NCBI RefSeq assembly: GCF_900105185.1
Contig: NZ_FNTJ01000001.1
Coordinates: 1,468,501-1,532,500, forward strand
DNA from: Pseudomonas saponiphila
GTDB taxonomy: Bacteria > Pseudomonadota > Gammaproteobacteria > Pseudomonadales > Pseudomonadaceae
Reading direction: 5' to 3'
Length of the DNA: 64,000 nt
In this document: one piece after another, positions 1-64,000 of the stretch
Position numbering within the stretch: the stretch's first letter is position 1
Layout of the letters: each line of letters starts with the position of its first letter
Notes under the pieces: model-generated
Database searches by the model: none
Told to the model about the DNA's origin: nothing
Seen by the model: the letters and a program-made list of their open reading frames with translations, nothing else
Position numbers and translations under genes: made by a program

Positions 1-79
1 AGGGGTGAACCGAACAGTCAAGGCTACCTGGGCAGTGGCTGTTCAACCGCGGTTGATTTCACTCTTGAGGAGTTTGGCC

Positions 80-514
80 ATGCTCAATTCATCCAACGAA
101 GCGCAGGTGCGTAGCCTGATCGATCACTGGCAGCAGGCGGTGCTGGCCCGGGATATCGAGCGCATCGTCAGCTATTACGCCGATGACATCACCTCCTTCG
201 ATGCGGTCGGTGCCCTGCAATTCAAGGGCAAGGCCGCCTATCGCGCGCACTGGGAGGCGTGCATGCAGGTCTGCCCCGGCCCGGGCATTTTCGAGTTTCA
301 CCAACTGCAGGTGCGGGCCGACGAAACCTTGGCCTTCGCCCACTGGCTGGCCCATTGCGGCGGCACCGACGCCGAGGGCGTGACCAAGGCCTGCTGGATG
401 CGCGTCAGCGCCGCCTATCAACGTCGCGACGGCCAGTGGCAGGTGGTGCACGAACACTGGTCGGCGCCGTTCGACATGCTCACCGGGACCACCCTGTTCG
501 ACCTGCAACCCTGA
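80..514 (+). CDS. SnoaL-like / NTF2-fold small protein (DUF4440 type)
   Basis: A 144-residue single-domain protein. The N-terminal helix and the pattern 'YYADDITSFDAVG...FKGKAAYRAHW' are typical of SnoaL/DUF4440 proteins of the NTF2-like fold, a cone-shaped pocket used by small enzymes and ligand-binding proteins; the substrate is unknown. The ATG at 80 is chosen because a GAGGAG ribosome-binding site lies just before it; an upstream in-frame start at 5 lacks one. It is the first of four closely spaced genes ending in an ECF42-type sigma factor, so I infer it is an accessory of that module. No signal peptide, so it should be cytoplasmic. Confidence 0.75.
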   Translation: MLNSSNEAQVRSLIDHWQQAVLARDIERIVSYYADDITSFDAVGALQFKGKAAYRAHWEACMQVCPGPGIFEFHQLQVRADETLAFAHWLAHCGGTDAEGVTKACWMRVSAAYQRRDGQWQVVHEHWSAPFDMLTGTTLFDLQP

Positions 515-581
515 ACAGCGCGCGGTTCGCCAAAGCGCCAAACAGCGACCATAGTTGCTCAGCCCGAGTCCGGAGGTGCCC

Positions 582-926
582 ATGAAATACCTATGCCTGG
601 TCTACAGCGACGAGCGCTTGCTGCACAGCCTGCCCGACAGTCCCGAGGACGCCGAATGCCTGGCCTATGCCGAGTCGGTGCAGGGCAGTGGGCGGATGCT
701 CGCCGCCGAGGCGCTGCAATCGGTGCAGTGCGCCACCACGGTACGCATGCGCGGCGGCAAGCTGTCGATCACCGATGGCCCGTTCGCCGAAACCAAGGAA
801 CAGCTGGCGGGTTTCTACCTGATCGAAGCCCGGGACCTGAATGAAGCGATCCAGGTCGCCGGGCATATTCCGGCCGCCCGGGTCGGCAGCGTCGAAGTGC
901 GTCCGGTACGTGAGTTGAATCCCTGA
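582..926 (+). CDS. YCII-related (DGPF) domain protein
   Basis: A 114-residue protein that begins 'MKYLCLVYSDERLL' and carries the 'ITDGPFAETKEQLAGFYLIE' block, the hallmark of the YCII/DGPF family (ferredoxin-like fold). The DGPF motif lies near residues 66-69. These proteins are known to be encoded beside ECF42 sigma factors in many bacteria, as here. Their biochemical role is not settled; a dehydrogenase or ligand-sensing role has been suggested for relatives, but nothing in this sequence proves catalysis. A GGAGG-like site precedes the ATG. It sits 67 bp after the SnoaL-like gene and 26 bp before the SRPBCC gene. Confidence 0.85.
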   Translation: MKYLCLVYSDERLLHSLPDSPEDAECLAYAESVQGSGRMLAAEALQSVQCATTVRMRGGKLSITDGPFAETKEQLAGFYLIEARDLNEAIQVAGHIPAARVGSVEVRPVRELNP

Positions 927-952
927 AAACAACGATAAACAGGAGTTTGGCG

Positions 953-1444
953 ATGACATTCCAAACCGCGGGCCGCAGGCCCGCCGAGCATGAACTGTCG
1001 ATCAGCCGCTTGATCGACGCGCCGCGCAACAAGGTGTTTCGCGCCTGGACCGAGCCGGCCTTGCTGGCCCAGTGGTGGGGACCCCATGGCATGACCACCC
1101 CTGAGTGCGAAATGGACCTGTGGGTCGGCGGCCGGTTTCGCACCCTGATGCGCGCTCCGGACGGCAGCGAGTACCCCACCATGGGGGTGTTCCTGGAGAT
1201 CGACGCCCCGTCGCGGCTGGTGTTTACCGATGCCTACCTGCCGGGCTGGATCCCATCGGGCAAGCCGTTCATGACCGCTGAGGTGACCTTCGAGGAGCAG
1301 GGCGACAAGACCCTCTACACCGCCCGGGCCATGCATTGGAGCGAAGCCGACCGCAAGGCTCACGAAGCCATGGGCTTTCATGACGGTTGGGGGCAGAGCC
1401 TGGAGCGCCTGGTGGCGTTGGTGACCCAGGGCCTGCCGGACTGA
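953..1444 (+). CDS. SRPBCC / AHSA1-domain protein
   Basis: A 163-residue protein of the activator-of-Hsp90-ATPase-1-like (START/SRPBCC) superfamily. Typical features are the early 'ISRLIDAPRNKVFRAWTEP' segment, 'QWWGPHGMT', and a C-terminal helix starting 'MGFHDGWGQSLERLV'. The fold makes a deep hydrophobic cavity; the ligand is unknown. The ATG at 953 follows an AGGAG site; a TTG two codons earlier is less likely. Its stop codon overlaps the start of the sigma-factor gene (ATGA), which suggests translational coupling. Together with the YCII and SnoaL-like genes it forms the accessory set of the sigma factor. Confidence 0.82.
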   Translation: MTFQTAGRRPAEHELSISRLIDAPRNKVFRAWTEPALLAQWWGPHGMTTPECEMDLWVGGRFRTLMRAPDGSEYPTMGVFLEIDAPSRLVFTDAYLPGWIPSGKPFMTAEVTFEEQGDKTLYTARAMHWSEADRKAHEAMGFHDGWGQSLERLVALVTQGLPD

Positions 1445-2694
1445 TGGCCGAGCCGGACCGGGAGGCGCTGGCGAGGCAGGTGGCGCAGGTCTATCGCGAG
1501 CAGTCGCGGCGCATCCTCGCCACCCTGATCCGCCTGCTGGGGGACTTCGACCTGGCCGAGGAGGCGCTGCACGAGGCCTTCTTCGTGGCCGTCGAACGCT
1601 GGCAAGCCGATGGCGTGCCCGACAACCCCCGGGCCTGGCTGGTGTCGGTCGGCCGCTTCAAGGCGATCGACGCTCTGCGCCGACGGGCGCGCTTCGCGGC
1701 TTCCCAGGCGGCGCTGCTCAGCCAGTTGGAACAGCTCGAACAGGACGACTGGAGCGTCGAGGATGTGCAGGATGACCGCCTGCGCCTGATCTTCACCTGC
1801 TGCCACCCGGCATTGGCGGCGGATGCCCAGGTGCCGTTGACCCTGCGCGAGATCTGCGACCTGAGCACCGAGGAAATCGCTCGGGCCTTCCTGGTCGCCC
1901 CGGCCACCATCGCCCAGCGCATCGTGCGCGCCAAGGCGAAGATCCGCGACGCCGGGATTCCCTATCAGGTGCCGCAACTGAGTGAATTGCCCGAGCGCCT
2001 GGAGAGCGTGCTGCGGGTGATCTATCTGGTATTCAACGAGGGTTACTCGGCCTCCATGGGCGCCGAACTGACCAGAGATGAGCTGACCCGCGAAGCCATC
2101 CGCCTGGGCCACCTGTTGCTGGAGCTGTTGCCCGAGGCAGAGGTGATGGGCCTGCTGGCGCTGATGCTGCTGCACGAGTCACGGCGCGCGGCACGGATAT
2201 CCGCCACTGGCGAGTTGATCCTGCTGGATGAGCAGGACCGTTCGTTGTGGCAGCAGGACTTGATCGAGGAAGGTTGCGCCCTGGTGGAGCGCGGCCTGCG
2301 CAGTGGCCAGGCTGGGCCTTACTGCCTGCAGGCGGCGATTGCCGCGGTGCATGCCGAAGCCGCGAGTGCCGAACACACCGACTGGGCGCAGATCGTCGGT
2401 CTGTATGACGTCCTGCTGCGTTTGCAGCCTTCCCCGGTGATCCAGCTCAACCGCGCCGTGGCCCTGGCCAAGCGCGACGGGCCGGCTGCCGGGCTGGAGC
2501 AAGTGCAAGCCATCCTGGACCGTGGCGACTTGCAGGACTACCACCTGGCCCATGCCGCGCGGGCCGATTTCTGCCGGCAACTGGGGCAGATCGCCGCCGC
2601 GCGCGAATCCTACCAGCACGCCTTGGCCCTGGCCCGGCAAGACCCCGAGCGGCGCTTTCTCGAACAGCGCCTGGCCCAGCTCGGCGCCTGCTAG
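1444..2694 (+). CDS. ECF-type RNA polymerase sigma factor, ECF42 group (long C-terminal extension)
   Basis: A 416-residue sigma factor, about twice the length of a simple ECF sigma. Residues roughly 10-80 form region 2 (with 'DFDLAEEALHEAFFVAVERW' and 'NPRAWLVSVGRFKAIDALRR'). Region 4 follows around 115-175 with the helix-turn-helix 'LSTEEIARAFLVAPATIAQR'. The remaining 240 residues are helical and TPR-like (DUF6596-type), ending with 'HALALARQDPERRFLEQRL'. This layout plus the adjacent DGPF gene identifies the ECF42 group, in which the extension, not an anti-sigma factor, is thought to control activity. No anti-sigma gene is visible. It probably drives its own operon; no promoter was confirmed. 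Confidence 0.88.
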   Translation: MAEPDREALARQVAQVYREQSRRILATLIRLLGDFDLAEEALHEAFFVAVERWQADGVPDNPRAWLVSVGRFKAIDALRRRARFAASQAALLSQLEQLEQDDWSVEDVQDDRLRLIFTCCHPALAADAQVPLTLREICDLSTEEIARAFLVAPATIAQRIVRAKAKIRDAGIPYQVPQLSELPERLESVLRVIYLVFNEGYSASMGAELTRDELTREAIRLGHLLLELLPEAEVMGLLALMLLHESRRAARISATGELILLDEQDRSLWQQDLIEEGCALVERGLRSGQAGPYCLQAAIAAVHAEAASAEHTDWAQIVGLYDVLLRLQPSPVIQLNRAVALAKRDGPAAGLEQVQAILDRGDLQDYHLAHAARADFCRQLGQIAAARESYQHALALARQDPERRFLEQRLAQLGAC

Positions 2695-2728
2695 ACCCTG
2701 GCGATTCAGGGCGGCTGGCGAGGCGCGG

Positions 2729-3583
2729 TCATTGCAGCATCCGCGCCAGCAACCAGCTGCCCGCCGGACCCGGTGGATGCAGGCGCGACCAGAGCGCATC
2801 CACCGCCACGCTGCGCGGCCAGCCACGGACCTGCAGCTCCTGCAACCTGCCGGCGCCGAAGCCTTCCACCAGCCAGCGTGGCAGGGGCGCCCAGCCAAAG
2901 CCGCCCTGGGCCATCTCCAGCAGCATCAGGTAGCTGGGGGCCGACCAGACCCGGCCCTGGCTGCGGCTCTCGTAGGGGTTGAGCACGGTCGCCAGGCGCA
3001 GTTCCCGGTGCTGGCGCAGGGCTTGTTCATCGACTAGATCCAACTGCGCCAGGGGATGCTTGCGCGATACGTAGAGAGAGATTTCACCCCGTTCGTCCAG
3101 GGTCTGGTGCTCCAGGTCCGCCGGGTAATGGTCCTGCTTCTCGGCAAAGGCGATGTGCGCCCGGCCGCTTTGCACCAGGGCGATCAGGTCATCGCATTCG
3201 GCGATCAGGCATTCCAGCTCCAGGTCCGGGTAGCGCTGCTCGAAGGCGCTGAGGCAGCTTTCAAAACGATCCGACTGGTAGGTGTCGGACAGGGCAATGG
3301 TGAGTTTCGCTTCGATCCCCCGGGACAGTTGGCTGGCGGCCATTTCTAGGCGGCTGGTGGCGGCGAGGATTTCTTCGGCGCGCTGCAGCAGCACATGTCC
3401 GGCCGGGGTCAGCCCGGGCTTGCGGCTGCTGCGGTCGAACAGCTGTACATCGAGGTCGATCTCCAGGCTCGCCACCGCCGCGCTGATGGTGGACTGGCTC
3501 TTGCCCAGCTTGCGTGCGGCCGCGGAAAACGAACCCTGGGTGGCGGCCTGGACGAACGCCAGGAGTACTTCATGTGAGGCCAT
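2729..3583 (-). CDS. LysR-family transcriptional regulator, divergent to a PACE efflux gene
   Basis: A 284-residue LysR-type regulator. The N-terminal winged helix-turn-helix is clear (residues about 5-65, with 'FSAAARKLGKSQSTISAAVA' and 'LFDRSSRKPGLTPAG'), followed by a periplasmic-binding-protein-like effector domain. It is read away from the PACE-transporter gene across 89 bp. In Acinetobacter the PACE gene aceI is activated by a divergent LysR protein, AceR, and the layout here is the same, so I infer it controls the neighbouring exporter. Its 3' end faces the sigma-factor gene with a 34-bp gap. Confidence 0.88.
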   Translation of the reverse strand: MASHEVLLAFVQAATQGSFSAAARKLGKSQSTISAAVASLEIDLDVQLFDRSSRKPGLTPAGHVLLQRAEEILAATSRLEMAASQLSRGIEAKLTIALSDTYQSDRFESCLSAFEQRYPDLELECLIAECDDLIALVQSGRAHIAFAEKQDHYPADLEHQTLDERGEISLYVSRKHPLAQLDLVDEQALRQHRELRLATVLNPYESRSQGRVWSAPSYLMLLEMAQGGFGWAPLPRWLVEGFGAGRLQELQVRGWPRSVAVDALWSRLHPPGPAGSWLLARMLQ

Positions 3584-3593
3584 GGACTATCGC

Positions 3594-3620
3594 CTTGATC
3601 GATGGTTATTGATTATCAAG
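3594..3620. promoter_or_regulatory. Candidate LysR operator between the regulator and the PACE gene
   Basis: CTTGAT (3594-3599) and ATCAAG (3615-3620) form a perfect 6-bp inverted repeat with a 15-bp gap, the size expected of a LysR-type T-N11-A box. It lies in the 89-bp divergent intergenic region. Function is inferred from position only. Confidence 0.45.
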
Positions 3621-3672
3621 TATCGGCCTGCTCCTGGATGATCGCCAGCACCTTCACTTCAGGAGTACGCCA

Positions 3673-4107
3673 ATGAGCCTGTCCAAATCCCTTACCGAAC
3701 GTATTTTCCAGGCGGTAGCCTTCGAGCTGCTGGCGGTGTCGATCTGTACTCCGTTGCTGTCCTGGATCATGGACAAGCCCATGGCCGACATGGGCCTGGT
3801 GACCCTCGCCATCGGCCTTCTGGCCCTGGGTTGGAACGTGCTGTTCAACGGTCTGTTCGATCGTTTGCTCAAGCGCCTGGGGCTTGAACACAGCGCCAGG
3901 ACCCGGGTCCTGCATGCCTTGCTGTTCGAAGGCGGGCTGGTGGCGTTCTGTGTACCGCTGATTGCCTGGTGGCTGGATATCAGCCTGTTGCAGGCTTTCA
4001 TCCTGGACATCGGCGTGTTGCTGTTCTTCCTGCCCTACACCTACCTCTACCACTGGGCCTACGACGTGCTGCGGGACAAGTGGCTGCAAGCGCGTCTGGC
4101 CCATTGA
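3673..4107 (+). CDS. PACE-family multidrug/biocide efflux transporter
   Basis: A 144-residue inner-membrane protein with four predicted transmembrane helices arranged as two copies of the bacterial transmembrane-pair domain. Features of the PACE (AceI-like) family are the N-terminal 'RIFQAVAFELLAV' with a membrane-embedded Glu near residue 18, 'GWNVLFNGLFDRLLKR' after helix 2, and 'LPYTYLYHWAYDVLRDKW' at the end. Members export chlorhexidine, acriflavine and, physiologically, short diamines, using the proton gradient. The divergent LysR gene is the likely regulator. Substrate of this copy is not known. An AGGAG site precedes the ATG. Confidence 0.9.
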   Translation: MSLSKSLTERIFQAVAFELLAVSICTPLLSWIMDKPMADMGLVTLAIGLLALGWNVLFNGLFDRLLKRLGLEHSARTRVLHALLFEGGLVAFCVPLIAWWLDISLLQAFILDIGVLLFFLPYTYLYHWAYDVLRDKWLQARLAH

Positions 4108-4296
4108 GCGCAAAGGCGCTCCGGGATCGACCGCCTCGGCTTGCGGGCGGCGAAAATCTCCGGGGCGCCTATCATGGCTAGGACAGCGGCGGCGCAGCAG
4201 CAGAGAAAACTGGACACTGTCCCGGGGTTTTTCTGAAAATATGCGTCAGCAGGTTCCTGTCACTGAACCTGCCGCCCTCCCGACTATCTGAAGACC

Positions 4297-4905
4297 ATGA
4301 CTATTTCCCGCAACTGGATCATCTGCGAGCACTGCGATTCGCTGTACGAATCCGTGCCGCTCGGCAAAGGCCAGGCCGCCCAATGCTCGCGCTGCGGTGC
4401 GCTGCTGGCCCGTGCCCGGCACCTGAGCGTGCAGCAGCTGTTCGCCTTGTCGATCACCGCCGGGTTGCTGTTCGTCTTCGCCAACCTGTTTCCGGTGATC
4501 AAGATCAGCCTCGAAGGCCTGAGCAACGAGGCGACCCTCTGGCAATCGGTGGAGGCCCTGGCCCAGGGCCGCATCAGCCTGATCGCGGCGATCACCGGGC
4601 TGACCATCATTCTCGCCCCGTGCCTGCAGATCATCCTGCTGTGCTGGGTGCTGGGCTTTGCCAACGTCGGCCGCGCGGCGCCGGGCTTCAAGGCCTGCAT
4701 GCGGGCCCTGGAACACCTGCGCCCCTGGAGCATGCTCGAGGTGTGCCTGCTGGGCATCCTGGTGGCCATCGTCAAGCTGGCGGGCATGCTCGATGTGCAC
4801 CCGGGGATGGGGCTGTGGGCCCTGGCGATGCTCACGGTGCTGATCATCCTGATTTCCGGCAAGGACATCCGCTACCTCTGGGATGACCTGGAGGGCCGCT
4901 ACTGA
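4297..4905 (+). CDS. pqiA: PqiA-like membrane protein, first half
   Basis: A 202-residue inner-membrane protein. It starts with a zinc-ribbon-like segment (CEHC near residues 9-12 and CSRC near 30-33) followed by about four transmembrane helices. E. coli PqiA holds two such zinc-ribbon/membrane units in one chain of roughly 400 residues; here each unit is a separate gene. With PqiB and PqiC it should form a protein bridge moving lipids between the inner and outer membranes. Its stop overlaps the next start by ATGA, so the four genes 4297-7784 are one operon. Confidence 0.87.
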   Translation: MTISRNWIICEHCDSLYESVPLGKGQAAQCSRCGALLARARHLSVQQLFALSITAGLLFVFANLFPVIKISLEGLSNEATLWQSVEALAQGRISLIAAITGLTIILAPCLQIILLCWVLGFANVGRAAPGFKACMRALEHLRPWSMLEVCLLGILVAIVKLAGMLDVHPGMGLWALAMLTVLIILISGKDIRYLWDDLEGRY

Positions 4906-5519
4906 TGAGTGCGCCGCCCTACGCCCGGGATTACCAACTGATGCTGTGCCATACCTGCGGCCAGGTCTGCCAGGACTTCGAGCACCGCTGCCCGCGCTGC
5001 GATGCCGTGGTGCATGCGCGCAAGCCCAACAGCCTGGCGCGCACCTGGGCCTTTCTCCTGGCCAGCCTGATCTTCTACATCCCGGCCAACCTGCTGCCGG
5101 TGATGCACACCAGCATCTTTGGCAGCGCCAGTGAAAACACCATCATGAGCGGCGTGGTGGAGTTCTGGAAACATGGCTCTTGGGACATCGCCCTGCTGAT
5201 CTTCATTGCCAGCGTGGTGGTGCCCTGCAGCAAGTTCTTTGTCCTCGGCACGCTGCTGGTGACCTGCCAGCGCCGCAGCCTCTGGGCCCAGCGCGAGCGG
5301 GCCAAGCTGTACCGCTTCATCGAGCTGATCGGCTACTGGTCGATGCTCGACGTGCTGGTGGTGGCCCTGGTGGCGGCCCTGGTGCAGTTTCGAGCCCTGA
5401 GCTCCATCGATCCGCGCATGGGCATTCTGTTTTTTGGTTTGGTGGTGGTGCTGACGATGTTGGCGGCCATGAGTTTCGATCCCCGGCTTATCTGGGACGC
5501 AGAGGTTGAAGATGTCTGA
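4905..5519 (+). CDS. PqiA-like membrane protein, second half
   Basis: A 204-residue partner of the preceding protein with the same plan: CHTC and CPRC zinc-ribbon pairs (residues about 11-31) and then four transmembrane helices, with 'LLPVMHTSIFGSASENTIMS' after the first helix. Start and stop overlap its neighbours (ATGA at 4905; 8-bp overlap with pqiB), which indicates coupled translation. Likely assembles with the first half to make the inner-membrane platform for PqiB. I see no frameshift between the halves, because each has its own start, zinc ribbon and full helix set. Confidence 0.87.
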   Translation: MSAPPYARDYQLMLCHTCGQVCQDFEHRCPRCDAVVHARKPNSLARTWAFLLASLIFYIPANLLPVMHTSIFGSASENTIMSGVVEFWKHGSWDIALLIFIASVVVPCSKFFVLGTLLVTCQRRSLWAQRERAKLYRFIELIGYWSMLDVLVVALVAALVQFRALSSIDPRMGILFFGLVVVLTMLAAMSFDPRLIWDAEVEDV

Positions 5520-7203
5520 GCATCCAGGTTCCAACGCAGCAAATTCCCGGCCCGCGCCTGGTGCTCCGGCGCTGCGCACGCGGCGCTTCAATGTCTCGCT
5601 GGTGTGGCTGGTGCCGATCGTCGCGGCCCTGGTGGGGTTGTCGATGGTGGTGCACAAGTCGCTGTCGGCGGGGCCGGAAATCACCATCAGCTTCCAGACC
5701 GCCGAGGGCCTTGAGGCCAACAAGACCCAGGTCAAGTACAAGAACGTGGTGATCGGCAAGGTGACCGCCATTGCCTTGAGCGACGACCGCAAGAAGGTGC
5801 TGGCCAAGGTCGAGCTGGATCAGTCCGCCGAACCCTTTACCGCCGACGACTCGATGTTCTGGGTGGTGCGCCCGCGGATCGGCGCCAATGGCGTTTCCGG
5901 GGTTGATACCCTGCTGTCCGGGGCCTTTATCGGTGCCGACGCCGGCCGCTCGGAAAAACGCAAGGATAGCTTCAAGGGCCTGGAGACCCCGCCGCCCATC
6001 ACCTATGGGCAGAAGGGCAAGCGCTTCACCCTGCACACCGATGACCTGGGCTCGCTGGATATCGGTTCGCCGGTCTACTACCGGCGCATCGAAGTGGGGC
6101 AGGTGGTGTCCTACCAGTTGGCCAACAGCGGCAAGGGAGTGGACGTGAAGATCTTCGTCAACGCGCCCAACGACAAGTACGTCACCACCGACACTCGCTT
6201 CTGGAACGCCAGCGGCGTCGACGTGACCCTCGGCGCCAACGGCCTGAAGGTCAACACCGAGTCGGTGTCGTCGATCCTCGCCGGCGGCATTGCCTTCGTC
6301 GAGCCCAAGTACAGCCCCAATGCCCAGCCGGCCGAGGAGAATGCCGAGTACACCCTGTTCGGCGACCAGGACACCGCCCTGGCCCCGCCGGACGGCGCGC
6401 CCTATTACATTCGCATGCGTTTCGACCAGGCCCTGCGCGGGTTGTCGCTGAATGCCCCGGTGGAGTTCCTCGGGGTGAACATCGGCAAGGTGGTGTCCAT
6501 GGACCTGGACTACGACGAGCAGCGCAAGTATTTCCCGACCCTGGTCGGCGCGGTGATCTATCCCGACCGCCTGGGCAAGGCCCACGAAAAACTGCTGAAG
6601 CAGGCCGGTGGCGAGGACGATGCGCGCTCGGCCAAGCTGATTGGCGCCTTCGTCAAGAACGGCCTGCGGGCCCAGCCCCGCAGCGGCAACCTGCTGACCG
6701 GGCAGCTGTACATCTCCCTGGACTTTGTCGCCAATGCCAAGCCGGTGGCTTTCGACGCCGCGGCACGACCGCTGGAGATCCCCACCGTGCCGGGCAGCAT
6801 GGACAAGTTGCAGGAGCAATTGCAGGCGGTGGTGGACAAGATCAGCAAGCTGCCGATCGATTCGATTGCCGCTAACCTCAACGGCAGCCTGGTGGAAATG
6901 CAGAAGACCCTGAAGCAGGTCAACGGCGAAGTGCTGCCGCAGATGCGCGACACCCTGGAGCAATCGAAGAAGACCCTGGCCAGCGCCAACGAGAGTTTCT
7001 CCGAGGACTCGCCACAACGGCAGAAGCTTAGCCAGGCCATGGAAGAAGTGCAGCGCACCGCGCGTTCGGTGCGGGTGCTCAGCGACTTCCTCGGGCGTCA
7101 TCCGGAGGCGCTGATCCGCGGGCGCCTCAAAGACAACCAACCGGATGCCTACCAGTCGCCATCCTCCTCTGTTCGCGAATCCGTACCGGAAGCTCAGCCA
7201 TGA
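5512..7203 (+). CDS. pqiB: Intermembrane lipid-transport protein PqiB (three MCE domains)
   Basis: A 563-residue MCE-family protein, close to E. coli PqiB (about 546). A single N-terminal transmembrane anchor (residues about 22-44, 'VSLVWLVPIVAALVGLSMVV') is followed by three MCE repeats; the first contains 'ITISFQTAEGLEANKTQVKY'. A long C-terminal coiled-coil-rich region (about 430-520, 'SMDKLQEQLQAVVDKISKLP' onward) should form the needle that reaches the outer membrane. The ATG at 5512 is preferred over an in-frame TTG at 5506. Its stop overlaps the start of pqiC. Role: tunnel for lipids across the periplasm. Confidence 0.92.
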   Translation: MSEHPGSNAANSRPAPGAPALRTRRFNVSLVWLVPIVAALVGLSMVVHKSLSAGPEITISFQTAEGLEANKTQVKYKNVVIGKVTAIALSDDRKKVLAKVELDQSAEPFTADDSMFWVVRPRIGANGVSGVDTLLSGAFIGADAGRSEKRKDSFKGLETPPPITYGQKGKRFTLHTDDLGSLDIGSPVYYRRIEVGQVVSYQLANSGKGVDVKIFVNAPNDKYVTTDTRFWNASGVDVTLGANGLKVNTESVSSILAGGIAFVEPKYSPNAQPAEENAEYTLFGDQDTALAPPDGAPYYIRMRFDQALRGLSLNAPVEFLGVNIGKVVSMDLDYDEQRKYFPTLVGAVIYPDRLGKAHEKLLKQAGGEDDARSAKLIGAFVKNGLRAQPRSGNLLTGQLYISLDFVANAKPVAFDAAARPLEIPTVPGSMDKLQEQLQAVVDKISKLPIDSIAANLNGSLVEMQKTLKQVNGEVLPQMRDTLEQSKKTLASANESFSEDSPQRQKLSQAMEEVQRTARSVRVLSDFLGRHPEALIRGRLKDNQPDAYQSPSSSVRESVPEAQP

Positions 7204-7784
7204 AAACCCGTGCCCTGTTGCTCTGCCTGACCCTGGGGCTGGCCGCCTGCAGTTCCGCGCCCACCCGCTACTACACCTTGCTGCCGCCGGTGCCCGAGGG
7301 CAGCGCTGCGGCGCGCACCGGCAATCTGCAGTTCGAGATGTCCACGGTGCGCATTCCGGTGCAGGTGGACCAGCCGCAACTGGTGGTGCGCCAGGACAGC
7401 GGCAGCCTGGCGATCCTCGAAACCCAGCGCTGGAGCGCGCCGCTGGTGGACGAATTCCACGATGCGCTGGCCAGCCAGATGGAGCAGAAACTCGGCACCC
7501 GCAACCTTGAAGGGCTGCCCAAGCAGCCCGGGCGGCCGGTGCTGTCGTTGCAGACCGATGTGCGGCGTTTCGAATCCCTGCCCGGACGTTATGCATTGAT
7601 CGATGTGGTCTGGAGCCTGCGTCAACGGGGCGAGGGCGGCCCGGCCCGCCACCTGACCTGCAGCAGCCAGATCCGTCAGCCGGCGGGTATCGAACTGAGC
7701 AGCCTGGTCCAGGCCCATCAGCAGGCCATCGCCCAGTTGGCCGGGCAGATCGCCGCCGCCGCGCAGCGCTGGACCTGCCCCTGA
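7200..7784 (+). CDS. pqiC: PqiC-type outer-membrane lipoprotein (ABC-type transport auxiliary)
   Basis: A 194-residue lipoprotein. The signal peptide ends in the lipobox LAAC (Cys about residue 17), so the mature protein is lipid-anchored. The body carries 'RYYTLLPP', 'VRIPVQVDQPQLVVRQ' and 'RWSAPLVDEFHDALA', typical of the PqiC/YmbA (DUF330/ABC-trans-aux) family. It docks PqiB at the outer membrane. The ATG overlaps the pqiB stop (ATGA). The mature chain ends just before a REP-like inverted repeat that probably closes the operon. Confidence 0.9.
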   Translation: MKTRALLLCLTLGLAACSSAPTRYYTLLPPVPEGSAAARTGNLQFEMSTVRIPVQVDQPQLVVRQDSGSLAILETQRWSAPLVDEFHDALASQMEQKLGTRNLEGLPKQPGRPVLSLQTDVRRFESLPGRYALIDVVWSLRQRGEGGPARHLTCSSQIRQPAGIELSSLVQAHQQAIAQLAGQIAAAAQRWTCP

Positions 7785-7793
7785 ATCAGCCCT

Positions 7794-7943
7794 GTAGCCG
7801 CTGCCGCAGGCGGCGAACGGCTTAGGCGGCATTGCGACGCAGCAGACGCAAGAATCCTGAGGCCGCTGCTGGTTTGGCAGGCGATCGCCAGGCAAGGCCC
7901 TGTGGGCCTTTTCGCAGCCTCGCCGGGGCTCGGCAGCGGCTAC
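7794..7943. repeat. Long inverted repeat, REP/BIME-like, downstream of pqiC
   Basis: A 13-base arm at 7794-7806 (GTAGCCGCTGCCG) is exactly repeated in inverse orientation at 7931-7943. The GC-rich interior has further partial palindromes. It sits between the convergent pqiC and a LysR gene, the usual position for extragenic palindromic elements in Pseudomonas. A role in transcript ends is possible but not shown. Confidence 0.75.
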
Positions 7944-7951
7944 GAGGGGGC

Positions 7952-8869
7952 TCAGCGTCGCGCCAGGTGTTGCTGGGGCGCGAGGAAGGCGTCGTGGAAG
8001 TAGGCACGCAAGGCCTGCATCGCCGGGGTGAAGGTGCGTTCGCGATGCCAGGCCAGCCCCACGCTCATCGGCGTGACCGCGTCGCTCAGGCTCAGGGTCT
8101 CGATGCGCTTGCCCTCCAGGGACCAGGGCCGGTGCACCAGGTCGGAAAGAATCGCCACGCCGCTGCCGTTGGCCACCATGCTGCGCACCGCTTCCACCGA
8201 GCTGGTGCGCACCCGCACGTTGGGCTGCTGGCCGGCCTGTTCCCAATAGCGCATGGCGCTCTGTTCGGCTTCGTCGACGGTGAGCAGGATGAACGGCTCA
8301 GCGGCCACGTCCGCCAGGCTGATGCTGGTGCGCTCGCACAGCGGATGGTGGGCCGGCAGCCATAGCCGGCGCTCGGAGTTGAACAGGGTCTGCGAGACGA
8401 TGTCCGGGTGGGTCAGGTTGGCGGTGAGCACCACCGCCATGTCGAAGCGGCCTTCCAGCAAGCCTTGTTCGATGGCCTGGCGTTCCTGTTCATGCAGCTC
8501 GATGGTGACGTCCGGGTGCCAGTGTTCCAGGCGCTGCAGGTGGTGCGGCAGGAAGTAGCCGATCACCGTGTAGCTGGCCGCCAGGTGCAGCACGCCGCTG
8601 GCCCGGTAGTCCGGCAACGGGCTGTTCAGGGCATCCTCGACGCTGCGCAGGATCACGTAGGCGCGGTTGAGAAAGTGCCGCCCGGCATCGGTCAGGTTCA
8701 TGCCCTGGGCCGAGCGCACGAACAACTGCACCGCGAGCATGGCCTCCAGTTCCTTGATCGCCGTGGTCACCGCCGACTGCGAGATATTCAAGTGAATCGC
8801 CGCCTGGGAGATCTGCCCGATCTCGGCCGTGGCCACGAAATAGCGCACCTGGCGCAAGGTCAACGACAT
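7952..8869 (-). CDS. LysR-family regulator, divergent to the biotin/5-oxoprolinase operon
   Basis: A 305-residue LysR protein. N-terminal helix-turn-helix residues about 3-62 ('GQISQAAIHLNISQSAVTTA', 'LFVRSAQGMNLTDAGRHFL') and a C-terminal effector-binding domain. It is transcribed away from the LamB/YcsF (pxpA-like) gene across a 199-bp region that holds a perfect 10+10 palindrome at 8981-9006. From position I infer that it controls the carboxylase/5-oxoprolinase operon; the inducer could be a lactam or imide substrate. The 3' end abuts the REP-like repeat. Confidence 0.87.
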   Translation of the reverse strand: MSLTLRQVRYFVATAEIGQISQAAIHLNISQSAVTTAIKELEAMLAVQLFVRSAQGMNLTDAGRHFLNRAYVILRSVEDALNSPLPDYRASGVLHLAASYTVIGYFLPHHLQRLEHWHPDVTIELHEQERQAIEQGLLEGRFDMAVVLTANLTHPDIVSQTLFNSERRLWLPAHHPLCERTSISLADVAAEPFILLTVDEAEQSAMRYWEQAGQQPNVRVRTSSVEAVRSMVANGSGVAILSDLVHRPWSLEGKRIETLSLSDAVTPMSVGLAWHRERTFTPAMQALRAYFHDAFLAPQQHLARR

Positions 8870-8890
8870 GACCCATTCCCCTCTTGTCCT

Positions 8891-8913
8891 GTAGGAGCCG
8901 GCTTGCCGGCGAA
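8891..8913 (+). repeat. REP element
   Basis: GTAGGAGCCGGC followed by TTGCCGGCGAA is the common Pseudomonas REP palindrome. It occurs again at 16643, 44817 and (inverted) 50136. Confidence 0.85.
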
Positions 8914-8980
8914 AGCGATGGTGCGAACGCCGCTGCCGCCAAATCCGGCATTGCTCTTTAGCTTTATCTGTTTTTCAGAA

Positions 8981-9006
8981 GAAGATCTATCTGATAATAG
9001 ATCTTC
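8981..9006. promoter_or_regulatory. Perfect palindrome in the LysR/pxpA divergent promoter region
   Basis: GAAGATCTAT (8981-8990), a 6-base spacer and ATAGATCTTC (8997-9006). It lies 112 bp from the LysR start and 63 bp from pxpA. The core fits the dyad form of LysR operators. Assignment is by position and symmetry. Confidence 0.6.
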
Positions 9007-9068
9007 CCAAGGGGTCAAGGCCGCTCTAATTTCCGTTGCACGAAGTCACGAGAGTTGGAGCAACAGTG

Positions 9069-9827
9069 ATGCAGGCAGTGGATTTCAATTCGGACATGGG
9101 CGAGAGCTTCGGCCCCTGGACCATCGGCGATGGTGTCGACGACCAACTGATGGGCTTCATCAGCTCGGCCAACATCGCCACCGGCTTTCATGCTGGTGAC
9201 CCCGGCACCATGCGCCGCACCATCGAGCAGGCCAAGCGCCGGGGCGTAGCCATCGGTGCGCACCCGGGGTTTCGCGACCTGGTGGGTTTCGGGCGCCGGC
9301 ATATCAATGCCCCGGCCCAGGAACTGGTGGACGACATGCTCTATCAGCTAGGCGCCCTGCGTGAACTGGCCCGGGTACAAGGCGTGAAGCTGCAACACAT
9401 CAAGCCCCACGGCGCGCTCTACATGCACCTGGCCCGGGACGAAGAAGCGGCGCGACTGCTGGTGGCAAACCTGCGCCTGCTGGAGCCCGAGCTGCTGCTG
9501 TATTGCATGCCCAATTCGGTGATCTGGCAGGTGGCCCGGGAACTGGGCCAGCCGGTGATCCGCGAGTTCTACGCCGACCGCGACTACGACCTCAGCGGCT
9601 CCATCGTGTTTACCCGCAACGTCAGGGCCCTGGACCCGGGCGTCGTGGCGGCCAAGGTGCTGCGCGCCTGCCAGACCGGCCTGGTGCGCACCGTTGAAGG
9701 CGAGGATCTGCACATCGAATTCGATTCCATCTGCCTACACAGCGACACCCCCGGTGCCCTGGACCTGGTCGAGGCCACCCGTACCGCGCTGGACCAGGCC
9801 GGCATCGAGGTGCGCGCACCGCGCTGA
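9069..9827 (+). CDS. pxpA: LamB/YcsF family protein, 5-oxoprolinase subunit A-like
   Basis: A 252-residue LamB/YcsF protein. It begins '[17 protein letters not shown]' and contains '[20 protein letters not shown]', '[15 protein letters not shown]' and '[12 protein letters not shown]', which are hallmark blocks of the family. PxpA works with PxpB and PxpC in ATP-dependent opening of 5-oxoproline to glutamate. Here it heads an operon in which biotin carboxyl carrier and biotin carboxylase genes lie between A and B, so the substrate and mechanism may differ. The ATG at 9069 is where the family normally starts. Confidence 0.9.
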
Positions 9828-9936
9828 GCCCATCGACGCCAATCACATCGACCAGAAGCACCGCGCACAGACGCGGGCCTCACCCGGGTTTTGAATTTTT
9901 GCCTGCCTTTCTACAACTATTCCAAGAGGAACAGAC

Positions 9937-10179
9937 ATGGCCGAACACAGTGTTATCACCCCTTTGCCGGGCACCTTCTATCGCAAGGCCACCCCCGATT
10001 CGGCGCCTTTTGTCGAGGTCGGCGATGTCGTCAGCGCCGATACCGTGATCGGCCTGATCGAAGTCATGAAGCAGTTCTCCGAACTGACCGCCGGGAGCGC
10101 GGGTCAGGTCAGCGCCTTTGCCGTGGAAGATGGCGATCCGGTGGAACCGGGTCAGGTCGTCGCGACGCTCAAGCAGTGA
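9937..10179 (+). CDS. Stand-alone biotin carboxyl carrier domain protein
   Basis: Only 80 residues: just the biotinyl/lipoyl-attachment domain, without the N-terminal part of normal AccB (about 150 residues). The biotin lysine lies in 'LIEVMKQFSEL'; the usual EAMKM is replaced by EVMKQ. The end, 'EDGDPVEPGQVVATL', is the conserved second half of the hammerhead fold. It should be biotinylated by BirA and carry carboxybiotin between the adjacent biotin carboxylase and a carboxyltransferase made from the PxpB/PxpC homologues. An AGAGGAAC site precedes the ATG. Confidence 0.9.
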   Translation: MAEHSVITPLPGTFYRKATPDSAPFVEVGDVVSADTVIGLIEVMKQFSELTAGSAGQVSAFAVEDGDPVEPGQVVATLKQ

Positions 10180-10189
10180 GGGCCGGGGC

Positions 10190-11563
10190 ATGACTCAAGC
10201 GATCAACAAGTTGCTGGTGGCCAACCGCGGCGAGATCGCCGTGCGTATCATTCGCGCGGCCAAGGCCCTGGGCATTCCCACGGTGGCCGCGTGCAGCGAG
10301 GCGGATGCCGATTCCATGGCCGCGCGCCTGGCCGATGAAGTGCAGATCATCGGCCCGGCCCGGGCCGACAAGAGCTACCTGAATGTCCAGGCCCTGCTCG
10401 GCGCCTTGCAGGCCAGCGGTGCCAATGCGGTGCACCCGGGCTATGGCTTTCTTTCCGAGAACGCCGGTTTCGCCGAGGCGGTGGTCGAGGCGGGGGCGAT
10501 TTTCGTCGGGCCCAGCGCCGAAACCATCCGCCGCATGGGGGACAAGGCCGAAGCCCGGCGCACCGCCCAGGCGGCCGGGGTGCCGGTGGTACCGGGTTCC
10601 GCGGGCGAACTCTTCGACCTGGAGGCCGCGCTCAAGGCTGCCGAAGGCGTGGGCTTTCCGCTGTTGATCAAGGCCAGCGCCGGTGGCGGCGGGCGCGGGA
10701 TCCGCCTGGCCCAGGACGCGGCGCAACTGGCCGAGGAATTCCCCCGGGCGCAACGCGAAGCCCAGACCGCGTTCGGCAATGGCGCGGTGTACCTGGAGCG
10801 TTTCATTGGCCGTGCGCGGCACATCGAAGTCCAGGTGTTGGGCGATGGCCAGCACGCGGTGCACCTGTTCGAGCGCGAGTGCTCGCTGCAACGGCGGCGG
10901 CAGAAGATCTTCGAGGAAGCGCCGTCGCCGGTGCTCAGCGCCGCCCAGCGTGAGCAGTTGTGCAGCAGCGCCGTGCGCCTGACCCAAGCCCTGGGTTACC
11001 AGGGCGCCGGCACCCTGGAATACCTGTATGACGACAGCACCGGCGAGTTCTTCTTCATCGAGATGAACACGCGGATCCAGGTCGAGCACCCCATCAGCGA
11101 GCTGATCACTGGTATCGATCTGGTCCAGGCCATGTTGAGGATTGCCGGGGGCGAGCCCCTGGGGTTGCGTCAGAGCGATATCCAACTCAACGGCGCGGCC
11201 TTGCAGATGCGCCTGAATGCCGAAGACCCGGCGCGGGATTTCTTCCCCAGTCCGGGCCAGGTCGAGCAACTGATCTGGCCGCAGGGGCCGGGGGTGCGGG
11301 TCGATAGCCATCTTTACCCGGGCTATGCTGTGCCGCCTTATTACGACTCGCTGCTGGCCAAGCTGATCGTTCACGGGCGTGACCGGGGCGAGGCCCTGGC
11401 CCGGGCACGGCAGGCGCTGGAGCAGACCACCTTGACCGGCATGGCCAGCACCTTGTCGCTGCACCGTGAACTGCTGGCCGAACCCTGGTTGCAGCAGGCC
11501 GATTTTCACACGGGAACCCTGGAAACCTGGCTGGCCGCGCGCCGCGCCGGAGGTGTCGCATGA
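10190..11563 (+). CDS. Biotin carboxylase subunit (AccC-like paralogue)
   Basis: A 457-residue biotin carboxylase of normal length. It opens with 'KLLVANRGEIAVRIIRAAKA' and has the ATP-grasp glycine loop 'ASAGGGGRGIRLA' (about 160-172) and the catalytic 'EMNTRIQVEHPISELITGID' block near 285-305. It would use ATP and bicarbonate to carboxylate biotin on the neighbouring 80-residue carrier. It lies within a pxp-type operon, not beside accB, so it is probably a dedicated pathway paralogue, not the fatty-acid enzyme. Its stop overlaps the next start (ATGA at 11560). Confidence 0.92.
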   Translation: MTQAINKLLVANRGEIAVRIIRAAKALGIPTVAACSEADADSMAARLADEVQIIGPARADKSYLNVQALLGALQASGANAVHPGYGFLSENAGFAEAVVEAGAIFVGPSAETIRRMGDKAEARRTAQAAGVPVVPGSAGELFDLEAALKAAEGVGFPLLIKASAGGGGRGIRLAQDAAQLAEEFPRAQREAQTAFGNGAVYLERFIGRARHIEVQVLGDGQHAVHLFERECSLQRRRQKIFEEAPSPVLSAAQREQLCSSAVRLTQALGYQGAGTLEYLYDDSTGEFFFIEMNTRIQVEHPISELITGIDLVQAMLRIAGGEPLGLRQSDIQLNGAALQMRLNAEDPARDFFPSPGQVEQLIWPQGPGVRVDSHLYPGYAVPPYYDSLLAKLIVHGRDRGEALARARQALEQTTLTGMASTLSLHRELLAEPWLQQADFHTGTLETWLAARRAGGVA

Positions 11564-12432
11564 ACCAGCCGATCCGCTACAGCTTTGGTGCCGACGAGCA
11601 CCTGTTCGCCGAAGTCAGCGACAGCATGTCCCTGGAAGCCTTCTTCAAGGGCATGGCGGTGACCCGCGCCGTGCAGCGCCTGGAGTTGGATGGGGTGTTG
11701 GATGTGTGCCTGGCCAACGCCTCGTTCCAGATCCGTTTCGACCCGGATCGCATCGCTCCGCAGGCCCTGCTGGAGGCGGTGCAGCAGGCCGAGGCCGGGG
11801 CCGTGGCCGAGCGCAGCCTGCACACGCGGATCATCGAGATCCCGGTGCTGTACAACGACCCCTGGACCCATGAAACCCTGATGCGCTTTCGCGACCGGCA
11901 CCAGGACCCCAGCGCCACCGACCTTGAATACGCGGCGCGGATCAATGGGCTGGCGGACGTCCAGGCCTTCATTGCCGCCCACAGCGGCGCGCCCTGGTTC
12001 GTCTCCATGGTGGGCTTCGTCGCCGGGCTGCCGTTCATGTTCCAGATGGTCGAGCGCCAGCGGCAGTTGCAGGTGCCCAAGTACCTGCGGCCACGCACCG
12101 ATACGCCAAGGCTGACCCTGGGTCACGGCGGCTGCTTCGGCTGCATCTACTCGGTGCGCGGCGCCGGTGGCTACCAGATGTTCGGCGTCACTCCGGCGCC
12201 GATCTACGACCCGCAGCAGCAACTGGCTTACCTCAAGGCGCACATGGTGTTCTTCCGCCCGGGGGACATCGTGCAGTTCAAGCCCATCGACCGCGAGGCC
12301 TATGACCTGGCGGTGGCCGAGGTCGAGGCCGGGCGCTTCGACCTGCGCATCCGCGAGGTGGAGTTTTCCCTGGATGCCTTTCTCGCCGACCCGGTCGGCT
12401 ATCCCAAATCGCTGCAGGAGGTGCTGGCATGA
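11560..12432 (+). CDS. pxpB: 5-oxoprolinase subunit B-like (KipI / allophanate-hydrolase subunit 1 family)
   Basis: A 290-residue protein of the KipI/PxpB family (carboxyltransferase domain C/D). Conserved blocks are 'RIIEIPVLYNDPWTHE', 'FVAGLPFM' and a glycine-rich stretch near 186-200, 'HGGCFGCIYSVRGAGGYQMF'. The family is homologous to part of urea carboxylase, which needs biotin; that fits the biotin genes next door. The length exceeds the typical ~220 residues of PxpB because of inserted helices around residues 100-140. Coupled to its neighbours by ATGA overlaps on both sides. Confidence 0.88.
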   Translation: MNQPIRYSFGADEHLFAEVSDSMSLEAFFKGMAVTRAVQRLELDGVLDVCLANASFQIRFDPDRIAPQALLEAVQQAEAGAVAERSLHTRIIEIPVLYNDPWTHETLMRFRDRHQDPSATDLEYAARINGLADVQAFIAAHSGAPWFVSMVGFVAGLPFMFQMVERQRQLQVPKYLRPRTDTPRLTLGHGGCFGCIYSVRGAGGYQMFGVTPAPIYDPQQQLAYLKAHMVFFRPGDIVQFKPIDREAYDLAVAEVEAGRFDLRIREVEFSLDAFLADPVGYPKSLQEVLA

Positions 12433-13403
12433 TCAAGGTCATCAAACCGGGCCTGGCCACATCGGTGCAGGATCTGGGACGCGAAGGTTTCTATCACCTG
12501 GGGATTCCGCCCTCCGGCGCCCTCGACCAGTACGCCCTGAGCGCGGCCAACCACTTGGTGGGCAACCCGGCAGGCGTGGCCGGGCTGGAATGCACCTTGC
12601 TCGGACCGGAGCTGGAATTCGCCAGCGATGCCCTGGTGGCGGTCTGCGGTGCACACATGACCCCCAAGCTCGATGGCGTGGACATGCACCTGGACACCGC
12701 CTTTGCGGTCAAGGCCGGGCAAGTGCTGCGTTTCGACTTTCCCAAGGCCGGGGCCCGGGCCTACCTGGCAGTGGCCGGTGGCATCGATGTGCCGCTGGTG
12801 CTGGGCAGCCGTTCGACTTACGCCCTGGGCGCCCTCGGTGGTTTCCAGGGGCGGCGTCTGGCGGCCGGGGATGAACTGCCGGTGGGCGTTGCCAGCGGCA
12901 AGGGCCGTCCGGGCGCCAGTCTGCCCATGGCGCTGCGCCAATCCCTGGGGGGTGAAGTCACCCTGCGGGTGGTGCCGGGCCTGTATTACGAACGCTTGAG
13001 CGAGGCGGCCAAGGCCAGCTTCTTTGCCGAACCCTGGACCGTGGGTTCGGAAGCGGACCGCATCGGCTATCGCTTCAAGGGTGGCAGTGCCTTGAGCTTC
13101 CAGCCTCGGGAGCAGCCGTTCGGCGCCGGTTCCGACCCTTCGAACATCGTCGACAGCTGCTACCCGATCGGCTCGATCCAGGTGCCGGCGGGGCTGGAGC
13201 CCATTGTCCTGCACCGGGACGCGGTGTCCGGTGGCGGCTACGCCATGATCGGCACGGTGATCAGCGCCGACCTTGATCTGATCGGCCAGATGCAGCCCAA
13301 CCAGAAGGCCCGCTTTGTCGCGGTGACCCTCGAAGAAGCGCTGGAGGCCCGGCGCTCCTACAAGAAAAAGCTCAGCTGTCTGAGCAAGCTCTTTCCTTCC
13401 TGA
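12429..13403 (+). CDS. pxpC: 5-oxoprolinase subunit C-like (KipA / biotin-dependent carboxyltransferase family)
   Basis: A 324-residue KipA/PxpC (carboxyltransferase domain A/B) protein. It starts 'MIKVIKPGLATSVQDLGREG' and has 'GIPPSGALDQYALSAANHLV' and, toward the end, 'SGGYAMIGTVISADL'. With the preceding protein it should form the catalytic heterodimer that transfers carboxyl from carboxybiotin or activates the lactam. The start overlaps the pxpB-like stop. The operon continues across a 111-bp gap to a permease. Confidence 0.88.
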   Translation: MIKVIKPGLATSVQDLGREGFYHLGIPPSGALDQYALSAANHLVGNPAGVAGLECTLLGPELEFASDALVAVCGAHMTPKLDGVDMHLDTAFAVKAGQVLRFDFPKAGARAYLAVAGGIDVPLVLGSRSTYALGALGGFQGRRLAAGDELPVGVASGKGRPGASLPMALRQSLGGEVTLRVVPGLYYERLSEAAKASFFAEPWTVGSEADRIGYRFKGGSALSFQPREQPFGAGSDPSNIVDSCYPIGSIQVPAGLEPIVLHRDAVSGGGYAMIGTVISADLDLIGQMQPNQKARFVAVTLEEALEARRSYKKKLSCLSKLFPS

Positions 13404-13449
13404 TTCTGCCCGCCGCATCGCGCGGGCCATGCCAAACGGTAGGCCAACG

Positions 13450-13465
13450 CCGCACTTCGGTGCGG
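13450..13465 (+). other. UUCG-capped hairpin between pxpC and the permease gene
   Basis: CCGCAC (13450-13455), TTCG, GTGCGG (13460-13465): a perfect 6-bp stem with the very stable UUCG loop. No T run follows, so it is more likely an mRNA processing or stabilising hairpin than a terminator. Confidence 0.5.
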
Positions 13466-13514
13466 TGACGGCTGCCCGCGCTTCAACCCTTGATCGGTTC
13501 TGGAGTTCACGCAC

Positions 13515-14837
13515 ATGGCAGCTTTATCGCAAGCGAATCAAACCGGGCAGACCCCGGCCAACCTGGCCCTTCCCAGCGAGGCCCGCATGGGTCGACTGTC
13601 CCTGACCATGGCCTGGTGGGCGGTGTGCAGCGCGATGTTCTACATCGTCGTCGGCGCCTCCCTGGCTTTGTCCTATGGCACCCGCAATGCCTTGATCGGC
13701 ATGCTCCTGTCGGTGCTCAGCTATGGCCTGGTCAACAGCGTGCTCAGCCGCTTCGCCATGCGCAGCGGGCTCTCGGTGGCGCTGTTCTCGCGGTTGCTGT
13801 TCGGCAGCACCGGGGCTTGCCTGGCGACCCTGATCTTTTTCTCCACGGCCATCTACTACGCGGTGTTCGAGGGTTCGGTGATTGCCGTGGCGCTCAATCA
13901 CCTGTACCCGCAACTGCTGTACCCGCTGGCGGCCCTGCTGGTGGTGCTGTACAGCGTGCCGCTGATCCTGGGCAGCGTGCAGCACTGGCTGGACAAGCTC
14001 AACGGCGTGCTGCTGCCGGTGTACCTGGGAGGCTTGCTGTTCGCCGTGGGCCTGTCGATCGCCCGTTATGGCTATCAGCCGCAATGGCTGGATTTCGGCC
14101 CGGCCAGCCCCAGCGGCAGCGGCTGGTGGGATTGCTTCGTGGCCTACATGGGAGTGTGGATCCTGATGCTGTTCACCTTCGACTACGCGCGCTTCGGCAA
14201 GCCCGAAGACGCCGGCTACCACGGTCGCTGGAACTTCGGCATGCCGTTCTACGCGGTGACCTTCCTGCTCAACGGCGCGGCGGGGATCTACCTGGTAAGC
14301 AGCATTCCCCACGAGGGCGCGCTCAATGAAGTCTCGGTGGTGATGGCCATTCTGCAGTTGATGGGGCTCTGGGGCCTGTTGTTCGTCTGGGCCACCCAGA
14401 CCCGGATCAACACCGCCAACTACTACCTGGCGACCCTGAACATGCAGGCGTTCTTCGGCCGCTTCGGCTTGCGCGGTTCCTACCTGATGTGGGCGGTGGC
14501 GGTGGGCATCATCGTCTATGGCCTGATGCTGGCGGACGTGTTCGCCTACCTGCTCAAGGCCCTGGCCTATCAGGGGATCTTCGTGGTGGCCTGGGTCGGC
14601 GTGGCCCTGGCGCAGATTCTCTCGGGGCGTACCGAGGTGGCGGCGATTGATCGTGTGGCGGCCTTCAACCCGGTGGGGCTGGCGGCCTGGTTCGGTGGCA
14701 CGGCCCTGGGCCTGATGCTGATGTGGGCGGGGGGCGGTCTGGCGAGTTTCTCGGCGCCGCTGACCGGGGTCCTGGCGTTTGCCTTGCAGGCCGGGCTCGC
14801 CGCTCGCTTGCACCAGCGCCTGCCCGCCGCCGGCTGA
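13515..14837 (+). CDS. Purine/cytosine permease-like (NCS1-type) transporter
   Basis: A 440-residue polytopic inner-membrane protein with about 12 transmembrane helices. The first helix follows 'MGRLSLTMAWWAVCSAMFYI', and the second is rich in Gly/Ser as in the purine-cytosine permease family. NCS1 carriers take up nucleobases, hydantoins or allantoin. Because it is the last gene after the 5-oxoprolinase-like set, its cargo is likely the same ring-shaped amide used by those enzymes; this is inference. It ends 27 bp from the convergent pit gene. Confidence 0.85.
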   Translation: MAALSQANQTGQTPANLALPSEARMGRLSLTMAWWAVCSAMFYIVVGASLALSYGTRNALIGMLLSVLSYGLVNSVLSRFAMRSGLSVALFSRLLFGSTGACLATLIFFSTAIYYAVFEGSVIAVALNHLYPQLLYPLAALLVVLYSVPLILGSVQHWLDKLNGVLLPVYLGGLLFAVGLSIARYGYQPQWLDFGPASPSGSGWWDCFVAYMGVWILMLFTFDYARFGKPEDAGYHGRWNFGMPFYAVTFLLNGAAGIYLVSSIPHEGALNEVSVVMAILQLMGLWGLLFVWATQTRINTANYYLATLNMQAFFGRFGLRGSYLMWAVAVGIIVYGLMLADVFAYLLKALAYQGIFVVAWVGVALAQILSGRTEVAAIDRVAAFNPVGLAAWFGGTALGLMLMWAGGGLASFSAPLTGVLAFALQAGLAARLHQRLPAAG

Positions 14838-14864
14838 GCGGGCGACGGCGCAGGCCCTGGTTGC

Positions 14865-16475
14865 TCAGAACAGTTGGGTGAACAGCCAGTACAGGCTGCC
14901 GGACAGCAGGATCGCCGCCGGCAGGGTCAGGATCCAGGCCATGGCCAGGTTGCGGATGGTGCGCATCTGCAACCCGCCGCCATTGGCCACCATGGTCCCG
15001 GCCACCCCCGAGGACAGCACGTGGGTGGTCGACACCGGCAGGCCGAACATGTCCGCCGCGCCGATGGTCAGCATCGCCACGGTTTCCGCCGAGGCGCCCT
15101 GGGCATAGGTCAGGTGGGTCTTGCCGATTTTCTCGCCGACGGTCACCACGATGCGCTTCCAGCCGACCATGGTGCCCAGGCCGAGGGCGATGGCCACGGC
15201 GATCTTCACCCACAGCGGGATGAAGCGGGTGGCGTTGTCGATCTGCTGCTTGAACAGTTGCAGCTTGTCCCGGGTGTCCTGGTCGAAGTGGCCGACCTGG
15301 TGCTTGTCCATCAGACGGATCGCTTCGCTGGTCAGGTACATGTCGTTGCGCACGTTGCCCATGGCTTCGGCGGGCACCTTGGCCAGGGAGCCGTAGCCCT
15401 TCACTTCACTGCCGATGGCTCCGGTCAGGGCGGCCAGGGCGGGGATCAGTTCGGCGGTCGCCTGCTTGCTGCGCATGTACTCCGAGAGCACCGCGCGAGG
15501 ATCGGCCGGCGCCGGTTGCGGGGCGCTCTTGACCAGGGCCTGCTGGGTGACTTCGGCCACCGCGGCGAACTGCAGCGACTGGTCGGCGGGCATGGTGCGG
15601 TTCAGCGCGTAGGCCATGGGCAGGGTGCCCACCAGGATCAGCATGATCAGGCCCATGCCTTTCTGGCCATCGTTGGAGCCGTGGGCGAAGGACACCCCGG
15701 TGCAGGTCAGGATCAGCAGGCCGCGAATCCACCACGGCGGTGGCGCGTCACCCTTGGGCGCCTTGTACAGGGCGCGGTTCTTGACGAACAGGCGCAGGGC
15801 TAACAGCAGCAGGGCGGCGAACACGAAGCCGATCAGTGGCGAGAACAGCAGGGCGTAGCCGACCTTGGTCGCCTGGCTCCAGTCCACGCCGCTGGTGCCG
15901 TCGCGGCCGTGCATCAGCGCGTTGGCCACGCCGACGCCGATGATCGAGCCGATCAGGGTGTGGGACGAAGAGGCCGGCAGCCCCAGCCACCAGGTGCCGA
16001 GGTTCCACAGGATGGCGGCGATCAGCAGGGCGAAGATCATCGCGAAGCCGGCGGAGGAGCCCACTTGCAGGATCAGTTCCACCGGCAGCAGGGCGATGAT
16101 GCCGAAGGCCACCGCGCCGCTGGACAGCAGCACGCCAAGGAAGTTGAACAGGCCGGACCAGACCACCGCGAACTGCGGCGGCAGGGAGTGGGTGTAGATC
16201 ACCGTGGCCACGGCGTTGGCGGTGTCGTGGAAACCGTTGACGAACTCGAAGCCCAGGGCGATCAGCAGGGCCACGCCCAGCAGCAGGAACGGGGTCCAGG
16301 TGGTGACCGTGGTGCCCAGCTCGTGCATGTCGTGCACCAGGCTGTAGGCGGTGAACAGCAAGCCCATGGCCAGCACGGCGAAGAAGATCACCAGGGTGAA
16401 GGCACCGGGTTTTTTATCCAGTTGCGGTTTGACGTCGGGGCTGGGAGACGCGGCAGTCAGTGACGGGGTGGCCAT
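14865..16475 (-). CDS. pitA: Low-affinity inorganic phosphate transporter, Pit family
   Basis: A 536-residue PiT-family permease with the two signature repeats: 'GFHDTANAVATVIYTHSLPP' near residue 65 and 'TIGAADMFGLPVSTTHVLSS' near the end. About ten transmembrane helices plus a long hydrophilic loop in the middle (about 320-410). It moves metal-phosphate complexes with protons. The ATG at 16475 is chosen because an AGGA site is placed correctly; a more upstream in-frame start would add 17 residues without such a site. Monocistronic by position. Confidence 0.9.
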   Translation of the reverse strand: MATPSLTAASPSPDVKPQLDKKPGAFTLVIFFAVLAMGLLFTAYSLVHDMHELGTTVTTWTPFLLLGVALLIALGFEFVNGFHDTANAVATVIYTHSLPPQFAVVWSGLFNFLGVLLSSGAVAFGIIALLPVELILQVGSSAGFAMIFALLIAAILWNLGTWWLGLPASSSHTLIGSIIGVGVANALMHGRDGTSGVDWSQATKVGYALLFSPLIGFVFAALLLLALRLFVKNRALYKAPKGDAPPPWWIRGLLILTCTGVSFAHGSNDGQKGMGLIMLILVGTLPMAYALNRTMPADQSLQFAAVAEVTQQALVKSAPQPAPADPRAVLSEYMRSKQATAELIPALAALTGAIGSEVKGYGSLAKVPAEAMGNVRNDMYLTSEAIRLMDKHQVGHFDQDTRDKLQLFKQQIDNATRFIPLWVKIAVAIALGLGTMVGWKRIVVTVGEKIGKTHLTYAQGASAETVAMLTIGAADMFGLPVSTTHVLSSGVAGTMVANGGGLQMRTIRNLAMAWILTLPAAILLSGSLYWLFTQLF

Positions 16476-16642
16476 TGCCGGACAATCCTGTTGCGGGAAA
16501 GGAATGTCGCCCATGATCGTAGCCAAATGTTACAGACAGACTGCCTCAGATCATGGTTTGCGCGATTGACGCGTTCCGTTGATCCGATCCAGTCCGCGCC
16601 ATCAGCGTACTCATCCCGCCATCCCGCCATCCCACTCATCCC

Positions 16643-16665
16643 GTAGGAGCCGGCTTGCCGGCGAA
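16643..16665 (+). repeat. REP element
   Basis: A copy of the same 23-base REP palindrome as at 8891, in the gap between the convergent-side ends of the pit and zntB-like genes. Confidence 0.85.
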
Positions 16666-16735
16666 GAGGCCCTCAAGCCAAGCGCCGACCTTGGCGGACA
16701 CCTTCACCGTCAAGCCAGCTCCCCAAAAGGCGAGG

Positions 16736-17758
16736 TCAGTAGTCCTGGCGCTTGCGGAAGGCCCAGCGCCCGGCGATCAGGGTGAAGGTGGCCACTAGCG
16801 CCACGAGGATCCAGAAACCCTCCGGGTCGCCGGAAAACGGAATGCCGCCGACGTTCATGCCGAAGAAGCCGGCAATGATGTTGATCGGCAGCGCCAGCAC
16901 CGTGACCACCGTCAGGGTGAACAGGGTGCGGTTGGTCTGTTCGTTGAGGTTGGCGGCGATCTCCTCCTGCAGCAGTTTGATCCGCTCGCCCAGGGCCGTG
17001 AGGTCGTTGATGATCAGGGCGAACTCTTCGGTGGATTTGCGCAGCTCCTTGACGTCTTCCTTCTGCAACCATTGCGGCGGGCGGTTGAGCAGGCGCAGCA
17101 AGGAGCCCGGTTCCAGGGCCAGCAGGCGTTGCAGGCGCACCAGCACTCGGCGCATGGCTCCCAGCTCGGCGCGGTTGCTGGACACCCGGGCGGCCAGCAG
17201 TTGGTCCTCGATCTGGTCGACGCTGAGGCTGGTCTTGCGCACGATCTGGGTCAGTACCTCGCCCTGGTCGCGCAGCAGGTGCACCAGCAGCTCCAGGGGG
17301 GAGCGAAAGCGTTCGCCGGCCTTGACCGAGGAGCGCAGCTTGTCCACCGAATGCAGGGGCTGCAGGCGGGCACTGATGATCAGGTTGCTGCGCACGCAGA
17401 CCCACAGGGTGGAGATGTCCGAGGACACCATGCTGCTGAAGTTGAACACCACGTCGTTGACCACCGCCAGCAGGGCCGAGTCGACGTGTTCGATGCGGGT
17501 CGAGCGCGAGCCTTCGTGCAGGGCTTCGAAGAACTCCTCGGGCAGTTGCAGGTGGGCCTTCATCCAGCGCTCGCAGGCGGCGTGGGCCAGATTCAGGTGC
17601 AGCCAGAGGAACTCATCACTGTCCTTCGGGTGTTGCAGGGCTTGCAGGGCCTTGGCTGAATCCAGTTCATGACCGCGTTCGCCGGGGCGAAAGCTGAAAC
17701 CGTAGAGCAGGCCAAACAGATCGGAATCGCGGTGAATCTGGTCAAGGCTGTGGTTCAT
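16736..17758 (-). CDS. zntB: CorA/ZntB-family divalent cation transporter
   Basis: A 340-residue member of the 2-TM-GxN family. A long cytoplasmic alpha/beta and coiled-coil region is followed by two C-terminal transmembrane helices; the pore motif GMN occurs in 'GFFGMNVGGIPFSG' near residue 300, and the chain ends 'AGRWAFRKRQDY'. The size and post-GMN sequence resemble ZntB (zinc) more than CorA (magnesium), but the ion cannot be decided from sequence alone. It is alone in its transcription unit. Confidence 0.85.
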   Translation of the reverse strand: MNHSLDQIHRDSDLFGLLYGFSFRPGERGHELDSAKALQALQHPKDSDEFLWLHLNLAHAACERWMKAHLQLPEEFFEALHEGSRSTRIEHVDSALLAVVNDVVFNFSSMVSSDISTLWVCVRSNLIISARLQPLHSVDKLRSSVKAGERFRSPLELLVHLLRDQGEVLTQIVRKTSLSVDQIEDQLLAARVSSNRAELGAMRRVLVRLQRLLALEPGSLLRLLNRPPQWLQKEDVKELRKSTEEFALIINDLTALGERIKLLQEEIAANLNEQTNRTLFTLTVVTVLALPINIIAGFFGMNVGGIPFSGDPEGFWILVALVATFTLIAGRWAFRKRQDY

Positions 17759-18032
17759 GGAGTCTCGCAGGAGGGACAGTGCCTGGCGCGGGTTTCACAG
17801 GTTCACTTGGGCCTCATCATGGCAAGGCTTTTTGACAGTTTTGTGACGTTTGCAAGTGCACAATCCGCAGCGCTCTACCGGTGGTCGGCGGCACTCAAGA
17901 ATGCAGCACGAATGCCGATCACGCTCACATGCAACACGCATTCGACCCGGTTCGAATGTGCCTGACAGGGAAGTTCGGACCTACGCATGCCCTTGAATGG
18001 GCCTGCTCTATCCCTGTCATGAGATCTTCTCG

Positions 18033-19658
18033 ATGTTTTTGCAAAAATCCCTGAGAGCGCAAATTCTTGCCCTGCTGAGCGGTAGCCTGCTGGCGATGCT
18101 GTTGATCGCCCTGGCATGTTTTCAATTGCTGTCCGGTGGCGTGCAGAGCTACCGCGAGCTGATCGACGGGCCGCTGCGCAGTTCACAGCTGATCGACGAG
18201 GCCAACCTGCAGTTCAAGAGCCAGGTGCAGGAGTGGAAGAACGTGCTGCTGCGGGGCAAGCAGCCCCAGGAACTGAACAAGTACTGGCAGCAGTTCGAGG
18301 ACCGTCAGCGGGATGTGCAGAACATTCTCGGCCAGCTGGCCCAGACTCCCGGGCTGGATGCATCGCTCAAGAGCCGGGTGCAGCGCCTGGCGGATGAGCA
18401 CCGGCAGTTGGGGGCGGCCTATCAGAAGGGCCGCGATGCCTATGTGGCTGGCGGTGCCGATCCAAGTGCCGGTGACGCCGCGGTGAAGGGCGTGGACCGC
18501 GCCGCCAGCGAGCAGATGAGCGAACTGGTGACCGAATTGCGCAAGCACGGCGAACAGCAGTCCCGGGAGATCAGCACCGCGGCCGACCGCACGGTGTGGA
18601 TGGGAATCCTGGTGATGCTGGTGTCCGGCCTGCTGATCGGCCTGCTCAGCCTGTGGCTGGTCAACCGCAGCCTGGTGGAGCCGATCCGCCAGTTGATCGA
18701 TTACGTCGCCCAGCTCAGCCGCGGCCAGTTCGCCGAGCGGGTAGCCAGCCAGCGTCAGGACGAACTGGGCAAGCTGGCGGCCGCCGCCAACACCCTGCGC
18801 GACTTCCTGGCCCAGACCTTCAGCAGCCTGCAGCGCAGCGCCTCGGACCTGGACCGCTCCAGCGGCGAGCTCAATGCCATCGCCACGCTGATGTCCCAGG
18901 GCACCAACGAACAGTTCAGCCGTACCGATCAGGTGGCCACGGCGATGAACGAAATGTCCGCCACCGCCCAGGAAGTGGCACGGCATGCCGCCGACGCCGC
19001 GCGCGCCGCAGATGATGCCGACCAGTCGGCGCAGCAGGGCGAGCAGGTGATGCAGAGCACCATCCACAGCATCACCCAGATGCGCAGCGAGATTGCCAAC
19101 ACCGCCACCGTGATCCGTCGTCTGGAAGCCGACAGCGGACGTATCGGCAAGGTGCTGGAAGTGATTCAGGGGATTGCCGAGCAGACCAACTTGCTGGCGC
19201 TCAACGCCGCCATCGAAGCGGCCCGGGCCGGCGAGGCCGGGCGCGGATTCGCCGTGGTTGCCGACGAAGTGCGCAGCCTGGCGCAACGCACTGCGGCGTC
19301 GATCATCGAGATCAACCAGATCATCCACAGTGTGCAGACCGGCGCGGTGGACGCGGCCCAGGCCATCGAGAGCGGCCAGTCCCGCAGCGAGCAGAGTGTG
19401 CAGCAGGTGACCGAGGCCGGGGCCATGCTCGAACGCATCACCGAGGCCGTGGAGGCGATCCGCGACATGAACCGGCAGATCGCCACCGCCGCCGAAGAGC
19501 AGACCTCGGTGGCCGAGGACATTTCCCGCAACCTGACCGAGATCACCTCGATTGCCAGTACCAATCTCGACAATGTCCAGCGTACCGAGGCGGCGAGCCG
19601 CAATTTGCACGGCTTGTCGGGACAGTTGAACGAGGTCACGGCGCGTCTCGGCGCCTGA
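18033..19658 (+). CDS. Methyl-accepting chemotaxis protein
   Basis: A 541-residue transmembrane chemoreceptor. TM1 lies near residues 9-32, a helical periplasmic sensor of about 150 residues follows (four-helix-bundle size), then TM2 near 187-210, a HAMP domain and a long signalling coiled coil. The kinase-control tip is clear ('[20 protein letters not shown]', '[16 protein letters not shown]'). Ligand unknown. The ATG at 18033 begins '[17 protein letters not shown]', a normal chemoreceptor start; an earlier in-frame start lacks a ribosome-binding site. A strong terminator follows at 19687. Confidence 0.92.
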
Positions 19659-19686
19659 TAACGCTCACCCTGTATGCGGGCCCAAA

Positions 19687-19730
19687 AGCACAAGGCCGCG
19701 CTCCCGTAACGGGGCGCGGCCTTGTGCTGT
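19687..19730 (+). terminator. Terminator hairpin between the chemoreceptor and PepSY genes
   Basis: A perfect 15-bp stem, 19687-19701 with 19714-19728, with further CCCG/CGGG pairing inside. It lies between two convergent genes and has an A run on its left side, so it can serve the minus-strand gene as well as the chemoreceptor gene. Confidence 0.8.
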
Positions 19731-19740
19731 GTGCGCAGGC

Positions 19741-20058
19741 TTACTTGTCTTGCTTGTTGCTCAGGACCTTGCCGGTCTTGGCGTCCAGGTCCACGTCCCA
19801 CTCGATGCCTTTGCTGTCGCGCAGTTCCACCTGGTAGACGTAGGCACCGCTGGCGGTCTGCTCCAGCTCGGTGTCGGTGATGCTGGCGGCGGTGGTGCCG
19901 GGGTGCTGGGCCAGGGCGGCCTGGTTGAGTTGTTCCAGGTCCATGATGGCGCCGGACTTGAGCAGGCCCGGGATCAGGTCCGGACGGACATCGGCCTGGG
20001 CGAGGCCCGCGGTCAGGGTCAGGGCGGCAGCGGCGAACAGTGCAGAGAAACGGGTCAT
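19741..20058 (-). CDS. PepSY-domain periplasmic protein
   Basis: A 105-residue secreted protein. The signal peptide 'MTRFSALFAAAALTLTAGLA' is followed by cleavage near QA-D, leaving about 80 residues. The mature part has the PepSY pattern: 'LEQTASGAYVYQVELRDSKG' then 'WDVDLDAKTGKVLSNKQ'. PepSY domains often inhibit peptidases or bind peptides; the partner is unknown. Start chosen at MTRFS because it begins the signal peptide and has a GGA site. Convergent with the chemoreceptor gene across a shared terminator. Confidence 0.88.
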   Translation of the reverse strand: MTRFSALFAAAALTLTAGLAQADVRPDLIPGLLKSGAIMDLEQLNQAALAQHPGTTAASITDTELEQTASGAYVYQVELRDSKGIEWDVDLDAKTGKVLSNKQDK

Positions 20059-20215
20059 GGTGTTGATTCCTTGAGGTGATGGCTTTCGATGGGCACAGGT
20101 TAGCCAGTGCAACTTAATTCACCCTTAATTCAGCGCAGTGTTTGCGTCGTTTGTTCAAGCCGGGGGCCGGGTGGCACCGGCAAGCTGGCCTCTCCCTTTA
20201 TCGGAGACACCATGA

Positions 20216-21127
20216 ATGAAACGCATGCTGGCGTGGTTGTATGGCCCCTTGATGCTTGGCGGATTCATCGCCGGCGGGCTGTGTTGGATGAGTGACGGGC
20301 AGGCTTCGGCCCTGGGTTTGCTCGTGCTGTTCGCCGGGGCGCTGCTGGTGTCGTTCCTGGCGGAGTGGGCGCTGCCCTACGAGCCGGCCTGGAACCGCTC
20401 CCAGGGCGACCGGCTGCGCGATAGCCTGCACGCGCTGGTCAATGAAAGCCTGAATGCGCTGGGGCTGCTGGCCTTGCCGGGGCTGGTGGCCCTGCTGGGT
20501 GGCGAGGGCCTGTGGCCTCGGGATTGGCCGCTCTGGGGGCAGTTGCTGCTGGCGATAGTGATCGCCGATGGCGGGATCAGCCTGGCCCATTACGCCAGCC
20601 ATCGCTGGGCCTGGCTCTGGCGCCTGCATGCGGTGCACCACAGTGTGCAGCGCCTGTACGGTTTCAACGGACTGCTCAAGCACCCCCTGCACCAGATGCT
20701 GGAGGCCTTGGCGGGATTGCTGCCGCTGGTGCTGCTGGGCATTACGTTGCCGGTGGCACAACTGCTGGCCCTGGCCATCGGGATTGCCTTGCTGTTGCAG
20801 CATTCCAACGTCGATATGCGCATGGGGCCGCTGCGGCGGGTGTTTGCCTGGGCTCCGGTGCATCGCTTTCATCACATGAAGTATGGCCGCGCCGGCGATG
20901 TGAACTTCGGGCTGTTCTTCAACCTCTGGGACTGGCTGTTGGGCACCGGGTTCTATCGGGACGACTACCCGATGCGCCAGGGCGATCTGGGTATCGGCAG
21001 CCGTCCCGACTACCCGCTGGGGTATTGGTCGCAGTTGCTGGAGCCGTTCAAGGTCCAGCGCTATGCCGCCGAGCCCAAGGTGCCTGCCGCGTTGCGCCGG
21101 CCAGTCAAGCCAGCAGGCGAGGCCTGA
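20216..21127 (+). CDS. Sterol desaturase / fatty-acid hydroxylase family protein
   Basis: A 303-residue membrane protein with several N-terminal helices and the histidine boxes of the di-iron membrane hydroxylases: 'HYASH', 'HAVHHSVQ' and 'HRFHHMK', plus His in 'GLLKHPLHQMLE'. Such enzymes use oxygen to hydroxylate or desaturate lipid substrates; in bacteria the substrate is usually unknown. The start at 20216 is preferred, with GGAGA upstream; an overlapping ATG four bases earlier is in another frame. Its 3' end overlaps the convergent AraC gene by 23 bp. Confidence 0.87.
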   Translation: MKRMLAWLYGPLMLGGFIAGGLCWMSDGQASALGLLVLFAGALLVSFLAEWALPYEPAWNRSQGDRLRDSLHALVNESLNALGLLALPGLVALLGGEGLWPRDWPLWGQLLLAIVIADGGISLAHYASHRWAWLWRLHAVHHSVQRLYGFNGLLKHPLHQMLEALAGLLPLVLLGITLPVAQLLALAIGIALLLQHSNVDMRMGPLRRVFAWAPVHRFHHMKYGRAGDVNFGLFFNLWDWLLGTGFYRDDYPMRQGDLGIGSRPDYPLGYWSQLLEPFKVQRYAAEPKVPAALRRPVKPAGEA

Positions 21128-21785
21128 GGGTTTTCAGGGCCTGGCCGGCGGTGACCCCGAACAACGCTTTCAGGGTGCGGGAGAAGTGCGCGCTGTCGGC
21201 AAAGCCGGCGCCGTGGGCCGCCTGGGCCACGGGCTGGCCGTCGAGCAACAGGGCCATGGCCAGGCGCAGACGCCGCCAGAGCACCAGGCGCCGCACCGGC
21301 AAGCCTACGTCACGGGCGAACAGGCGCTCCAGCTGGCTCAGGGACAGGTGGGCCCGGGCCGCCAGTTGGCTCGCCACCACCTTGCCTGTGAGCGCTGCGT
21401 CCAGGGCCTGCAGGGCCCGCGCCACACGCCGGTCGGCCAGGGGCAGGCGCGGGCAGGCGCGCAGCGCCGCCTCCAGTGCGGGCAACGAGGGGCACAGGTT
21501 GTGGACACAGGCCTGCAGGTCTGCGGCCGCGATCGACAATGGCTCGGCATAGACCGTGAAGGCGTTGTCGGGCGCCTGGAGAATGGCATGCCGCTGCAGC
21601 GCCTGGATCACCAGGAAGTGCCCGCTGTGGCGCTTGCCGTCGAGTTCCAGCGTCACCGCTTGCTCGGGGGCGATGATCAATTGATGGGCGTAGTGGGCAT
21701 GGGGCGCGGTGCGCCCCATGGCTCCCTGAATCAGGCCGAAGTCATGCCCCAGCCAGAGCTCGCCGCTCCAGTGCGAGACAGACAT
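21105..21785 (-). CDS. AraC-family regulator
   Basis: A 226-residue AraC protein, short for the family. A cupin-like N-terminal part ('HAHYAHQLIIAPEQAVTLEL') is followed by the double helix-turn-helix (about 125-220: 'LAARAHLSLSQLERLFARDV', 'AQAAHGAGFADSAHFSRTLK'). Its ATG directly follows the glpQ stop codon (TGA then ATG), so the two are probably co-transcribed and coupled. Its 3' end overlaps the convergent desaturase-like gene. Target genes are unknown. Confidence 0.85.
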   Translation of the reverse strand: MSVSHWSGELWLGHDFGLIQGAMGRTAPHAHYAHQLIIAPEQAVTLELDGKRHSGHFLVIQALQRHAILQAPDNAFTVYAEPLSIAAADLQACVHNLCPSLPALEAALRACPRLPLADRRVARALQALDAALTGKVVASQLAARAHLSLSQLERLFARDVGLPVRRLVLWRRLRLAMALLLDGQPVAQAAHGAGFADSAHFSRTLKALFGVTAGQALKTLRPRLLA

Positions 21786-22913
21786 TCAGTAACCGCCGGC
21801 CTCCAGCAGTTGGGCCACGCTGGCGTTGGCCGGACGCTTGAAGTACTTGAGCAGCTCGGCGCTGCGGTTGGTGAAGATACCGTCGACCCCGGCGTCCATG
21901 ACCTTCTTGAAGTCCACCGGCTCGTCGAGGGTGTAGGCGTGCACCAGCAGGCCCTGATCGTGGGTGTACTGATTCATCCAGGGTTGCACCAGATCCGCGT
22001 AGCTTTGCTCGCCGCCCGCTGCCAGCGCCGTGGAGGGACCGGTGCCAATCGCGCCCTGGGCCTTGGCGTAGCCGATCCAGCGTTTGAATTCGCCCGGGTC
22101 CTTGGGCTGCTGCTTGGCGTAGAAGGCCGCCTTGTCGGTTTCGCCGCTGTTGGCGAAGGTGACGCTGGACGCCGGTTCGATGCTGCCGGCCCCGACCCAC
22201 AGCAGCAGCACCTTGGGCACCTGAGGCATTTCCTTGTGCAGCAGTTCCAGGCTGTGTCTGTCGAAGGTCTGCAGCACCACCTTGCCTTTGCCCTGGCCCA
22301 CGGCCAGCTCGCTCTTGGCCAGCTTTGAGCCCGCCGGGCTCAGCCAGCCGCGGTCCTGGAGCTTTTCCTTGAGTTCGTGCTCGATGCCGGGGAACAGCTG
22401 CGGCTCTTTGGTTTCGATGTACAGCCCGGGTTTGTGCTGCGTGCTGCCTTGGGCGATGTCGATGATCTCGTCCAGGGTCAGGATCTTCAGGCCGGCAAAG
22501 CCCGGCCGGGCGCGATCCGGGTGGGCCTGGTTGAACCAGCTGCCGGCGTCGAGGCGCTTGAGCTCGGCCATGGTGAAGGCGTTGGGCGGGCTGTCCTTGC
22601 GCTCGGGGAATTTCTGCGCCACGTCGGTGGTGCGTAGCAGGTTGTTGTCGTGCAGGGCGAAGAGCACGCCGTCCTTGCTGCGCTGCAGGTCCAGTTCCAG
22701 GTAGTCCGCCCCCAGATCCCGGGCCAGCCGGTAGGCCGCCGCTGTGGACTCGGGGGCATCGAAGGAGGCGCCACGGTGGGCGATCACGGCGGGCTGGGGG
22801 ATGCCCAGGCGCGCCGCCAGGGCATTCGGATCCGCCTGTTCAGCGGCCTGGGCCAGGCCGCAACCGAGCATCAGGCTCAACATCAGGGCGCGAGGGGGGA
22901 AGGTCGCTGGCAT
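21786..22913 (-). CDS. glpQ: Periplasmic glycerophosphodiester phosphodiesterase
   Basis: A 375-residue exported GDPD enzyme. The signal peptide (residues 1-23, ending LAQA) precedes the catalytic TIM barrel. Active-site blocks are 'VIAHRGASFDAPESTAAAY' (HRG motif), 'LELDLQRSKDGVLFALHDNN' (ELD and the HD pair) and 'YIETKEP'. It cleaves deacylated phospholipids such as glycerophosphocholine to sn-glycerol-3-phosphate plus an alcohol. The length is typical of GlpQ (about 358-380). The AraC regulator follows immediately and may be part of the same mRNA. Confidence 0.93.
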   Translation of the reverse strand: MPATFPPRALMLSLMLGCGLAQAAEQADPNALAARLGIPQPAVIAHRGASFDAPESTAAAYRLARDLGADYLELDLQRSKDGVLFALHDNNLLRTTDVAQKFPERKDSPPNAFTMAELKRLDAGSWFNQAHPDRARPGFAGLKILTLDEIIDIAQGSTQHKPGLYIETKEPQLFPGIEHELKEKLQDRGWLSPAGSKLAKSELAVGQGKGKVVLQTFDRHSLELLHKEMPQVPKVLLLWVGAGSIEPASSVTFANSGETDKAAFYAKQQPKDPGEFKRWIGYAKAQGAIGTGPSTALAAGGEQSYADLVQPWMNQYTHDQGLLVHAYTLDEPVDFKKVMDAGVDGIFTNRSAELLKYFKRPANASVAQLLEAGGY

Positions 22914-23158
22914 GCTCGAAATCCTTTCGTGGAGGCGGGGGCAAGGACCTATCTTTTAGCAACACAATGACGCTTGTGCTATCTCGAGGGCGACATAAAT
23001 CCTTCTCATGCGCATCATTCAGGTTTTTTTCCGGCGCTTTGCAGTACTCTTGGCCGCGCAGTTTCCCCAGCAGAGGGAAGCCTGAGAACAGCCCTTTCCT
23101 TGCCTCGCGTGTAGACCATCGATCACCCAGTCCCGTGGGACTTACCGTGAGGTTTACC

Positions 23159-23494
23159 ATGAGCATCACCTCTGAACTCATCTGCCAGGCCGCTGACCAG
23201 CTCAAGGGTTTTGTCGGCTTCAATCGCAAGACCGGCCGTTACATCGTGCGTTTCAGCGAAGACTCCTTCGGCATGGATGTGGCCGACGACGCCATAGTGC
23301 CGGCCAGCGAATTTGTCTGGGCGCCGGTGTCCGATCAGGCCATGAGCCTCAAGCGCGAGCAGATCCAGTTATTGCTGGACCAGAACATCGACGACCGGAT
23401 CAACATCAGTGAACCGTTGCGGGTCTATATGCGCCGTAGCGATCTGCCGGAAATCCAGGCCGTGCGCAGTCTGTTGCCGACGGCTCAGGATTGA
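23159..23494 (+). CDS. Small conserved Pseudomonas protein (DUF2025-like)
   Basis: A 111-residue cytoplasmic protein that begins 'MSITSELICQAADQLKGFVG' and continues 'FNRKTGRYIVRFSEDSFGMD'. I recognise it as the DUF2025 type found in pseudomonads; a function is not known. It has no signal peptide or membrane segment. It is acidic with a mixed alpha/beta pattern and a C-terminal helix ('LPEIQAVRSLLPTAQD'). The ATG at 23159 follows GTGAGGT. It stands alone between glpQ and a convergent monooxygenase-like gene. Confidence 0.75.
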   Translation: MSITSELICQAADQLKGFVGFNRKTGRYIVRFSEDSFGMDVADDAIVPASEFVWAPVSDQAMSLKREQIQLLLDQNIDDRINISEPLRVYMRRSDLPEIQAVRSLLPTAQD

Positions 23495-23529
23495 TCCGGC
23501 GGCCGGCCTGAACCGCTGTGGCCCGCGGT

Positions 23530-23865
23530 TCAGGCCTGGGCTTGAGGGCTGAAGGCATAGGCCCGTTCGACCTTGCCGACCCGGGTATGAAAGCACTGGT
23601 ACCAATCCTTGCGTCCGCGCTCGCGGATGGCGCTGTGTTCGGCGTGGTGCTTCCACGCCAGGATGGCCGCCTCGCTGCTCCAGTAGGACACGGTGATCCC
23701 GAAACCGTCCGCGCCCCGGGCCGATTCGACCCCGAGAAAGCCCGGTTGCCGACGCGCCAGTTCCAGCATGCGCTCGGCGGCCTGATCGTAGTCGGGGTCC
23801 GCAGCACCGCGTTGGGAGCTGAAGATCACCGCGTAGTAGGGCGGGGCGGGTGTCTGGCCGATCAT
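23530..23865 (-). CDS. Antibiotic-biosynthesis-monooxygenase (ABM) domain protein
   Basis: A 111-residue ABM-domain protein (ferredoxin-like dimeric fold). Typical are 'YYAVIFSSQRG', 'MLELARRQPGFLGVESARG' and 'ITVSYWSSEAAILAWKHHAE'. Relatives include quinol and haem-degrading monooxygenases, but many have no known role. Its start overlaps the stop of the glutaminase-like gene (ATGA), so the pair is an operon, read away from a LysR gene. Confidence 0.88.
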   Translation of the reverse strand: MIGQTPAPPYYAVIFSSQRGAADPDYDQAAERMLELARRQPGFLGVESARGADGFGITVSYWSSEAAILAWKHHAEHSAIRERGRKDWYQCFHTRVGKVERAYAFSPQAQA

Positions 23866-24581
23866 CCTCGGGCCTCCAGGCAGGCATTGAGCAGGGCGCT
23901 GACCAGGGGCGGCGTGCGGCCCTTGAGAGCCGCGCGTTCGGGCTGGAACAGAGTGGCGACGAAAAATGGATGATCGGCGAGCTCCACGGCGCGCAGATCT
24001 CCCAGGCTGTCGTGGCCGCTGGCGCGCAGGGTGCCTGCGAGCAGGGGGCCGGCAAAGTCTGGATTGACGCCGTAGCGGCAGCGATAGCCTTCCTCGATGC
24101 TCCGGGTGCCATAGGCCTTGGCGATTCGACTGCCGTGTTGCAGTTCGATGCGCTCACGGGCCTCCACCAGGGCGCAGCTCAAAGGGGTGAGCAGTGCGCG
24201 CTCGGCATCGGGGGCGATCTCGCCGTGTTCGGCATCGGCCCAGCCCAGCACGTTGCGCGCGTATTCCAGGACCGCATGCTGAAAGCCGCCACAGGTGCCG
24301 AGGAAGGGGCGCTGTTGCTCCCGGGCCACGCGGATCGCCAGCAGCGCGCCGTGGATGTTCCGGTAGGGGCTGCCGGGCACGCACCAGATGGCGTCGAAGC
24401 CTTGCAACAGGTGCTCGTGAGTCAGATCGGCAGTGGCCAGCCATTGCACGTCGAGGGTGATTGCGGCGTCGGCTGCGGCCCGATCCAGGGCCAGGGGAAT
24501 GGCCTGGTGCGCGGTGATCAGTGGGTCGTGATCCCCCACCAGGGCGATGCGCAGGGGCGGTGTCGAGGCGGGTGCTTGCAT
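23862..24581 (-). CDS. CTP-synthase C-terminal-domain-like (class I glutamine amidotransferase fold) protein
   Basis: A 239-residue stand-alone glutaminase-fold protein. It starts 'LRIALVGDHDPLITAHQAIP'; the nucleophile elbow is 'FLGTCGGFQHAVLEYARNVL' with Cys near residue 98. At the place where amidotransferases have HPE it reads 'FVATLFQPERAALKGR', so the catalytic His is Gln. The annotated family is 'CTP synthase C-terminal region-related (seleno)protein'. Without the His it may not hydrolyse glutamine in the standard way. It is translated ahead of the ABM protein with a 4-bp overlap. Confidence 0.8.
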   Translation of the reverse strand: MQAPASTPPLRIALVGDHDPLITAHQAIPLALDRAAADAAITLDVQWLATADLTHEHLLQGFDAIWCVPGSPYRNIHGALLAIRVAREQQRPFLGTCGGFQHAVLEYARNVLGWADAEHGEIAPDAERALLTPLSCALVEARERIELQHGSRIAKAYGTRSIEEGYRCRYGVNPDFAGPLLAGTLRASGHDSLGDLRAVELADHPFFVATLFQPERAALKGRTPPLVSALLNACLEARG

Positions 24582-24631
24582 GGGCTTCTCCGGTAAGGGC
24601 GCTGACTTGTCGATTGCCTGGGGCCACTATA

Positions 24632-24661
24632 GATTGGCGTCCACGCAATCAATATTGGCGT
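24632..24661. promoter_or_regulatory. Candidate LysR operator: direct and inverted repeats
   Basis: ATTGGCGT occurs at 24633-24640 and 24654-24661, two helical turns apart. GATTG (24632-24636) and CAATC (24646-24650) add an inverted repeat. The block lies between the glutaminase-like gene and the divergent LysR gene. Confidence 0.5.
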
Positions 24662-24669
24662 TTACCCAA

Positions 24670-25548
24670 GTGATCAATGCAGCAGTGCACTATCAGCTGG
24701 ACTACCCCGATCTGTCGCTGGTCCTGGCCCTGGTCCGTGGCGGCTCCCTGGCCCGTGCCGCGGCCCTGCTCAAGGTGGATGTTTCGACGGTGTTTCGTGC
24801 CGTGCGTCGCCTGGAAGCCGGGCTCGGTCAGCAACTGTTCGACAAGAGCCGTGCCGGCTACCTGCCCACCAGCCTGGCCCAGGCCCTGGCACTGCAGGCC
24901 GAACAGGCGGAACAGGCCCTGGAGGCGGCGCGGATCGGTGTGGCCCAGGGCGGCGAGGTCATCAGCGGTACGGTGCGCCTGACCTGTACCGATTCGGTAT
25001 TGCAGGGCTTGTTGCTACCGGCCCTGGCGCAGTTCATGCCCAAGTACCCCGCGTTGGTCATCGAACTGTGCACCTCGAATGATTTCGCCAACCTCAACCG
25101 TCGCGATGCGGACATCGCCGTGCGCCTCACCGCGACTCCTCCGGAGCATCTGGTGGGGCGCTGCCTGGGGACGGTGGCGTATCGGGTATGCACCAGCCCG
25201 GCGTATCGGCACCGGGTGGATTGCACCGATCTGGCACGGGTGGCCTGGATTGCCCCGGATGACTTTCTGCCGGATCACCCCACGGTGGTCTGGCGCCGTC
25301 AGCAGTGGCCCGGTGTGCAGCCCAGTTATCGCTGCAACAGCATGCTGGCGGCGACCGAGCTGGTGCGGGCCGGCCTGGGGGTGGCGGCGTTGCCGGACTT
25401 TCTCCTGGGCGGTGGCGACCTGGAGGCGCTGGGCGAGCCCCTGGAGCATGCAACCGCCTTGTGGCTGTTGACCCGCCCGGACTGTCGGGCCCTGCGCTCG
25501 GTGGTGACGCTGTTCGATGAACTGGGGCGTCATCTGCGCTGGCCCTGA
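24670..25548 (+). CDS. LysR-family regulator, divergent to the glutaminase-like/ABM pair
   Basis: About 292 residues if it starts at the GTG at 24670; a longer reading to 24547 would run through the divergent gene and the operator-like repeats and is unlikely. The start is uncertain (another GTG lies at 24685). The helix-turn-helix spans about residues 5-65 ('GGSLARAAALLKVDVSTVFR', 'LFDKSRAGYLPTSLAQAL') and the effector domain follows with 'CTSNDFANLNRRDADIAVRL'. By position it probably regulates the divergent two-gene operon. Confidence 0.82.
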   Translation: MINAAVHYQLDYPDLSLVLALVRGGSLARAAALLKVDVSTVFRAVRRLEAGLGQQLFDKSRAGYLPTSLAQALALQAEQAEQALEAARIGVAQGGEVISGTVRLTCTDSVLQGLLLPALAQFMPKYPALVIELCTSNDFANLNRRDADIAVRLTATPPEHLVGRCLGTVAYRVCTSPAYRHRVDCTDLARVAWIAPDDFLPDHPTVVWRRQQWPGVQPSYRCNSMLAATELVRAGLGVAALPDFLLGGGDLEALGEPLEHATALWLLTRPDCRALRSVVTLFDELGRHLRWP

Positions 25549-25553
25549 ATACC

Positions 25554-26093
25554 TCAGGCCGCCGGTGGTTCCTTGCGGACGAAGTGCGCGTGCATCTCGC
25601 TGGTGAGGTTTTCGATGCGTTCGCTCAGTTGCTTGGTCATCTCCGTGAGGCGGGTGTTCTGCTCCAGCAACTCCAGCAGTTGCCCGGTGGTTTGCGCGGC
25701 CTGGGCCTGGCGTTCGCTGTTGACGATGGCCAGGGCCTCGCGGTGTTGGGCGTCGGCGTCGGACTGGGCCTTGTCGCGGGCGGCCTGGCGGGTCTGGGCC
25801 AGCAGGATCAGCGGCGCGGCGTAGGCTGCCTGCAGGCTGAAGGCCAGGTTCAGAAGGATGAAGGGATAGACGTCGAACTGAGTGACGCCGCTGAGGTTGA
25901 GGGCGATCCAGATCGCCACGATCAGGGTCTGTGCCCCGAGAAAGGTCGGGGTGCCGAAGAAACGGGCAAAGGCCTCGGCCTTCAAGGCAAAGGCATCGTT
26001 GCCGAAGGTAGGGGCCAGGTGGGCATGGGCGCGGTGAAAGCGCAGGTGATCGGTGACTGGGGTGGTTTCTTTGGGGGTGTCGCTGGAACTCAT
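25554..26093 (-). CDS. DUF1003 membrane protein
   Basis: A 179-residue protein with two adjacent transmembrane helices (about 55-75 'LIVAIWIALNLSGV' and 82-105 'FILLNLAFSLQAAYAAPLIL') and then a long polar helix predicted to form a coiled coil (110-170). 'FFGTPTFLGAQTL' and 'QAAYAAPLILLAQTRQAARD' are DUF1003 signatures. Function is unknown; some relatives are linked to cyclopropane or manganese stress. Convergent with the LysR gene, 5 bp apart. Confidence 0.85.
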   Translation of the reverse strand: MSSSDTPKETTPVTDHLRFHRAHAHLAPTFGNDAFALKAEAFARFFGTPTFLGAQTLIVAIWIALNLSGVTQFDVYPFILLNLAFSLQAAYAAPLILLAQTRQAARDKAQSDADAQHREALAIVNSERQAQAAQTTGQLLELLEQNTRLTEMTKQLSERIENLTSEMHAHFVRKEPPAA

Positions 26094-26182
26094 GATGGCC
26101 TCCGCCAGGCACTGGGACGTCTGGCCACTATAGTCCTCGAGGCTGTCCCCGACGTCATTGTCGACGCCGGGAAAACCCTCCC

Positions 26183-27502
26183 CTACAGCGCATCACGTTC
26201 GTTGGCGAACATGCTCACGGCTTGCACCGCGTCACTGGCCCCATCGCGAATCTGCAGGATCACGGTGCCGGCCTGATCCGCCAGTTGCACGCCCTTGGCC
26301 GCCCGTTCCCGGGTGCCGTCCATGCTCTTGATGGCTTGCAGGGTTTCGTTCTGGATCATGTCGATCATGCTGGCGATTTCCGCGGTCGAGCCGCTGGTGC
26401 GCGCCGCCAACTGGCGAACTTCATCGGCCACCACGGCGAAGCCGCGCCCCTGTTCGCCGGCCCGGGCGGCCTCGATGGCGGCATTGAGGGCCAGCAGGTT
26501 GGTCTGGTCGGCAATCCCGCGGATGGTGTTGACGATGGCGGTGATCTGTTCCGAACGTTCGCCAAGGCGGGCGATCAGGGTGGAGGAGTCCTCGATGTTG
26601 TGGGCGATCTGGCGCATTTCACTGGCGGCTTGCTGGATCACGCCGGTGCCTTGCTCGGCGACTTTCCGGGTCTGCACCGAGATGTGATAAGCCTGGCTCG
26701 CGCTCTGGGCATCCTGCTCGTGTTTCTCCACTTGCTGGCTGACGTCGGCGGCGTACTTGATCACTTTGCACAGGCGTCCGCTGGCGTCGTAGACCGGGTT
26801 GTAGTTGGCTTCCAGCCACAGCGTGCGGCCGTGCTTGTCGATCCGTTCGAAGCGACCGCTGAAGAACTCGCCCTTGTTCAGGCGATTCCAGAAGTCCTGG
26901 TAGGCGCTGCTGTTGACCAGTTCGGGCTTGCAGAACATCCGATGATGCTTGCCCTGGACCTGCGCCAGGCTGTAGCCCATGCAACCGAGGAAGTTGGCGT
27001 TGGCGCTGATGATGCTGCCATCGAGGTTGAACTCGATCACCGCCATGGCCCGATCGATGGCATCCAGCTTGTTGCGCGCCTCGGCTTCTTCCTGGATTCG
27101 AGTGGTGACATCCAGGGCGTACTTGACCACCTTGTACACCGCGCCCGAGGCGTCGCGGATAGGGTTGTAGCTGGCTTCCAGCCACAGGCTCTGCCCGGCA
27201 CTGCCGACCCGTTCAAAGGTTCCGGACTGGAACTGACCTTCTCTGAGGCGTGCCCACAATTGCTGATAGTCGCTGCTGCGCGCGTACTCCGGGGTACAGA
27301 ACAGGCGGTGCGACTGGCCGAGTACCTGGTCTTCGCGATAGCCCAGGGTCTTGAGGAAATTGTCGTTGGCGCGCAATACGCAGCCTTGCAGATCGAACTC
27401 GATCACCGCCATGGAGCGGTCGATGGCTTCCAGCAAGCTCGATTGTTCGGCAACGGTCCGGTTCAGGGCGTCGATGGTCTTGTTGTGGCGGTTGAATAGC
27501 AT
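26183..27502 (-). CDS. PAS-PAS methyl-accepting protein, BdlA-like
   Basis: A 439-residue soluble chemoreceptor without transmembrane helices. Two PAS domains (about 25-135 and 147-257) repeat nearly the same pattern: '[20 protein letters not shown]' and '[20 protein letters not shown]'. A short methyl-accepting domain follows, with the conserved tip '[20 protein letters not shown]'. This is the arrangement of P. aeruginosa BdlA (417 residues), which promotes biofilm dispersal with phosphodiesterases and cyclases. It shares strand and neighbourhood with a diguanylate cyclase. A BdlA-type role is inferred; an Aer-like oxygen sensor is the alternative. Confidence 0.82.
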
Positions 27503-27860
27503 GTGGGCAGGTGCTCTGTGGGAGAAACGTTGCGTCGATCCCTATTGAGTGCGCCGGTACGCCGAATGCTCCCCGGCGCTCGGCATTATCTGCTCAATGT
27601 CAGCGTTCCATGACTGACAGAAGATACATTCGCAGCAATGCGACGGGGACGCTTCAGGCGCGCGTCGGTGGCCGCGTCAAGGGAGACGTAGCGGCTGCGA
27701 ATCGATTGGGTTGGAGTGACTGGCTTCGGTGGCGGCAGTTGCGGTTGTGGGCATCCGTTGCAACGAAGTGGCGGCATTATGATGGCAACTGCCTGGATAA
27801 ATCCAAATAAACTTGTACAAAAATGTTTTTTACTTCCTTTTTGTATAAGTTTTTTCGGTT
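27503..27860. other. Intergenic region upstream of the BdlA-like gene
   Basis: The 358 bp hold no convincing gene. The half next to the cyclase gene (27800-27860) is strikingly AT-rich and contains the inverted repeat listed at 27809-27852. No consensus promoter could be fixed. Confidence 0.5.
27809..27852. repeat. AT-rich 15-bp inverted repeat between the cyclase and BdlA-like genes
   Basis: Arms 27809-27823 (AAACTTGTACAAAAA) and 27838-27852 (TTTTTGTATAAGTTT) match at 14 of 15 positions, with a G-T wobble at the other; the loop is 14 bases. It starts 9 bp after the end of the diguanylate-cyclase gene, so it is either its terminator or an operator for the BdlA-like gene. Confidence 0.7.
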
Positions 27861-28931
27861 TTATGCCAATTGCGATCGTGGCACGTAGCCGTTGGCGTCG
27901 TTGCTGGCTATCCGGTTGCGTCCGTTTTTTTTCGCCTGGTACAGGGCTTGGTCCGCGGCGTTGAGCCAGGTGGCCGGATCCTCGAAGCCGGCATCGAAGG
28001 CAGCCAGACCAATACTCAGGCTGACATTCAACTCGCTCACTTGTGGGTGCCGGTACTGGCTGAAGACCCGGCGCAGGCGCTCCATGATATCGAGCGCCTG
28101 CTGCTGGCTCATGCGCGGTAGGATCACGCAGAATTCGTCGCCACCGTAGCGGCCGGCCAGGTCATCGTGGCGCAGGTTGCGTCGCAGTTCGTTGCTCAAG
28201 TGACGCAGGACGGTATCGCCAATGATGTGGCCGTAGGTGTCGTTGATCGCCTTGAAGTGGTCGATGTCGATCAGGGCGATGCAGGCGTGCATCTGCTGCT
28301 GTCGGCATTTGTGGAACTTGATATGCAGCAGGTCCTTCCAGGAACCGTGGTTGAGCAGGCCGGTGAGGCTGTCGGTGCGACTCAGGGCGCTCAGGGCGCG
28401 CTTGTGTTCGGACAGTTTGATTGCCAGGCGATAGCAGACCATGCCCACCGCCAGGGGATAGAGAGTCAGCATGGGTAGGCAGGCGTAGATCTGCAGCGGG
28501 TTGATCAGGGTTGTGAAGTGTGGCCCGAACAGGGCCCAGGACAGCAGCCCCCCGGTGCATTGGGCCAGAGTGCCGCGAATGAACAGGCGCAGGCCACCCG
28601 CGGCCACGTTGTTCATGGCCATCATCGAGAGGATGGTGACCGCCGGCAGCGGGTTGAACTGCATGGTCGCTGCCCAGAAACCGCCCAGCAACGAGTCATA
28701 CAGCAGATTGCGGCGTTCTGCCCGGTAGGGAAACGCCGAACGGGCGGACAGTTGATAGGCCAGGTGGGGCCAGATCAGGCCGTTGAACAACAGCAGGCCC
28801 CATATCCAGTCCGGCAGTGCCAGGGTAGCGAGTGCCGCCAGGACACTGATGCCGCCGATGCCCAGGCCGATGATCCTTGGCCAATAGATGCGTCGGGCAA
28901 ATGACAGCCCTTTGCCGCGTTGGTTTTCCAT
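27861..28931 (-). CDS. MASE2-GGDEF diguanylate cyclase
   Basis: A 356-residue membrane enzyme. A MASE2-type N-terminal region of about five helices (start 'MENQRGKGLSFARRIYWPRI') resembles E. coli DgcC (AdrA). The cyclase domain (about 185-345) has 'DSLTGLLNHGSW', 'ALIDIDHFKAINDTYGH' and the intact active site GGDEF in 'GRYGGDEFCVIL'; no RxxD inhibitory site is obvious. It makes c-di-GMP from two GTP. The start at 28931 follows AGGAA; upstream sequence in frame has no good start. Likely acts in the same c-di-GMP pathway as the downstream BdlA-like protein. Confidence 0.87.
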   Translation of the reverse strand: MENQRGKGLSFARRIYWPRIIGLGIGGISVLAALATLALPDWIWGLLLFNGLIWPHLAYQLSARSAFPYRAERRNLLYDSLLGGFWAATMQFNPLPAVTILSMMAMNNVAAGGLRLFIRGTLAQCTGGLLSWALFGPHFTTLINPLQIYACLPMLTLYPLAVGMVCYRLAIKLSEHKRALSALSRTDSLTGLLNHGSWKDLLHIKFHKCRQQQMHACIALIDIDHFKAINDTYGHIIGDTVLRHLSNELRRNLRHDDLAGRYGGDEFCVILPRMSQQQALDIMERLRRVFSQYRHPQVSELNVSLSIGLAAFDAGFEDPATWLNAADQALYQAKKNGRNRIASNDANGYVPRSQLA

Positions 28932-29101
28932 AAATTCCTGCACCAGATTTTGCACTGAAACACTTTTTGGTGTTTTTGCGGCATTGCCGTTTATCGGATC
29001 AGTCTGATGAATATTGTCATTTATTCCACTAGGAATAATCAGTGTCCTTCGAAGCCATTTCACGGTGGCAGGGGCAGGGCATGCTGGCAGATCGACCTGA
29101 A

Positions 29102-29710
29102 TCAGGCCTGGTAGTGGCAGAGAAACATGTCCAGTGCCGATTCGATGACCCGGGTCTGCAGGTCCGCTGTCAGGGGCGGTTGGCCCAGGGTGATCTGCGG
29201 CCAGAAGGCGAAGCTCTTGAGCAGCCCGTGCATCTGTTGGGCTGCGAACTCCGGGTCCAGCGGCTTGAGGCGGCCGTCGGCCAGGGCGCCGCGGATCCAC
29301 AGGGTCAGGCCTTCTTCCCGTTCACCGAGCCGCGCCACCATGTCCTGAGCCCGTTCGGGGGAGTGGATGGCCGCAGCAATCGCCACTCGGGCCAGGTCAA
29401 GAAAATTGTCGTCGGCCAGCAGTTGCAGCTTGGCCCGCAGCAGTGCTTCCAGTTGCCCGCGCAGGGGCTGGTCGTGGCGGTAGGCGACTTCCGCTTGAGC
29501 GCTGATGCTGGCCCAGAGCTTGTGCAGGATCTCGGCGAACAACTCTTCCTTGCTCGGAAAGTGGTTGTACACCGTGCGCTTGGATACACCTGCCGTGGCG
29601 GCAATCTTGTCCATGCTGGTGATGTCGAAGCCGCTGGTGCGGAATTCGCTGATCGCCGCCTGGATGATGGCATTGCGTTTAAGGTCGGTGAGGCGCTTTG
29701 GAGCTGTCAT
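29102..29710 (-). CDS. TetR-family regulator, divergent to a metallo-hydrolase
   Basis: A 202-residue TetR repressor. The DNA-binding part is clear (residues about 10-57: 'AAISEFRTSGFDITSMDKIA', 'VSKRTVYNHFPSKEELFAEI'). The C-terminal ligand domain is of the AefR-like type with 'LADDNFLDLARVAIAAA'. A strong palindrome at 29785-29806 in the divergent gap is the likely operator, so it should repress the adjacent metallo-hydrolase gene. Ligand unknown. Confidence 0.87.
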   Translation of the reverse strand: MTAPKRLTDLKRNAIIQAAISEFRTSGFDITSMDKIAATAGVSKRTVYNHFPSKEELFAEILHKLWASISAQAEVAYRHDQPLRGQLEALLRAKLQLLADDNFLDLARVAIAAAIHSPERAQDMVARLGEREEGLTLWIRGALADGRLKPLDPEFAAQQMHGLLKSFAFWPQITLGQPPLTADLQTRVIESALDMFLCHYQA

Positions 29711-29784
29711 AAGTTGGGTTCGATCAGGGTGGGCGGCTAAATCAATCGGCAGTCTACTTCGTCTTAATCCTGTTGCAATCTAGA

Positions 29785-29806
29785 AACTACACTGTGTAGT
29801 GTAGTT
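29785..29806. promoter_or_regulatory. Likely TetR operator
   Basis: AACTACACT (29785-29793) and AGTGTAGTT (29798-29806) are perfect 9-bp arms around GTGT. A second palindrome, ACTACAC-T-GTGTAGT (29786-29800), overlaps it. It lies 75 bp from the TetR start and 108 bp from the metallo-hydrolase start. Confidence 0.75.
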
Positions 29807-29913
29807 CTCCTTCAGAACGATGATTGGCGGCTGATGCTTGCGTGCCTTGGCCTGTAGATCGTCCCGTAGAACCACCTCGGAACCTTGCCGCGTTCCACGG
29901 AGTCCTTTCAATC

Positions 29914-30972
29914 ATGGCTAATGTCTCGTCCAGCCTGACCCGCGCTTCTGGTCAGCCAACCTCTCGTCAGGAGCAGGGCGCCTTTCGCAACCATGCTCCG
30001 GTGCGTCGTGCCGGCTTCGGCAAAACCTTGCAGATCTTCTGGAACATGCTGTTCCACAAACCGCGCAACACCCGTCCAGCAGGGGCGATCCCGGTGCAGA
30101 CGTTGACCCTTGAACAATTGTTGGCAGCGCCCAATCACAGCGTGTTTCGCCTGGGCCACTCCACCGTGTTGCTGAAGATGCGCGACAAGTTCTGGATCAC
30201 CGACCCGGTGTTTGCAGAGCGGGCCTCACCGGTGCAATGGGCCGGACCAAAGCGCTTTCATCAGCCGCCCATCAGCCTGGAGGCGCTGCCGGAGATCGAG
30301 GCGGTGATCCTGTCCCACGATCATTACGACCACCTGGACCACCAGACGGTGCTGAGCCTGGCGGACAAGACCCGACACTTCCTGACTCCGCTGGGCGTGG
30401 GTGACACCCTGATCAAATGGGGCGTAGCGGCGAGCAAGGTGCGGCAGCTGGATTGGTGGCAGGGGTGCGACGTCGACGGCATACGTTTTGTCGCTACGCC
30501 GTCGCAGCATTTTTCCGGTCGCGGCCTGTTCGACGGCAACCGCACCCTGTGGGCTTCCTGGGTGATGATCGATGGGCCGACGCGGATCTTCTTCAGCGGT
30601 GATACCGGGTACTTCGACGGCTTCAAGCGCATCGGCCAGCAGTACGGTCCCTTCGACCTGACACTGATGGAAACCGGGGCCTACAACGTCGAATGGCCCC
30701 ACGTGCACATGCAGCCGGAGCAAACCCTGCAAGCCCATATCGATCTGCGTGGCCGCTGGCTGCTGCCGATCCATAACGGCACCTTCGACCTGGCCATGCA
30801 TGCCTGGCATGAACCCTTCGACCGTATCCTGGCCCTGGCCTGGGAACGCAGCATCAACATCACCACGCCGCAGATGGGCGAAGCCTTCAGCCTGGCGCAA
30901 CCTCAGCGGGGCAGCGCCTGGTGGCTGGAGGTGGATGGCGTTCTGGAGCAGATGGGCATCGAGTCCGCGTAA
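29914..30972 (+). CDS. MBL-fold metallo-hydrolase (NAPE-PLD/RomA-like)
   Basis: A 352-residue metallo-beta-lactamase-fold enzyme. The zinc site motif is 'ILSHDHYDHLDHQTV' (near 132-146), with further ligands in 'FFSGDTGYFDGFKRI' (Asp) and 'LPIHNGTFDLAMHAW' (His). An N-terminal leader with 'RPAGAIPVQTLTLEQLLAAP' and 'WAGPKRFHQPPIS' is typical of the NAPE-phospholipase D/RomA/UlaG-like group. Likely substrate: a phosphodiester or lactone; not provable here. The ATG at 29914 was chosen because sequence identity to the family starts soon after; the TetR gene is divergent. Confidence 0.87.
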   Translation: MANVSSSLTRASGQPTSRQEQGAFRNHAPVRRAGFGKTLQIFWNMLFHKPRNTRPAGAIPVQTLTLEQLLAAPNHSVFRLGHSTVLLKMRDKFWITDPVFAERASPVQWAGPKRFHQPPISLEALPEIEAVILSHDHYDHLDHQTVLSLADKTRHFLTPLGVGDTLIKWGVAASKVRQLDWWQGCDVDGIRFVATPSQHFSGRGLFDGNRTLWASWVMIDGPTRIFFSGDTGYFDGFKRIGQQYGPFDLTLMETGAYNVEWPHVHMQPEQTLQAHIDLRGRWLLPIHNGTFDLAMHAWHEPFDRILALAWERSINITTPQMGEAFSLAQPQRGSAWWLEVDGVLEQMGIESA

Positions 30973-31073
30973 TTTCAGGACTGGCCACGAGGGTGACCAG
31001 TTGCCTGATACATCGGGTTTGGACCCCGTCCTTGAGCGCCGGTCCGATGTCGGTGACTGTCCGGGGCCCTCGA

Positions 31074-31391
31074 TCATTCGATCATGGCGTAGTCAGGGCG
31101 CTCCATCGGATTGGGGGTCGCTCCGCGGATGTTCATGCCGCGGCCGGGGGTGAAGCCGGGGAAGAACACCAGGCCTTGCGCCTCAAGGCAGAACGCCAGG
31201 GCCAGCCGGGTGACGTCGCGCACCTCGTAGCCGGCCTCAAAGCGCTGAATGGCTTGCACCGAGACGCTGGACTCGCGGGACAACTGGTCCATGTCCCAGC
31301 CCAGCATGTCGCGGGCCTGAGCACAGTGCTGCGGAGTGAACTGATAAAGGGCGATACGTTCCAGGGTTATTTTCATCGCTAGAGAGGCCAT
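31074..31391 (-). CDS. XRE-type helix-turn-helix regulator
   Basis: A 105-residue protein with one helix-turn-helix of the XRE/HTH_3 type (about 28-80: 'CAQARDMLGWDMDQLSRESS', 'VSVQAIQRFEAGYEVRD') and a short tail ending 'NPMERPDYAMIE'. The start at 31391 follows GGAG; a longer reading to 31472 has no site. Targets unknown. No toxin-like gene is adjacent, so an antitoxin role is unlikely. Confidence 0.8.
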   Translation of the reverse strand: MASLAMKITLERIALYQFTPQHCAQARDMLGWDMDQLSRESSVSVQAIQRFEAGYEVRDVTRLALAFCLEAQGLVFFPGFTPGRGMNIRGATPNPMERPDYAMIE

Positions 31392-31497
31392 GGTTTTCTC
31401 CGGGAGGTTAGGCAGCGCGTTGACTTGATACTGTTTATTTGTACAGTTGTTTTGCGTGCTGATCAAATTCAATTACTGCCAACCCCCGAGCTTTTGG

Positions 31498-32289
31498 TCA
31501 CAAGGTTTTACCTGGGAACGCAGCCTCCTGATTCAGGTAGGTGCTGGGGGATTGCCCCAATACCCGGCGGAACATGGTGGAGAACGCCCCGGGGCTCTCA
31601 TAGCCGAAGTCCAGGGCGATGCGGGTCACCGGTTCGGCCGCGGCCAGCCGGGCCAGGGCCAGGACTACGCAGGCCCGTTGTCGCCACTGAATGAAGCTCA
31701 TGCCCGTCTGCTGGCGGAAGCTGCGGTTGAAGGTCCGCAAACTGATATGCAGCTGTCCTGCCCAGTGTTCCGGGGATTGGTGAATATCCGGGCGTGCGAG
31801 GAAGGCCTGGCACAGCCCGAGCAGTGCACCGGCGGCCGGCAGGGGAATATGCAGCGGTAGCGGGCGACTGCGCTGCAACTCATGCAGCAGCAGGTCGATC
31901 AGCAGTCCGTCCCTCCCGTGTTGCGGGTATTGCAGAGGAAGCTCCACCGCTTCCAGAAGCAACTGGCGCAACAGGGGCGAGACGCTGATCACCTGGCAGC
32001 CGTCGCTATCCAGAGGCGCTGCTGCGGGTTCGATGTACAGACTGCGGGTGCTGACCCCGAGCATCAGCACCTCGTGTTCCACCCCGGGCGGAATCCACAC
32101 CGCCCGCTGCGGCGGCACCACCCAGTTCCCCTGGGCGGTGCCCACCTGCATCACTCCGGTGGCGCCATACAACAGTTGCGCCCGGCGATGACTGTGGCGC
32201 GGCAGGCACTGGCCGTCGGCATAGTCGGTGCCGATGGCCACGACCGGGCGCGGTGTCCGGTCCAGTGAGTCGATGGAGATATTGCGCAT
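31498..32289 (-). CDS. AraC-family regulator (cupin plus double HTH)
   Basis: A 263-residue AraC protein. N-terminal cupin features include 'LPRHSHRRAQLLYGATGVMQ' and 'RAVWIPPGVEHEVLML'. The C-terminal binding domain has 'HISLRTFNRSFRQQTGMSFI' and 'RIALDFGYESPGAFSTMFRR'. The ATG at 32289 is preferred because an AGGAA site precedes it; an in-frame ATG at 32337 lacks one. It is divergent from a TauE-type exporter gene, which is its most likely target. Confidence 0.85.
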   Translation of the reverse strand: MRNISIDSLDRTPRPVVAIGTDYADGQCLPRHSHRRAQLLYGATGVMQVGTAQGNWVVPPQRAVWIPPGVEHEVLMLGVSTRSLYIEPAAAPLDSDGCQVISVSPLLRQLLLEAVELPLQYPQHGRDGLLIDLLLHELQRSRPLPLHIPLPAAGALLGLCQAFLARPDIHQSPEHWAGQLHISLRTFNRSFRQQTGMSFIQWRQRACVVLALARLAAAEPVTRIALDFGYESPGAFSTMFRRVLGQSPSTYLNQEAAFPGKTL

Positions 32290-32402
32290 GCGACGAGATT
32301 CCTGGCTGGCGTAAACGCAAACATTATTGGCTGGCATGCTGAAGTCGGCCAGGGCTCGATCTCTTATTGTCCGCAGCTTCTCTCTCGGACGGATGCGGCT
32401 CG

Positions 32403-33218
32403 ATGTTCTATCTACTGCTGGCTTTTTTTGGCTGCATGACCGGCGTCAGTGCGGTGCTGTTCGGCTTCGGCGGCGGTTTTGTGGTAGTGCCGCTGTTGTA
32501 CTGGATGCTGCTGAGTAGCCAGGGGCCGGACTCGGCGGCGGGGCATTCGGCCATGCATGTCGCTGTGGCCACTTCGACTTGCGTGATGATCGTCAACGCT
32601 CTGTTGGCCAGCTGGCGGCATCAGCGGGCCGGCAATCTTGTCCGCCATTACCTGTGGCCTCTGGGCGCCTACATCGCCCTGGGGGCGATGTTCGGTGCGG
32701 CCGCGGCTATTTGGGTCAGCGGCGAGGTGATTCGCTATGCCTTCATTGCCTACCTGGGCATCACCATTGCCGATTGCCTGCTGCGGCGCGGCTTTCTTGA
32801 GCAGGTGAAGCAGGGTCATGCTCGTCGCCTGGGGACCGGCGAAACGCTATTGGGTGGTGTAGGAATAGGCGTAATCGCGACTTTTCTCGGGGTGGGGGGC
32901 AGCGTCATGACAGTACCTCTGTTACGTCGTTGCGGTCTGAGCATGACCCAGGCCACCTCCATGGCCAATCCCTTGAGCGTACCGGTGGCCCTGGCCGGAA
33001 CCGCAACCTACCTGGCCCTGGCGCGCTTCAGTCCATCCGATTTGGGCCCCGGGTTCATCGGCTATGTGGACCTGCTGGCGTTCTCGGTATTGTCCCTTGG
33101 CTCGTTGCTGGGCATCCGTCTGGCCACGCCCTGGATCGGTCGCATCCCGGATCGGGTGCATGCGCGGGTGTATATCGGCCTGCTGCTGGCGGTGCTGATC
33201 AGCCTGTGCCTGACGTGA
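32403..33218 (+). CDS. TauE/SafE-family anion exporter
   Basis: A 271-residue inner-membrane protein of about eight helices. Family features are 'LFGFGGGFVVVPLL' near the start and 'GVGGSVMTVPLLRRCGLS' in the second half, followed by 'TQATSMANPLSVPVALAGTA'. TauE/SafE proteins export sulfite, sulfonates or organic acids. Divergent from an AraC gene. A clear plus-strand terminator for it lies 110 bp downstream, inside the 3' end of the antisense neighbour (33328-33353). Confidence 0.87.
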   Translation: MFYLLLAFFGCMTGVSAVLFGFGGGFVVVPLLYWMLLSSQGPDSAAGHSAMHVAVATSTCVMIVNALLASWRHQRAGNLVRHYLWPLGAYIALGAMFGAAAAIWVSGEVIRYAFIAYLGITIADCLLRRGFLEQVKQGHARRLGTGETLLGGVGIGVIATFLGVGGSVMTVPLLRRCGLSMTQATSMANPLSVPVALAGTATYLALARFSPSDLGPGFIGYVDLLAFSVLSLGSLLGIRLATPWIGRIPDRVHARVYIGLLLAVLISLCLT

Positions 33219-33257
33219 CAGAGGCATCGCTCGGGCAGGAGTTGATGGAGGCTGCAG

Positions 33258-34238
33258 CTACTGTGCGTGAAGCCCCGGTGCCTCGCGGATCACGAAGTGG
33301 TCCAGGTTCTCGATGTTGGCGCTGAAGACCCCGAAGGTCGCTTCGGGGTTTTTCTTGCTCGGTACTTGCTGGAGTGTCGGGGTGACGCCGTAGAAGAAGC
33401 AGTACAACTCGCGCTGGCTGTCGATGGCGCTCTTGATCTCTTCGAGGAAGGCTTTGCGCTTGCGATAGTTGTCGACCAGCTTCTTGCTCAGGTAGACGTT
33501 GACCGAGTAGGGCTTCTTCTTCGATTCGTCAGCGGCCTTGAACCAGACCTTCTGCTCGAAATCGATGCGAAAGCTCTGGGTGTAGTCCTTGATTTGCTTG
33601 ATCTTGCCCCAGTAGATCAGCCCCTTGTTGTCCAGCAGGTACTCGATCTTCTTGAAGAACGAGGCGTAGGACGCGGTGTGCTCGCCGATTTTCAGCGGCA
33701 TGCGCTTGAGCAGTTCCTTGTCGTCGATGTTCGACACGAAGCATTCCACCGGGTGGGCGAAGACACAGGTCTTGTCCGGAGTGCTATCGCGCCCGGCGTG
33801 GTTGTTTTGCAGGCCGGCTGGCGCAACGGGCGGATTATCTCTGGGTGTTTCTACCGCCGCGGTCGGGCTGCTCGGTCGGCGTGTGTACTCGCGGCGGGTC
33901 AACAGCAGTTCCGAGGGGAAGTGTTCCTCGCGCTCATCCTCGGCGGCTGCGCCTTCGATGCTGCCGGCACCTTTACTGAGTCGGTAAGGGCAGCTTTCTA
34001 TGTGCAACGTGCCGGGCAGGTTCTTGAAGTGCGGGGTGCGAAGGTAATTGACGTTCTTGGCATTGAAGGTGCCCAACTGATTGGCGGCATCGAAGGCGGC
34101 GCGACATTCATCGTTGGGGCACTGGAAGCTTTCCTGGGCGGAATCGAAAGCCACGGTTTCATCGAAATTCAGATCCCGCACGTCATAGATCGACAACTTG
34201 TCGTCGAGGCTGATGCAGTAGGCGGTATCGAATTTCAT
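33258..34238 (-). CDS. Unrecognised protein with a zinc-finger-like N-terminus
   Basis: 326 residues; I do not recognise the family. Residues 40-83 carry a CxxxxC pair (C40, C45) and, after a hydrophobic stretch, H79 and C83: a possible CCHC zinc site ('FQCPNDECRAAFD', 'GTLHIESCPYRLS'). Residues about 95-160 are low-complexity (Glu/Arg/Pro/Thr). The C-terminal half is rich in Lys, Tyr and Phe with alternating strand-like segments ('SYASFFKKIEYLLDNKGLIY', 'VNVYLSKKLVDNYRKRKAFL'). Base composition seems lower in GC than its neighbours. It is downstream of nrdB, separated by the nrdB terminator. No signal peptide or membrane helix. Confidence 0.75.
   Translation of the reverse strand: MKFDTAYCISLDDKLSIYDVRDLNFDETVAFDSAQESFQCPNDECRAAFDAANQLGTFNAKNVNYLRTPHFKNLPGTLHIESCPYRLSKGAGSIEGAAAEDEREEHFPSELLLTRREYTRRPSSPTAAVETPRDNPPVAPAGLQNNHAGRDSTPDKTCVFAHPVECFVSNIDDKELLKRMPLKIGEHTASYASFFKKIEYLLDNKGLIYWGKIKQIKDYTQSFRIDFEQKVWFKAADESKKKPYSVNVYLSKKLVDNYRKRKAFLEEIKSAIDSQRELYCFFYGVTPTLQQVPSKKNPEATFGVFSANIENLDHFVIREAPGLHAQ
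33328..33353 (+). terminator. Plus-strand terminator inside the antisense gene
   Basis: ACCCCGAAG (33328-33336), GTCG loop, CTTCGGGGT (33341-33349), then TTTTT. A perfect 9-bp stem and T run in the plus direction, placed to end the TauE-type transcript although it lies within the coding 3' end of the opposite gene. Confidence 0.75.
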
Positions 34239-34346
34239 GAGCGCTTTGATCCTTAAGCGGGGGAGGGGTCTTTATAACCACAGCTCTTGCAGCCTGCACG
34301 CAATTTAATGGGCCGGCTGCGCTGTCTGTTTCCACGGCCAATAAAA

Positions 34347-34369
34347 AAGCCCTGAACACGTCAGGGCTT
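34347..34369 (-). terminator. nrdB terminator
   Basis: AAGCCCTGA (34347-34355) pairs with TCAGGGCTT (34361-34369); on the minus strand a T run follows. It sits 26 bp beyond the nrdB stop and separates nrdB from the 326-residue gene. Confidence 0.88.
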
Positions 34370-34394
34370 CTTATTGGTTGCGTTGACCCGGGAA

Positions 34395-35642
34395 TCAATC
34401 CCAGCTCAGTGCACCGCCAGTTTGATACTCGATCACGCGAGTCTCGAAGAAGTTCTTCTCTTTCTTCAAGTCCATGATCTCGCTCATCCATGGGAACGGG
34501 TTGGTGGTGCCTGGGTACTCTTCCTTCAGGCCGATCTGCGACAGGCGACGGTTGGCGATGAACTTGAGGTAGTCCTCCATCATCGCCGCGTTCATGCCCA
34601 GTACGCCGCGAGGCATGGTGTCGCGAGCGTATTCGATTTCCAGTTGGGTGCCCTGGAGGATCATCTGGGTGGCTTCTTCCTTCATCTCGGCATCCCACAG
34701 GTGCGGGTTTTCGATCTTGATCTGGTTGATCACGTCGATGCCGAAGTTCAGGTGCATGGATTCGTCGCGCAGGATGTACTGGAACTGCTCGGCGACGCCG
34801 GTCATCTTGTTGCGGCGGCCCATGGACAGGATCTGGGTGAAGCCGCAGTAGAAGAAGATGCCTTCAAGCACGCAGTAGTAGGCGATCAGGTTGCGCAGCA
34901 GTTCCTTGTCGGTGTCGACGGTGCCGGTTTCGAACTTCGGATCGGAGATCGAACGGGTGTACTTCAGGCCCCAGGCGGCCTTCTTCGCGACCGATGGAAT
35001 CTCGTGGTACATGTTGAAGATCTCGCCTTCATCCATGGCCAGCGATTCGATGCAGTACTGGTAGGCGTGAGTGTGGATCGCCTCTTCGAAGGCCTGGCGC
35101 AGGATGTACTGGCGGCATTCCGGGTTGGTGATCAGGCGGTACACGGCCAGTACCAGGTTGTTGGCAACTAGGGAGTCGGCGGTGGAGAAGAAGCCCAGGT
35201 TGCGCATGACGATGCGGCGCTCGTCGTCGGTCAGGCCTTCCGGGTTTTTCCACAGGGCGATGTCGGCGGTCATGTTGACCTCTTGCGGCATCCAGTGGTT
35301 GGCGCAACCGTCGAGGTACTTCTGCCAGGCCCAGTCGTACTTGAACGGCACCAGCTGGTTGAGGTCGGCGCGGCAGTTGATCATGCGCTTTTCGTCAACC
35401 GCGACGCGGGCGGAAGAGCCTTCCAGCTCGGCCAGGCCCTCGGCGATGTCGAGCTGGTCCAGGGACGCCTTGGCCCGGGCAACGGCAGCGGAGTCGTTGG
35501 CGGTCACGGCGCGGGCTTCCAGAGCTGCGGCACCACCGGCGCTGTCGAGGCGGTCCATGTTGGCTTCAGTGGCGTGGCCGGCGTTGGCGCCTTTGACTGC
35601 AACTTCGCCTTCTTCTTTGTCGAATTCGTCCCAGCTCAGCAT
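34395..35642 (-). CDS. nrdB: Ribonucleotide reductase class Ia, beta (radical) subunit
   Basis: A 415-residue NrdB; the extra ~40 residues before the core compared with E. coli (376) are an Ala-rich N-terminal extension usual in Pseudomonas. Iron ligands are visible: Asp in 'MTADIALWK', Glu/His in '[10 protein letters not shown]', Glu/His in '[10 protein letters not shown]'. The C-terminus ends '[13 protein letters not shown]', the tail that docks into NrdA. It makes the tyrosyl radical for dNTP synthesis. The large subunit gene nrdA is not next to it in this window. Start at 35642 is set by '[14 protein letters not shown]' and an AGGAG site. Confidence 0.96.
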
Positions 35643-35897
35643 GACGTGTCGTCTCCTGCTCGAGGGCCAGATGCCCGTGTGAAAACAAAAGGGTTGGCTT
35701 TTCACACGGCGCTACTGGCCGCGTTAAATCAATAGAAATCGTTTGTTGCAGCTGTGAACGCAGGCAATAAACAGAAATATGTGTCCGGGTGCCTTGAGGC
35801 TGCTGTCGGGCGGAACTGAGGCTTTCGGTTCCGGCGCGGGAATCAGCAGGTCGTTTTCATCCGGTAAGGGAATGTTGCAGGCCCGTTTTGAGGACGC

Positions 35898-35903
35898 ATT
35901 ATA
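35898..35903 (-). promoter_or_regulatory. Candidate nrdB -10 element
   Basis: TATAAT on the minus strand, followed by GCG. The -35 region is weak. Position about 255 bp before the nrdB start. Confidence 0.45.
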
Positions 35904-36060
35904 AGGATATTTTCCGGCTCGTGGGGTGACCGATGGGCGCAGGCGGGCCAAGGAAGGCAGGGGACCCAGAGCAAAGCGCGGGTTTACAAGGCTTTGACCG
36001 CGGAAGATTTTTTTTCGGGCTGGAAAAAATCAGCCGGAAATGGCCAAAAAATAGCCAATT

Positions 36061-36076
36061 TTACTAGATGTTGTGT
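36061..36076. promoter_or_regulatory. Candidate NrdR box
   Basis: Read on the minus strand it is ACACAACATCTAGTAA, matching about 12 of 16 positions of the published ACACWATATATWGTGT consensus as I recall it. NrdR represses ribonucleotide reductase genes. It lies about 420 bp from nrdB, and no clear second box was seen, so confidence is low. Confidence 0.35.
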
Positions 36077-36313
36077 TTTTGCAAGCCATTTCACTGTTTT
36101 GAACACAACTCAAATCGACCCGGATTGGGCCAGGTAAGGGGCTGGGAACCGGCCTCGGCGGCGGCGAAAAGGTTGCGTGCGATTGCCGTGGTCGCACGTC
36201 GTGGGAGCGATGCTTCTGGCCGGACCCCGAACGGGAGCTGGCGAGGCATCTTTGCCGCAAGAGGGATTTCTTGCGGCCGGCAGTCATCAAGGTCTATGCA
36301 ATGAACTTGGCTA

Positions 36314-36577
36314 TTAACCGTTAGAGCAACCGTTGCCCATTACACGGTATTGAAGAATATGTCGTTGACCGTGGGAGTCTTCATATTCCATACGCGCTGG
36401 TACAACTTCGCAGACTTCTGGAACTTCGCTCATGGAGATAACTTTGGCGATATCCAGATCAGTGGAGTAAGTGTATTCCTCTACCGGTACTTGTTGCTGT
36501 GCGACATCAGTCGGGATCTCATCAGCCATCGCGGTAACGCACAGACTGCTGAGGGCCAGAACTAATAAAGCTTTCAT
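36314..36577 (-). CDS. DUF2790 small periplasmic protein
   Basis: 87 residues with a signal peptide 'MKALLVLALSSLCVTAMA' and a mature part showing the DUF2790 pattern: 'YTYSTDLDIAKVISMSE', 'CEVVPARMEYEDSHGQRHI' and 'YRVMGNGCSNG' with two conserved Cys that may form a disulfide. The family is small, Pseudomonas-specific and often stress- or copper-induced; PtrA of P. aeruginosa is a member. Function here is unknown. The 5' leader carries a perfect hairpin and an inverted repeat (see 36610 and 36654). Confidence 0.88.
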   Translation of the reverse strand: MKALLVLALSSLCVTAMADEIPTDVAQQQVPVEEYTYSTDLDIAKVISMSEVPEVCEVVPARMEYEDSHGQRHILQYRVMGNGCSNG

Positions 36578-36609
36578 TTGCGTTTTACCTTTCTAAGGTC
36601 GTGTGGGGT

Positions 36610-36634
36610 CACGCAGCCTTTATGAGGCTGCGTG
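36610..36634 (-). other. Perfect hairpin in the DUF2790 leader
   Basis: CACGCAGCCT (36610-36619) and AGGCTGCGTG (36625-36634) form a 10-bp stem with a 5-base loop, 33 bases before the start codon on the minus strand. No T run follows, so it is not a simple terminator. Confidence 0.65.
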
Positions 36635-36653
36635 TGGAGCTTGAGTAAACGAT

Positions 36654-36693
36654 TGATTAACTGCCTTCGTGGGGGCTGCAACTTGGTTAATCA
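36654..36693. promoter_or_regulatory. TGATTAAC/GTTAATCA dyad upstream of the DUF2790 gene
   Basis: Perfect 8-bp inverted repeat with arms 36654-36661 and 36686-36693. Possible operator; the regulator is unknown. Confidence 0.5.
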
Positions 36694-36989
36694 GATTGCC
36701 TGTTTGGCGAGACAGATTTTAGGCCCGGGGTGGCAGCTCATATAGGTGCACTTTTGATAAACACCTTTGACAGTTTTTGTAACAATCGCCGAAAAAGGCC
36801 TGGCCGGGTGCCCGCTTGAGCATTTTTGCCGAGGGTGAATGTCGCTGTAACCAGCGTTCTTGAAGGGGGGAGGCAAATAGCCGGGCATTTCGCAGGGGGT
36901 TGTTACTACCATCGTCGAATGGTTCTATAGGCGCCCCCCGGGCTACAACGGGGTCATACAAAAACAACTATGTCACCGAGGTAAGAAAG

Positions 36990-38945
36990 ATGAGTGCGGC
37001 TTCTCTGTATCCCGTTCGTCCCGAGGTTTTGGCCAATACGCTGACTGACGAGGCGACCTACAAGGCCATGTACCAGCAGTCGGTCGTGAACCCGGACGGT
37101 TTCTGGCGTGAACAGGCCAAGCGTCTCGACTGGATCAAGCCTTTTACCACGGTGAAGCAGACTTCCTTCGACGATCACCATGTCGATATCAAGTGGTTTG
37201 CCGATGGCACCTTGAACGTCTCCTATAACTGCCTGGATCGACATCTCGCCGAGCGTGGCGATCAGATCGCGATCATCTGGGAGGGCGACGATCCTTCCGA
37301 AAGCCGCAACATCACCTACCGCGAGCTGCATGAAGAAGTCTGCAAGTTCGCCAACGCCTTGCGTGGCCAGGACGTGCACCGTGGCGACGTGGTGACTATC
37401 TATATGCCAATGATTCCCGAGGCGGTGGTGGCCATGCTGGCCTGTACCCGTATCGGTGCGATCCACTCGGTGGTATTCGGCGGGTTCTCCCCTGAAGCTT
37501 TGGCCGGGCGCATCATCGACTGCCGTTCGAAAGTGGTGATCACCGCCGACGAGGGCATCCGTGCCGGTAAAAAGGTTCCGCTCAAGGCCAATGTCGACGA
37601 TGCCCTGACCAACCCGGAAACCAGCAGCATCCAGAAGGTCATCGTGTGCAAGCGCACCGGTGGCAACATCAAGTGGAACCAGCATCGCGACATCTGGTAC
37701 GAAGACCTGATGAAGGTCGCCGGCAGCGTCTGCGCACCGAAAGAGATGGGCGCCGAGGAAGCGCTGTTCATCCTTTATACCTCCGGCTCCACCGGCAAGC
37801 CCAAGGGCGTGCAGCACACCACCGGCGGCTACCTGCTCTATGCATCGCTGACCCATGAGCGGGTGTTCGACTACCGTCCGGGTGAAGTCTACTGGTGCAC
37901 CGCCGACGTCGGCTGGGTCACCGGCCACACTTATATCGTCTATGGCCCGCTGGCCAACGGCGCTACCACGGTGCTGTTCGAAGGCGTGCCGAACTATCCG
38001 GACGTGACCCGGGTGGCGAAGATCGTCGACAAGCACAAGGTCAATATCCTCTACACCGCGCCGACCGCGATCCGCGCCATGATGGCCTCGGGCACGGCAG
38101 CCTGCGAAGGCGCCGATGGCAGCAGCCTGCGCCTGCTGGGTTCGGTGGGCGAGCCGATCAACCCGGAAGCCTGGGACTGGTACTACAAGAACGTCGGCCA
38201 ATCCCGTTGCCCGATCGTCGACACCTGGTGGCAGACCGAAACCGGCGCCACCCTGATGAGCCCGCTGCCGGGGGCGCACGCCCTGAAACCGGGTTCTGCC
38301 GCGCGTCCGTTCTTCGGTGTGGTGCCGGCCCTGGTGGACAACCTGGGCAACATCATCGAGGGCGCCGCCGAAGGCAACCTGGTGATCCTCGATTCGTGGC
38401 CAGGTCAGGCGCGCACGCTGTACGGCGACCACGACCGCTTCGTCGATACCTACTTCAAGACGTTCCGTGGCATGTACTTCACCGGTGACGGCGCTCGTCG
38501 CGACGAAGACGGCTACTGGTGGATCACCGGCCGGGTGGACGACGTGCTCAACGTTTCCGGGCACCGCATGGGCACCGCCGAGATCGAAAGCGCCATGGTT
38601 GCGCACCCGAAAGTCGCCGAAGCGGCGGTGGTGGGCGTGCCTCACGACATCAAGGGCCAGGGCATCTATGTCTACGTAACCCTCAACGGTGGCGAAGAGC
38701 CGAGCGAAGCCCTGCGTCTGGAACTGAAGAACTGGGTGCGCAAGGAAATCGGTCCGATCGCCTCGCCGGATGTCATCCAATGGGCGCCGGGACTGCCGAA
38801 GACCCGTTCCGGGAAGATCATGCGGCGGATTCTGCGCAAGATCGCGACTGCGGAGTACGACGGTCTGGGAGATATCTCTACCTTGGCCGACCCAAGCGTG
38901 GTGCAACACTTGATCGACACTCACAAGACCATGAACGTCGCCTGA
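36990..38945 (+). CDS. acsA: Acetyl-coenzyme A synthetase
   Basis: A 651-residue AMP-forming acetate-CoA ligase, exactly the family size. Landmarks: '[18 protein letters not shown]' (P-loop-like AMP site, about 264-281), '[20 protein letters not shown]' near 411-430, '[20 protein letters not shown]' near 496 and the C-terminal '[15 protein letters not shown]' with the acetylation-regulated Lys. It turns acetate, ATP and CoA into acetyl-CoA. The ATG at 36990 follows GAGGTAAG; longer readings lack a site. A strong terminator follows. It stands next to arginine uptake genes as in P. aeruginosa. Confidence 0.97.
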
Positions 38946-38964
38946 GGCGGGTTCCGAGTCACCC

Positions 38965-39000
38965 AGCCCCGCCCGGCCTTGCGCCGGGCGGGGCTTTTTT
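38965..39000 (+). terminator. acsA terminator
   Basis: A 13-bp perfect stem (38965-38977 with 38983-38995) followed by six Ts, 20 bp after the acsA stop codon. Confidence 0.93.
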
Positions 39001-39007
39001 GTGCCGG

Positions 39008-39045
39008 GGCGATTCGCCGGCAAGCCGCTCGCTACAGCCTCCGCG
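39008..39045. repeat. Degenerate REP element
   Basis: Contains the REP core TTCGCCGGCAAGCCG in reverse orientation followed by diverged sequence ('GCTCGCTACAGCC'). Located just after the acsA terminator. Confidence 0.55.
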
Positions 39046-39371
39046 GGCCAGTTGTGAGGCCCGCTTGCCGCTGCAGGCGAGCGAATAAATATCGGATTTA
39101 TCCATCTGCCGGGTTCGAATGTTACCGATGCCGTTGAAGATGTAACCCGGCGCCCATTTTCGGGGCAATGGGAAACGCCGAGCCCCATTTCAGGGCTGTT
39201 TATATCCATATAAAAAATAAGTCATCACGCTGCGCTTGCCGGAATAGAAGGCTTTGCCAATAATAGGCCCGCAATTTGCAGCGTAGATCGGTTCCCTGTC
39301 ATTTGCTCTTGCATAGTTTTGAAGAGCTGTCAATGTGCTCCCCCGGTATTCTCGATGCTTCTGTAATTTGT

Positions 39372-39387
39372 TGTCGCATTGAGGAAA
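39372..39387 (+). promoter_or_regulatory. ArgR half-site upstream of aotJ
   Basis: TGTCGC followed after eight bases by AA, a perfect match to the Pseudomonas ArgR half-site pattern TGTCGC-N8-AA. A weaker copy may lie about 21 bp upstream. It is 170 bp before aotJ, consistent with arginine induction through ArgR. Confidence 0.7.
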
Positions 39388-39558
39388 TATCGGCTTCCAG
39401 CCTGTCGTTAGAATGCCGGTCACTCGCTCGTCGTTGCCTGTGTGTGAGTCCTCTTCCGGGCTTCTCAGGACGCAGCGCCGTCTTTGCAGTTTTACCCATT
39501 CGCATATTGGGCTGTCGCTCACTCTGCCGTTTTCGCCCTTTACCGATGGAGTTCTAAG

Positions 39559-40335
39559 ATGAAGAAACTCGTGCTTCTTGGCGCCCTGGCACTGTCCGTG
39601 CTCTCCCTGCCGACTTTCGCCGATGAAAAGCCTCTGAAAATTGGTATCGAAGCGGCCTACCCTCCGTTTGCCTCCAAAGCGCCGGATGGCAGCATCGTCG
39701 GTTTCGACTACGACATCGGCAACGCGCTGTGCGAAGAGATGAAGGTCAAGTGCGTGTGGGTCGAGCAAGAGTTCGATGGCCTGATCCCGGCACTGAAGGT
39801 GCGCAAGATCGACGCCATCCTCTCGTCGATGTCGATCACCGACGATCGCAAGAAATCCGTGGATTTCACCAACAAGTACTACAACTCCCCGGCGCGTCTG
39901 GTGATGAAGGCCGGTACTCAGGTCAGCGACGGCCTGGCCGAGCTCAAGGGCAAGAACATCGGTGTGCAGCGCGGTTCGATCCATGAGCGTTTCGCCCGTG
40001 AAGTGCTGGCTCCCCAGGGCGCACAGATCAAGCCTTACGGCTCGCAGAACGAAATCTACCTGGATGTGGCCGCCGGCCGCCTCGACGGCACCGTGGCGGA
40101 CGCTACCCTGTTGAGTGACGGCTTCCTGAAAACCGACGCTGGCAAGGGCTTCGCCTTCGTGGGGCCGTCGTTCACCGACGTCAAATACTTCGGCGACGGC
40201 ATAGGAATCGCGGTGCGCAAGGGCGACAAGGCCGAGCTGGACAAGATCAACGCTGCCATCGCTGCCATTCGCGAGAATGGCAAGTACAAGCAAATCCAGG
40301 ACAAGTACTTCGACTTCGACATCTACGGCAAGTAA
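39559..40335 (+). CDS. aotJ: Arginine/ornithine ABC transporter, periplasmic binding protein
   Basis: A 258-residue binding protein of the polar-amino-acid family. The signal peptide is about residues 1-21 (cleavage after TFA). The mature domain begins '[19 protein letters not shown]' with '[20 protein letters not shown]', '[20 protein letters not shown]' and '[17 protein letters not shown]' as in AotJ/ArgT. It captures arginine and ornithine for AotQMP. It is the first gene of the aot operon and is followed by a terminator-like hairpin, so it is probably made in excess over the membrane parts. Confidence 0.95.
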
Positions 40336-40359
40336 GACCGTCGAAACAGTCAGTCCGAG

Positions 40360-40402
40360 ATGGCGCAAGCAGCAGAATCTCTGAAGTTTGCGCCATTTTT
40401 TC
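40360..40402 (+). terminator. Terminator-like attenuator between aotJ and aotQ
   Basis: ATGGCGCAA (40360-40368) pairs with TTGCGCCAT (40388-40396), followed by a T run. It lies inside the operon, after the binding-protein gene, and would reduce but not abolish downstream transcription. Confidence 0.75.
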
Positions 40403-40427
40403 ATCCCAATTTTCGAGGACCTGAATC

Positions 40428-41117
40428 ATGTTGAAAGGCTACGGGGCTGTCATCCTCGATGGCGCTTGGCTGACGCTTCAGCTCGCCTTGTCGTCCATGG
40501 CCCTGGCCATCGTTCTGGGTCTGATCGGGGTCGCCCTGCGTCTCTCGCCGGTGCGCTGGCTGGCCTGGCTTGGCGACCTGTATTCCACGGTGATCCGTGG
40601 CATTCCCGATCTGGTGCTGATCCTGCTGATCTTCTACGGCGGCCAGGACTTGTTGAACCGTGTCGCGCCGCTGCTGGGCTACGACGACTACATCGACCTC
40701 AATCCGCTGGCGGCCGGTATCGGCACCCTGGGCTTCATCTTCGGTGCCTATCTGTCGGAAACCTTCCGTGGCGCCTTCATGGCGATCCCCAAGGGGCAGG
40801 CGGAAGCCGGCATGGCTTACGGCATGAGCAGTTTCCAGGTGTTCTTCCGGGTGATGGTGCCGCAGATGATTCGCCTGGCGATTCCCGGCTTCACCAACAA
40901 CTGGCTGGTGCTGACCAAGGCCACCGCGCTGATTTCGGTGGTGGGCCTGCAAGACATGATGTTCAAGGCCAAGCAGGCGGCGGATGCCACCCGTGAGCCT
41001 TTCACCTTCTTCCTCGCAGTGGCGGCCATGTACCTGGTGATCACCAGTGTCTCGTTGCTGGCATTGCGTCACCTTGAGAAGCGCTACTCGGTAGGCGTAA
41101 GGGCGGCTGATCTATGA
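40428..41117 (+). CDS. aotQ: Arginine/ornithine ABC transporter, permease
   Basis: A 229-residue permease of the His/Glu/Gln/Arg/opine family with about five transmembrane helices and the cytoplasmic EAA loop ('GQAEAGMAYGMSSFQVFFRV', about 123-142). It pairs with AotM to form the membrane channel of the importer. Its stop overlaps the aotM start (ATGA). Confidence 0.94.
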   Translation: MLKGYGAVILDGAWLTLQLALSSMALAIVLGLIGVALRLSPVRWLAWLGDLYSTVIRGIPDLVLILLIFYGGQDLLNRVAPLLGYDDYIDLNPLAAGIGTLGFIFGAYLSETFRGAFMAIPKGQAEAGMAYGMSSFQVFFRVMVPQMIRLAIPGFTNNWLVLTKATALISVVGLQDMMFKAKQAADATREPFTFFLAVAAMYLVITSVSLLALRHLEKRYSVGVRAADL

Positions 41118-41812
41118 TCTTCGACTACAACGTCATCTATGACGCCTTGCCGCTGTACTTCAGCGGCTTGCTGACCACCTTGAAACTGCTGGCCCTGTCG
41201 CTGTTCTTCGGCTTGCTGGTGGCCTTGCCTCTGGGGCTGATGCGGGTTTCCAAGCAGCCGCTGGTGAACATGACGGCCTGGCTCTACACCTACGTGATCC
41301 GCGGCACGCCGATGCTGGTGCAGCTGTTCCTGATTTACTACGGCCTGGCCCAGTTCGAGGCGGTGCGCGAGAGTTTCCTCTGGCCCTGGCTGTCTAGCGC
41401 AACCTTCTGCGCCTGCCTGGCCTTTGCCATCAATACCAGCGCCTACACCGCGGAGATCATCGCCGGCAGCCTGCGGGCCACGCCCAATGGCGAGATCGAG
41501 GCGGCCAAGGCCATGGGGATGTCGCGCTACAAGATGTACCGCCGGATTCTCCTGCCGTCGGCCCTGCGCCGTGCGCTGCCGCAGTACAGCAACGAAGTGA
41601 TCATGATGCTGCAGACCACCAGTCTGGCGTCCATCGTGACCCTGATCGACATCACCGGTGCGGCGCGCACGGTCAACGCGCAGTACTACCTGCCGTTCGA
41701 GGCCTATATCACTGCCGGCGTGTTCTACCTGTGCCTGACCTTTATCCTGGTGCGCCTGTTCAAGCTGGCCGAAGGCCGCTGGCTGCGCTACCTGGCACCG
41801 CGGAAGCACTGA
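41114..41812 (+). CDS. aotM: Arginine/ornithine ABC transporter, permease
   Basis: A 232-residue permease, partner of AotQ. The EAA loop is 'EIEAAKAMGMSRYKMYRRIL' near residue 130. About five helices. Sequence order and gene order identify it as AotM. The next gene starts one base after its stop. Confidence 0.94.
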   Translation: MIFDYNVIYDALPLYFSGLLTTLKLLALSLFFGLLVALPLGLMRVSKQPLVNMTAWLYTYVIRGTPMLVQLFLIYYGLAQFEAVRESFLWPWLSSATFCACLAFAINTSAYTAEIIAGSLRATPNGEIEAAKAMGMSRYKMYRRILLPSALRRALPQYSNEVIMMLQTTSLASIVTLIDITGAARTVNAQYYLPFEAYITAGVFYLCLTFILVRLFKLAEGRWLRYLAPRKH

Positions 41813-41813
41813 T

Positions 41814-42926
41814 ATGCAGCGTATCGATCATCCATTGCCCTGGAGCCATCTGGGCTGCGAGCGCAGCATCTCGGTGTTCCGTTTCGGCAGCGGCGAGCGC
41901 AAGGCCTATATCCAGGCCAGCCTGCATGCTGACGAACTGCCGGGCATGCGCACCGCCTGGGAGCTGAAAAAGCGCCTGGCCGAGCTGGAGGCCCAGGGCG
42001 CCCTCAACGGTGTTGTCGAGCTGGTCCCCGTGGCCAATCCGTTGGGTCTGGGGCAGTTGCTGCAAGGCAATCACCAGGGGCGTTTCGAGGCCGGCAGCGG
42101 CAAGAATTTCAACCGTGATTTCGTCGAGTTGAGCGCGCCCGTGGCCCAGCGTCTGGCAGGCGCTCTGGGGGATGACCCCCACGCCAACGTGCGCTTGATC
42201 CGCCAGGCCATGAGCGCGGTGCTGGCCGAGCTGCCCCCAGCTGCCAGTCAGTTGCAGGGCATGCAGCGGGTGCTGCTGAGCCATGCCTGCACGGCCGATG
42301 TGGTGCTGGACCTGCATTGCGATACCGAGGCGGCCCTGCACATGTATGCCTTGCCGCAGCACTGGCCGCAGTGGCGCTCGCTGGCTGCGCATCTGGATGT
42401 GAAGGTTGGCCTGCTGGCGGAGGATTCCGGTGGCAGTTCGTTCGATGAAGCCTGTTCGCTGCCCTGGTTGCGTCTGTCGCAACAGTTCCCTGAGGCGGCG
42501 ATTCCTCTGGCCTGCCTGGCCACGACGCTGGAACTGGGCGGTCAGGCGGATACCGGGGGCGTTGAGGCCCAGGCGCATGCCGAAGGCATTCTGGCGTTCC
42601 TGGCCGAGCAGGGGCTGATTGCCGGTGAGTGGCCGGCACCCGGGCGCGATGCCTGCGAGGCCATGCCCTTTGAAGGCACCGAGTGGCTGTATGCGCCGCA
42701 CCCCGGCGTGGTGAGCTTTCTACGTCCGGCCGGGAGCTGGGTGGAAGTCGGCGAGCCGATTTTTGAAGTGATTGATCCCCTATCCGATCGGGTCAGTACG
42801 GTGTGTGCTGGCACCAGCGGCGTGTTGTTCGCCGTTGAGCGGCTGCGTTATGCCCAACCCGGTTTCTGGCTGGCCAAGGTGGCGGGGCGCGAAGCGCTGC
42901 GTCACGGGCGCTTGCTCAACGACTGA
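41814..42926 (+). CDS. aotO: Succinylglutamate desuccinylase/aspartoacylase-family protein in the aot operon
   Basis: A 370-residue M14-like zinc acylase/peptidase homologue. The zinc-binding pattern HxxE is 'QASLHADELPGMRTAWELKK' (about 33-52), with another His in 'VVLDLHCDTEAALHMY'. The C-terminal domain ('WVEVGEPIFEVIDPLSDRVS') is biotinyl-like as in aspartoacylases. P. aeruginosa has the same gene (aotO) in the same place, reported as not needed for arginine uptake. The substrate is unknown; deacylation of a modified arginine or ornithine is an inference from context. Confidence 0.88.
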   Translation: MQRIDHPLPWSHLGCERSISVFRFGSGERKAYIQASLHADELPGMRTAWELKKRLAELEAQGALNGVVELVPVANPLGLGQLLQGNHQGRFEAGSGKNFNRDFVELSAPVAQRLAGALGDDPHANVRLIRQAMSAVLAELPPAASQLQGMQRVLLSHACTADVVLDLHCDTEAALHMYALPQHWPQWRSLAAHLDVKVGLLAEDSGGSSFDEACSLPWLRLSQQFPEAAIPLACLATTLELGGQADTGGVEAQAHAEGILAFLAEQGLIAGEWPAPGRDACEAMPFEGTEWLYAPHPGVVSFLRPAGSWVEVGEPIFEVIDPLSDRVSTVCAGTSGVLFAVERLRYAQPGFWLAKVAGREALRHGRLLND

Positions 42927-42949
42927 CTGTTTTTGTGAGAACCGACCGC

Positions 42950-43714
42950 ATGTACAAACTTGAAGTCCAAGACCTGCATAAGCGCTATGGCAGTCACGAA
43001 GTGCTCAAGGGCGTGTCCCTGAAGGCCGCCGCCGGCGATGTGATCAGCATCATCGGCTCCAGTGGCTCGGGCAAGAGCACCTTTTTGCGCTGCATCAACC
43101 TGCTGGAGCAGCCCCATGCCGGCAAGATCCTGCTGAACAACGAAGAGTTGAAGCTGGTGGCCAACAAGGACGGCGCGCTCAAGGCTGCCGATCCCAAGCA
43201 GTTGCAGCGCATGCGTTCGCGCCTGTCGATGGTATTCCAGCATTTCAACCTGTGGTCGCACATGACCGCGATTGAAAACATCATGGAAGCGCCAGTGCAC
43301 GTGCTGGGTGTGTCCAAGGCCGAAGCTCGCGAGAAGGCCGAGCATTACCTGGCCAAGGTGGGTGTGGCGCACCGCAAGGATGCCTACCCGGGGCACATGT
43401 CCGGCGGCGAGCAGCAGCGCGTGGCCATTGCCCGGGCCCTGGCCATGGAGCCGGAAGTCATGCTGTTCGACGAGCCGACCTCAGCCCTGGACCCGGAGCT
43501 GGTGGGCGACGTGTTGAAGGTCATGCAGGCCCTGGCCCAGGAAGGCCGGACCATGGTGGTGGTGACTCACGAAATGGGCTTTGCCCGTGAAGTCTCCAAC
43601 CAGCTGGTGTTCCTGCACAAGGGGGTGGTGGAAGAGAGCGGCAACCCGCGGGAAGTGCTGGTGAACCCGCAATCAGAACGTTTGCAACAATTCCTCTCCG
43701 GTAGCCTCAAGTAA
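42950..43714 (+). CDS. aotP: Arginine/ornithine ABC transporter, ATP-binding protein
   Basis: A 254-residue ABC ATPase. Walker A 'GSSGSGKSTFLRCINLLEQP' (about 36-55), Q-loop 'SMVFQHFNLWSHMT', signature 'MSGGEQQRVAIARALAMEPE', Walker B 'VMLFDEPTSALDPELVGD', switch His in 'MVVVTHEMGFAREV'. It drives AotQM. The start at 42950 is set by 'MYKLEVQDLHKRYGSHEV'; a slightly earlier start is possible but has a poorer site. Confidence 0.95.
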   Translation: MYKLEVQDLHKRYGSHEVLKGVSLKAAAGDVISIIGSSGSGKSTFLRCINLLEQPHAGKILLNNEELKLVANKDGALKAADPKQLQRMRSRLSMVFQHFNLWSHMTAIENIMEAPVHVLGVSKAEAREKAEHYLAKVGVAHRKDAYPGHMSGGEQQRVAIARALAMEPEVMLFDEPTSALDPELVGDVLKVMQALAQEGRTMVVVTHEMGFAREVSNQLVFLHKGVVEESGNPREVLVNPQSERLQQFLSGSLK

Positions 43715-43727
43715 TCACTGCCGTTGT

Positions 43728-43780
43728 GCACCAAATTAGGTCATGCTGCGCACCGCGCGCCAGATGATCTAACTTGGTGC
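43728..43780. repeat. Inverted repeat between aotP and argR
   Basis: Arms 43728-43743 and 43765-43780 match at 14 of 16 positions, with the two mismatches able to wobble; the spacer is 21 bases. The arm ends GCACCA and TGGTGC resemble NtrC half-sites but are too far apart for the usual site. No T run follows. Confidence 0.6.
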
Positions 43781-43826
43781 TGTCACCCTTGGCTTCTAAC
43801 ACTGTTTTCGTTTCGGATTGCCCGCC

Positions 43827-44807
43827 ATGACTGCCCATCGAATTGGTTTCCTGATTTGGCCCAGCACTAAAGCCTTGACGCTGGCGCTGGCCGAGGAGGC
43901 CTTGCGTGTTGCTCAGCGGGTGCATCCGGAAGTGGTTTATGAGCTGGCGTTCCTGCAGGCCGAAGCCCCGGCCGAAGGCGCCTGGCAACTGCCGGGCGAG
44001 CCTTGGGCGGGCAAGCTGGAAGGCTGCCAGAAACTGTTCCTGCTGGCGGACGAGCCGCCCGCGCCGATGAGCGCCGGCCTCAGCAGCGCGCTAAAGCAGC
44101 TGGTGCGTGCCGGCTGTGTGATTGGCGGGCTGTCTGCCGGGGTTTATCCCTTGGCGCAACTGGGTCTGCTCGATGGTTATCGGGCGGCGGTGCACTGGCG
44201 CTGGCAGGATGATTTCGCCGAGCGTTTTCCCAAGGTCATCGCCACCAGTCACCTGTTCGACTGGGATCGTGATCGCCTGACCGCGTGCGGTGGCATGTCG
44301 GTGCTGGACCTGTTGCTGGCGGTGCTGGCGCGTGATCACGGCGCCGAGCTTGCGGGGGCTGTGTCGGAAGAGCTGGTGGTGGAGCGCATCCGCGAAGGTG
44401 GCGAGCGCCAGCGCATCCCGCTGCAGAATCGCCTGGGCTCCAGCCATCCGAAGCTGACTCAGGCGGTGTTGCTGATGGAAGCCAATATCGAGGAGCCGCT
44501 GACCACCGACGAGATTGCCCAGCATGTCTGTGTATCCCGTCGTCAGTTGGAGCGGATCTTCAAGCAATACCTGAACCGCGTGCCTAGCCAGTACTACCTG
44601 GAGCTGCGTCTGAACAAGGCCCGGCAGATGCTGATGCAGACCAGCAAGTCGATCATTCAGATCGGCCTGTCCTGTGGTTTCTCCTCCGGCCCGCACTTCT
44701 CCAGCGCCTACCGCAACTTCTTTGGCGCTACCCCGCGTGAAGATCGCAATCAACGGCGCAGCAGCAGCCCGTTCGAACTCTCATCGGTTCCCTCCGAACG
44801 CGGCTGA
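43827..44807 (+). CDS. argR: ArgR, AraC-family arginine-responsive regulator
   Basis: A 326-residue protein with an N-terminal DJ-1/PfpI-like (glutaminase-fold) sensor region (about 1-185) and a C-terminal AraC DNA-binding domain (about 215-310: 'TTDEIAQHVCVSRRQLERIF', 'IQIGLSCGFSSGPHFSSAYR'). In P. aeruginosa ArgR binds TGTCGC-N8-AA sites and, with arginine, turns on aot and aru genes and represses biosynthesis. The same sites occur before aotJ and aruC here. It ends the aot operon; a REP element follows at 44817. Confidence 0.94.
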   Translation: MTAHRIGFLIWPSTKALTLALAEEALRVAQRVHPEVVYELAFLQAEAPAEGAWQLPGEPWAGKLEGCQKLFLLADEPPAPMSAGLSSALKQLVRAGCVIGGLSAGVYPLAQLGLLDGYRAAVHWRWQDDFAERFPKVIATSHLFDWDRDRLTACGGMSVLDLLLAVLARDHGAELAGAVSEELVVERIREGGERQRIPLQNRLGSSHPKLTQAVLLMEANIEEPLTTDEIAQHVCVSRRQLERIFKQYLNRVPSQYYLELRLNKARQMLMQTSKSIIQIGLSCGFSSGPHFSSAYRNFFGATPREDRNQRRSSSPFELSSVPSERG

Positions 44808-44816
44808 CCTGGCCCT

Positions 44817-44839
44817 GTAGGAGCCGGCTTGCCGGCGAA
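44817..44839 (+). repeat. REP element
   Basis: The canonical 23-base Pseudomonas REP, ten bases after the argR stop. Confidence 0.85.
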
Positions 44840-45027
44840 TCGCGCGGGCAGCTCGTTATGCCCGGTGCAGCGCGCCCGTGCGCCACGCCCTTCTAAATCT
44901 CGATAGCCGCTACAGAAATGGTGCCGGGTTGCCGTCTAACTACCTGGATAATTACCTTGGGCGAAATGCCCGCTGAATCTGCCGCTAGAGCCCTGCGCAG
45001 TTTAAACTGCGCCTTTGCGACGCTATT

Positions 45028-45043
45028 TGTCGCATTGCCATAA
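45028..45043 (+). promoter_or_regulatory. ArgR half-site 1 upstream of aruC
   Basis: TGTCGC-N8-AA, perfect match. 130 bp before the aruC start. Confidence 0.7.
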
Positions 45044-45073
45044 ACCCGCGTAAAACCGGGGTTGGCGCTATAA

Positions 45074-46393
<1,320 letters not shown>

Positions 46394-46452
46394 TCCAGGT
46401 TGCAGTACTCCTCGGCGCCGGCTTTTGCAGCCGGTGTCGAGCCCAATTCCTG

Positions 46453-46478
46453 TGCCGGGCTGTCCCGGCATTTTTTTC
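46453..46478 (+). terminator. Terminator-like attenuator between aruC and aruF
   Basis: TGCCGGG (46453-46459) pairs with CCCGGCA (46464-46470), then seven Ts. It lies within the operon, so it probably reduces expression of aruFGDB-orf-aruE relative to aruC. Confidence 0.75.
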
Positions 46479-46525
46479 CCTGCGTCGGACGGTTTCCGAC
46501 CTGTTTTAGAGTAAGGAGTGACACC

Positions 46526-47545
46526 ATGCTGGTGATGCGCCCCGCGCAAATGGCTGATCTGGGCGAGGTACAGCGTCTGGCTGCAGACAGCCCGATTGGT
46601 GTCACCTCCTTGCCGGATGATGTGGATCGCCTGCGCGACAAGATCGCCGCGAGCGAGGCTTCGTTTGCCGCCGAGGTGAGCTTCAACGGTGAGGAAAGCT
46701 ATTTCTTCGTCCTCGAAGATACCGACAGCGGCAAGCTGGTGGGCTGTTCTGCCATCGTCGCGTCCGCCGGTTATTCCGAGCCGTTCTACAGCTTCCGCAA
46801 TGAAACCTTCGTCCACGCCTCCCGCGAGCTGAAGATTCACAACAAGATTCATGTCCTGTCCCAGTGCCACGACCTGACCGGCAACAGCCTGTTGACCAGT
46901 TTCTACGTGGTGCCGGAGCTGGTGGGCTCACCCTGGTCGGAGCTCAACTCCCGCGGTCGCCTGCTGTTCGTCGCCAGTCACCCGGAGCGTTTCGCCGATT
47001 CGGTGGTGACCGAGATCGTCGGCTATAGCGATGAACACGGTGATTCGCCGTTCTGGGACGCCATCGGGCGCAACTTCTTCGACCTCAACTACGCCGAGGC
47101 CGAGCGCTTGTGCGGCCTCAAGAGCCGGACCTTTCTCGCCGAGCTGATGCCGCATTACCCGATCTACGTGCCGCTGCTGCCGGACGCGGCCCAGGAAGCC
47201 ATGGGCCAGGTGCACCCGCGGGCGCAGATCACCTTCGACATCCTGATGCGCGAAGGTTTTGAAACCGATCACTACATCGACATTTTCGACGGTGGCCCGA
47301 CCTTGCATGCACGGGTTTCGGGGATTCGTTCGATTGCCCAGAGCCGCGTGGTGCCGGTGAAGATCGGCGAGGCCCTCAAGGGCGGCGGTCGTCAGTACCT
47401 AGTGTCCAACGGCCAACTGCAGGATTACCGCGCGGTACTGCTGGAGCTGGATTACGCCCCGGGCAAACCGGTAACCCTGGATCTGCAAACGGCCGAAGCC
47501 CTGGGCGTCGGTGAAGGTGCCAGCGTGCGTCTGGTGGCGGTTTAA
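46526..47545 (+). CDS. aruF: Arginine/ornithine N-succinyltransferase, alpha subunit
   Basis: A 339-residue AstA-family protein. It opens 'MLVMRPAQMADLGEVQRLAA' and has 'DLTGNSLLTSFYVVPELVGS' and 'EIVGYSDEHGDSPFWDAIGR', conserved in the family. With the beta subunit it transfers succinyl from succinyl-CoA to arginine, the first AST step. A GGAG site precedes the ATG at 46526. It is about 33% alike to the next protein, an old duplication. Confidence 0.93.
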   Translation: MLVMRPAQMADLGEVQRLAADSPIGVTSLPDDVDRLRDKIAASEASFAAEVSFNGEESYFFVLEDTDSGKLVGCSAIVASAGYSEPFYSFRNETFVHASRELKIHNKIHVLSQCHDLTGNSLLTSFYVVPELVGSPWSELNSRGRLLFVASHPERFADSVVTEIVGYSDEHGDSPFWDAIGRNFFDLNYAEAERLCGLKSRTFLAELMPHYPIYVPLLPDAAQEAMGQVHPRAQITFDILMREGFETDHYIDIFDGGPTLHARVSGIRSIAQSRVVPVKIGEALKGGGRQYLVSNGQLQDYRAVLLELDYAPGKPVTLDLQTAEALGVGEGASVRLVAV

Positions 47546-47630
47546 AGCCTGCTTCCACGACCTGGAAAGCATGCCTGGAAAGCAGCGAGTTTCGCGCAGG
47601 CCATCAGCGGCCTGCGTCTGAGGAGATAGC

Positions 47631-50122
<2,492 letters not shown>

Positions 50123-50135
50123 TTTGCGGGGCCTT

Positions 50136-50189
50136 TTCGCCGGCAAGCCGGCTCCTACAGATTTGGGTAGGAGTTGGCTGGCCGGCGAA
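50136..50189. repeat. Inverted REP pair (REPIN) between aruD and aruB
   Basis: A reverse-oriented REP at 50136-50158 is followed after 8 bases by a diverged forward copy at 50167-50189. The pair could fold into a long hairpin in the operon mRNA. Confidence 0.8.
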
Positions 50190-50257
50190 CGAGCGCGAAA
50201 CGCTCGCCCTGTGTAGATATCGATGCCTATAACAAACAGATTCGTGGAGCCTCGCTG

Positions 50258-51604
50258 ATGAAATCCTATGAAGTCAATTTTGACGGTTTAGTGGGGCCGA
50301 CCCATAACTATGGCGGCCTGTCCTACGGCAACGTGGCCTCCCAGAGCAACAGCCAGCAGGGCTCCAACCCCAAGGAAGCGGCGCTGCAAGGCCTGGCGAA
50401 AATGAAAGCGCTGATGGACATGGGCTTCCAGCAAGGTGTGCTTGCCCCGCAAGAGCGCCCGGATGTGGCGGCTCTGCGCAACCTGGGTTTTGCCGGGAGC
50501 GACGCGCAGGTCATCCAGCAAGCCGCCAAGCAGGCCATGCCCTTGCTGGTCGCCAGTTGCTCGGCGTCGAGCATGTGGGTGGCCAACGCCGCCACGGTCA
50601 GCCCGAGTGCCGATACCGCCGACGGTCGCGTGCACTTCACCGCCGCCAACCTGAACTGCAAATACCACCGCAGCATCGAGCACCCGACCACCAGTCGCGT
50701 GCTGGGCGCGATGTTCGCCGACCAGAAGCACTTCGCTCATCACGCGGCCTTGCCGGCGGTGGCGCAGTTTGGCGATGAGGGCGCGGCCAACCACACGCGC
50801 TTCTGCCGTGACTATGGCGAGGCGGGTGTCGAGTTCTTCGTCTTCGGTCGCAGCGCGTTCGATACCCGTTACCCGGCGCCGCAGAAATACCCGGCACGCC
50901 AGACCCTGGAAGCCTCGCAAGCCGTGGCTCGCCTGCATGGCCTGAGCGAGGAGGGCGTGGTCTACGCCCAGCAGAACCCGGCGGTGATCGACCAGGGCGT
51001 GTTCCACAACGATGTGATCGCGGTGGGCAATGGCGAGGTGCTGTTCTATCACGAGGATGCATTCCTCGAGACCGACAAGATGCTGGCCGAACTGCAGGGC
51101 AAGCTGGGCAAGCGCGGCGGCAACTTCCAGTCGATTTGCGTGCCGCGCGCGCAGGTGACGGTGGAAGACGCTGTGCGTTCCTACCTGTTCAATAGCCAGC
51201 TGCTGTCCCGCGCCGATGGTTCGATGCTGTTGATCGTGCCCGAGGAGTGCCGCGGCAACGAGCGTGTCTGGCAGTACCTGCAAAGCCTCACCAGCTCCGG
51301 TGGGCTGATCCGTGAAGTGAAGGTCTTCGATCTCAAGCAGAGCATGCAGAATGGCGGTGGCCCGGCTTGCCTGCGCCTGCGGGTGGCTCTCAATGAAACC
51401 GAGCTGGCGGCGGTCAATCCCGGGGTTATCATGACCGCGCCGTTGTACGACACCCTGACCCAATGGGTTGGCAAGCACTACCGCGACCGTCTGTGCGAAA
51501 GCGATCTGGCGGACCCGCAACTGCTGCTTGAATGCCGGACGGCACTGGATGAACTGACGCAAATCCTTAAACTGGGCGCGGTTTATCCCTTCCAGATCAA
51601 TTGA
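50258..51604 (+). CDS. aruB: N-succinylarginine dihydrolase
   Basis: A 448-residue AstB. The start '[20 protein letters not shown]' is diagnostic. The amidinotransferase-fold triad should lie in '[20 protein letters not shown]' and '[20 protein letters not shown]' (His) and near the C-terminal '[14 protein letters not shown]' (Cys). It converts succinylarginine to succinylornithine, releasing CO2 and two ammonia. GGAG precedes the ATG at 50258. A GC-rich hairpin (51610-51636) follows the gene. Confidence 0.94.
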
Positions 51605-51609
51605 AAGCC

Positions 51610-51636
51610 CACGCCCGGCCTACTCGGCCGGGCGTG
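51610..51636 (+). other. GC-rich hairpin between aruB and the small aru gene
   Basis: CACGCCCGGCC (51610-51620) and GGCCGGGCGTG (51626-51636), an 11-bp perfect stem with a 5-base loop and no T run. It may stabilise or process the operon mRNA. Confidence 0.6.
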
Positions 51637-51665
51637 CCGCTTCACCCCAGACGAGAACGACCCCC

Positions 51666-51953
51666 ATGAGCGATACCCTGCAGCTGATCCTTGAAGACAG
51701 CGACGGCACCCAACTGCAAACCTCCTGCACCCGTTTCGCGGTGCTGTGGCAGGGCAAGGAAGTATGGATTCAACAGGACGGCCGCGGCCAACTGCTGATC
51801 GGCGTGGATGTGGAGGAGGGTGACGACGAATACGCCAGCCTGCTGCTGCGCCCGCTGGCGACCAACCTGGTCAGCCTGCAACTGGAAATGGAGCCGGCCG
51901 ACGCCGGTGACGATGATCACGTGCATGGCCCCGACTGCGGCCACGCTCACTAA
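51666..51953 (+). CDS. Small conserved aru-operon protein with a His-rich tail
   Basis: 95 residues, no signal peptide. The body has strand-like segments ('TLQLILEDSDGTQLQTSCTR', 'VLWQGKEVWIQQDGRGQLLI') and the tail ends 'DDDHVHGPDCGHAH', with four His and one Cys in eleven residues, a likely metal-binding sequence. P. aeruginosa has a gene in the same place (PA0900). Function is not established. It lies 61 bp after aruB and 12 bp before aruE, which encodes a zinc enzyme, so a metal-handling role is a reasonable inference. Confidence 0.85.
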   Translation: MSDTLQLILEDSDGTQLQTSCTRFAVLWQGKEVWIQQDGRGQLLIGVDVEEGDDEYASLLLRPLATNLVSLQLEMEPADAGDDDHVHGPDCGHAH

Positions 51954-51965
51954 GGAAGCCGCCTT

Positions 51966-52976
51966 ATGCTCGCCCTCGGCAAACTGCTTGAACTGACCCT
52001 CGCCGGCCGTGAACCGGCGGAGAAGACTCAACTGACTGTCGACGGCGTGCGCATGCGCTGGCTGAGCGAGGGCGCGCTGGAAGTGCGGCCGCCCGAAGCT
52101 CGCGACAACGGTCTGGACCTGCTGCTGTCAGCGGGCATCCATGGCAACGAGACGGCTCCCATCGAGCTGCTCGACCGTCTGTTGCACGACATCGCCCGGG
52201 GCGACCTGAAGCCCCGCGCCCGTATCCTGTTCCTGTTCGGCAACCCCGAGGCCATGCGCCGCGGCGAGCGTTTTGTCGAGCAGGACGTCAACCGGCTGTT
52301 CAATGGCCGACATGAGTCGAGCAGTGGTGTCGAAGCCCTGCGTGCCTGCGAACTGGAGCGCCTGGCGGCAAGTTTTTTCAGTCTGCCGCAGCGCCAGCGC
52401 CTGCACTACGACCTGCACACGGCGATCCGTGGTTCGAAGATCGAGCAGTTCGCCCTGTATCCCTGGAAGCAGGGCCGCCAGCATTCGCGGCGTGAGCTGG
52501 CGCGCCTGCGAGCGGCCGGCATGCAAGCGGTGCTGTTGCAGAACAAGCCATCCATTGTCTTCAGCGCCTACACCTATGATCAGTTGGGGGCCGAATCCTT
52601 CACCCTGGAGTTGGGCAAGGCACGGCCGTTCGGGCAGAACCAGGGGGTCAATGTCGAGCGCCTGGAAACCCGCCTCAAGCAGATCATCGACGGCAGCGAA
52701 CCCGAGCAAGAGCAGGACAGCCTCGACGGCCTGCAACTGTTCAGCGTGGCGCGGGAAGTCATCAAGCACAGCGACAGCTTCCACCTGCACCTGCCGGCGG
52801 ACGTCGAGAACTTTTCCGAGCTGGAAGTGGGTTACCTGCTGGCCGAGGATATTGCTCAGACTCGCTGGGTCATCGAGGAGAAGGGGGCGCGGATCATTTT
52901 TCCCAACCCCAAGGTCAAGAACGGCTTGCGTGCCGGGATTCTGATCGTGCCGACCACGGCCGACGGCCTGGCCTGA
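51966..52976 (+). CDS. aruE: Succinylglutamate desuccinylase
   Basis: A 336-residue M14-family zinc hydrolase (AstE). The zinc site is HxxE in '[20 protein letters not shown]' (about 56-75) with a third His in '[13 protein letters not shown]'. It splits succinylglutamate to succinate and glutamate, the last AST step. It is the final gene of the aru operon. A diverged REP pair at 52979-53022 follows. Confidence 0.94.
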
Positions 52977-52978
52977 GG

Positions 52979-53022
52979 TTCACCGGCAAGCTGACCCCTC
53001 GCAGGGACCGGCTTGTCGGTGA
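52979..53022. repeat. Diverged inverted REP pair after aruE
   Basis: TTCACCGGCAAGCTG and CCGGCTTGTCGGTGA in inverse orientation, like the REPIN form. Lies between the convergent aruE and ribH2 genes. Confidence 0.6.
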
Positions 53023-53031
53023 GGCTAACGC

Positions 53032-53541
53032 TTAAACCGCGACCGCGCGCTGCTCATTGCGGCGCAGGGCGCGCAGCTTGTGCAGGGTGTCGGCGCAGGT
53101 CTTCGCCGCTTCCTGGCCCTTGTGCACGAAGTGCTCGAAGAAGAACTTCTGATGCTCTTCACCTGCATGGAAGTGATGCGGGGTCAGCACTACCGAAAAC
53201 ACGGGCACTTCAGTTTCCAGTTGCACCTGCATCAAGCCGCTGATCACCGACTGGGCGACGAACTCATGACGGTAGATACCACCGTCCACCACCAGGCCCG
53301 CCGCCACGATGCCGCTGTAGCGACCGGTCTTGGCCAGCAGCTTGGCGTGCAGGGGGATTTCGAAGGCGCCACCGACCTCGAAGAAGTCGATATCGGATTC
53401 CTGGTAACCCTGAGCGAGCATTTCGGCGACGAAGCCCTGACGGCTCTGGTCGACGATCTCCTTGTGCCAGCAAGCCTGGATGAAGGCGACGCGCTCGTTG
53501 GGGTGGTGTTTGCCTTTGCTATCGATTGCGGTGGGTTGCAT
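53032..53541 (-). CDS. ribH2: Lumazine synthase, type RibH2
   Basis: A 169-residue 6,7-dimethyl-8-ribityllumazine synthase. It resembles the second-type enzyme (RibH2 of Brucella): 'VAFIQACWHKEIVDQSRQGF', 'GAFEIPLHAKLLAKTGRY', 'DGGIYRHEFVAQSVISGLMQ' and 'VVLTPHHFHAGEEH'. The reaction joins the ribityl-uracil and a four-carbon unit in riboflavin synthesis. It is a lone gene behind an FMN riboswitch, not in a rib cluster. The AGGAG site at 53551-53555 lies next to a small hairpin (53553-53573). Confidence 0.92.
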   Translation of the reverse strand: MQPTAIDSKGKHHPNERVAFIQACWHKEIVDQSRQGFVAEMLAQGYQESDIDFFEVGGAFEIPLHAKLLAKTGRYSGIVAAGLVVDGGIYRHEFVAQSVISGLMQVQLETEVPVFSVVLTPHHFHAGEEHQKFFFEHFVHKGQEAAKTCADTLHKLRALRRNEQRAVAV

Positions 53542-53552
53542 CTGTTCTGACT

Positions 53553-53573
53553 CCTGTTTGTATGAAAAACAGG
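53553..53573 (-). promoter_or_regulatory. Hairpin overlapping the ribH2 ribosome-binding site
   Basis: On the minus strand CCTGTTT (53573-53567), a 7-base loop, and AAACAGG (53559-53553). The last bases are part of the AGGAG site, so the hairpin could hide it. It may be the output part of the riboswitch. Confidence 0.6.
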
Positions 53574-53662
53574 GCGTATATGAATCGAATGGGATTTAAG
53601 GGTACGCGCAGAGCCCGCGTGGATGATCCACGTCTGCCCGGCAACGGCCCTTTGGCGCCAAT

Positions 53663-53830
53663 CCCGTTCTCTCTTCATCCGGACTATGACCGTCGGCCCC
53701 GGGATCACACCGGGTCTGCTGACCTTGTCGGCACCTGTGGACTTGCCACGGGTGTCACCAAGCGCTCGCGGGCTATGCACATTGCGTGCAATTACCGCCG
53801 GTGGGGAATTGCACCCCGCCCTGAGAACGA
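53663..53830 (-). ncRNA. FMN riboswitch (RFN element) upstream of ribH2
   Basis: On the minus strand the RFN landmarks are present in order: closing stem CGTTCTC/GAGAACG, 'GGGCGGGGTGCAATTCC' and 'CACCGGCGGTAA', 'AGCCCGCGAGCG', 'GGTCAGCAGACCCGGTG', 'GGCCGACGGTCATAGTCC' and 'GGATGAAGAGAGAACG'. It begins about 290 bases and ends about 120 bases before ribH2. FMN binding should lower ribH2 expression. A further hairpin at 53618-53632 lies between it and the gene. Confidence 0.95.
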
Positions 53831-54054
53831 TTGCCCGAGGGTTTTCTCGGGCGGTGAGTTTTTAACACAGATCTGGCGGGGAAGCATCGCGCCTTTTGGA
53901 TAATGTTCATCGGATTTTTCATCCTGTGGCGCAAGGTTTTCTACAGTTGCTGCTTGATTAATCGTCCACAGGGCCGCAGTAATTCGCTTTGACAGGGAAT
54001 TCCCCCTGTCCAAGCCAGGGCCCTGATGTCCCCCTGTAGCCGGAGCCTGATGTG

Positions 54055-55059
54055 ATGAGCCTGATCGATCTTCGTAGTGACACCGTGACCCAGCCGACCC
54101 CGGGCATGCTCGATGCCATGGCGCGCGCCCGTACCGGAGACGATGTCTACGGTGAAGACCCGACGGTCAATCAGTTGGAGGCCGAACTGGCCGGGCGCTT
54201 GGGGTTTGCCGCGGCCCTGTTCGTGCCTTCCGGCACCATGAGCAATCTGCTGGCATTGATGGCCCACTGTGAGCGGGGCGACGAGTACATCGTTGGTCAG
54301 CAGGCCCACACCTACAAATATGAAGGCGGTGGCGCAGCGGTATTGGGCTCGATCCAGCCCCAGCCGCTGGAGCTGCAGGCCGATGGCTCCCTTGACCTGG
54401 AGCGGGTGGCGGCGGCGATCAAGCCGGACGACTTTCATTTTGCCCGCACGCGCTTGCTGGCCCTGGAGAACACCATGCAGGGCAAGGTGCTGCCCCTGGC
54501 CTACCTGGCCCGGGCCCGGGCCTTCACCCGTGAGCGGGGGTTGGCCCTGCACCTGGACGGCGCGCGGCTGTACAACGCGGCGGTGAAGTTGGGGGTGGAT
54601 GCCCGGGTGATCGCCGAGCACTTCGACTCGGTATCGGTGTGCCTGTCCAAAGGGCTCGGCGCGCCTGTGGGTTCGGTGTTGTGCGGCTCCGCAGCGCTGA
54701 TCGGCAAGGCACGGCGCCTGCGCAAGATGCTGGGAGGGGGGATGCGCCAGGCGGGTGGGCTGGCGGCGGCGGGACTCTATGCCCTGGAGCATCAGGTGCA
54801 GCGACTGGCGGATGACCATGCGCATGCACAGTTGCTGGCTCAGGGGTTGAGCCGGGCCGGCTACAGTGTCGAGCCGGTGCAGACCAACATGGTGTACGTA
54901 GAGCTGGGAGAGCGGGCCGAAGCCCTCAAGGCGTTCGCCGCCGAGCGGGGGATCAGGCTCAGTGCGGCGTCACGCTTGCGCCTGGTGACCCATCTGGACG
55001 TTGATGCCGGGCAAATCGAGCAGGTGGTGGGCACTTTTGCCGAGTTTTCCCGTAACTGA
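54055..55059 (+). CDS. ltaE: Low-specificity L-threonine aldolase
   Basis: A 334-residue PLP enzyme. It begins '[20 protein letters not shown]' and has '[20 protein letters not shown]' and the PLP Lys in '[18 protein letters not shown]' (about 200). It splits L-threonine and L-allo-threonine to glycine and acetaldehyde. ATG at 54055 chosen; a GTG one codon earlier is possible. The alaS promoter region follows directly. Confidence 0.9.
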
Positions 55060-55125
55060 CAGTGTTCTCCGTCCAATTGACTGTTTGTATCGTACAAACA
55101 CGCTGTACCAAGTGATTAACGCCGA

Positions 55126-55131
55126 TATAAT
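55126..55131 (+). promoter_or_regulatory. Candidate alaS -10 element
   Basis: TATAAT followed by GCGGCC, the usual form of strong Pseudomonas housekeeping promoters. The -35 is weak. About 75 bp before the alaS start. Confidence 0.6.
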
Positions 55132-55205
55132 GCGGCCCTTTGCCGTCGTTTCGTCTGTTGACGTTGCGCACAGGCCTTTGGCCGCAGTCTCCGTGGAAGA
55201 TCCTA

Positions 55206-57830
<2,625 letters not shown>

Positions 57831-57927
57831 GGCGCCGAACCGGGCCCGTCGTCTAGTGGCGGGTCCTTGCGCTGTGCAGTTTGATTGTTTAACGGGCGCC
57901 CCTTTACGGGCTGAGGCGGCTTAGAAA

Positions 57928-59169
57928 ATGGCTTTGATCGTACAGAAATTTGGAGGCACTTCGGTCGGCTCTGTGGAGCGGATCGAGCAGGTCGCCGACA
58001 AGGTGAAGAAGTTCCGCGAAGCCGGCGATGACCTGGTGATTGTGCTGTCGGCGATGAGTGGCGAAACCAACCGCCTGATCGATCTGGCCAAGCAGATCAG
58101 TGGCGAAGCCATACCGGTTCCCCGTGAGCTGGATGTGATCGTGTCCACTGGCGAGCAAGTGACTATCGCTTTGCTGGCCATGGCATTGATCAAGCGCGGT
58201 ATTCCTGCGGTGTCTTACACCGGGAATCAGGTGCGTATCCTCACCGACAGTGCTCACAATAAAGCGCGAATCCTGCAGATTGATGATCAGAAGATTCGCA
58301 GCGATCTTAAGGCGGGTCGTGTGGTCGTGGTTGCCGGTTTCCAGGGCGTGGATGAGCACGGCAACATCACCACTTTGGGACGTGGCGGCTCCGACACCAC
58401 CGGCGTGGCGCTGGCGGCGGCCCTGAAGGCTGATGAGTGCCAGATCTATACCGATGTGGACGGCGTCTACACCACTGACCCGCGCGTGGTGCCCAAGGCT
58501 CAGCGCCTGGACAAGATCACCTTTGAAGAGATGCTGGAAATGGCCAGCCTCGGTTCCAAGGTGTTGCAGATCCGTGCGGTCGAGTTTGCTGGCAAGTACA
58601 ACGTTCCGCTGCGCGTGTTGCACAGCTTTCAGGAGGGTCCGGGCACCCTCATTACTATTGATGAAGAGGAATCCATGGAACAGCCGATCATTTCCGGCAT
58701 CGCTTTCAACCGCGATGAAGCCAAGCTGACTATCCGTGGCGTGCCAGACAATCCTGGCGTGGCCTTCAAGATTCTCGGCCCGATCAGCGCGTCGAACATT
58801 GAAGTCGACATGATCGTGCAGAACGTTTCGCACGATAACACCACCGACTTCACCTTCACCGTTCACCGCAACGACTACCTGGCTGCCCAGACCGTGCTGG
58901 AAAACACCGCACGCGAGATCGGTGCTCGTGAAGTGGTCGGTGATACCGATATTGCCAAGGTTTCGATCGTTGGCGTTGGCATGCGCTCTCATGCGGGTGT
59001 AGCCAGCCGGATGTTTGAAGCCCTGGCGAAGGAAAGCATCAACATCCAGATGATCTCCACTTCCGAAATCAAGGTGTCGGTGGTGATTGAAGAGAAGTAC
59101 CTGGAGTTGGCGGTACGTGCGCTGCACACTGCGTTTGAGCTCGACGCTCCGGCCCGACAGGGCGAGTGA
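57928..59169 (+). CDS. lysC: Aspartate kinase
   Basis: A 413-residue aspartokinase with the catalytic N-terminus ('VQKFGGTSVGSVERIEQVAD', 'TLGRGGSDTTGVALAAALKA') and two ACT regulatory domains in the last 150 residues ('VGMRSHAGVASRMFEALA', 'IQMISTSEIKVSVVIEE'). It makes aspartyl phosphate, the entry to lysine, threonine and methionine; feedback sensing by the ACT region is expected. An internal start at 58675 may give a separate beta subunit. A terminator follows at 59181. Confidence 0.96.
   Translation: MALIVQKFGGTSVGSVERIEQVADKVKKFREAGDDLVIVLSAMSGETNRLIDLAKQISGEAIPVPRELDVIVSTGEQVTIALLAMALIKRGIPAVSYTGNQVRILTDSAHNKARILQIDDQKIRSDLKAGRVVVVAGFQGVDEHGNITTLGRGGSDTTGVALAAALKADECQIYTDVDGVYTTDPRVVPKAQRLDKITFEEMLEMASLGSKVLQIRAVEFAGKYNVPLRVLHSFQEGPGTLITIDEEESMEQPIISGIAFNRDEAKLTIRGVPDNPGVAFKILGPISASNIEVDMIVQNVSHDNTTDFTFTVHRNDYLAAQTVLENTAREIGAREVVGDTDIAKVSIVGVGMRSHAGVASRMFEALAKESINIQMISTSEIKVSVVIEEKYLELAVRALHTAFELDAPARQGE
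58675..59169 (+). CDS. Possible in-frame beta subunit of aspartate kinase
   Basis: Within lysC, ATG at 58675 follows GAGG at a good distance and begins 'MEQPIISGIAFNRDEAKLTI', the start of the ACT region. The product would be 164 residues. Some aspartokinases (Bacillus AKII, Corynebacterium, and as I recall Pseudomonas) consist of alpha and beta chains made from such overlapping starts. Confidence 0.5.
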   Translation: MEQPIISGIAFNRDEAKLTIRGVPDNPGVAFKILGPISASNIEVDMIVQNVSHDNTTDFTFTVHRNDYLAAQTVLENTAREIGAREVVGDTDIAKVSIVGVGMRSHAGVASRMFEALAKESINIQMISTSEIKVSVVIEEKYLELAVRALHTAFELDAPARQGE

Positions 59170-59180
59170 TGCGTGTTTGA

Positions 59181-59210
59181 AAGGGGCGCGGTCTGACCGC
59201 GCCCTTTGTG
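59181..59210 (+). terminator. lysC terminator
   Basis: AAGGGGCGCGGT (59181-59192) pairs with ACCGCGCCCTTT (59196-59207) with one wobble, followed by a T-rich stretch (GTGTTTTTG). Confidence 0.85.
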
Positions 59211-59357
59211 TTTTTGATCGGCACGGGAGAAAACTGTTCTTTTGCCCGTGCTAGTCAATACTTAGGCGTGTAGGACTGCAGCCGCCATGGTTGTAGGCCG
59301 ACACCCTTTTTTTTGCAGACTGTAGTCCCTGAAAATGTAATGCGTGAGGAGATAGGT

Positions 59358-59546
59358 ATGCTGATTCTGACTCGTCGGTGCGCAGAAAGCCTGATCATTG
59401 GTGATGGCGAGATCACTGTGACCGTGCTCGGCGTCAAAGGTAATCAAGTGCGTATTGGTGTCAACGCCCCCAAAGAAGTGGCGGTTCACCGTGAGGAAAT
59501 TTACCTGCGGATAAAGAAAGAGAAGGACGAAGAACCAAGCCATTAA
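59358..59546 (+). CDS. rsmA: RsmA/CsrA post-transcriptional regulator
   Basis: A 62-residue CsrA-family protein: '[20 protein letters not shown]', '[18 protein letters not shown]' with the RNA-contact Arg/His/Arg residues. It binds GGA motifs in mRNA leaders and is titrated by Gac-controlled small RNAs, controlling secondary metabolism and biofilm. Start fixed by the conserved MLILTR sequence; the leader contains its own GAGGA and ATAGG elements. Confidence 0.97.
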
Positions 59547-59565
59547 TTTTTATCGTTTTTTTTGT

Positions 59566-59594
59566 TTGCAAACGGGGAGAAAGCTGGTTAATAT
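59566..59594 (+). promoter_or_regulatory. tRNA-Ser promoter
   Basis: TTGCAA (59566-59571), 17-bp spacer, TAATAT (59589-59594), 15 bp before the tRNA gene. Confidence 0.75.
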
Positions 59595-59608
59595 ACGCCC
59601 CGTGTTGC

Positions 59609-59699
59609 GGAGAGCTGGCCGAGTGGCCGAAGGCGCTCCCCTGCTAAGGGAGTACACCTCAAAAGGGTGTCGGGGGTTCGAATCCCCCGTTCTCCGCCA
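59609..59699 (+). tRNA. tRNA-Ser(GCT)
   Basis: 91 nt including CCA. Acceptor stem GGAGAGC/GTTCTCC; anticodon stem CTCCC/GGGAG around loop CTGCTAA (anticodon GCT); the long variable arm is typical of tRNA-Ser; GTTCGAATC T-loop. Confidence 0.97.
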
Positions 59700-59764
59700 T
59701 TATTTGCTTAGTACGTTGTAATCTGGCTTCTTCTGTAAGTTGTTGAAATTACTAGAAAAAGTGC

Positions 59765-59792
59765 TTGACAAAGAGATTTAACGGCCTATAAT
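59765..59792 (+). promoter_or_regulatory. Consensus sigma-70 promoter of the tRNA-Arg pair
   Basis: TTGACA (59765-59770), 16-bp spacer, TATAAT (59787-59792); 14 bp before the tRNA gene. Both hexamers are perfect consensus. Confidence 0.93.
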
Positions 59793-59806
59793 GCGCGGCA
59801 ACAAAT

Positions 59807-59883
59807 GCACTCGTAGCTCAGCTGGATAGAGTACTCGGCTACGAACCGAGCGGTCACAGGTTCGAATCCTGTCGAGTGCACCA
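59807..59883 (+). tRNA. tRNA-Arg(ACG), copy 1
   Basis: 77 nt with encoded CCA. Acceptor GCACTCG/CGAGTGC; anticodon loop CTACGAA (ACG); the wobble A should become inosine. Confidence 0.97.
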
Positions 59884-59955
59884 TTTAAGAGTTAGTTGCA
59901 GTGATGTAGTTAACTCCGCTTCAACCAGTTGTGGTCTGGTCTAAAAACACAAAAT

Positions 59956-60032
59956 GCACTCGTAGCTCAGCTGGATAGAGTACTCGGCTACGAACCGAGC
60001 GGTCACAGGTTCGAATCCTGTCGAGTGCACCA
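59956..60032 (+). tRNA. tRNA-Arg(ACG), copy 2
   Basis: Identical in all 77 bases to copy 1, 72 bp further on. Probably on the same transcript as copy 1; a terminator follows. Confidence 0.97.
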
Positions 60033-60040
60033 TACAACAG

Positions 60041-60070
60041 AAAGCCCGCATCGAAAGATGCGGGCTTTTT
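60041..60070 (+). terminator. Terminator of the tRNA-Arg transcript
   Basis: Perfect stem AAGCCCGCATC/GATGCGGGCTT around GAAA, followed by Ts. Confidence 0.95.
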
Positions 60071-60444
60071 GCTTTGTGCGATTTATCCATCTATCTCTCT
60101 TCTTATGGTTTTTGGGGCTGGAACGGCTTGCTTCGCCGGCAGTCGAATGACGCGCCTGCCTAAAGGTTTTTTCTGTTGGCATGTGTTTTCTTTTTTTGCT
60201 GGGGCGTCGCAGTTTCACAGATTCGGACGCTGCTTAGGTTTGTGCCGCAAGCGCTTGTTCTTGCCACGATTTTTTAACGTTTAAAGCTGCCAAGGGGTGT
60301 ATCATTGCGCCCGTCAGCCCCGCCGGGGCTTGTGGAATACCTCCATGGACTTACCCAGTAGTTATTCAGTATCCCGTTTTCACAATCATGAACTGACTGA
60401 TTGATCCTTCCGGCGTGCTCCTCTGCTGGGAGTGGAGTTCGCCT
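60071..60444. other. Region upstream of mgtE with a possible structured leader
   Basis: 374 bp without a convincing gene. A -10-like TATCAT at 60300-60305 would give a leader of about 130 nt. Within it a perfect hairpin AGCCCC-GCC-GGGGCT (60316-60330) and, just before the start codon, CTCC...GGAG pairing that may hide the ribosome-binding site. It does not match the classic magnesium (M-box) element by eye. Confidence 0.45.
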
Positions 60445-61887
60445 ATGACCGAAGTAGAAGTAAAGAAGACGCAGGAAAGCCTGCAAGACCGTCTTGCTCA
60501 AGTCGTCGAGCTGCTGCAGCGCCAGCGGGTGGTCGAAGATCTGACGCATCGTCAGGAAGGTCACCACCACGATCGGGTCGAGAACCTGGTTCATCGGCAA
60601 AATCTCGTCGAGTTGCAGCGCAAGCTTGATGATCTGCACTCTGCCGACGTTGCTTACATCCTTGAAGCCTTACCGCTAGAAGAGCGTCTGACCGTCTGGC
60701 AATTGGTCAAGGCCGAGCGCGATGGCGACATTCTTCTCGAAGTATCCGATTCCGTTCGTGAAACCCTGATCGCCGACATGGATGATCATGAACTCCTGGC
60801 TGCGGCCAAGGAGATGGACGCTGACGAACTTGCTGACCTGGCTCCCGAGCTGCCGCGAGACGTTGTCCATGAGCTGATGGAGGCTCTCGATGGTCAGCAG
60901 CGTGAGCGTGTTCGCTCTGCGCTGTCCTATGACGAGGAGCAGGTCGGTGCGTTGATGGACTTCGAGATGGTGACGATCCGCGAGGATGTCAGTCTCGAAG
61001 TGGTGCTGCGTTACCTGCGTCGGCTCAAGGAGCTGCCAAGTCATACCGACAAGCTGTTCGTGGTGGATTACGACGGTGTGCTCAAGGGGGTGCTGCCGAT
61101 CAAGCGCCTGTTGGTCAATGATCCGGATAAGCAAGTCTCTGAGGTCATGGCCAGCGATCCGGTGAGCTTTCATCCTGATGAGGATGCCTATGACGCGGCT
61201 CAGGCATTTGAGCGCTATGACCTGATTTCTGCTCCTGTGGTCGATAAGAATGACAAGTTGATCGGCCGTTTGACCATCGACGAAATGGTCGACTTGATTC
61301 GCGAGGAAAGTGAAACCGAAGTCCTCAATATGGCGGGTCTGCGCGAGGAGGAAGATATCTTCGCCTCGGTCTGGAAATCCTTACGCAACCGTTGGGCCTG
61401 GTTGGCCATCAATCTGATCACGGCGTTCGTTGCGTCGCGTGTGATTGGTCTGTTTGAAGGTTCCATCGAGAAACTGGTAGCCCTGGCAGCCTTGATGCCG
61501 ATTGTTGCCGGTATTGGCGGCAACTCGGGTAATCAGACCATCACCATGATCGTGCGGGCCATGGCCTTGGATCAGGTGAGTACCGGTAATACGTCGCGCC
61601 TGATGCGCAAGGAGCTGGCGGTGGCTCTGATCAATGGTCTGGTCTGGGGAGGGGTGATCGGTGCGGTTGCCTATATGCTCTACGGGAGTTGGTCGCTGGG
61701 AGTGGTGATGACTGCCGCGATGACCTTGAACCTGTTGCTGGCAGCCTTGATGGGGGTTCTGATTCCCATGACTCTGGCGCGCCTGGGGCGTGATCCGGCA
61801 ATGGGTGCCAGCGTGATGATTACGGCAATGACCGACAGTGGCGGTTTCTTTATCTTTCTCGGTCTGGCGACGATCTTCCTGCTTTGA
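60445..61887 (+). CDS. mgtE: MgtE magnesium transporter
   Basis: A 480-residue MgtE. A cytosolic N-domain (about 30-140, 'LHSADVAYILEALPLEERLT'), two CBS domains (about 145-270) and five C-terminal transmembrane helices with 'AALMPIVAGIGGNSGNQTIT' and 'AMTDSGGFFIFLGLATI' as in the family. Magnesium binding to the cytosolic part closes the channel. ATG at 60445 follows GGAG. A terminator (61914-61942) follows. Confidence 0.95.
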   Translation: MTEVEVKKTQESLQDRLAQVVELLQRQRVVEDLTHRQEGHHHDRVENLVHRQNLVELQRKLDDLHSADVAYILEALPLEERLTVWQLVKAERDGDILLEVSDSVRETLIADMDDHELLAAAKEMDADELADLAPELPRDVVHELMEALDGQQRERVRSALSYDEEQVGALMDFEMVTIREDVSLEVVLRYLRRLKELPSHTDKLFVVDYDGVLKGVLPIKRLLVNDPDKQVSEVMASDPVSFHPDEDAYDAAQAFERYDLISAPVVDKNDKLIGRLTIDEMVDLIREESETEVLNMAGLREEEDIFASVWKSLRNRWAWLAINLITAFVASRVIGLFEGSIEKLVALAALMPIVAGIGGNSGNQTITMIVRAMALDQVSTGNTSRLMRKELAVALINGLVWGGVIGAVAYMLYGSWSLGVVMTAAMTLNLLLAALMGVLIPMTLARLGRDPAMGASVMITAMTDSGGFFIFLGLATIFLL

Positions 61888-61913
61888 CTCTCCTTTATAT
61901 ATGGGGAACCCCG

Positions 61914-61942
61914 CGAAGCGCCTTTAATGGCGCTTCGTTGTT
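61914..61942 (+). terminator. mgtE terminator
   Basis: CGAAGCGCC (61914-61922) with GGCGCTTCG (61929-61937), then T-rich sequence. Confidence 0.9.
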
Positions 61943-61952
61943 TTTATCGCAG

Positions 61953-61982
61953 GCAAAAAAAAGCCAGCAACTAGGCTGGCTT
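61953..61982 (-). terminator. amrZ terminator
   Basis: AAGCCAGC (61961-61968) with GCTGGCTT (61975-61982); read on the minus strand it is followed by eight Ts. Serves amrZ. Confidence 0.88.
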
Positions 61983-61999
61983 GAGCATTCTGGGAGCAG

Positions 62000-62326
62000 T
62001 CAGTTGGCGTCTGCGGCCATTTCAGCGTCATGGGCTATCAGTGAAACCAGCGCGTTTTGCTGGCGATGTGAAAGTTGGCGGAAACGTTGAAGCAGTTCGC
62101 GCTCATGCAAGGACAGCTCTGGGCTGTCCAGGCGCATGCTCAGCTCTTCACCCAAGGCGCCTTCCTGAATAAGACTCTGTTCCAGGCGCGCGATGATTTC
62201 GGAGTTCATGCTGCGGTGATGATTGCGAGCCACCTCGGCAATGCGTTCACGCATCCCGTCGGGTAGACGTACGACGAACTTGTCAGCCGTACGGCTGGAA
62301 TAAATTGCCTGTTTCAATGGGCGCAT
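62000..62326 (-). CDS. amrZ: AmrZ ribbon-helix-helix regulator
   Basis: A 108-residue Arc-type protein, same length as P. aeruginosa AmrZ, and very close to it: '[20 protein letters not shown]', '[20 protein letters not shown]', then a C-terminal tetramer-forming part '[20 protein letters not shown]'. AmrZ controls alginate, flagella, c-di-GMP genes and itself. The upstream region has an AlgU-like promoter (62384-62410). Confidence 0.95.
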
Positions 62327-62383
62327 ATTTTTAACCGGTTAGTTCAGGGGAGCGGTTCTCGGAATTGGCCGCGAGCTGTCTTT

Positions 62384-62410
62384 TAGGACAAGCCGCATTG
62401 CCAAATGTTC
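62384..62410 (-). promoter_or_regulatory. AlgU (sigma-22)-type promoter of amrZ
   Basis: On the minus strand GAACAT (62410-62405), 16-bp spacer, TCCTA (62388-62384), close to the AlgU consensus GAACTT-N16/17-TCTGA. amrZ is AlgU-dependent in P. aeruginosa. Confidence 0.65.
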
Positions 62411-62704
62411 AACCTGAATTGTTAAGAGGCCCGCATCATGCCTCAAAATTGCCAGATCCTTGGCGTCAATTCTGTGACAAATATTGAACTGGATAAAGGC
62501 GTTATGCCAGCACCAATTATCAGAAATGCGGACTGGTTTGAAAAGATCGCCGACTCCACATTGTGGGCCGCATTCTCTCATCCGACGGGAGTGTCAGTGC
62601 ACGGGCGAACGTGCATGCTATGCGGGTGAAAGCGTAATCCCTACTTGTTAGAGGATAGTGGCAAATGGCCGATTTACTAGTTGGGCTGCCCAGGACGGCG
62701 ACCT
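62411..62704. other. Intergenic region between amrZ and phnN
   Basis: About 290 bp beyond the AlgU-like promoter. Short open frames exist on both strands (for example 62438-62629) but none has a convincing ribosome-binding site or known sequence. No phn gene is seen. Confidence 0.4.
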
Positions 62705-63286
62705 ATGCCGGGTAGAGTGATTTATCTGATGGGGCCCTCTGGGGCTGGCAAGGATAGCTTGATTGATGCCGCCAGGCAGCCTATCCGTAGATTGGGGTGT
62801 GAGGTGGCAAAAAGAGTGATCACCCGCTCGGCTGAGTCTGTGGGTGAGGAGGCGCTCGAAGTTACGTTCGAGGAGTTTGAGCGGCGTGTGACTTTGGGGG
62901 AGTTTGCTTTGTTCTGGCGTGCCAACGGTCTGGGTTATGGCATTCCCAGGCAGATTGATACTTGGCTGGCACGGGGGCGAAATGTTCTGGTCAATGGTTC
63001 CCGAGGGCATTTGCGTCAGGCGCGAGAACGCTATCCCGATTTGATTCCGATCGTTCTGACGGTCGATAACGAAGTGCTGCGCCGGCGTTTGCTGCGTCGT
63101 GCCAGGGAAAGCCTGCCGGAGATTGAGCGTCGTCTGCAGCGCAACCAGCAGTTTGTCAGTGCTACCTGGCTGGATGAAGAGCGTGTCATACGCTTGGATA
63201 ATTCGGGTGAGCTTGAGGCTACTCTGGTGCGTCTGTTAGCCATACTCCGTGAGCAGGGTGTCAACCCAGTGCCGGGTCAAACTTGA
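62705..63286 (+). CDS. phnN: Ribose 1,5-bisphosphate phosphokinase
   Basis: A 193-residue guanylate-kinase-like enzyme. The P-loop is 'GPSGAGKDSLIDAARQP' near residue 9, with 'RSAESVGEEALEVTFEEFER' and 'FALFWRANGLGYGIPRQID' as in PhnN. It makes phosphoribosyl pyrophosphate from ribose 1,5-bisphosphate in phosphonate breakdown. No other phn gene is in the window upstream or downstream, so here it may serve a separate PRPP route. ATG at 62705 fits the family start. Confidence 0.9.
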   Translation: MPGRVIYLMGPSGAGKDSLIDAARQPIRRLGCEVAKRVITRSAESVGEEALEVTFEEFERRVTLGEFALFWRANGLGYGIPRQIDTWLARGRNVLVNGSRGHLRQARERYPDLIPIVLTVDNEVLRRRLLRRARESLPEIERRLQRNQQFVSATWLDEERVIRLDNSGELEATLVRLLAILREQGVNPVPGQT

Positions 63287-63872
63287 TCTTGCGTCCGGCG
63301 AGAAGTGCTAGCAGGGACAGGCCGAGCATTGAGTCGCAGATAATCAGCGCAGTATTTTCTAGTGAGTCGTCAGGTAGTAGCAAGGCGGAAATGGCGCCAA
63401 GCAGGCTTCTGAAGCTTTTTAGAGAGTCCAGCGTATGTTTTGTTTGGTGCTGGGTTGCTGATGATGCTGTCAGAAAGCCTCGCCAGGTGCGGCTTAAGGC
63501 TTTGCTTGTAATCAGGTGGCGTTGGCTGCTGGTTAAAAGTGAAAAGTCGCAAGCACGATGATGGCGATCATACTCAATAGAAGCAGGGCGCTGTGTACAG
63601 CCTTTATCTCCGCAGTCCTCATCCGCTTACTCAAGCAGCTCTCGATATGAGTTTTTAAAAGGCAAAGGCTTGGCCTGGTGATGAGCGCGCGGCCAATTGC
63701 ATTTTGCAAGGATGGCTTTTGGTGGTGCAATGTGCGTGCTGGGATCTTTAGCTAACAAGTCGCTTCTGGCAGTTTGTGCAAAAAGCCCTGTGGATGACAT
63801 GACAAACGTGGCCTCGGCCGTTAACATGCTCGCCGTTCTTTGCGCCTGGCATCGTCGGGCGTTTGCTGTTTT
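63287..63872. other. Region between phnN and tRNA-Arg(CCT) with no clear gene
   Basis: 586 bp. On the minus strand hydrophobic, transmembrane-like reading frames occur (a 29-codon frame at 63533-63622 and a segment ending at 63263-63265) but they are in different frames and lack good starts. A plus-strand frame (63712-63882) runs into the tRNA and is not believed. Possibly decayed coding sequence. Confidence 0.4.
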
Positions 63873-63949
63873 GTCTCAGTAGCTCAATTGGATAGAGCAT
63901 CCCCCTCCTAAGGGGAAGGTTGGCAGTTCGAACCTGCCCTGGGACACCA
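63873..63949 (+). tRNA. tRNA-Arg(CCT)
   Basis: 77 nt with CCA. Acceptor GTCTCAG/CTGGGAC (one G-T pair); anticodon stem TCCCC/GGGGA around CTCCTAA (anticodon CCT); T-arm GCAGTTCGAACCTGC. Confidence 0.95.
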
Positions 63950-64000
63950 TTTTTCTCCGAGTACCCCTCTCTCTGCCTATTTATAGTCGCCGCCTGTATC

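Follow-up and report, generated by a model that had tools for sequence, protein, structure and literature searches.

Gene content of the operon

The window analyzed here is a 64,000-nucleotide stretch of the Pseudomonas saponiphila genome. Positions 9069-14837 contain six genes, coding for PxpA, a biotin carrier, a biotin carboxylase, PxpB-like and PxpC-like proteins, and a permease of NCS1 fold, all of which were confirmed in the order given by the first-pass annotation (Table 1). Stop and start codons overlap as ATGA between the carboxylase and PxpB-like genes (at 11560) and between the PxpB-like and PxpC-like genes (at 12429). The LysR-type gene (7952-8869), absent from the earlier annotation, belongs with the operon; a LysR match was observed at 15 of 17 loci from the phylum. 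An Rfam search of positions 7800-15000 returned no matches. Inside the conserved leader, a parS-like 16-mer with three mismatches is located at 9918-9933.

Table 1. Features of the operon region, in window coordinates.
Feature	Position	Strand	Evidence or remark
LysR-type regulator	7952..8869	-	divergent from operon; Pfam LysR_substrate 162.5 bits, HTH_1 73.1
PxpA / LamB-YcsF hydrolase, 252 aa	9069..9827	+	PF03746 (LamB_YcsF) 295 bits; NF003814 294.8, cut-off 226
Conserved 44-nt leader and start of carrier gene	9899..9942	+	overlaps parS-like 16-mer
Biotin carboxyl carrier protein, 80 aa, IEVMKQF	9937..10179	+	Biotin_lipoyl; NF005457 124.6 bits, cut-off 87
Biotin carboxylase, 457 aa	10190..11563	+	NF009471 835.6 bits, cut-off 686
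PxpB-like carboxyltransferase subunit, C/D domain, 290 aa, Lys174	11560..12432	+	
PxpC-like carboxyltransferase subunit, A/B domain, 324 aa	12429..13403	+	PF02626 303 bits; TIGR00724 271.8, cut-off 230.2
NCS1-type permease, 440 aa	13515..14837	+	

The carrier has a biotinyl-lysine motif (IEVMKQF) and shares 41% identity with the C-terminal region of AccB from the same genome. That it reads EVMKQ instead of EAMKM had been remarked upon before, correctly, and the variant is widely shared: in 50 of 52 carriers, EVMK or ELMK precedes a Q, T or S, and one more has EVMKM (the value for the 52nd is a pattern match elsewhere in an over-long frame). Judged from these motifs, EVMKQ is a family trait; the idea that it marks a dead carrier was rejected on the same count. 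The carboxylase is 52% identical to AccC of the same genome, and the catalytic motifs of biotin carboxylases are present. Against the urea carboxylase model TIGR02712, it scored best of the four proteins (516 bits), below the cut-off of 1303.85. The assignment of the permease to NCS1 holds for its predicted fold, which matched strongly, but not for the sequence model (TIGR00800, 23.7 bits against a cut-off of 353.1; no Pfam match), so that the protein is at best a divergent member of this group.

Residues and phylogeny of the carboxyltransferase (CT) pair

The same genome contains a second pxpABC locus (L003), without biotin genes, whose A, B and C proteins are 37, 28 and 34% identical to those of the window; it rules out the window operon as the sole 5-oxoprolinase candidate of the genome. 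With the 5-oxoprolinase PxpB model TIGR00370 (cut-off 145.55), PxpB of the second locus passed (151.2) and that of the window failed (66.1). With the PxpC model NF045499 (cut-off 500), the window protein reached 236.4 bits and its paralogue, also below, 198.5; the window PxpA exceeds the cut-off for its subfamily. A second PxpB scoring as canonical was present in all 13 genomes tested; 11 of these proteins exceeded the cut-off, and the remaining two scored 139 and 144 bits.

The window pair shares its protein families, like PxpA, with canonical PxpABC, but differs at three signature positions: K174 and Y205 of PxpB and D242 of PxpC, which are R, W and S in 30/30 canonical pairs. K174 aligns with K1605, the general-base lysine of the CT of urea carboxylase (K in 30/30 urea carboxylases, Arg in 30/30 canonical PxpB), and D242, too, is as in urea carboxylase. 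This signature was derived in the present analysis, from one selection of 14 + 30 + 30 sequences. Canonical PxpB is also shorter (210-253 residues in 29/30), and only 3/30 canonical loci have a carboxylase gene within 1.5 kb, whereas the window operon has its own.

The pair is closest to urea carboxylases in fold and tree. A simple assignment to the urea carboxylase kind was nevertheless abandoned, since the 16 positions on which it was based had been chosen for the agreement of the window family with urea carboxylase. Among 17 discriminating positions taken without such selection (a different fixed residue in at least 90% of urea carboxylases and at least 85% of canonical PxpBC), the residue of the window family is that of urea carboxylase at four (K174, Y205, D242 and S267), that of canonical PxpBC at seven and neither at six; the family thus differs from urea carboxylase at 13. 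In the tree, it forms its own clade, adjoining the 30 urea carboxylases and the split set L050, not inside the urea carboxylase clade. Because of the 4/7/6 count, the window CT is, as far as residues and trees can tell, a third type, separate from both urea carboxylase and canonical PxpBC; the same count lowered our confidence in a lactam carboxylase.

CT type and biotin genes are not strictly linked. Canonical R/W/S pairs with an adjacent carrier and carboxylase were found at L199, L200, L201, L204, L205 and L208, and at L202 these genes are 3-5 kb away. A strict pairing of the urea carboxylase lysine with dedicated biotin genes, or the reverse, is ruled out by exceptions both ways.

Distribution of the operon and loss of its biotin genes

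The cut-off of NF005457 was too loose for a survey (59 of 397 genomes passed, mostly via frames of AccB length), and thresholds of at least 95 bits for the phylum and at least 117 bits for the genus were used instead. Among the 397 genomes, 17 others had a carrier match of at least 95 bits, and in 15 of these the order PxpA-carrier-carboxylase-PxpB-PxpC was contiguous; the exceptions are the fragmentary L037 and the differently ordered L050. Of the 529 plasmid records matching PxpB, six were inspected, and all show the same order. The five-gene order that was to be searched for across genomes is therefore more than chance, given its conservation in 15/17 genomes. Nor is the operon a local oddity: it is widespread in Proteobacteria, has a relative in haloarchaea, and its Pseudomonas aeruginosa counterpart, matched by description, is already mentioned in print.

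Among 199 genomes drawn evenly from the genus, window-type PxpB was present in 64, and only 24 of these had the carrier; in the other 40 it was absent genome-wide. Dedicated biotin genes are thus not indispensable, contrary to the initial expectation. In none of the 135 genomes without window-type PxpB was the dedicated carrier found. These counts bear on the possibility that the operon encodes a second ATP-dependent hydrolase of the 5-oxoprolinase type, the biotin genes being passengers or serving another carboxylation, and PxpABC working without them. Gene names and the PxpA model fit such an enzyme, as do the canonical residues at 7 of 17 positions, the 40 genomes lacking the carrier, and the gain and loss of biotin genes beside canonical PxpB as well; operons without the pair are frequent and would also be explained by a biotin-independent reaction. 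The failure of the window PxpB with the model that its paralogue passes, the residues K174, Y205 and D242, the second, canonical-scoring PxpB in every genome tested and the confinement of the carrier, within the 199 genomes, to those with window-type PxpB all argue against this explanation, which we regard as rather unlikely.

Loss of the pair was traced in the best 80 of 585 loci, which are nearly all from Pseudomonas and do not form a census (28 with and 52 without the pair). The 44-nt leader was found, with up to 14 mismatches, at 28/28 loci with biotin genes and 37/52 without, so that at many loci it was retained upstream of PxpB after the loss. Deletion scars were read by eye at 13 of the 52 loci without biotin genes, some with blastn support. 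On the tree, the pattern requires six changes by Fitch parsimony or, with regain forbidden, 17 losses; some nodes are weak, and a run with these collapsed gave the same numbers, although the collapse may have had no effect.

What remains at such loci is conserved. Within the same set, the 16 preselected CT positions were unchanged at 52/52 loci without the pair, PxpB was 89-93% identical to that of the window, and dN/dS of hand-picked pairs ranged between 0.04 and 0.11 (six without biotin genes), compared with 0.01-0.08 (five with them). At the sequence level, natural forms consisting of pxpABC alone are kept under purifying selection. This conservation speaks against a switch of the CT to a biotin-independent reaction in these lineages, by which the two forms of the operon would differ in function. 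Such a switch would accord with deletions that were repeated and apparently tolerated, and with the permease gene being present at 19/28 loci with the pair and 0/52 without; on balance, we consider it unlikely. Transporter type varies among other loci, which have ribose-like and putrescine-like ABC transporters.

At loci without the pair, carboxybiotin may instead be obtained from AccB/AccC or, in certain genomes, from a different carrier pair. Five of the genomes lacking the biotin genes do contain another possible donor pair, which somewhat lowered our confidence in the modular ring-amide carboxylase considered below.

Candidate reaction and known relatives

With moderate confidence, and inferring both reactions and substrate class from sequence, we read the operon as a split-subunit, biotin-dependent amide carboxylase joined to a PxpA hydrolase and acting on a lactam-like ring. 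A small cyclic amide (a lactam or hydantoin-like ureide) would be imported by the NCS1-type permease; the carboxylase would load CO2, from ATP and bicarbonate, onto the biotin of the 80-residue carrier; PxpB and PxpC would carboxylate the nitrogen of the ring, using the catalytic lysine of urea carboxylase type; and PxpA would hydrolyze the activated ring, the N-carboxy group being lost as CO2 to leave an amino acid. Where the pair is deleted, the CT would probably be supplied with carboxybiotin by housekeeping AccB/AccC, or by another carrier pair in some genomes. Against this reading weigh the 4/7/6 count, the loose link between CT type and biotin genes, the frequency of operons lacking the pair, the variable transporters and the lack of PxpA genes near full-length urea carboxylases. 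Of the biotin-dependent split enzyme proposed initially, the separate subunits, PxpA, the NCS1 fold, K174 and the distinction from canonical pxpABC have been retained, but not the need for dedicated biotin genes.

Urea carboxylase / urea amidolyase (TIGR02712; 3va7, 5i8i) resembles this system in having a carboxylase, a carrier, a related CT and the catalytic lysine, and in giving the best fold match. It is, however, one polypeptide instead of four proteins, and its partner is allophanate hydrolase, for which the window operon has no gene, PxpA (LamB/YcsF) taking that place; no PxpA gene was found within 1.5 kb of 30 full-length urea carboxylases. It is improbable that the operon is a split urea carboxylase in which PxpA stands in for allophanate hydrolase and whose substrate (urea, guanidine or an acyl amide) is open-chain: the CT subunits do adjoin urea carboxylases in the tree, and L050, with PxpA ∼6 kb upstream, clusters with them, but PxpA is the ring hydrolase of the known 5-oxoprolinase, the cassette lacks an amidase or allophanate hydrolase, the window family is a clade of its own, and HyuA and NCS1 neighbors suggest ring substrates.

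The lactam-like ring carboxylase also has possible relatives by description. Aspergillus nidulans LamA is presumably a fused urea-carboxylase-like protein; the lamA/lamB system is fungal, and its likeness to the window operon is one of description, not of sequence. Published work links ycsF to lamB of A. nidulans and to 2-pyrrolidinone utilization (PMC3412718). P. aeruginosa PA0492-PA0496 has the same gene set as the window operon, again matched by description only; in one paper, PA0494 is given as 55% identical to AccC and PA0493 as 40% identical to AccB, and their function is called unknown (PMC6249292). A search of the open-licence literature returned no paper describing the system or its substrate.

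More tentatively, and with somewhat greater doubt than conviction, the operon may add a third CT_AB/CT_CD enzyme to urea carboxylase and ATP-dependent 5-oxoprolinase: a ring-amide carboxylase of modular build, which would use any carrier-carboxylase pair available and turn to AccB/AccC when its own is deleted. If so, use of lactam-like nitrogen would be tied to fatty acid synthesis via the AccB/AccC of acetyl-CoA carboxylase. Because the biotin genes have been deleted repeatedly in nature while the rest was retained, it is directly testable whether a CT outside lipid synthesis can use AccB/AccC. At present, such proteins are annotated as subunits of 5-oxoprolinase or allophanate hydrolase, or as acetyl-CoA carboxylase; the few residues that tell the three CT types apart would aid re-annotation. 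In Mycobacterium smegmatis, according to the title of a PDB entry, an actinobacterial PxpBC-type pair (MSMEG_0435-0436) is bound to the long-chain acyl-CoA carboxylase complex (PDB 9yx5). Should a CT outside lipid synthesis run on AccB/AccC, this contact may reflect a general principle.

The operon and its relatives

Every gene of the operon claimed in the first-pass annotation is present in the window (contig 1 of G000, positions 1468501-1532500; genome of 7.38 Mb on four contigs), and both PxpB and PxpC overlap the preceding gene by ATGA.

Features of the operon and its surroundings (window positions)
Feature	Position	Strand	Remark
LysR regulator gene	7952-8869	minus	
PxpA		plus	
Biotin carrier		plus	80 aa
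Biotin carboxylase		plus	
PxpB-like		plus	
PxpC-like		plus	
Permease		plus	440 aa
44-nt leader	9899-9942		before and into the carrier gene; unusually conserved, same place in Pseudomonas loci
parS-like 16-mer	9918-9933		PxpA-carrier gap

A second set (LysR, MFS transporter, PxpA, PxpB and PxpC), without biotin genes, lies on contig 2, and matches to LamB_YcsF, as well as to CT_C_D, were confined to these two loci of the genome. The contig 2 PxpB scored 151.2 bits on the 5-oxoprolinase model, above the cut-off of 145.55; that of the window reached 66.1 bits on the same model and 101.3 bits on that of urea carboxylase.

The 80-aa carrier was surveyed in 397 genomes of the phylum, which gave 18 best matches (at least 95 bits, own genome counted), and up to 20 kb were fetched around each of the 17 non-own loci. 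The five-gene order PxpA-carrier-carboxylase-PxpB-PxpC, which the first-pass annotation had proposed to check across genomes, is kept in 15 of these 17 loci and in all six plasmid records opened (out of 529 with a PxpB match). Locus L037 is fragmentary, with a short carboxylase frame and the window-type PxpB on a different contig of that genome (G170); in L050 the order is PxpB-PxpC-carrier-carboxylase, with PxpA ∼6 kb upstream. The permease accompanies 2 of the 17 loci. Some other loci are adjoined by genes of a ribose-like ABC system (10 of the 103 loci clustered have its binding protein) or by putrescine-like ABC genes and two short-chain dehydrogenases, and a HyuA-type gene lies alongside in five of the 103. 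A haloarchaeal set on a Haladaptatus plasmid (L210) combines PxpB/PxpC that have the window's K/Y/D residues with an 80-aa carrier, carboxylase and PxpA. On a Leisingera plasmid (L209) a strongly diverged PxpB/PxpC/PxpA set lies with a TRAP transporter, and biotin genes are not annotated in its vicinity.

The P. aeruginosa counterpart by description, PA0492-PA0496, is mentioned with no function given in two papers (PMC6249292; PMC5521831), and a third (PMC8768829) lists four of its five genes as part of a regulon. PMC3199775 pointed out unstudied gene pairs resembling a urea carboxylase carboxyltransferase (CT) split in two. No description of this pxp-biotin system was found in the open-licence literature searched.

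Loss of the biotin pair

The carrier and carboxylase genes are an optional part of this operon. Among the best 80 of 585 loci, LysR, PxpA, PxpB and PxpC matches occurred in all 80 and the biotin pair was absent from 52, as scored in the available stretch of up to 9 kb on each side (a few loci being cut by contig ends). No carrier over the cut-off was found in ten pair-less genomes searched whole, with all three controls positive. Among 199 genomes drawn evenly from the genus, window-type PxpB was present in 64 and the carrier (at least 117 bits, which left out a match of 88.6 bits and 148 aa in G486) in 24, all of them within the 64 and none in the other 135. One of the 64 (G558) has an internal stop in the PxpB frame.

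The pair-less state is a loss. The carrier leader and gene start often survive. The leader was recognized, with at most 14 mismatches, in 37 of the 52 pair-less loci versus 28 of 28 with the pair; it had no Rfam match. In 13 of the 52 the scars were inspected: PxpB is directly continuous with the first codons of the carrier in L085, L090 and L133, decayed remnants persist in L064, L104 and L136, and other remnants in L080 and L135. The deletion junctions are not alike between groups, and on the tree the pair-less state is spread over several separate clades, with six state changes (Fitch), or 17 losses if there was no regain.

The leader region also holds a parS-like 16-mer, with three mismatches to the parS consensus. 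Such a match turned up at least once in 17 of 100 shuffles of the 64 kb, so the 16-mer may be no more than a by-product of leader conservation. In P. aeruginosa, parS6 adjoins PA0492-PA0496, according to PMC5521831.

A possible source of carboxybiotin

The pxp genes are maintained. Coverage of PxpA, PxpB and PxpC was at least 95% in 79 of the 80 loci (the exception, PxpC of L094 with 86%, lies at a contig end), and dN/dS of PxpB and PxpC was slightly higher without the pair (about 0.04-0.11, six pair-less pairs, versus 0.01-0.08, five others), yet well below 1. Sixteen CT positions, chosen since the window family agrees there with urea carboxylase, did not vary in 51 loci with the pair and 52 without. 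Retention of the CT lysine and its neighbours argues that the CT reaction of pair-less operons would still use carboxybiotin. As the dedicated carrier and carboxylase resemble the genome's own AccB (41% identity) and AccC (52%), the housekeeping pair would be a natural substitute. Five of the ten pair-less genomes searched (G397, G398, G399, G402 and G404) have another carrier-carboxylase pair at a second pxp locus, possibly a donor too; the other five showed none in the stretches viewed. According to its title, PDB 9yx5 contains a PxpBC-type pair (MSMEG_0435-0436) attached to the complex of long-chain acyl-CoA carboxylase. We infer, rather than regard as proven, that pair-less operons borrow carboxybiotin.

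Biotin genes beside canonical PxpB/PxpC

A second class of pxp operon combines biotin carboxylase and carrier(s) with PxpB/PxpC bearing the R/W/S residues of canonical 5-oxoprolinase. Four examples come from Pseudomonas, namely P. cerasi (L199), strain KUIN-1 (L204) and two more (L200, L201), and two lie on plasmids, one of Lactiplantibacillus (L205) and one of Rhizobium with two annotated carrier genes (L208). In a further Pseudomonas (L202) the pair is 3-5 kb away. Biotin pairs thus seem to have entered pxp operons on more than one occasion, which makes their presence a weaker marker of chemistry. Canonical PxpBC may also merit re-examination; a carboxylase gene lies within 1.5 kb in 3 of 30 canonical loci.
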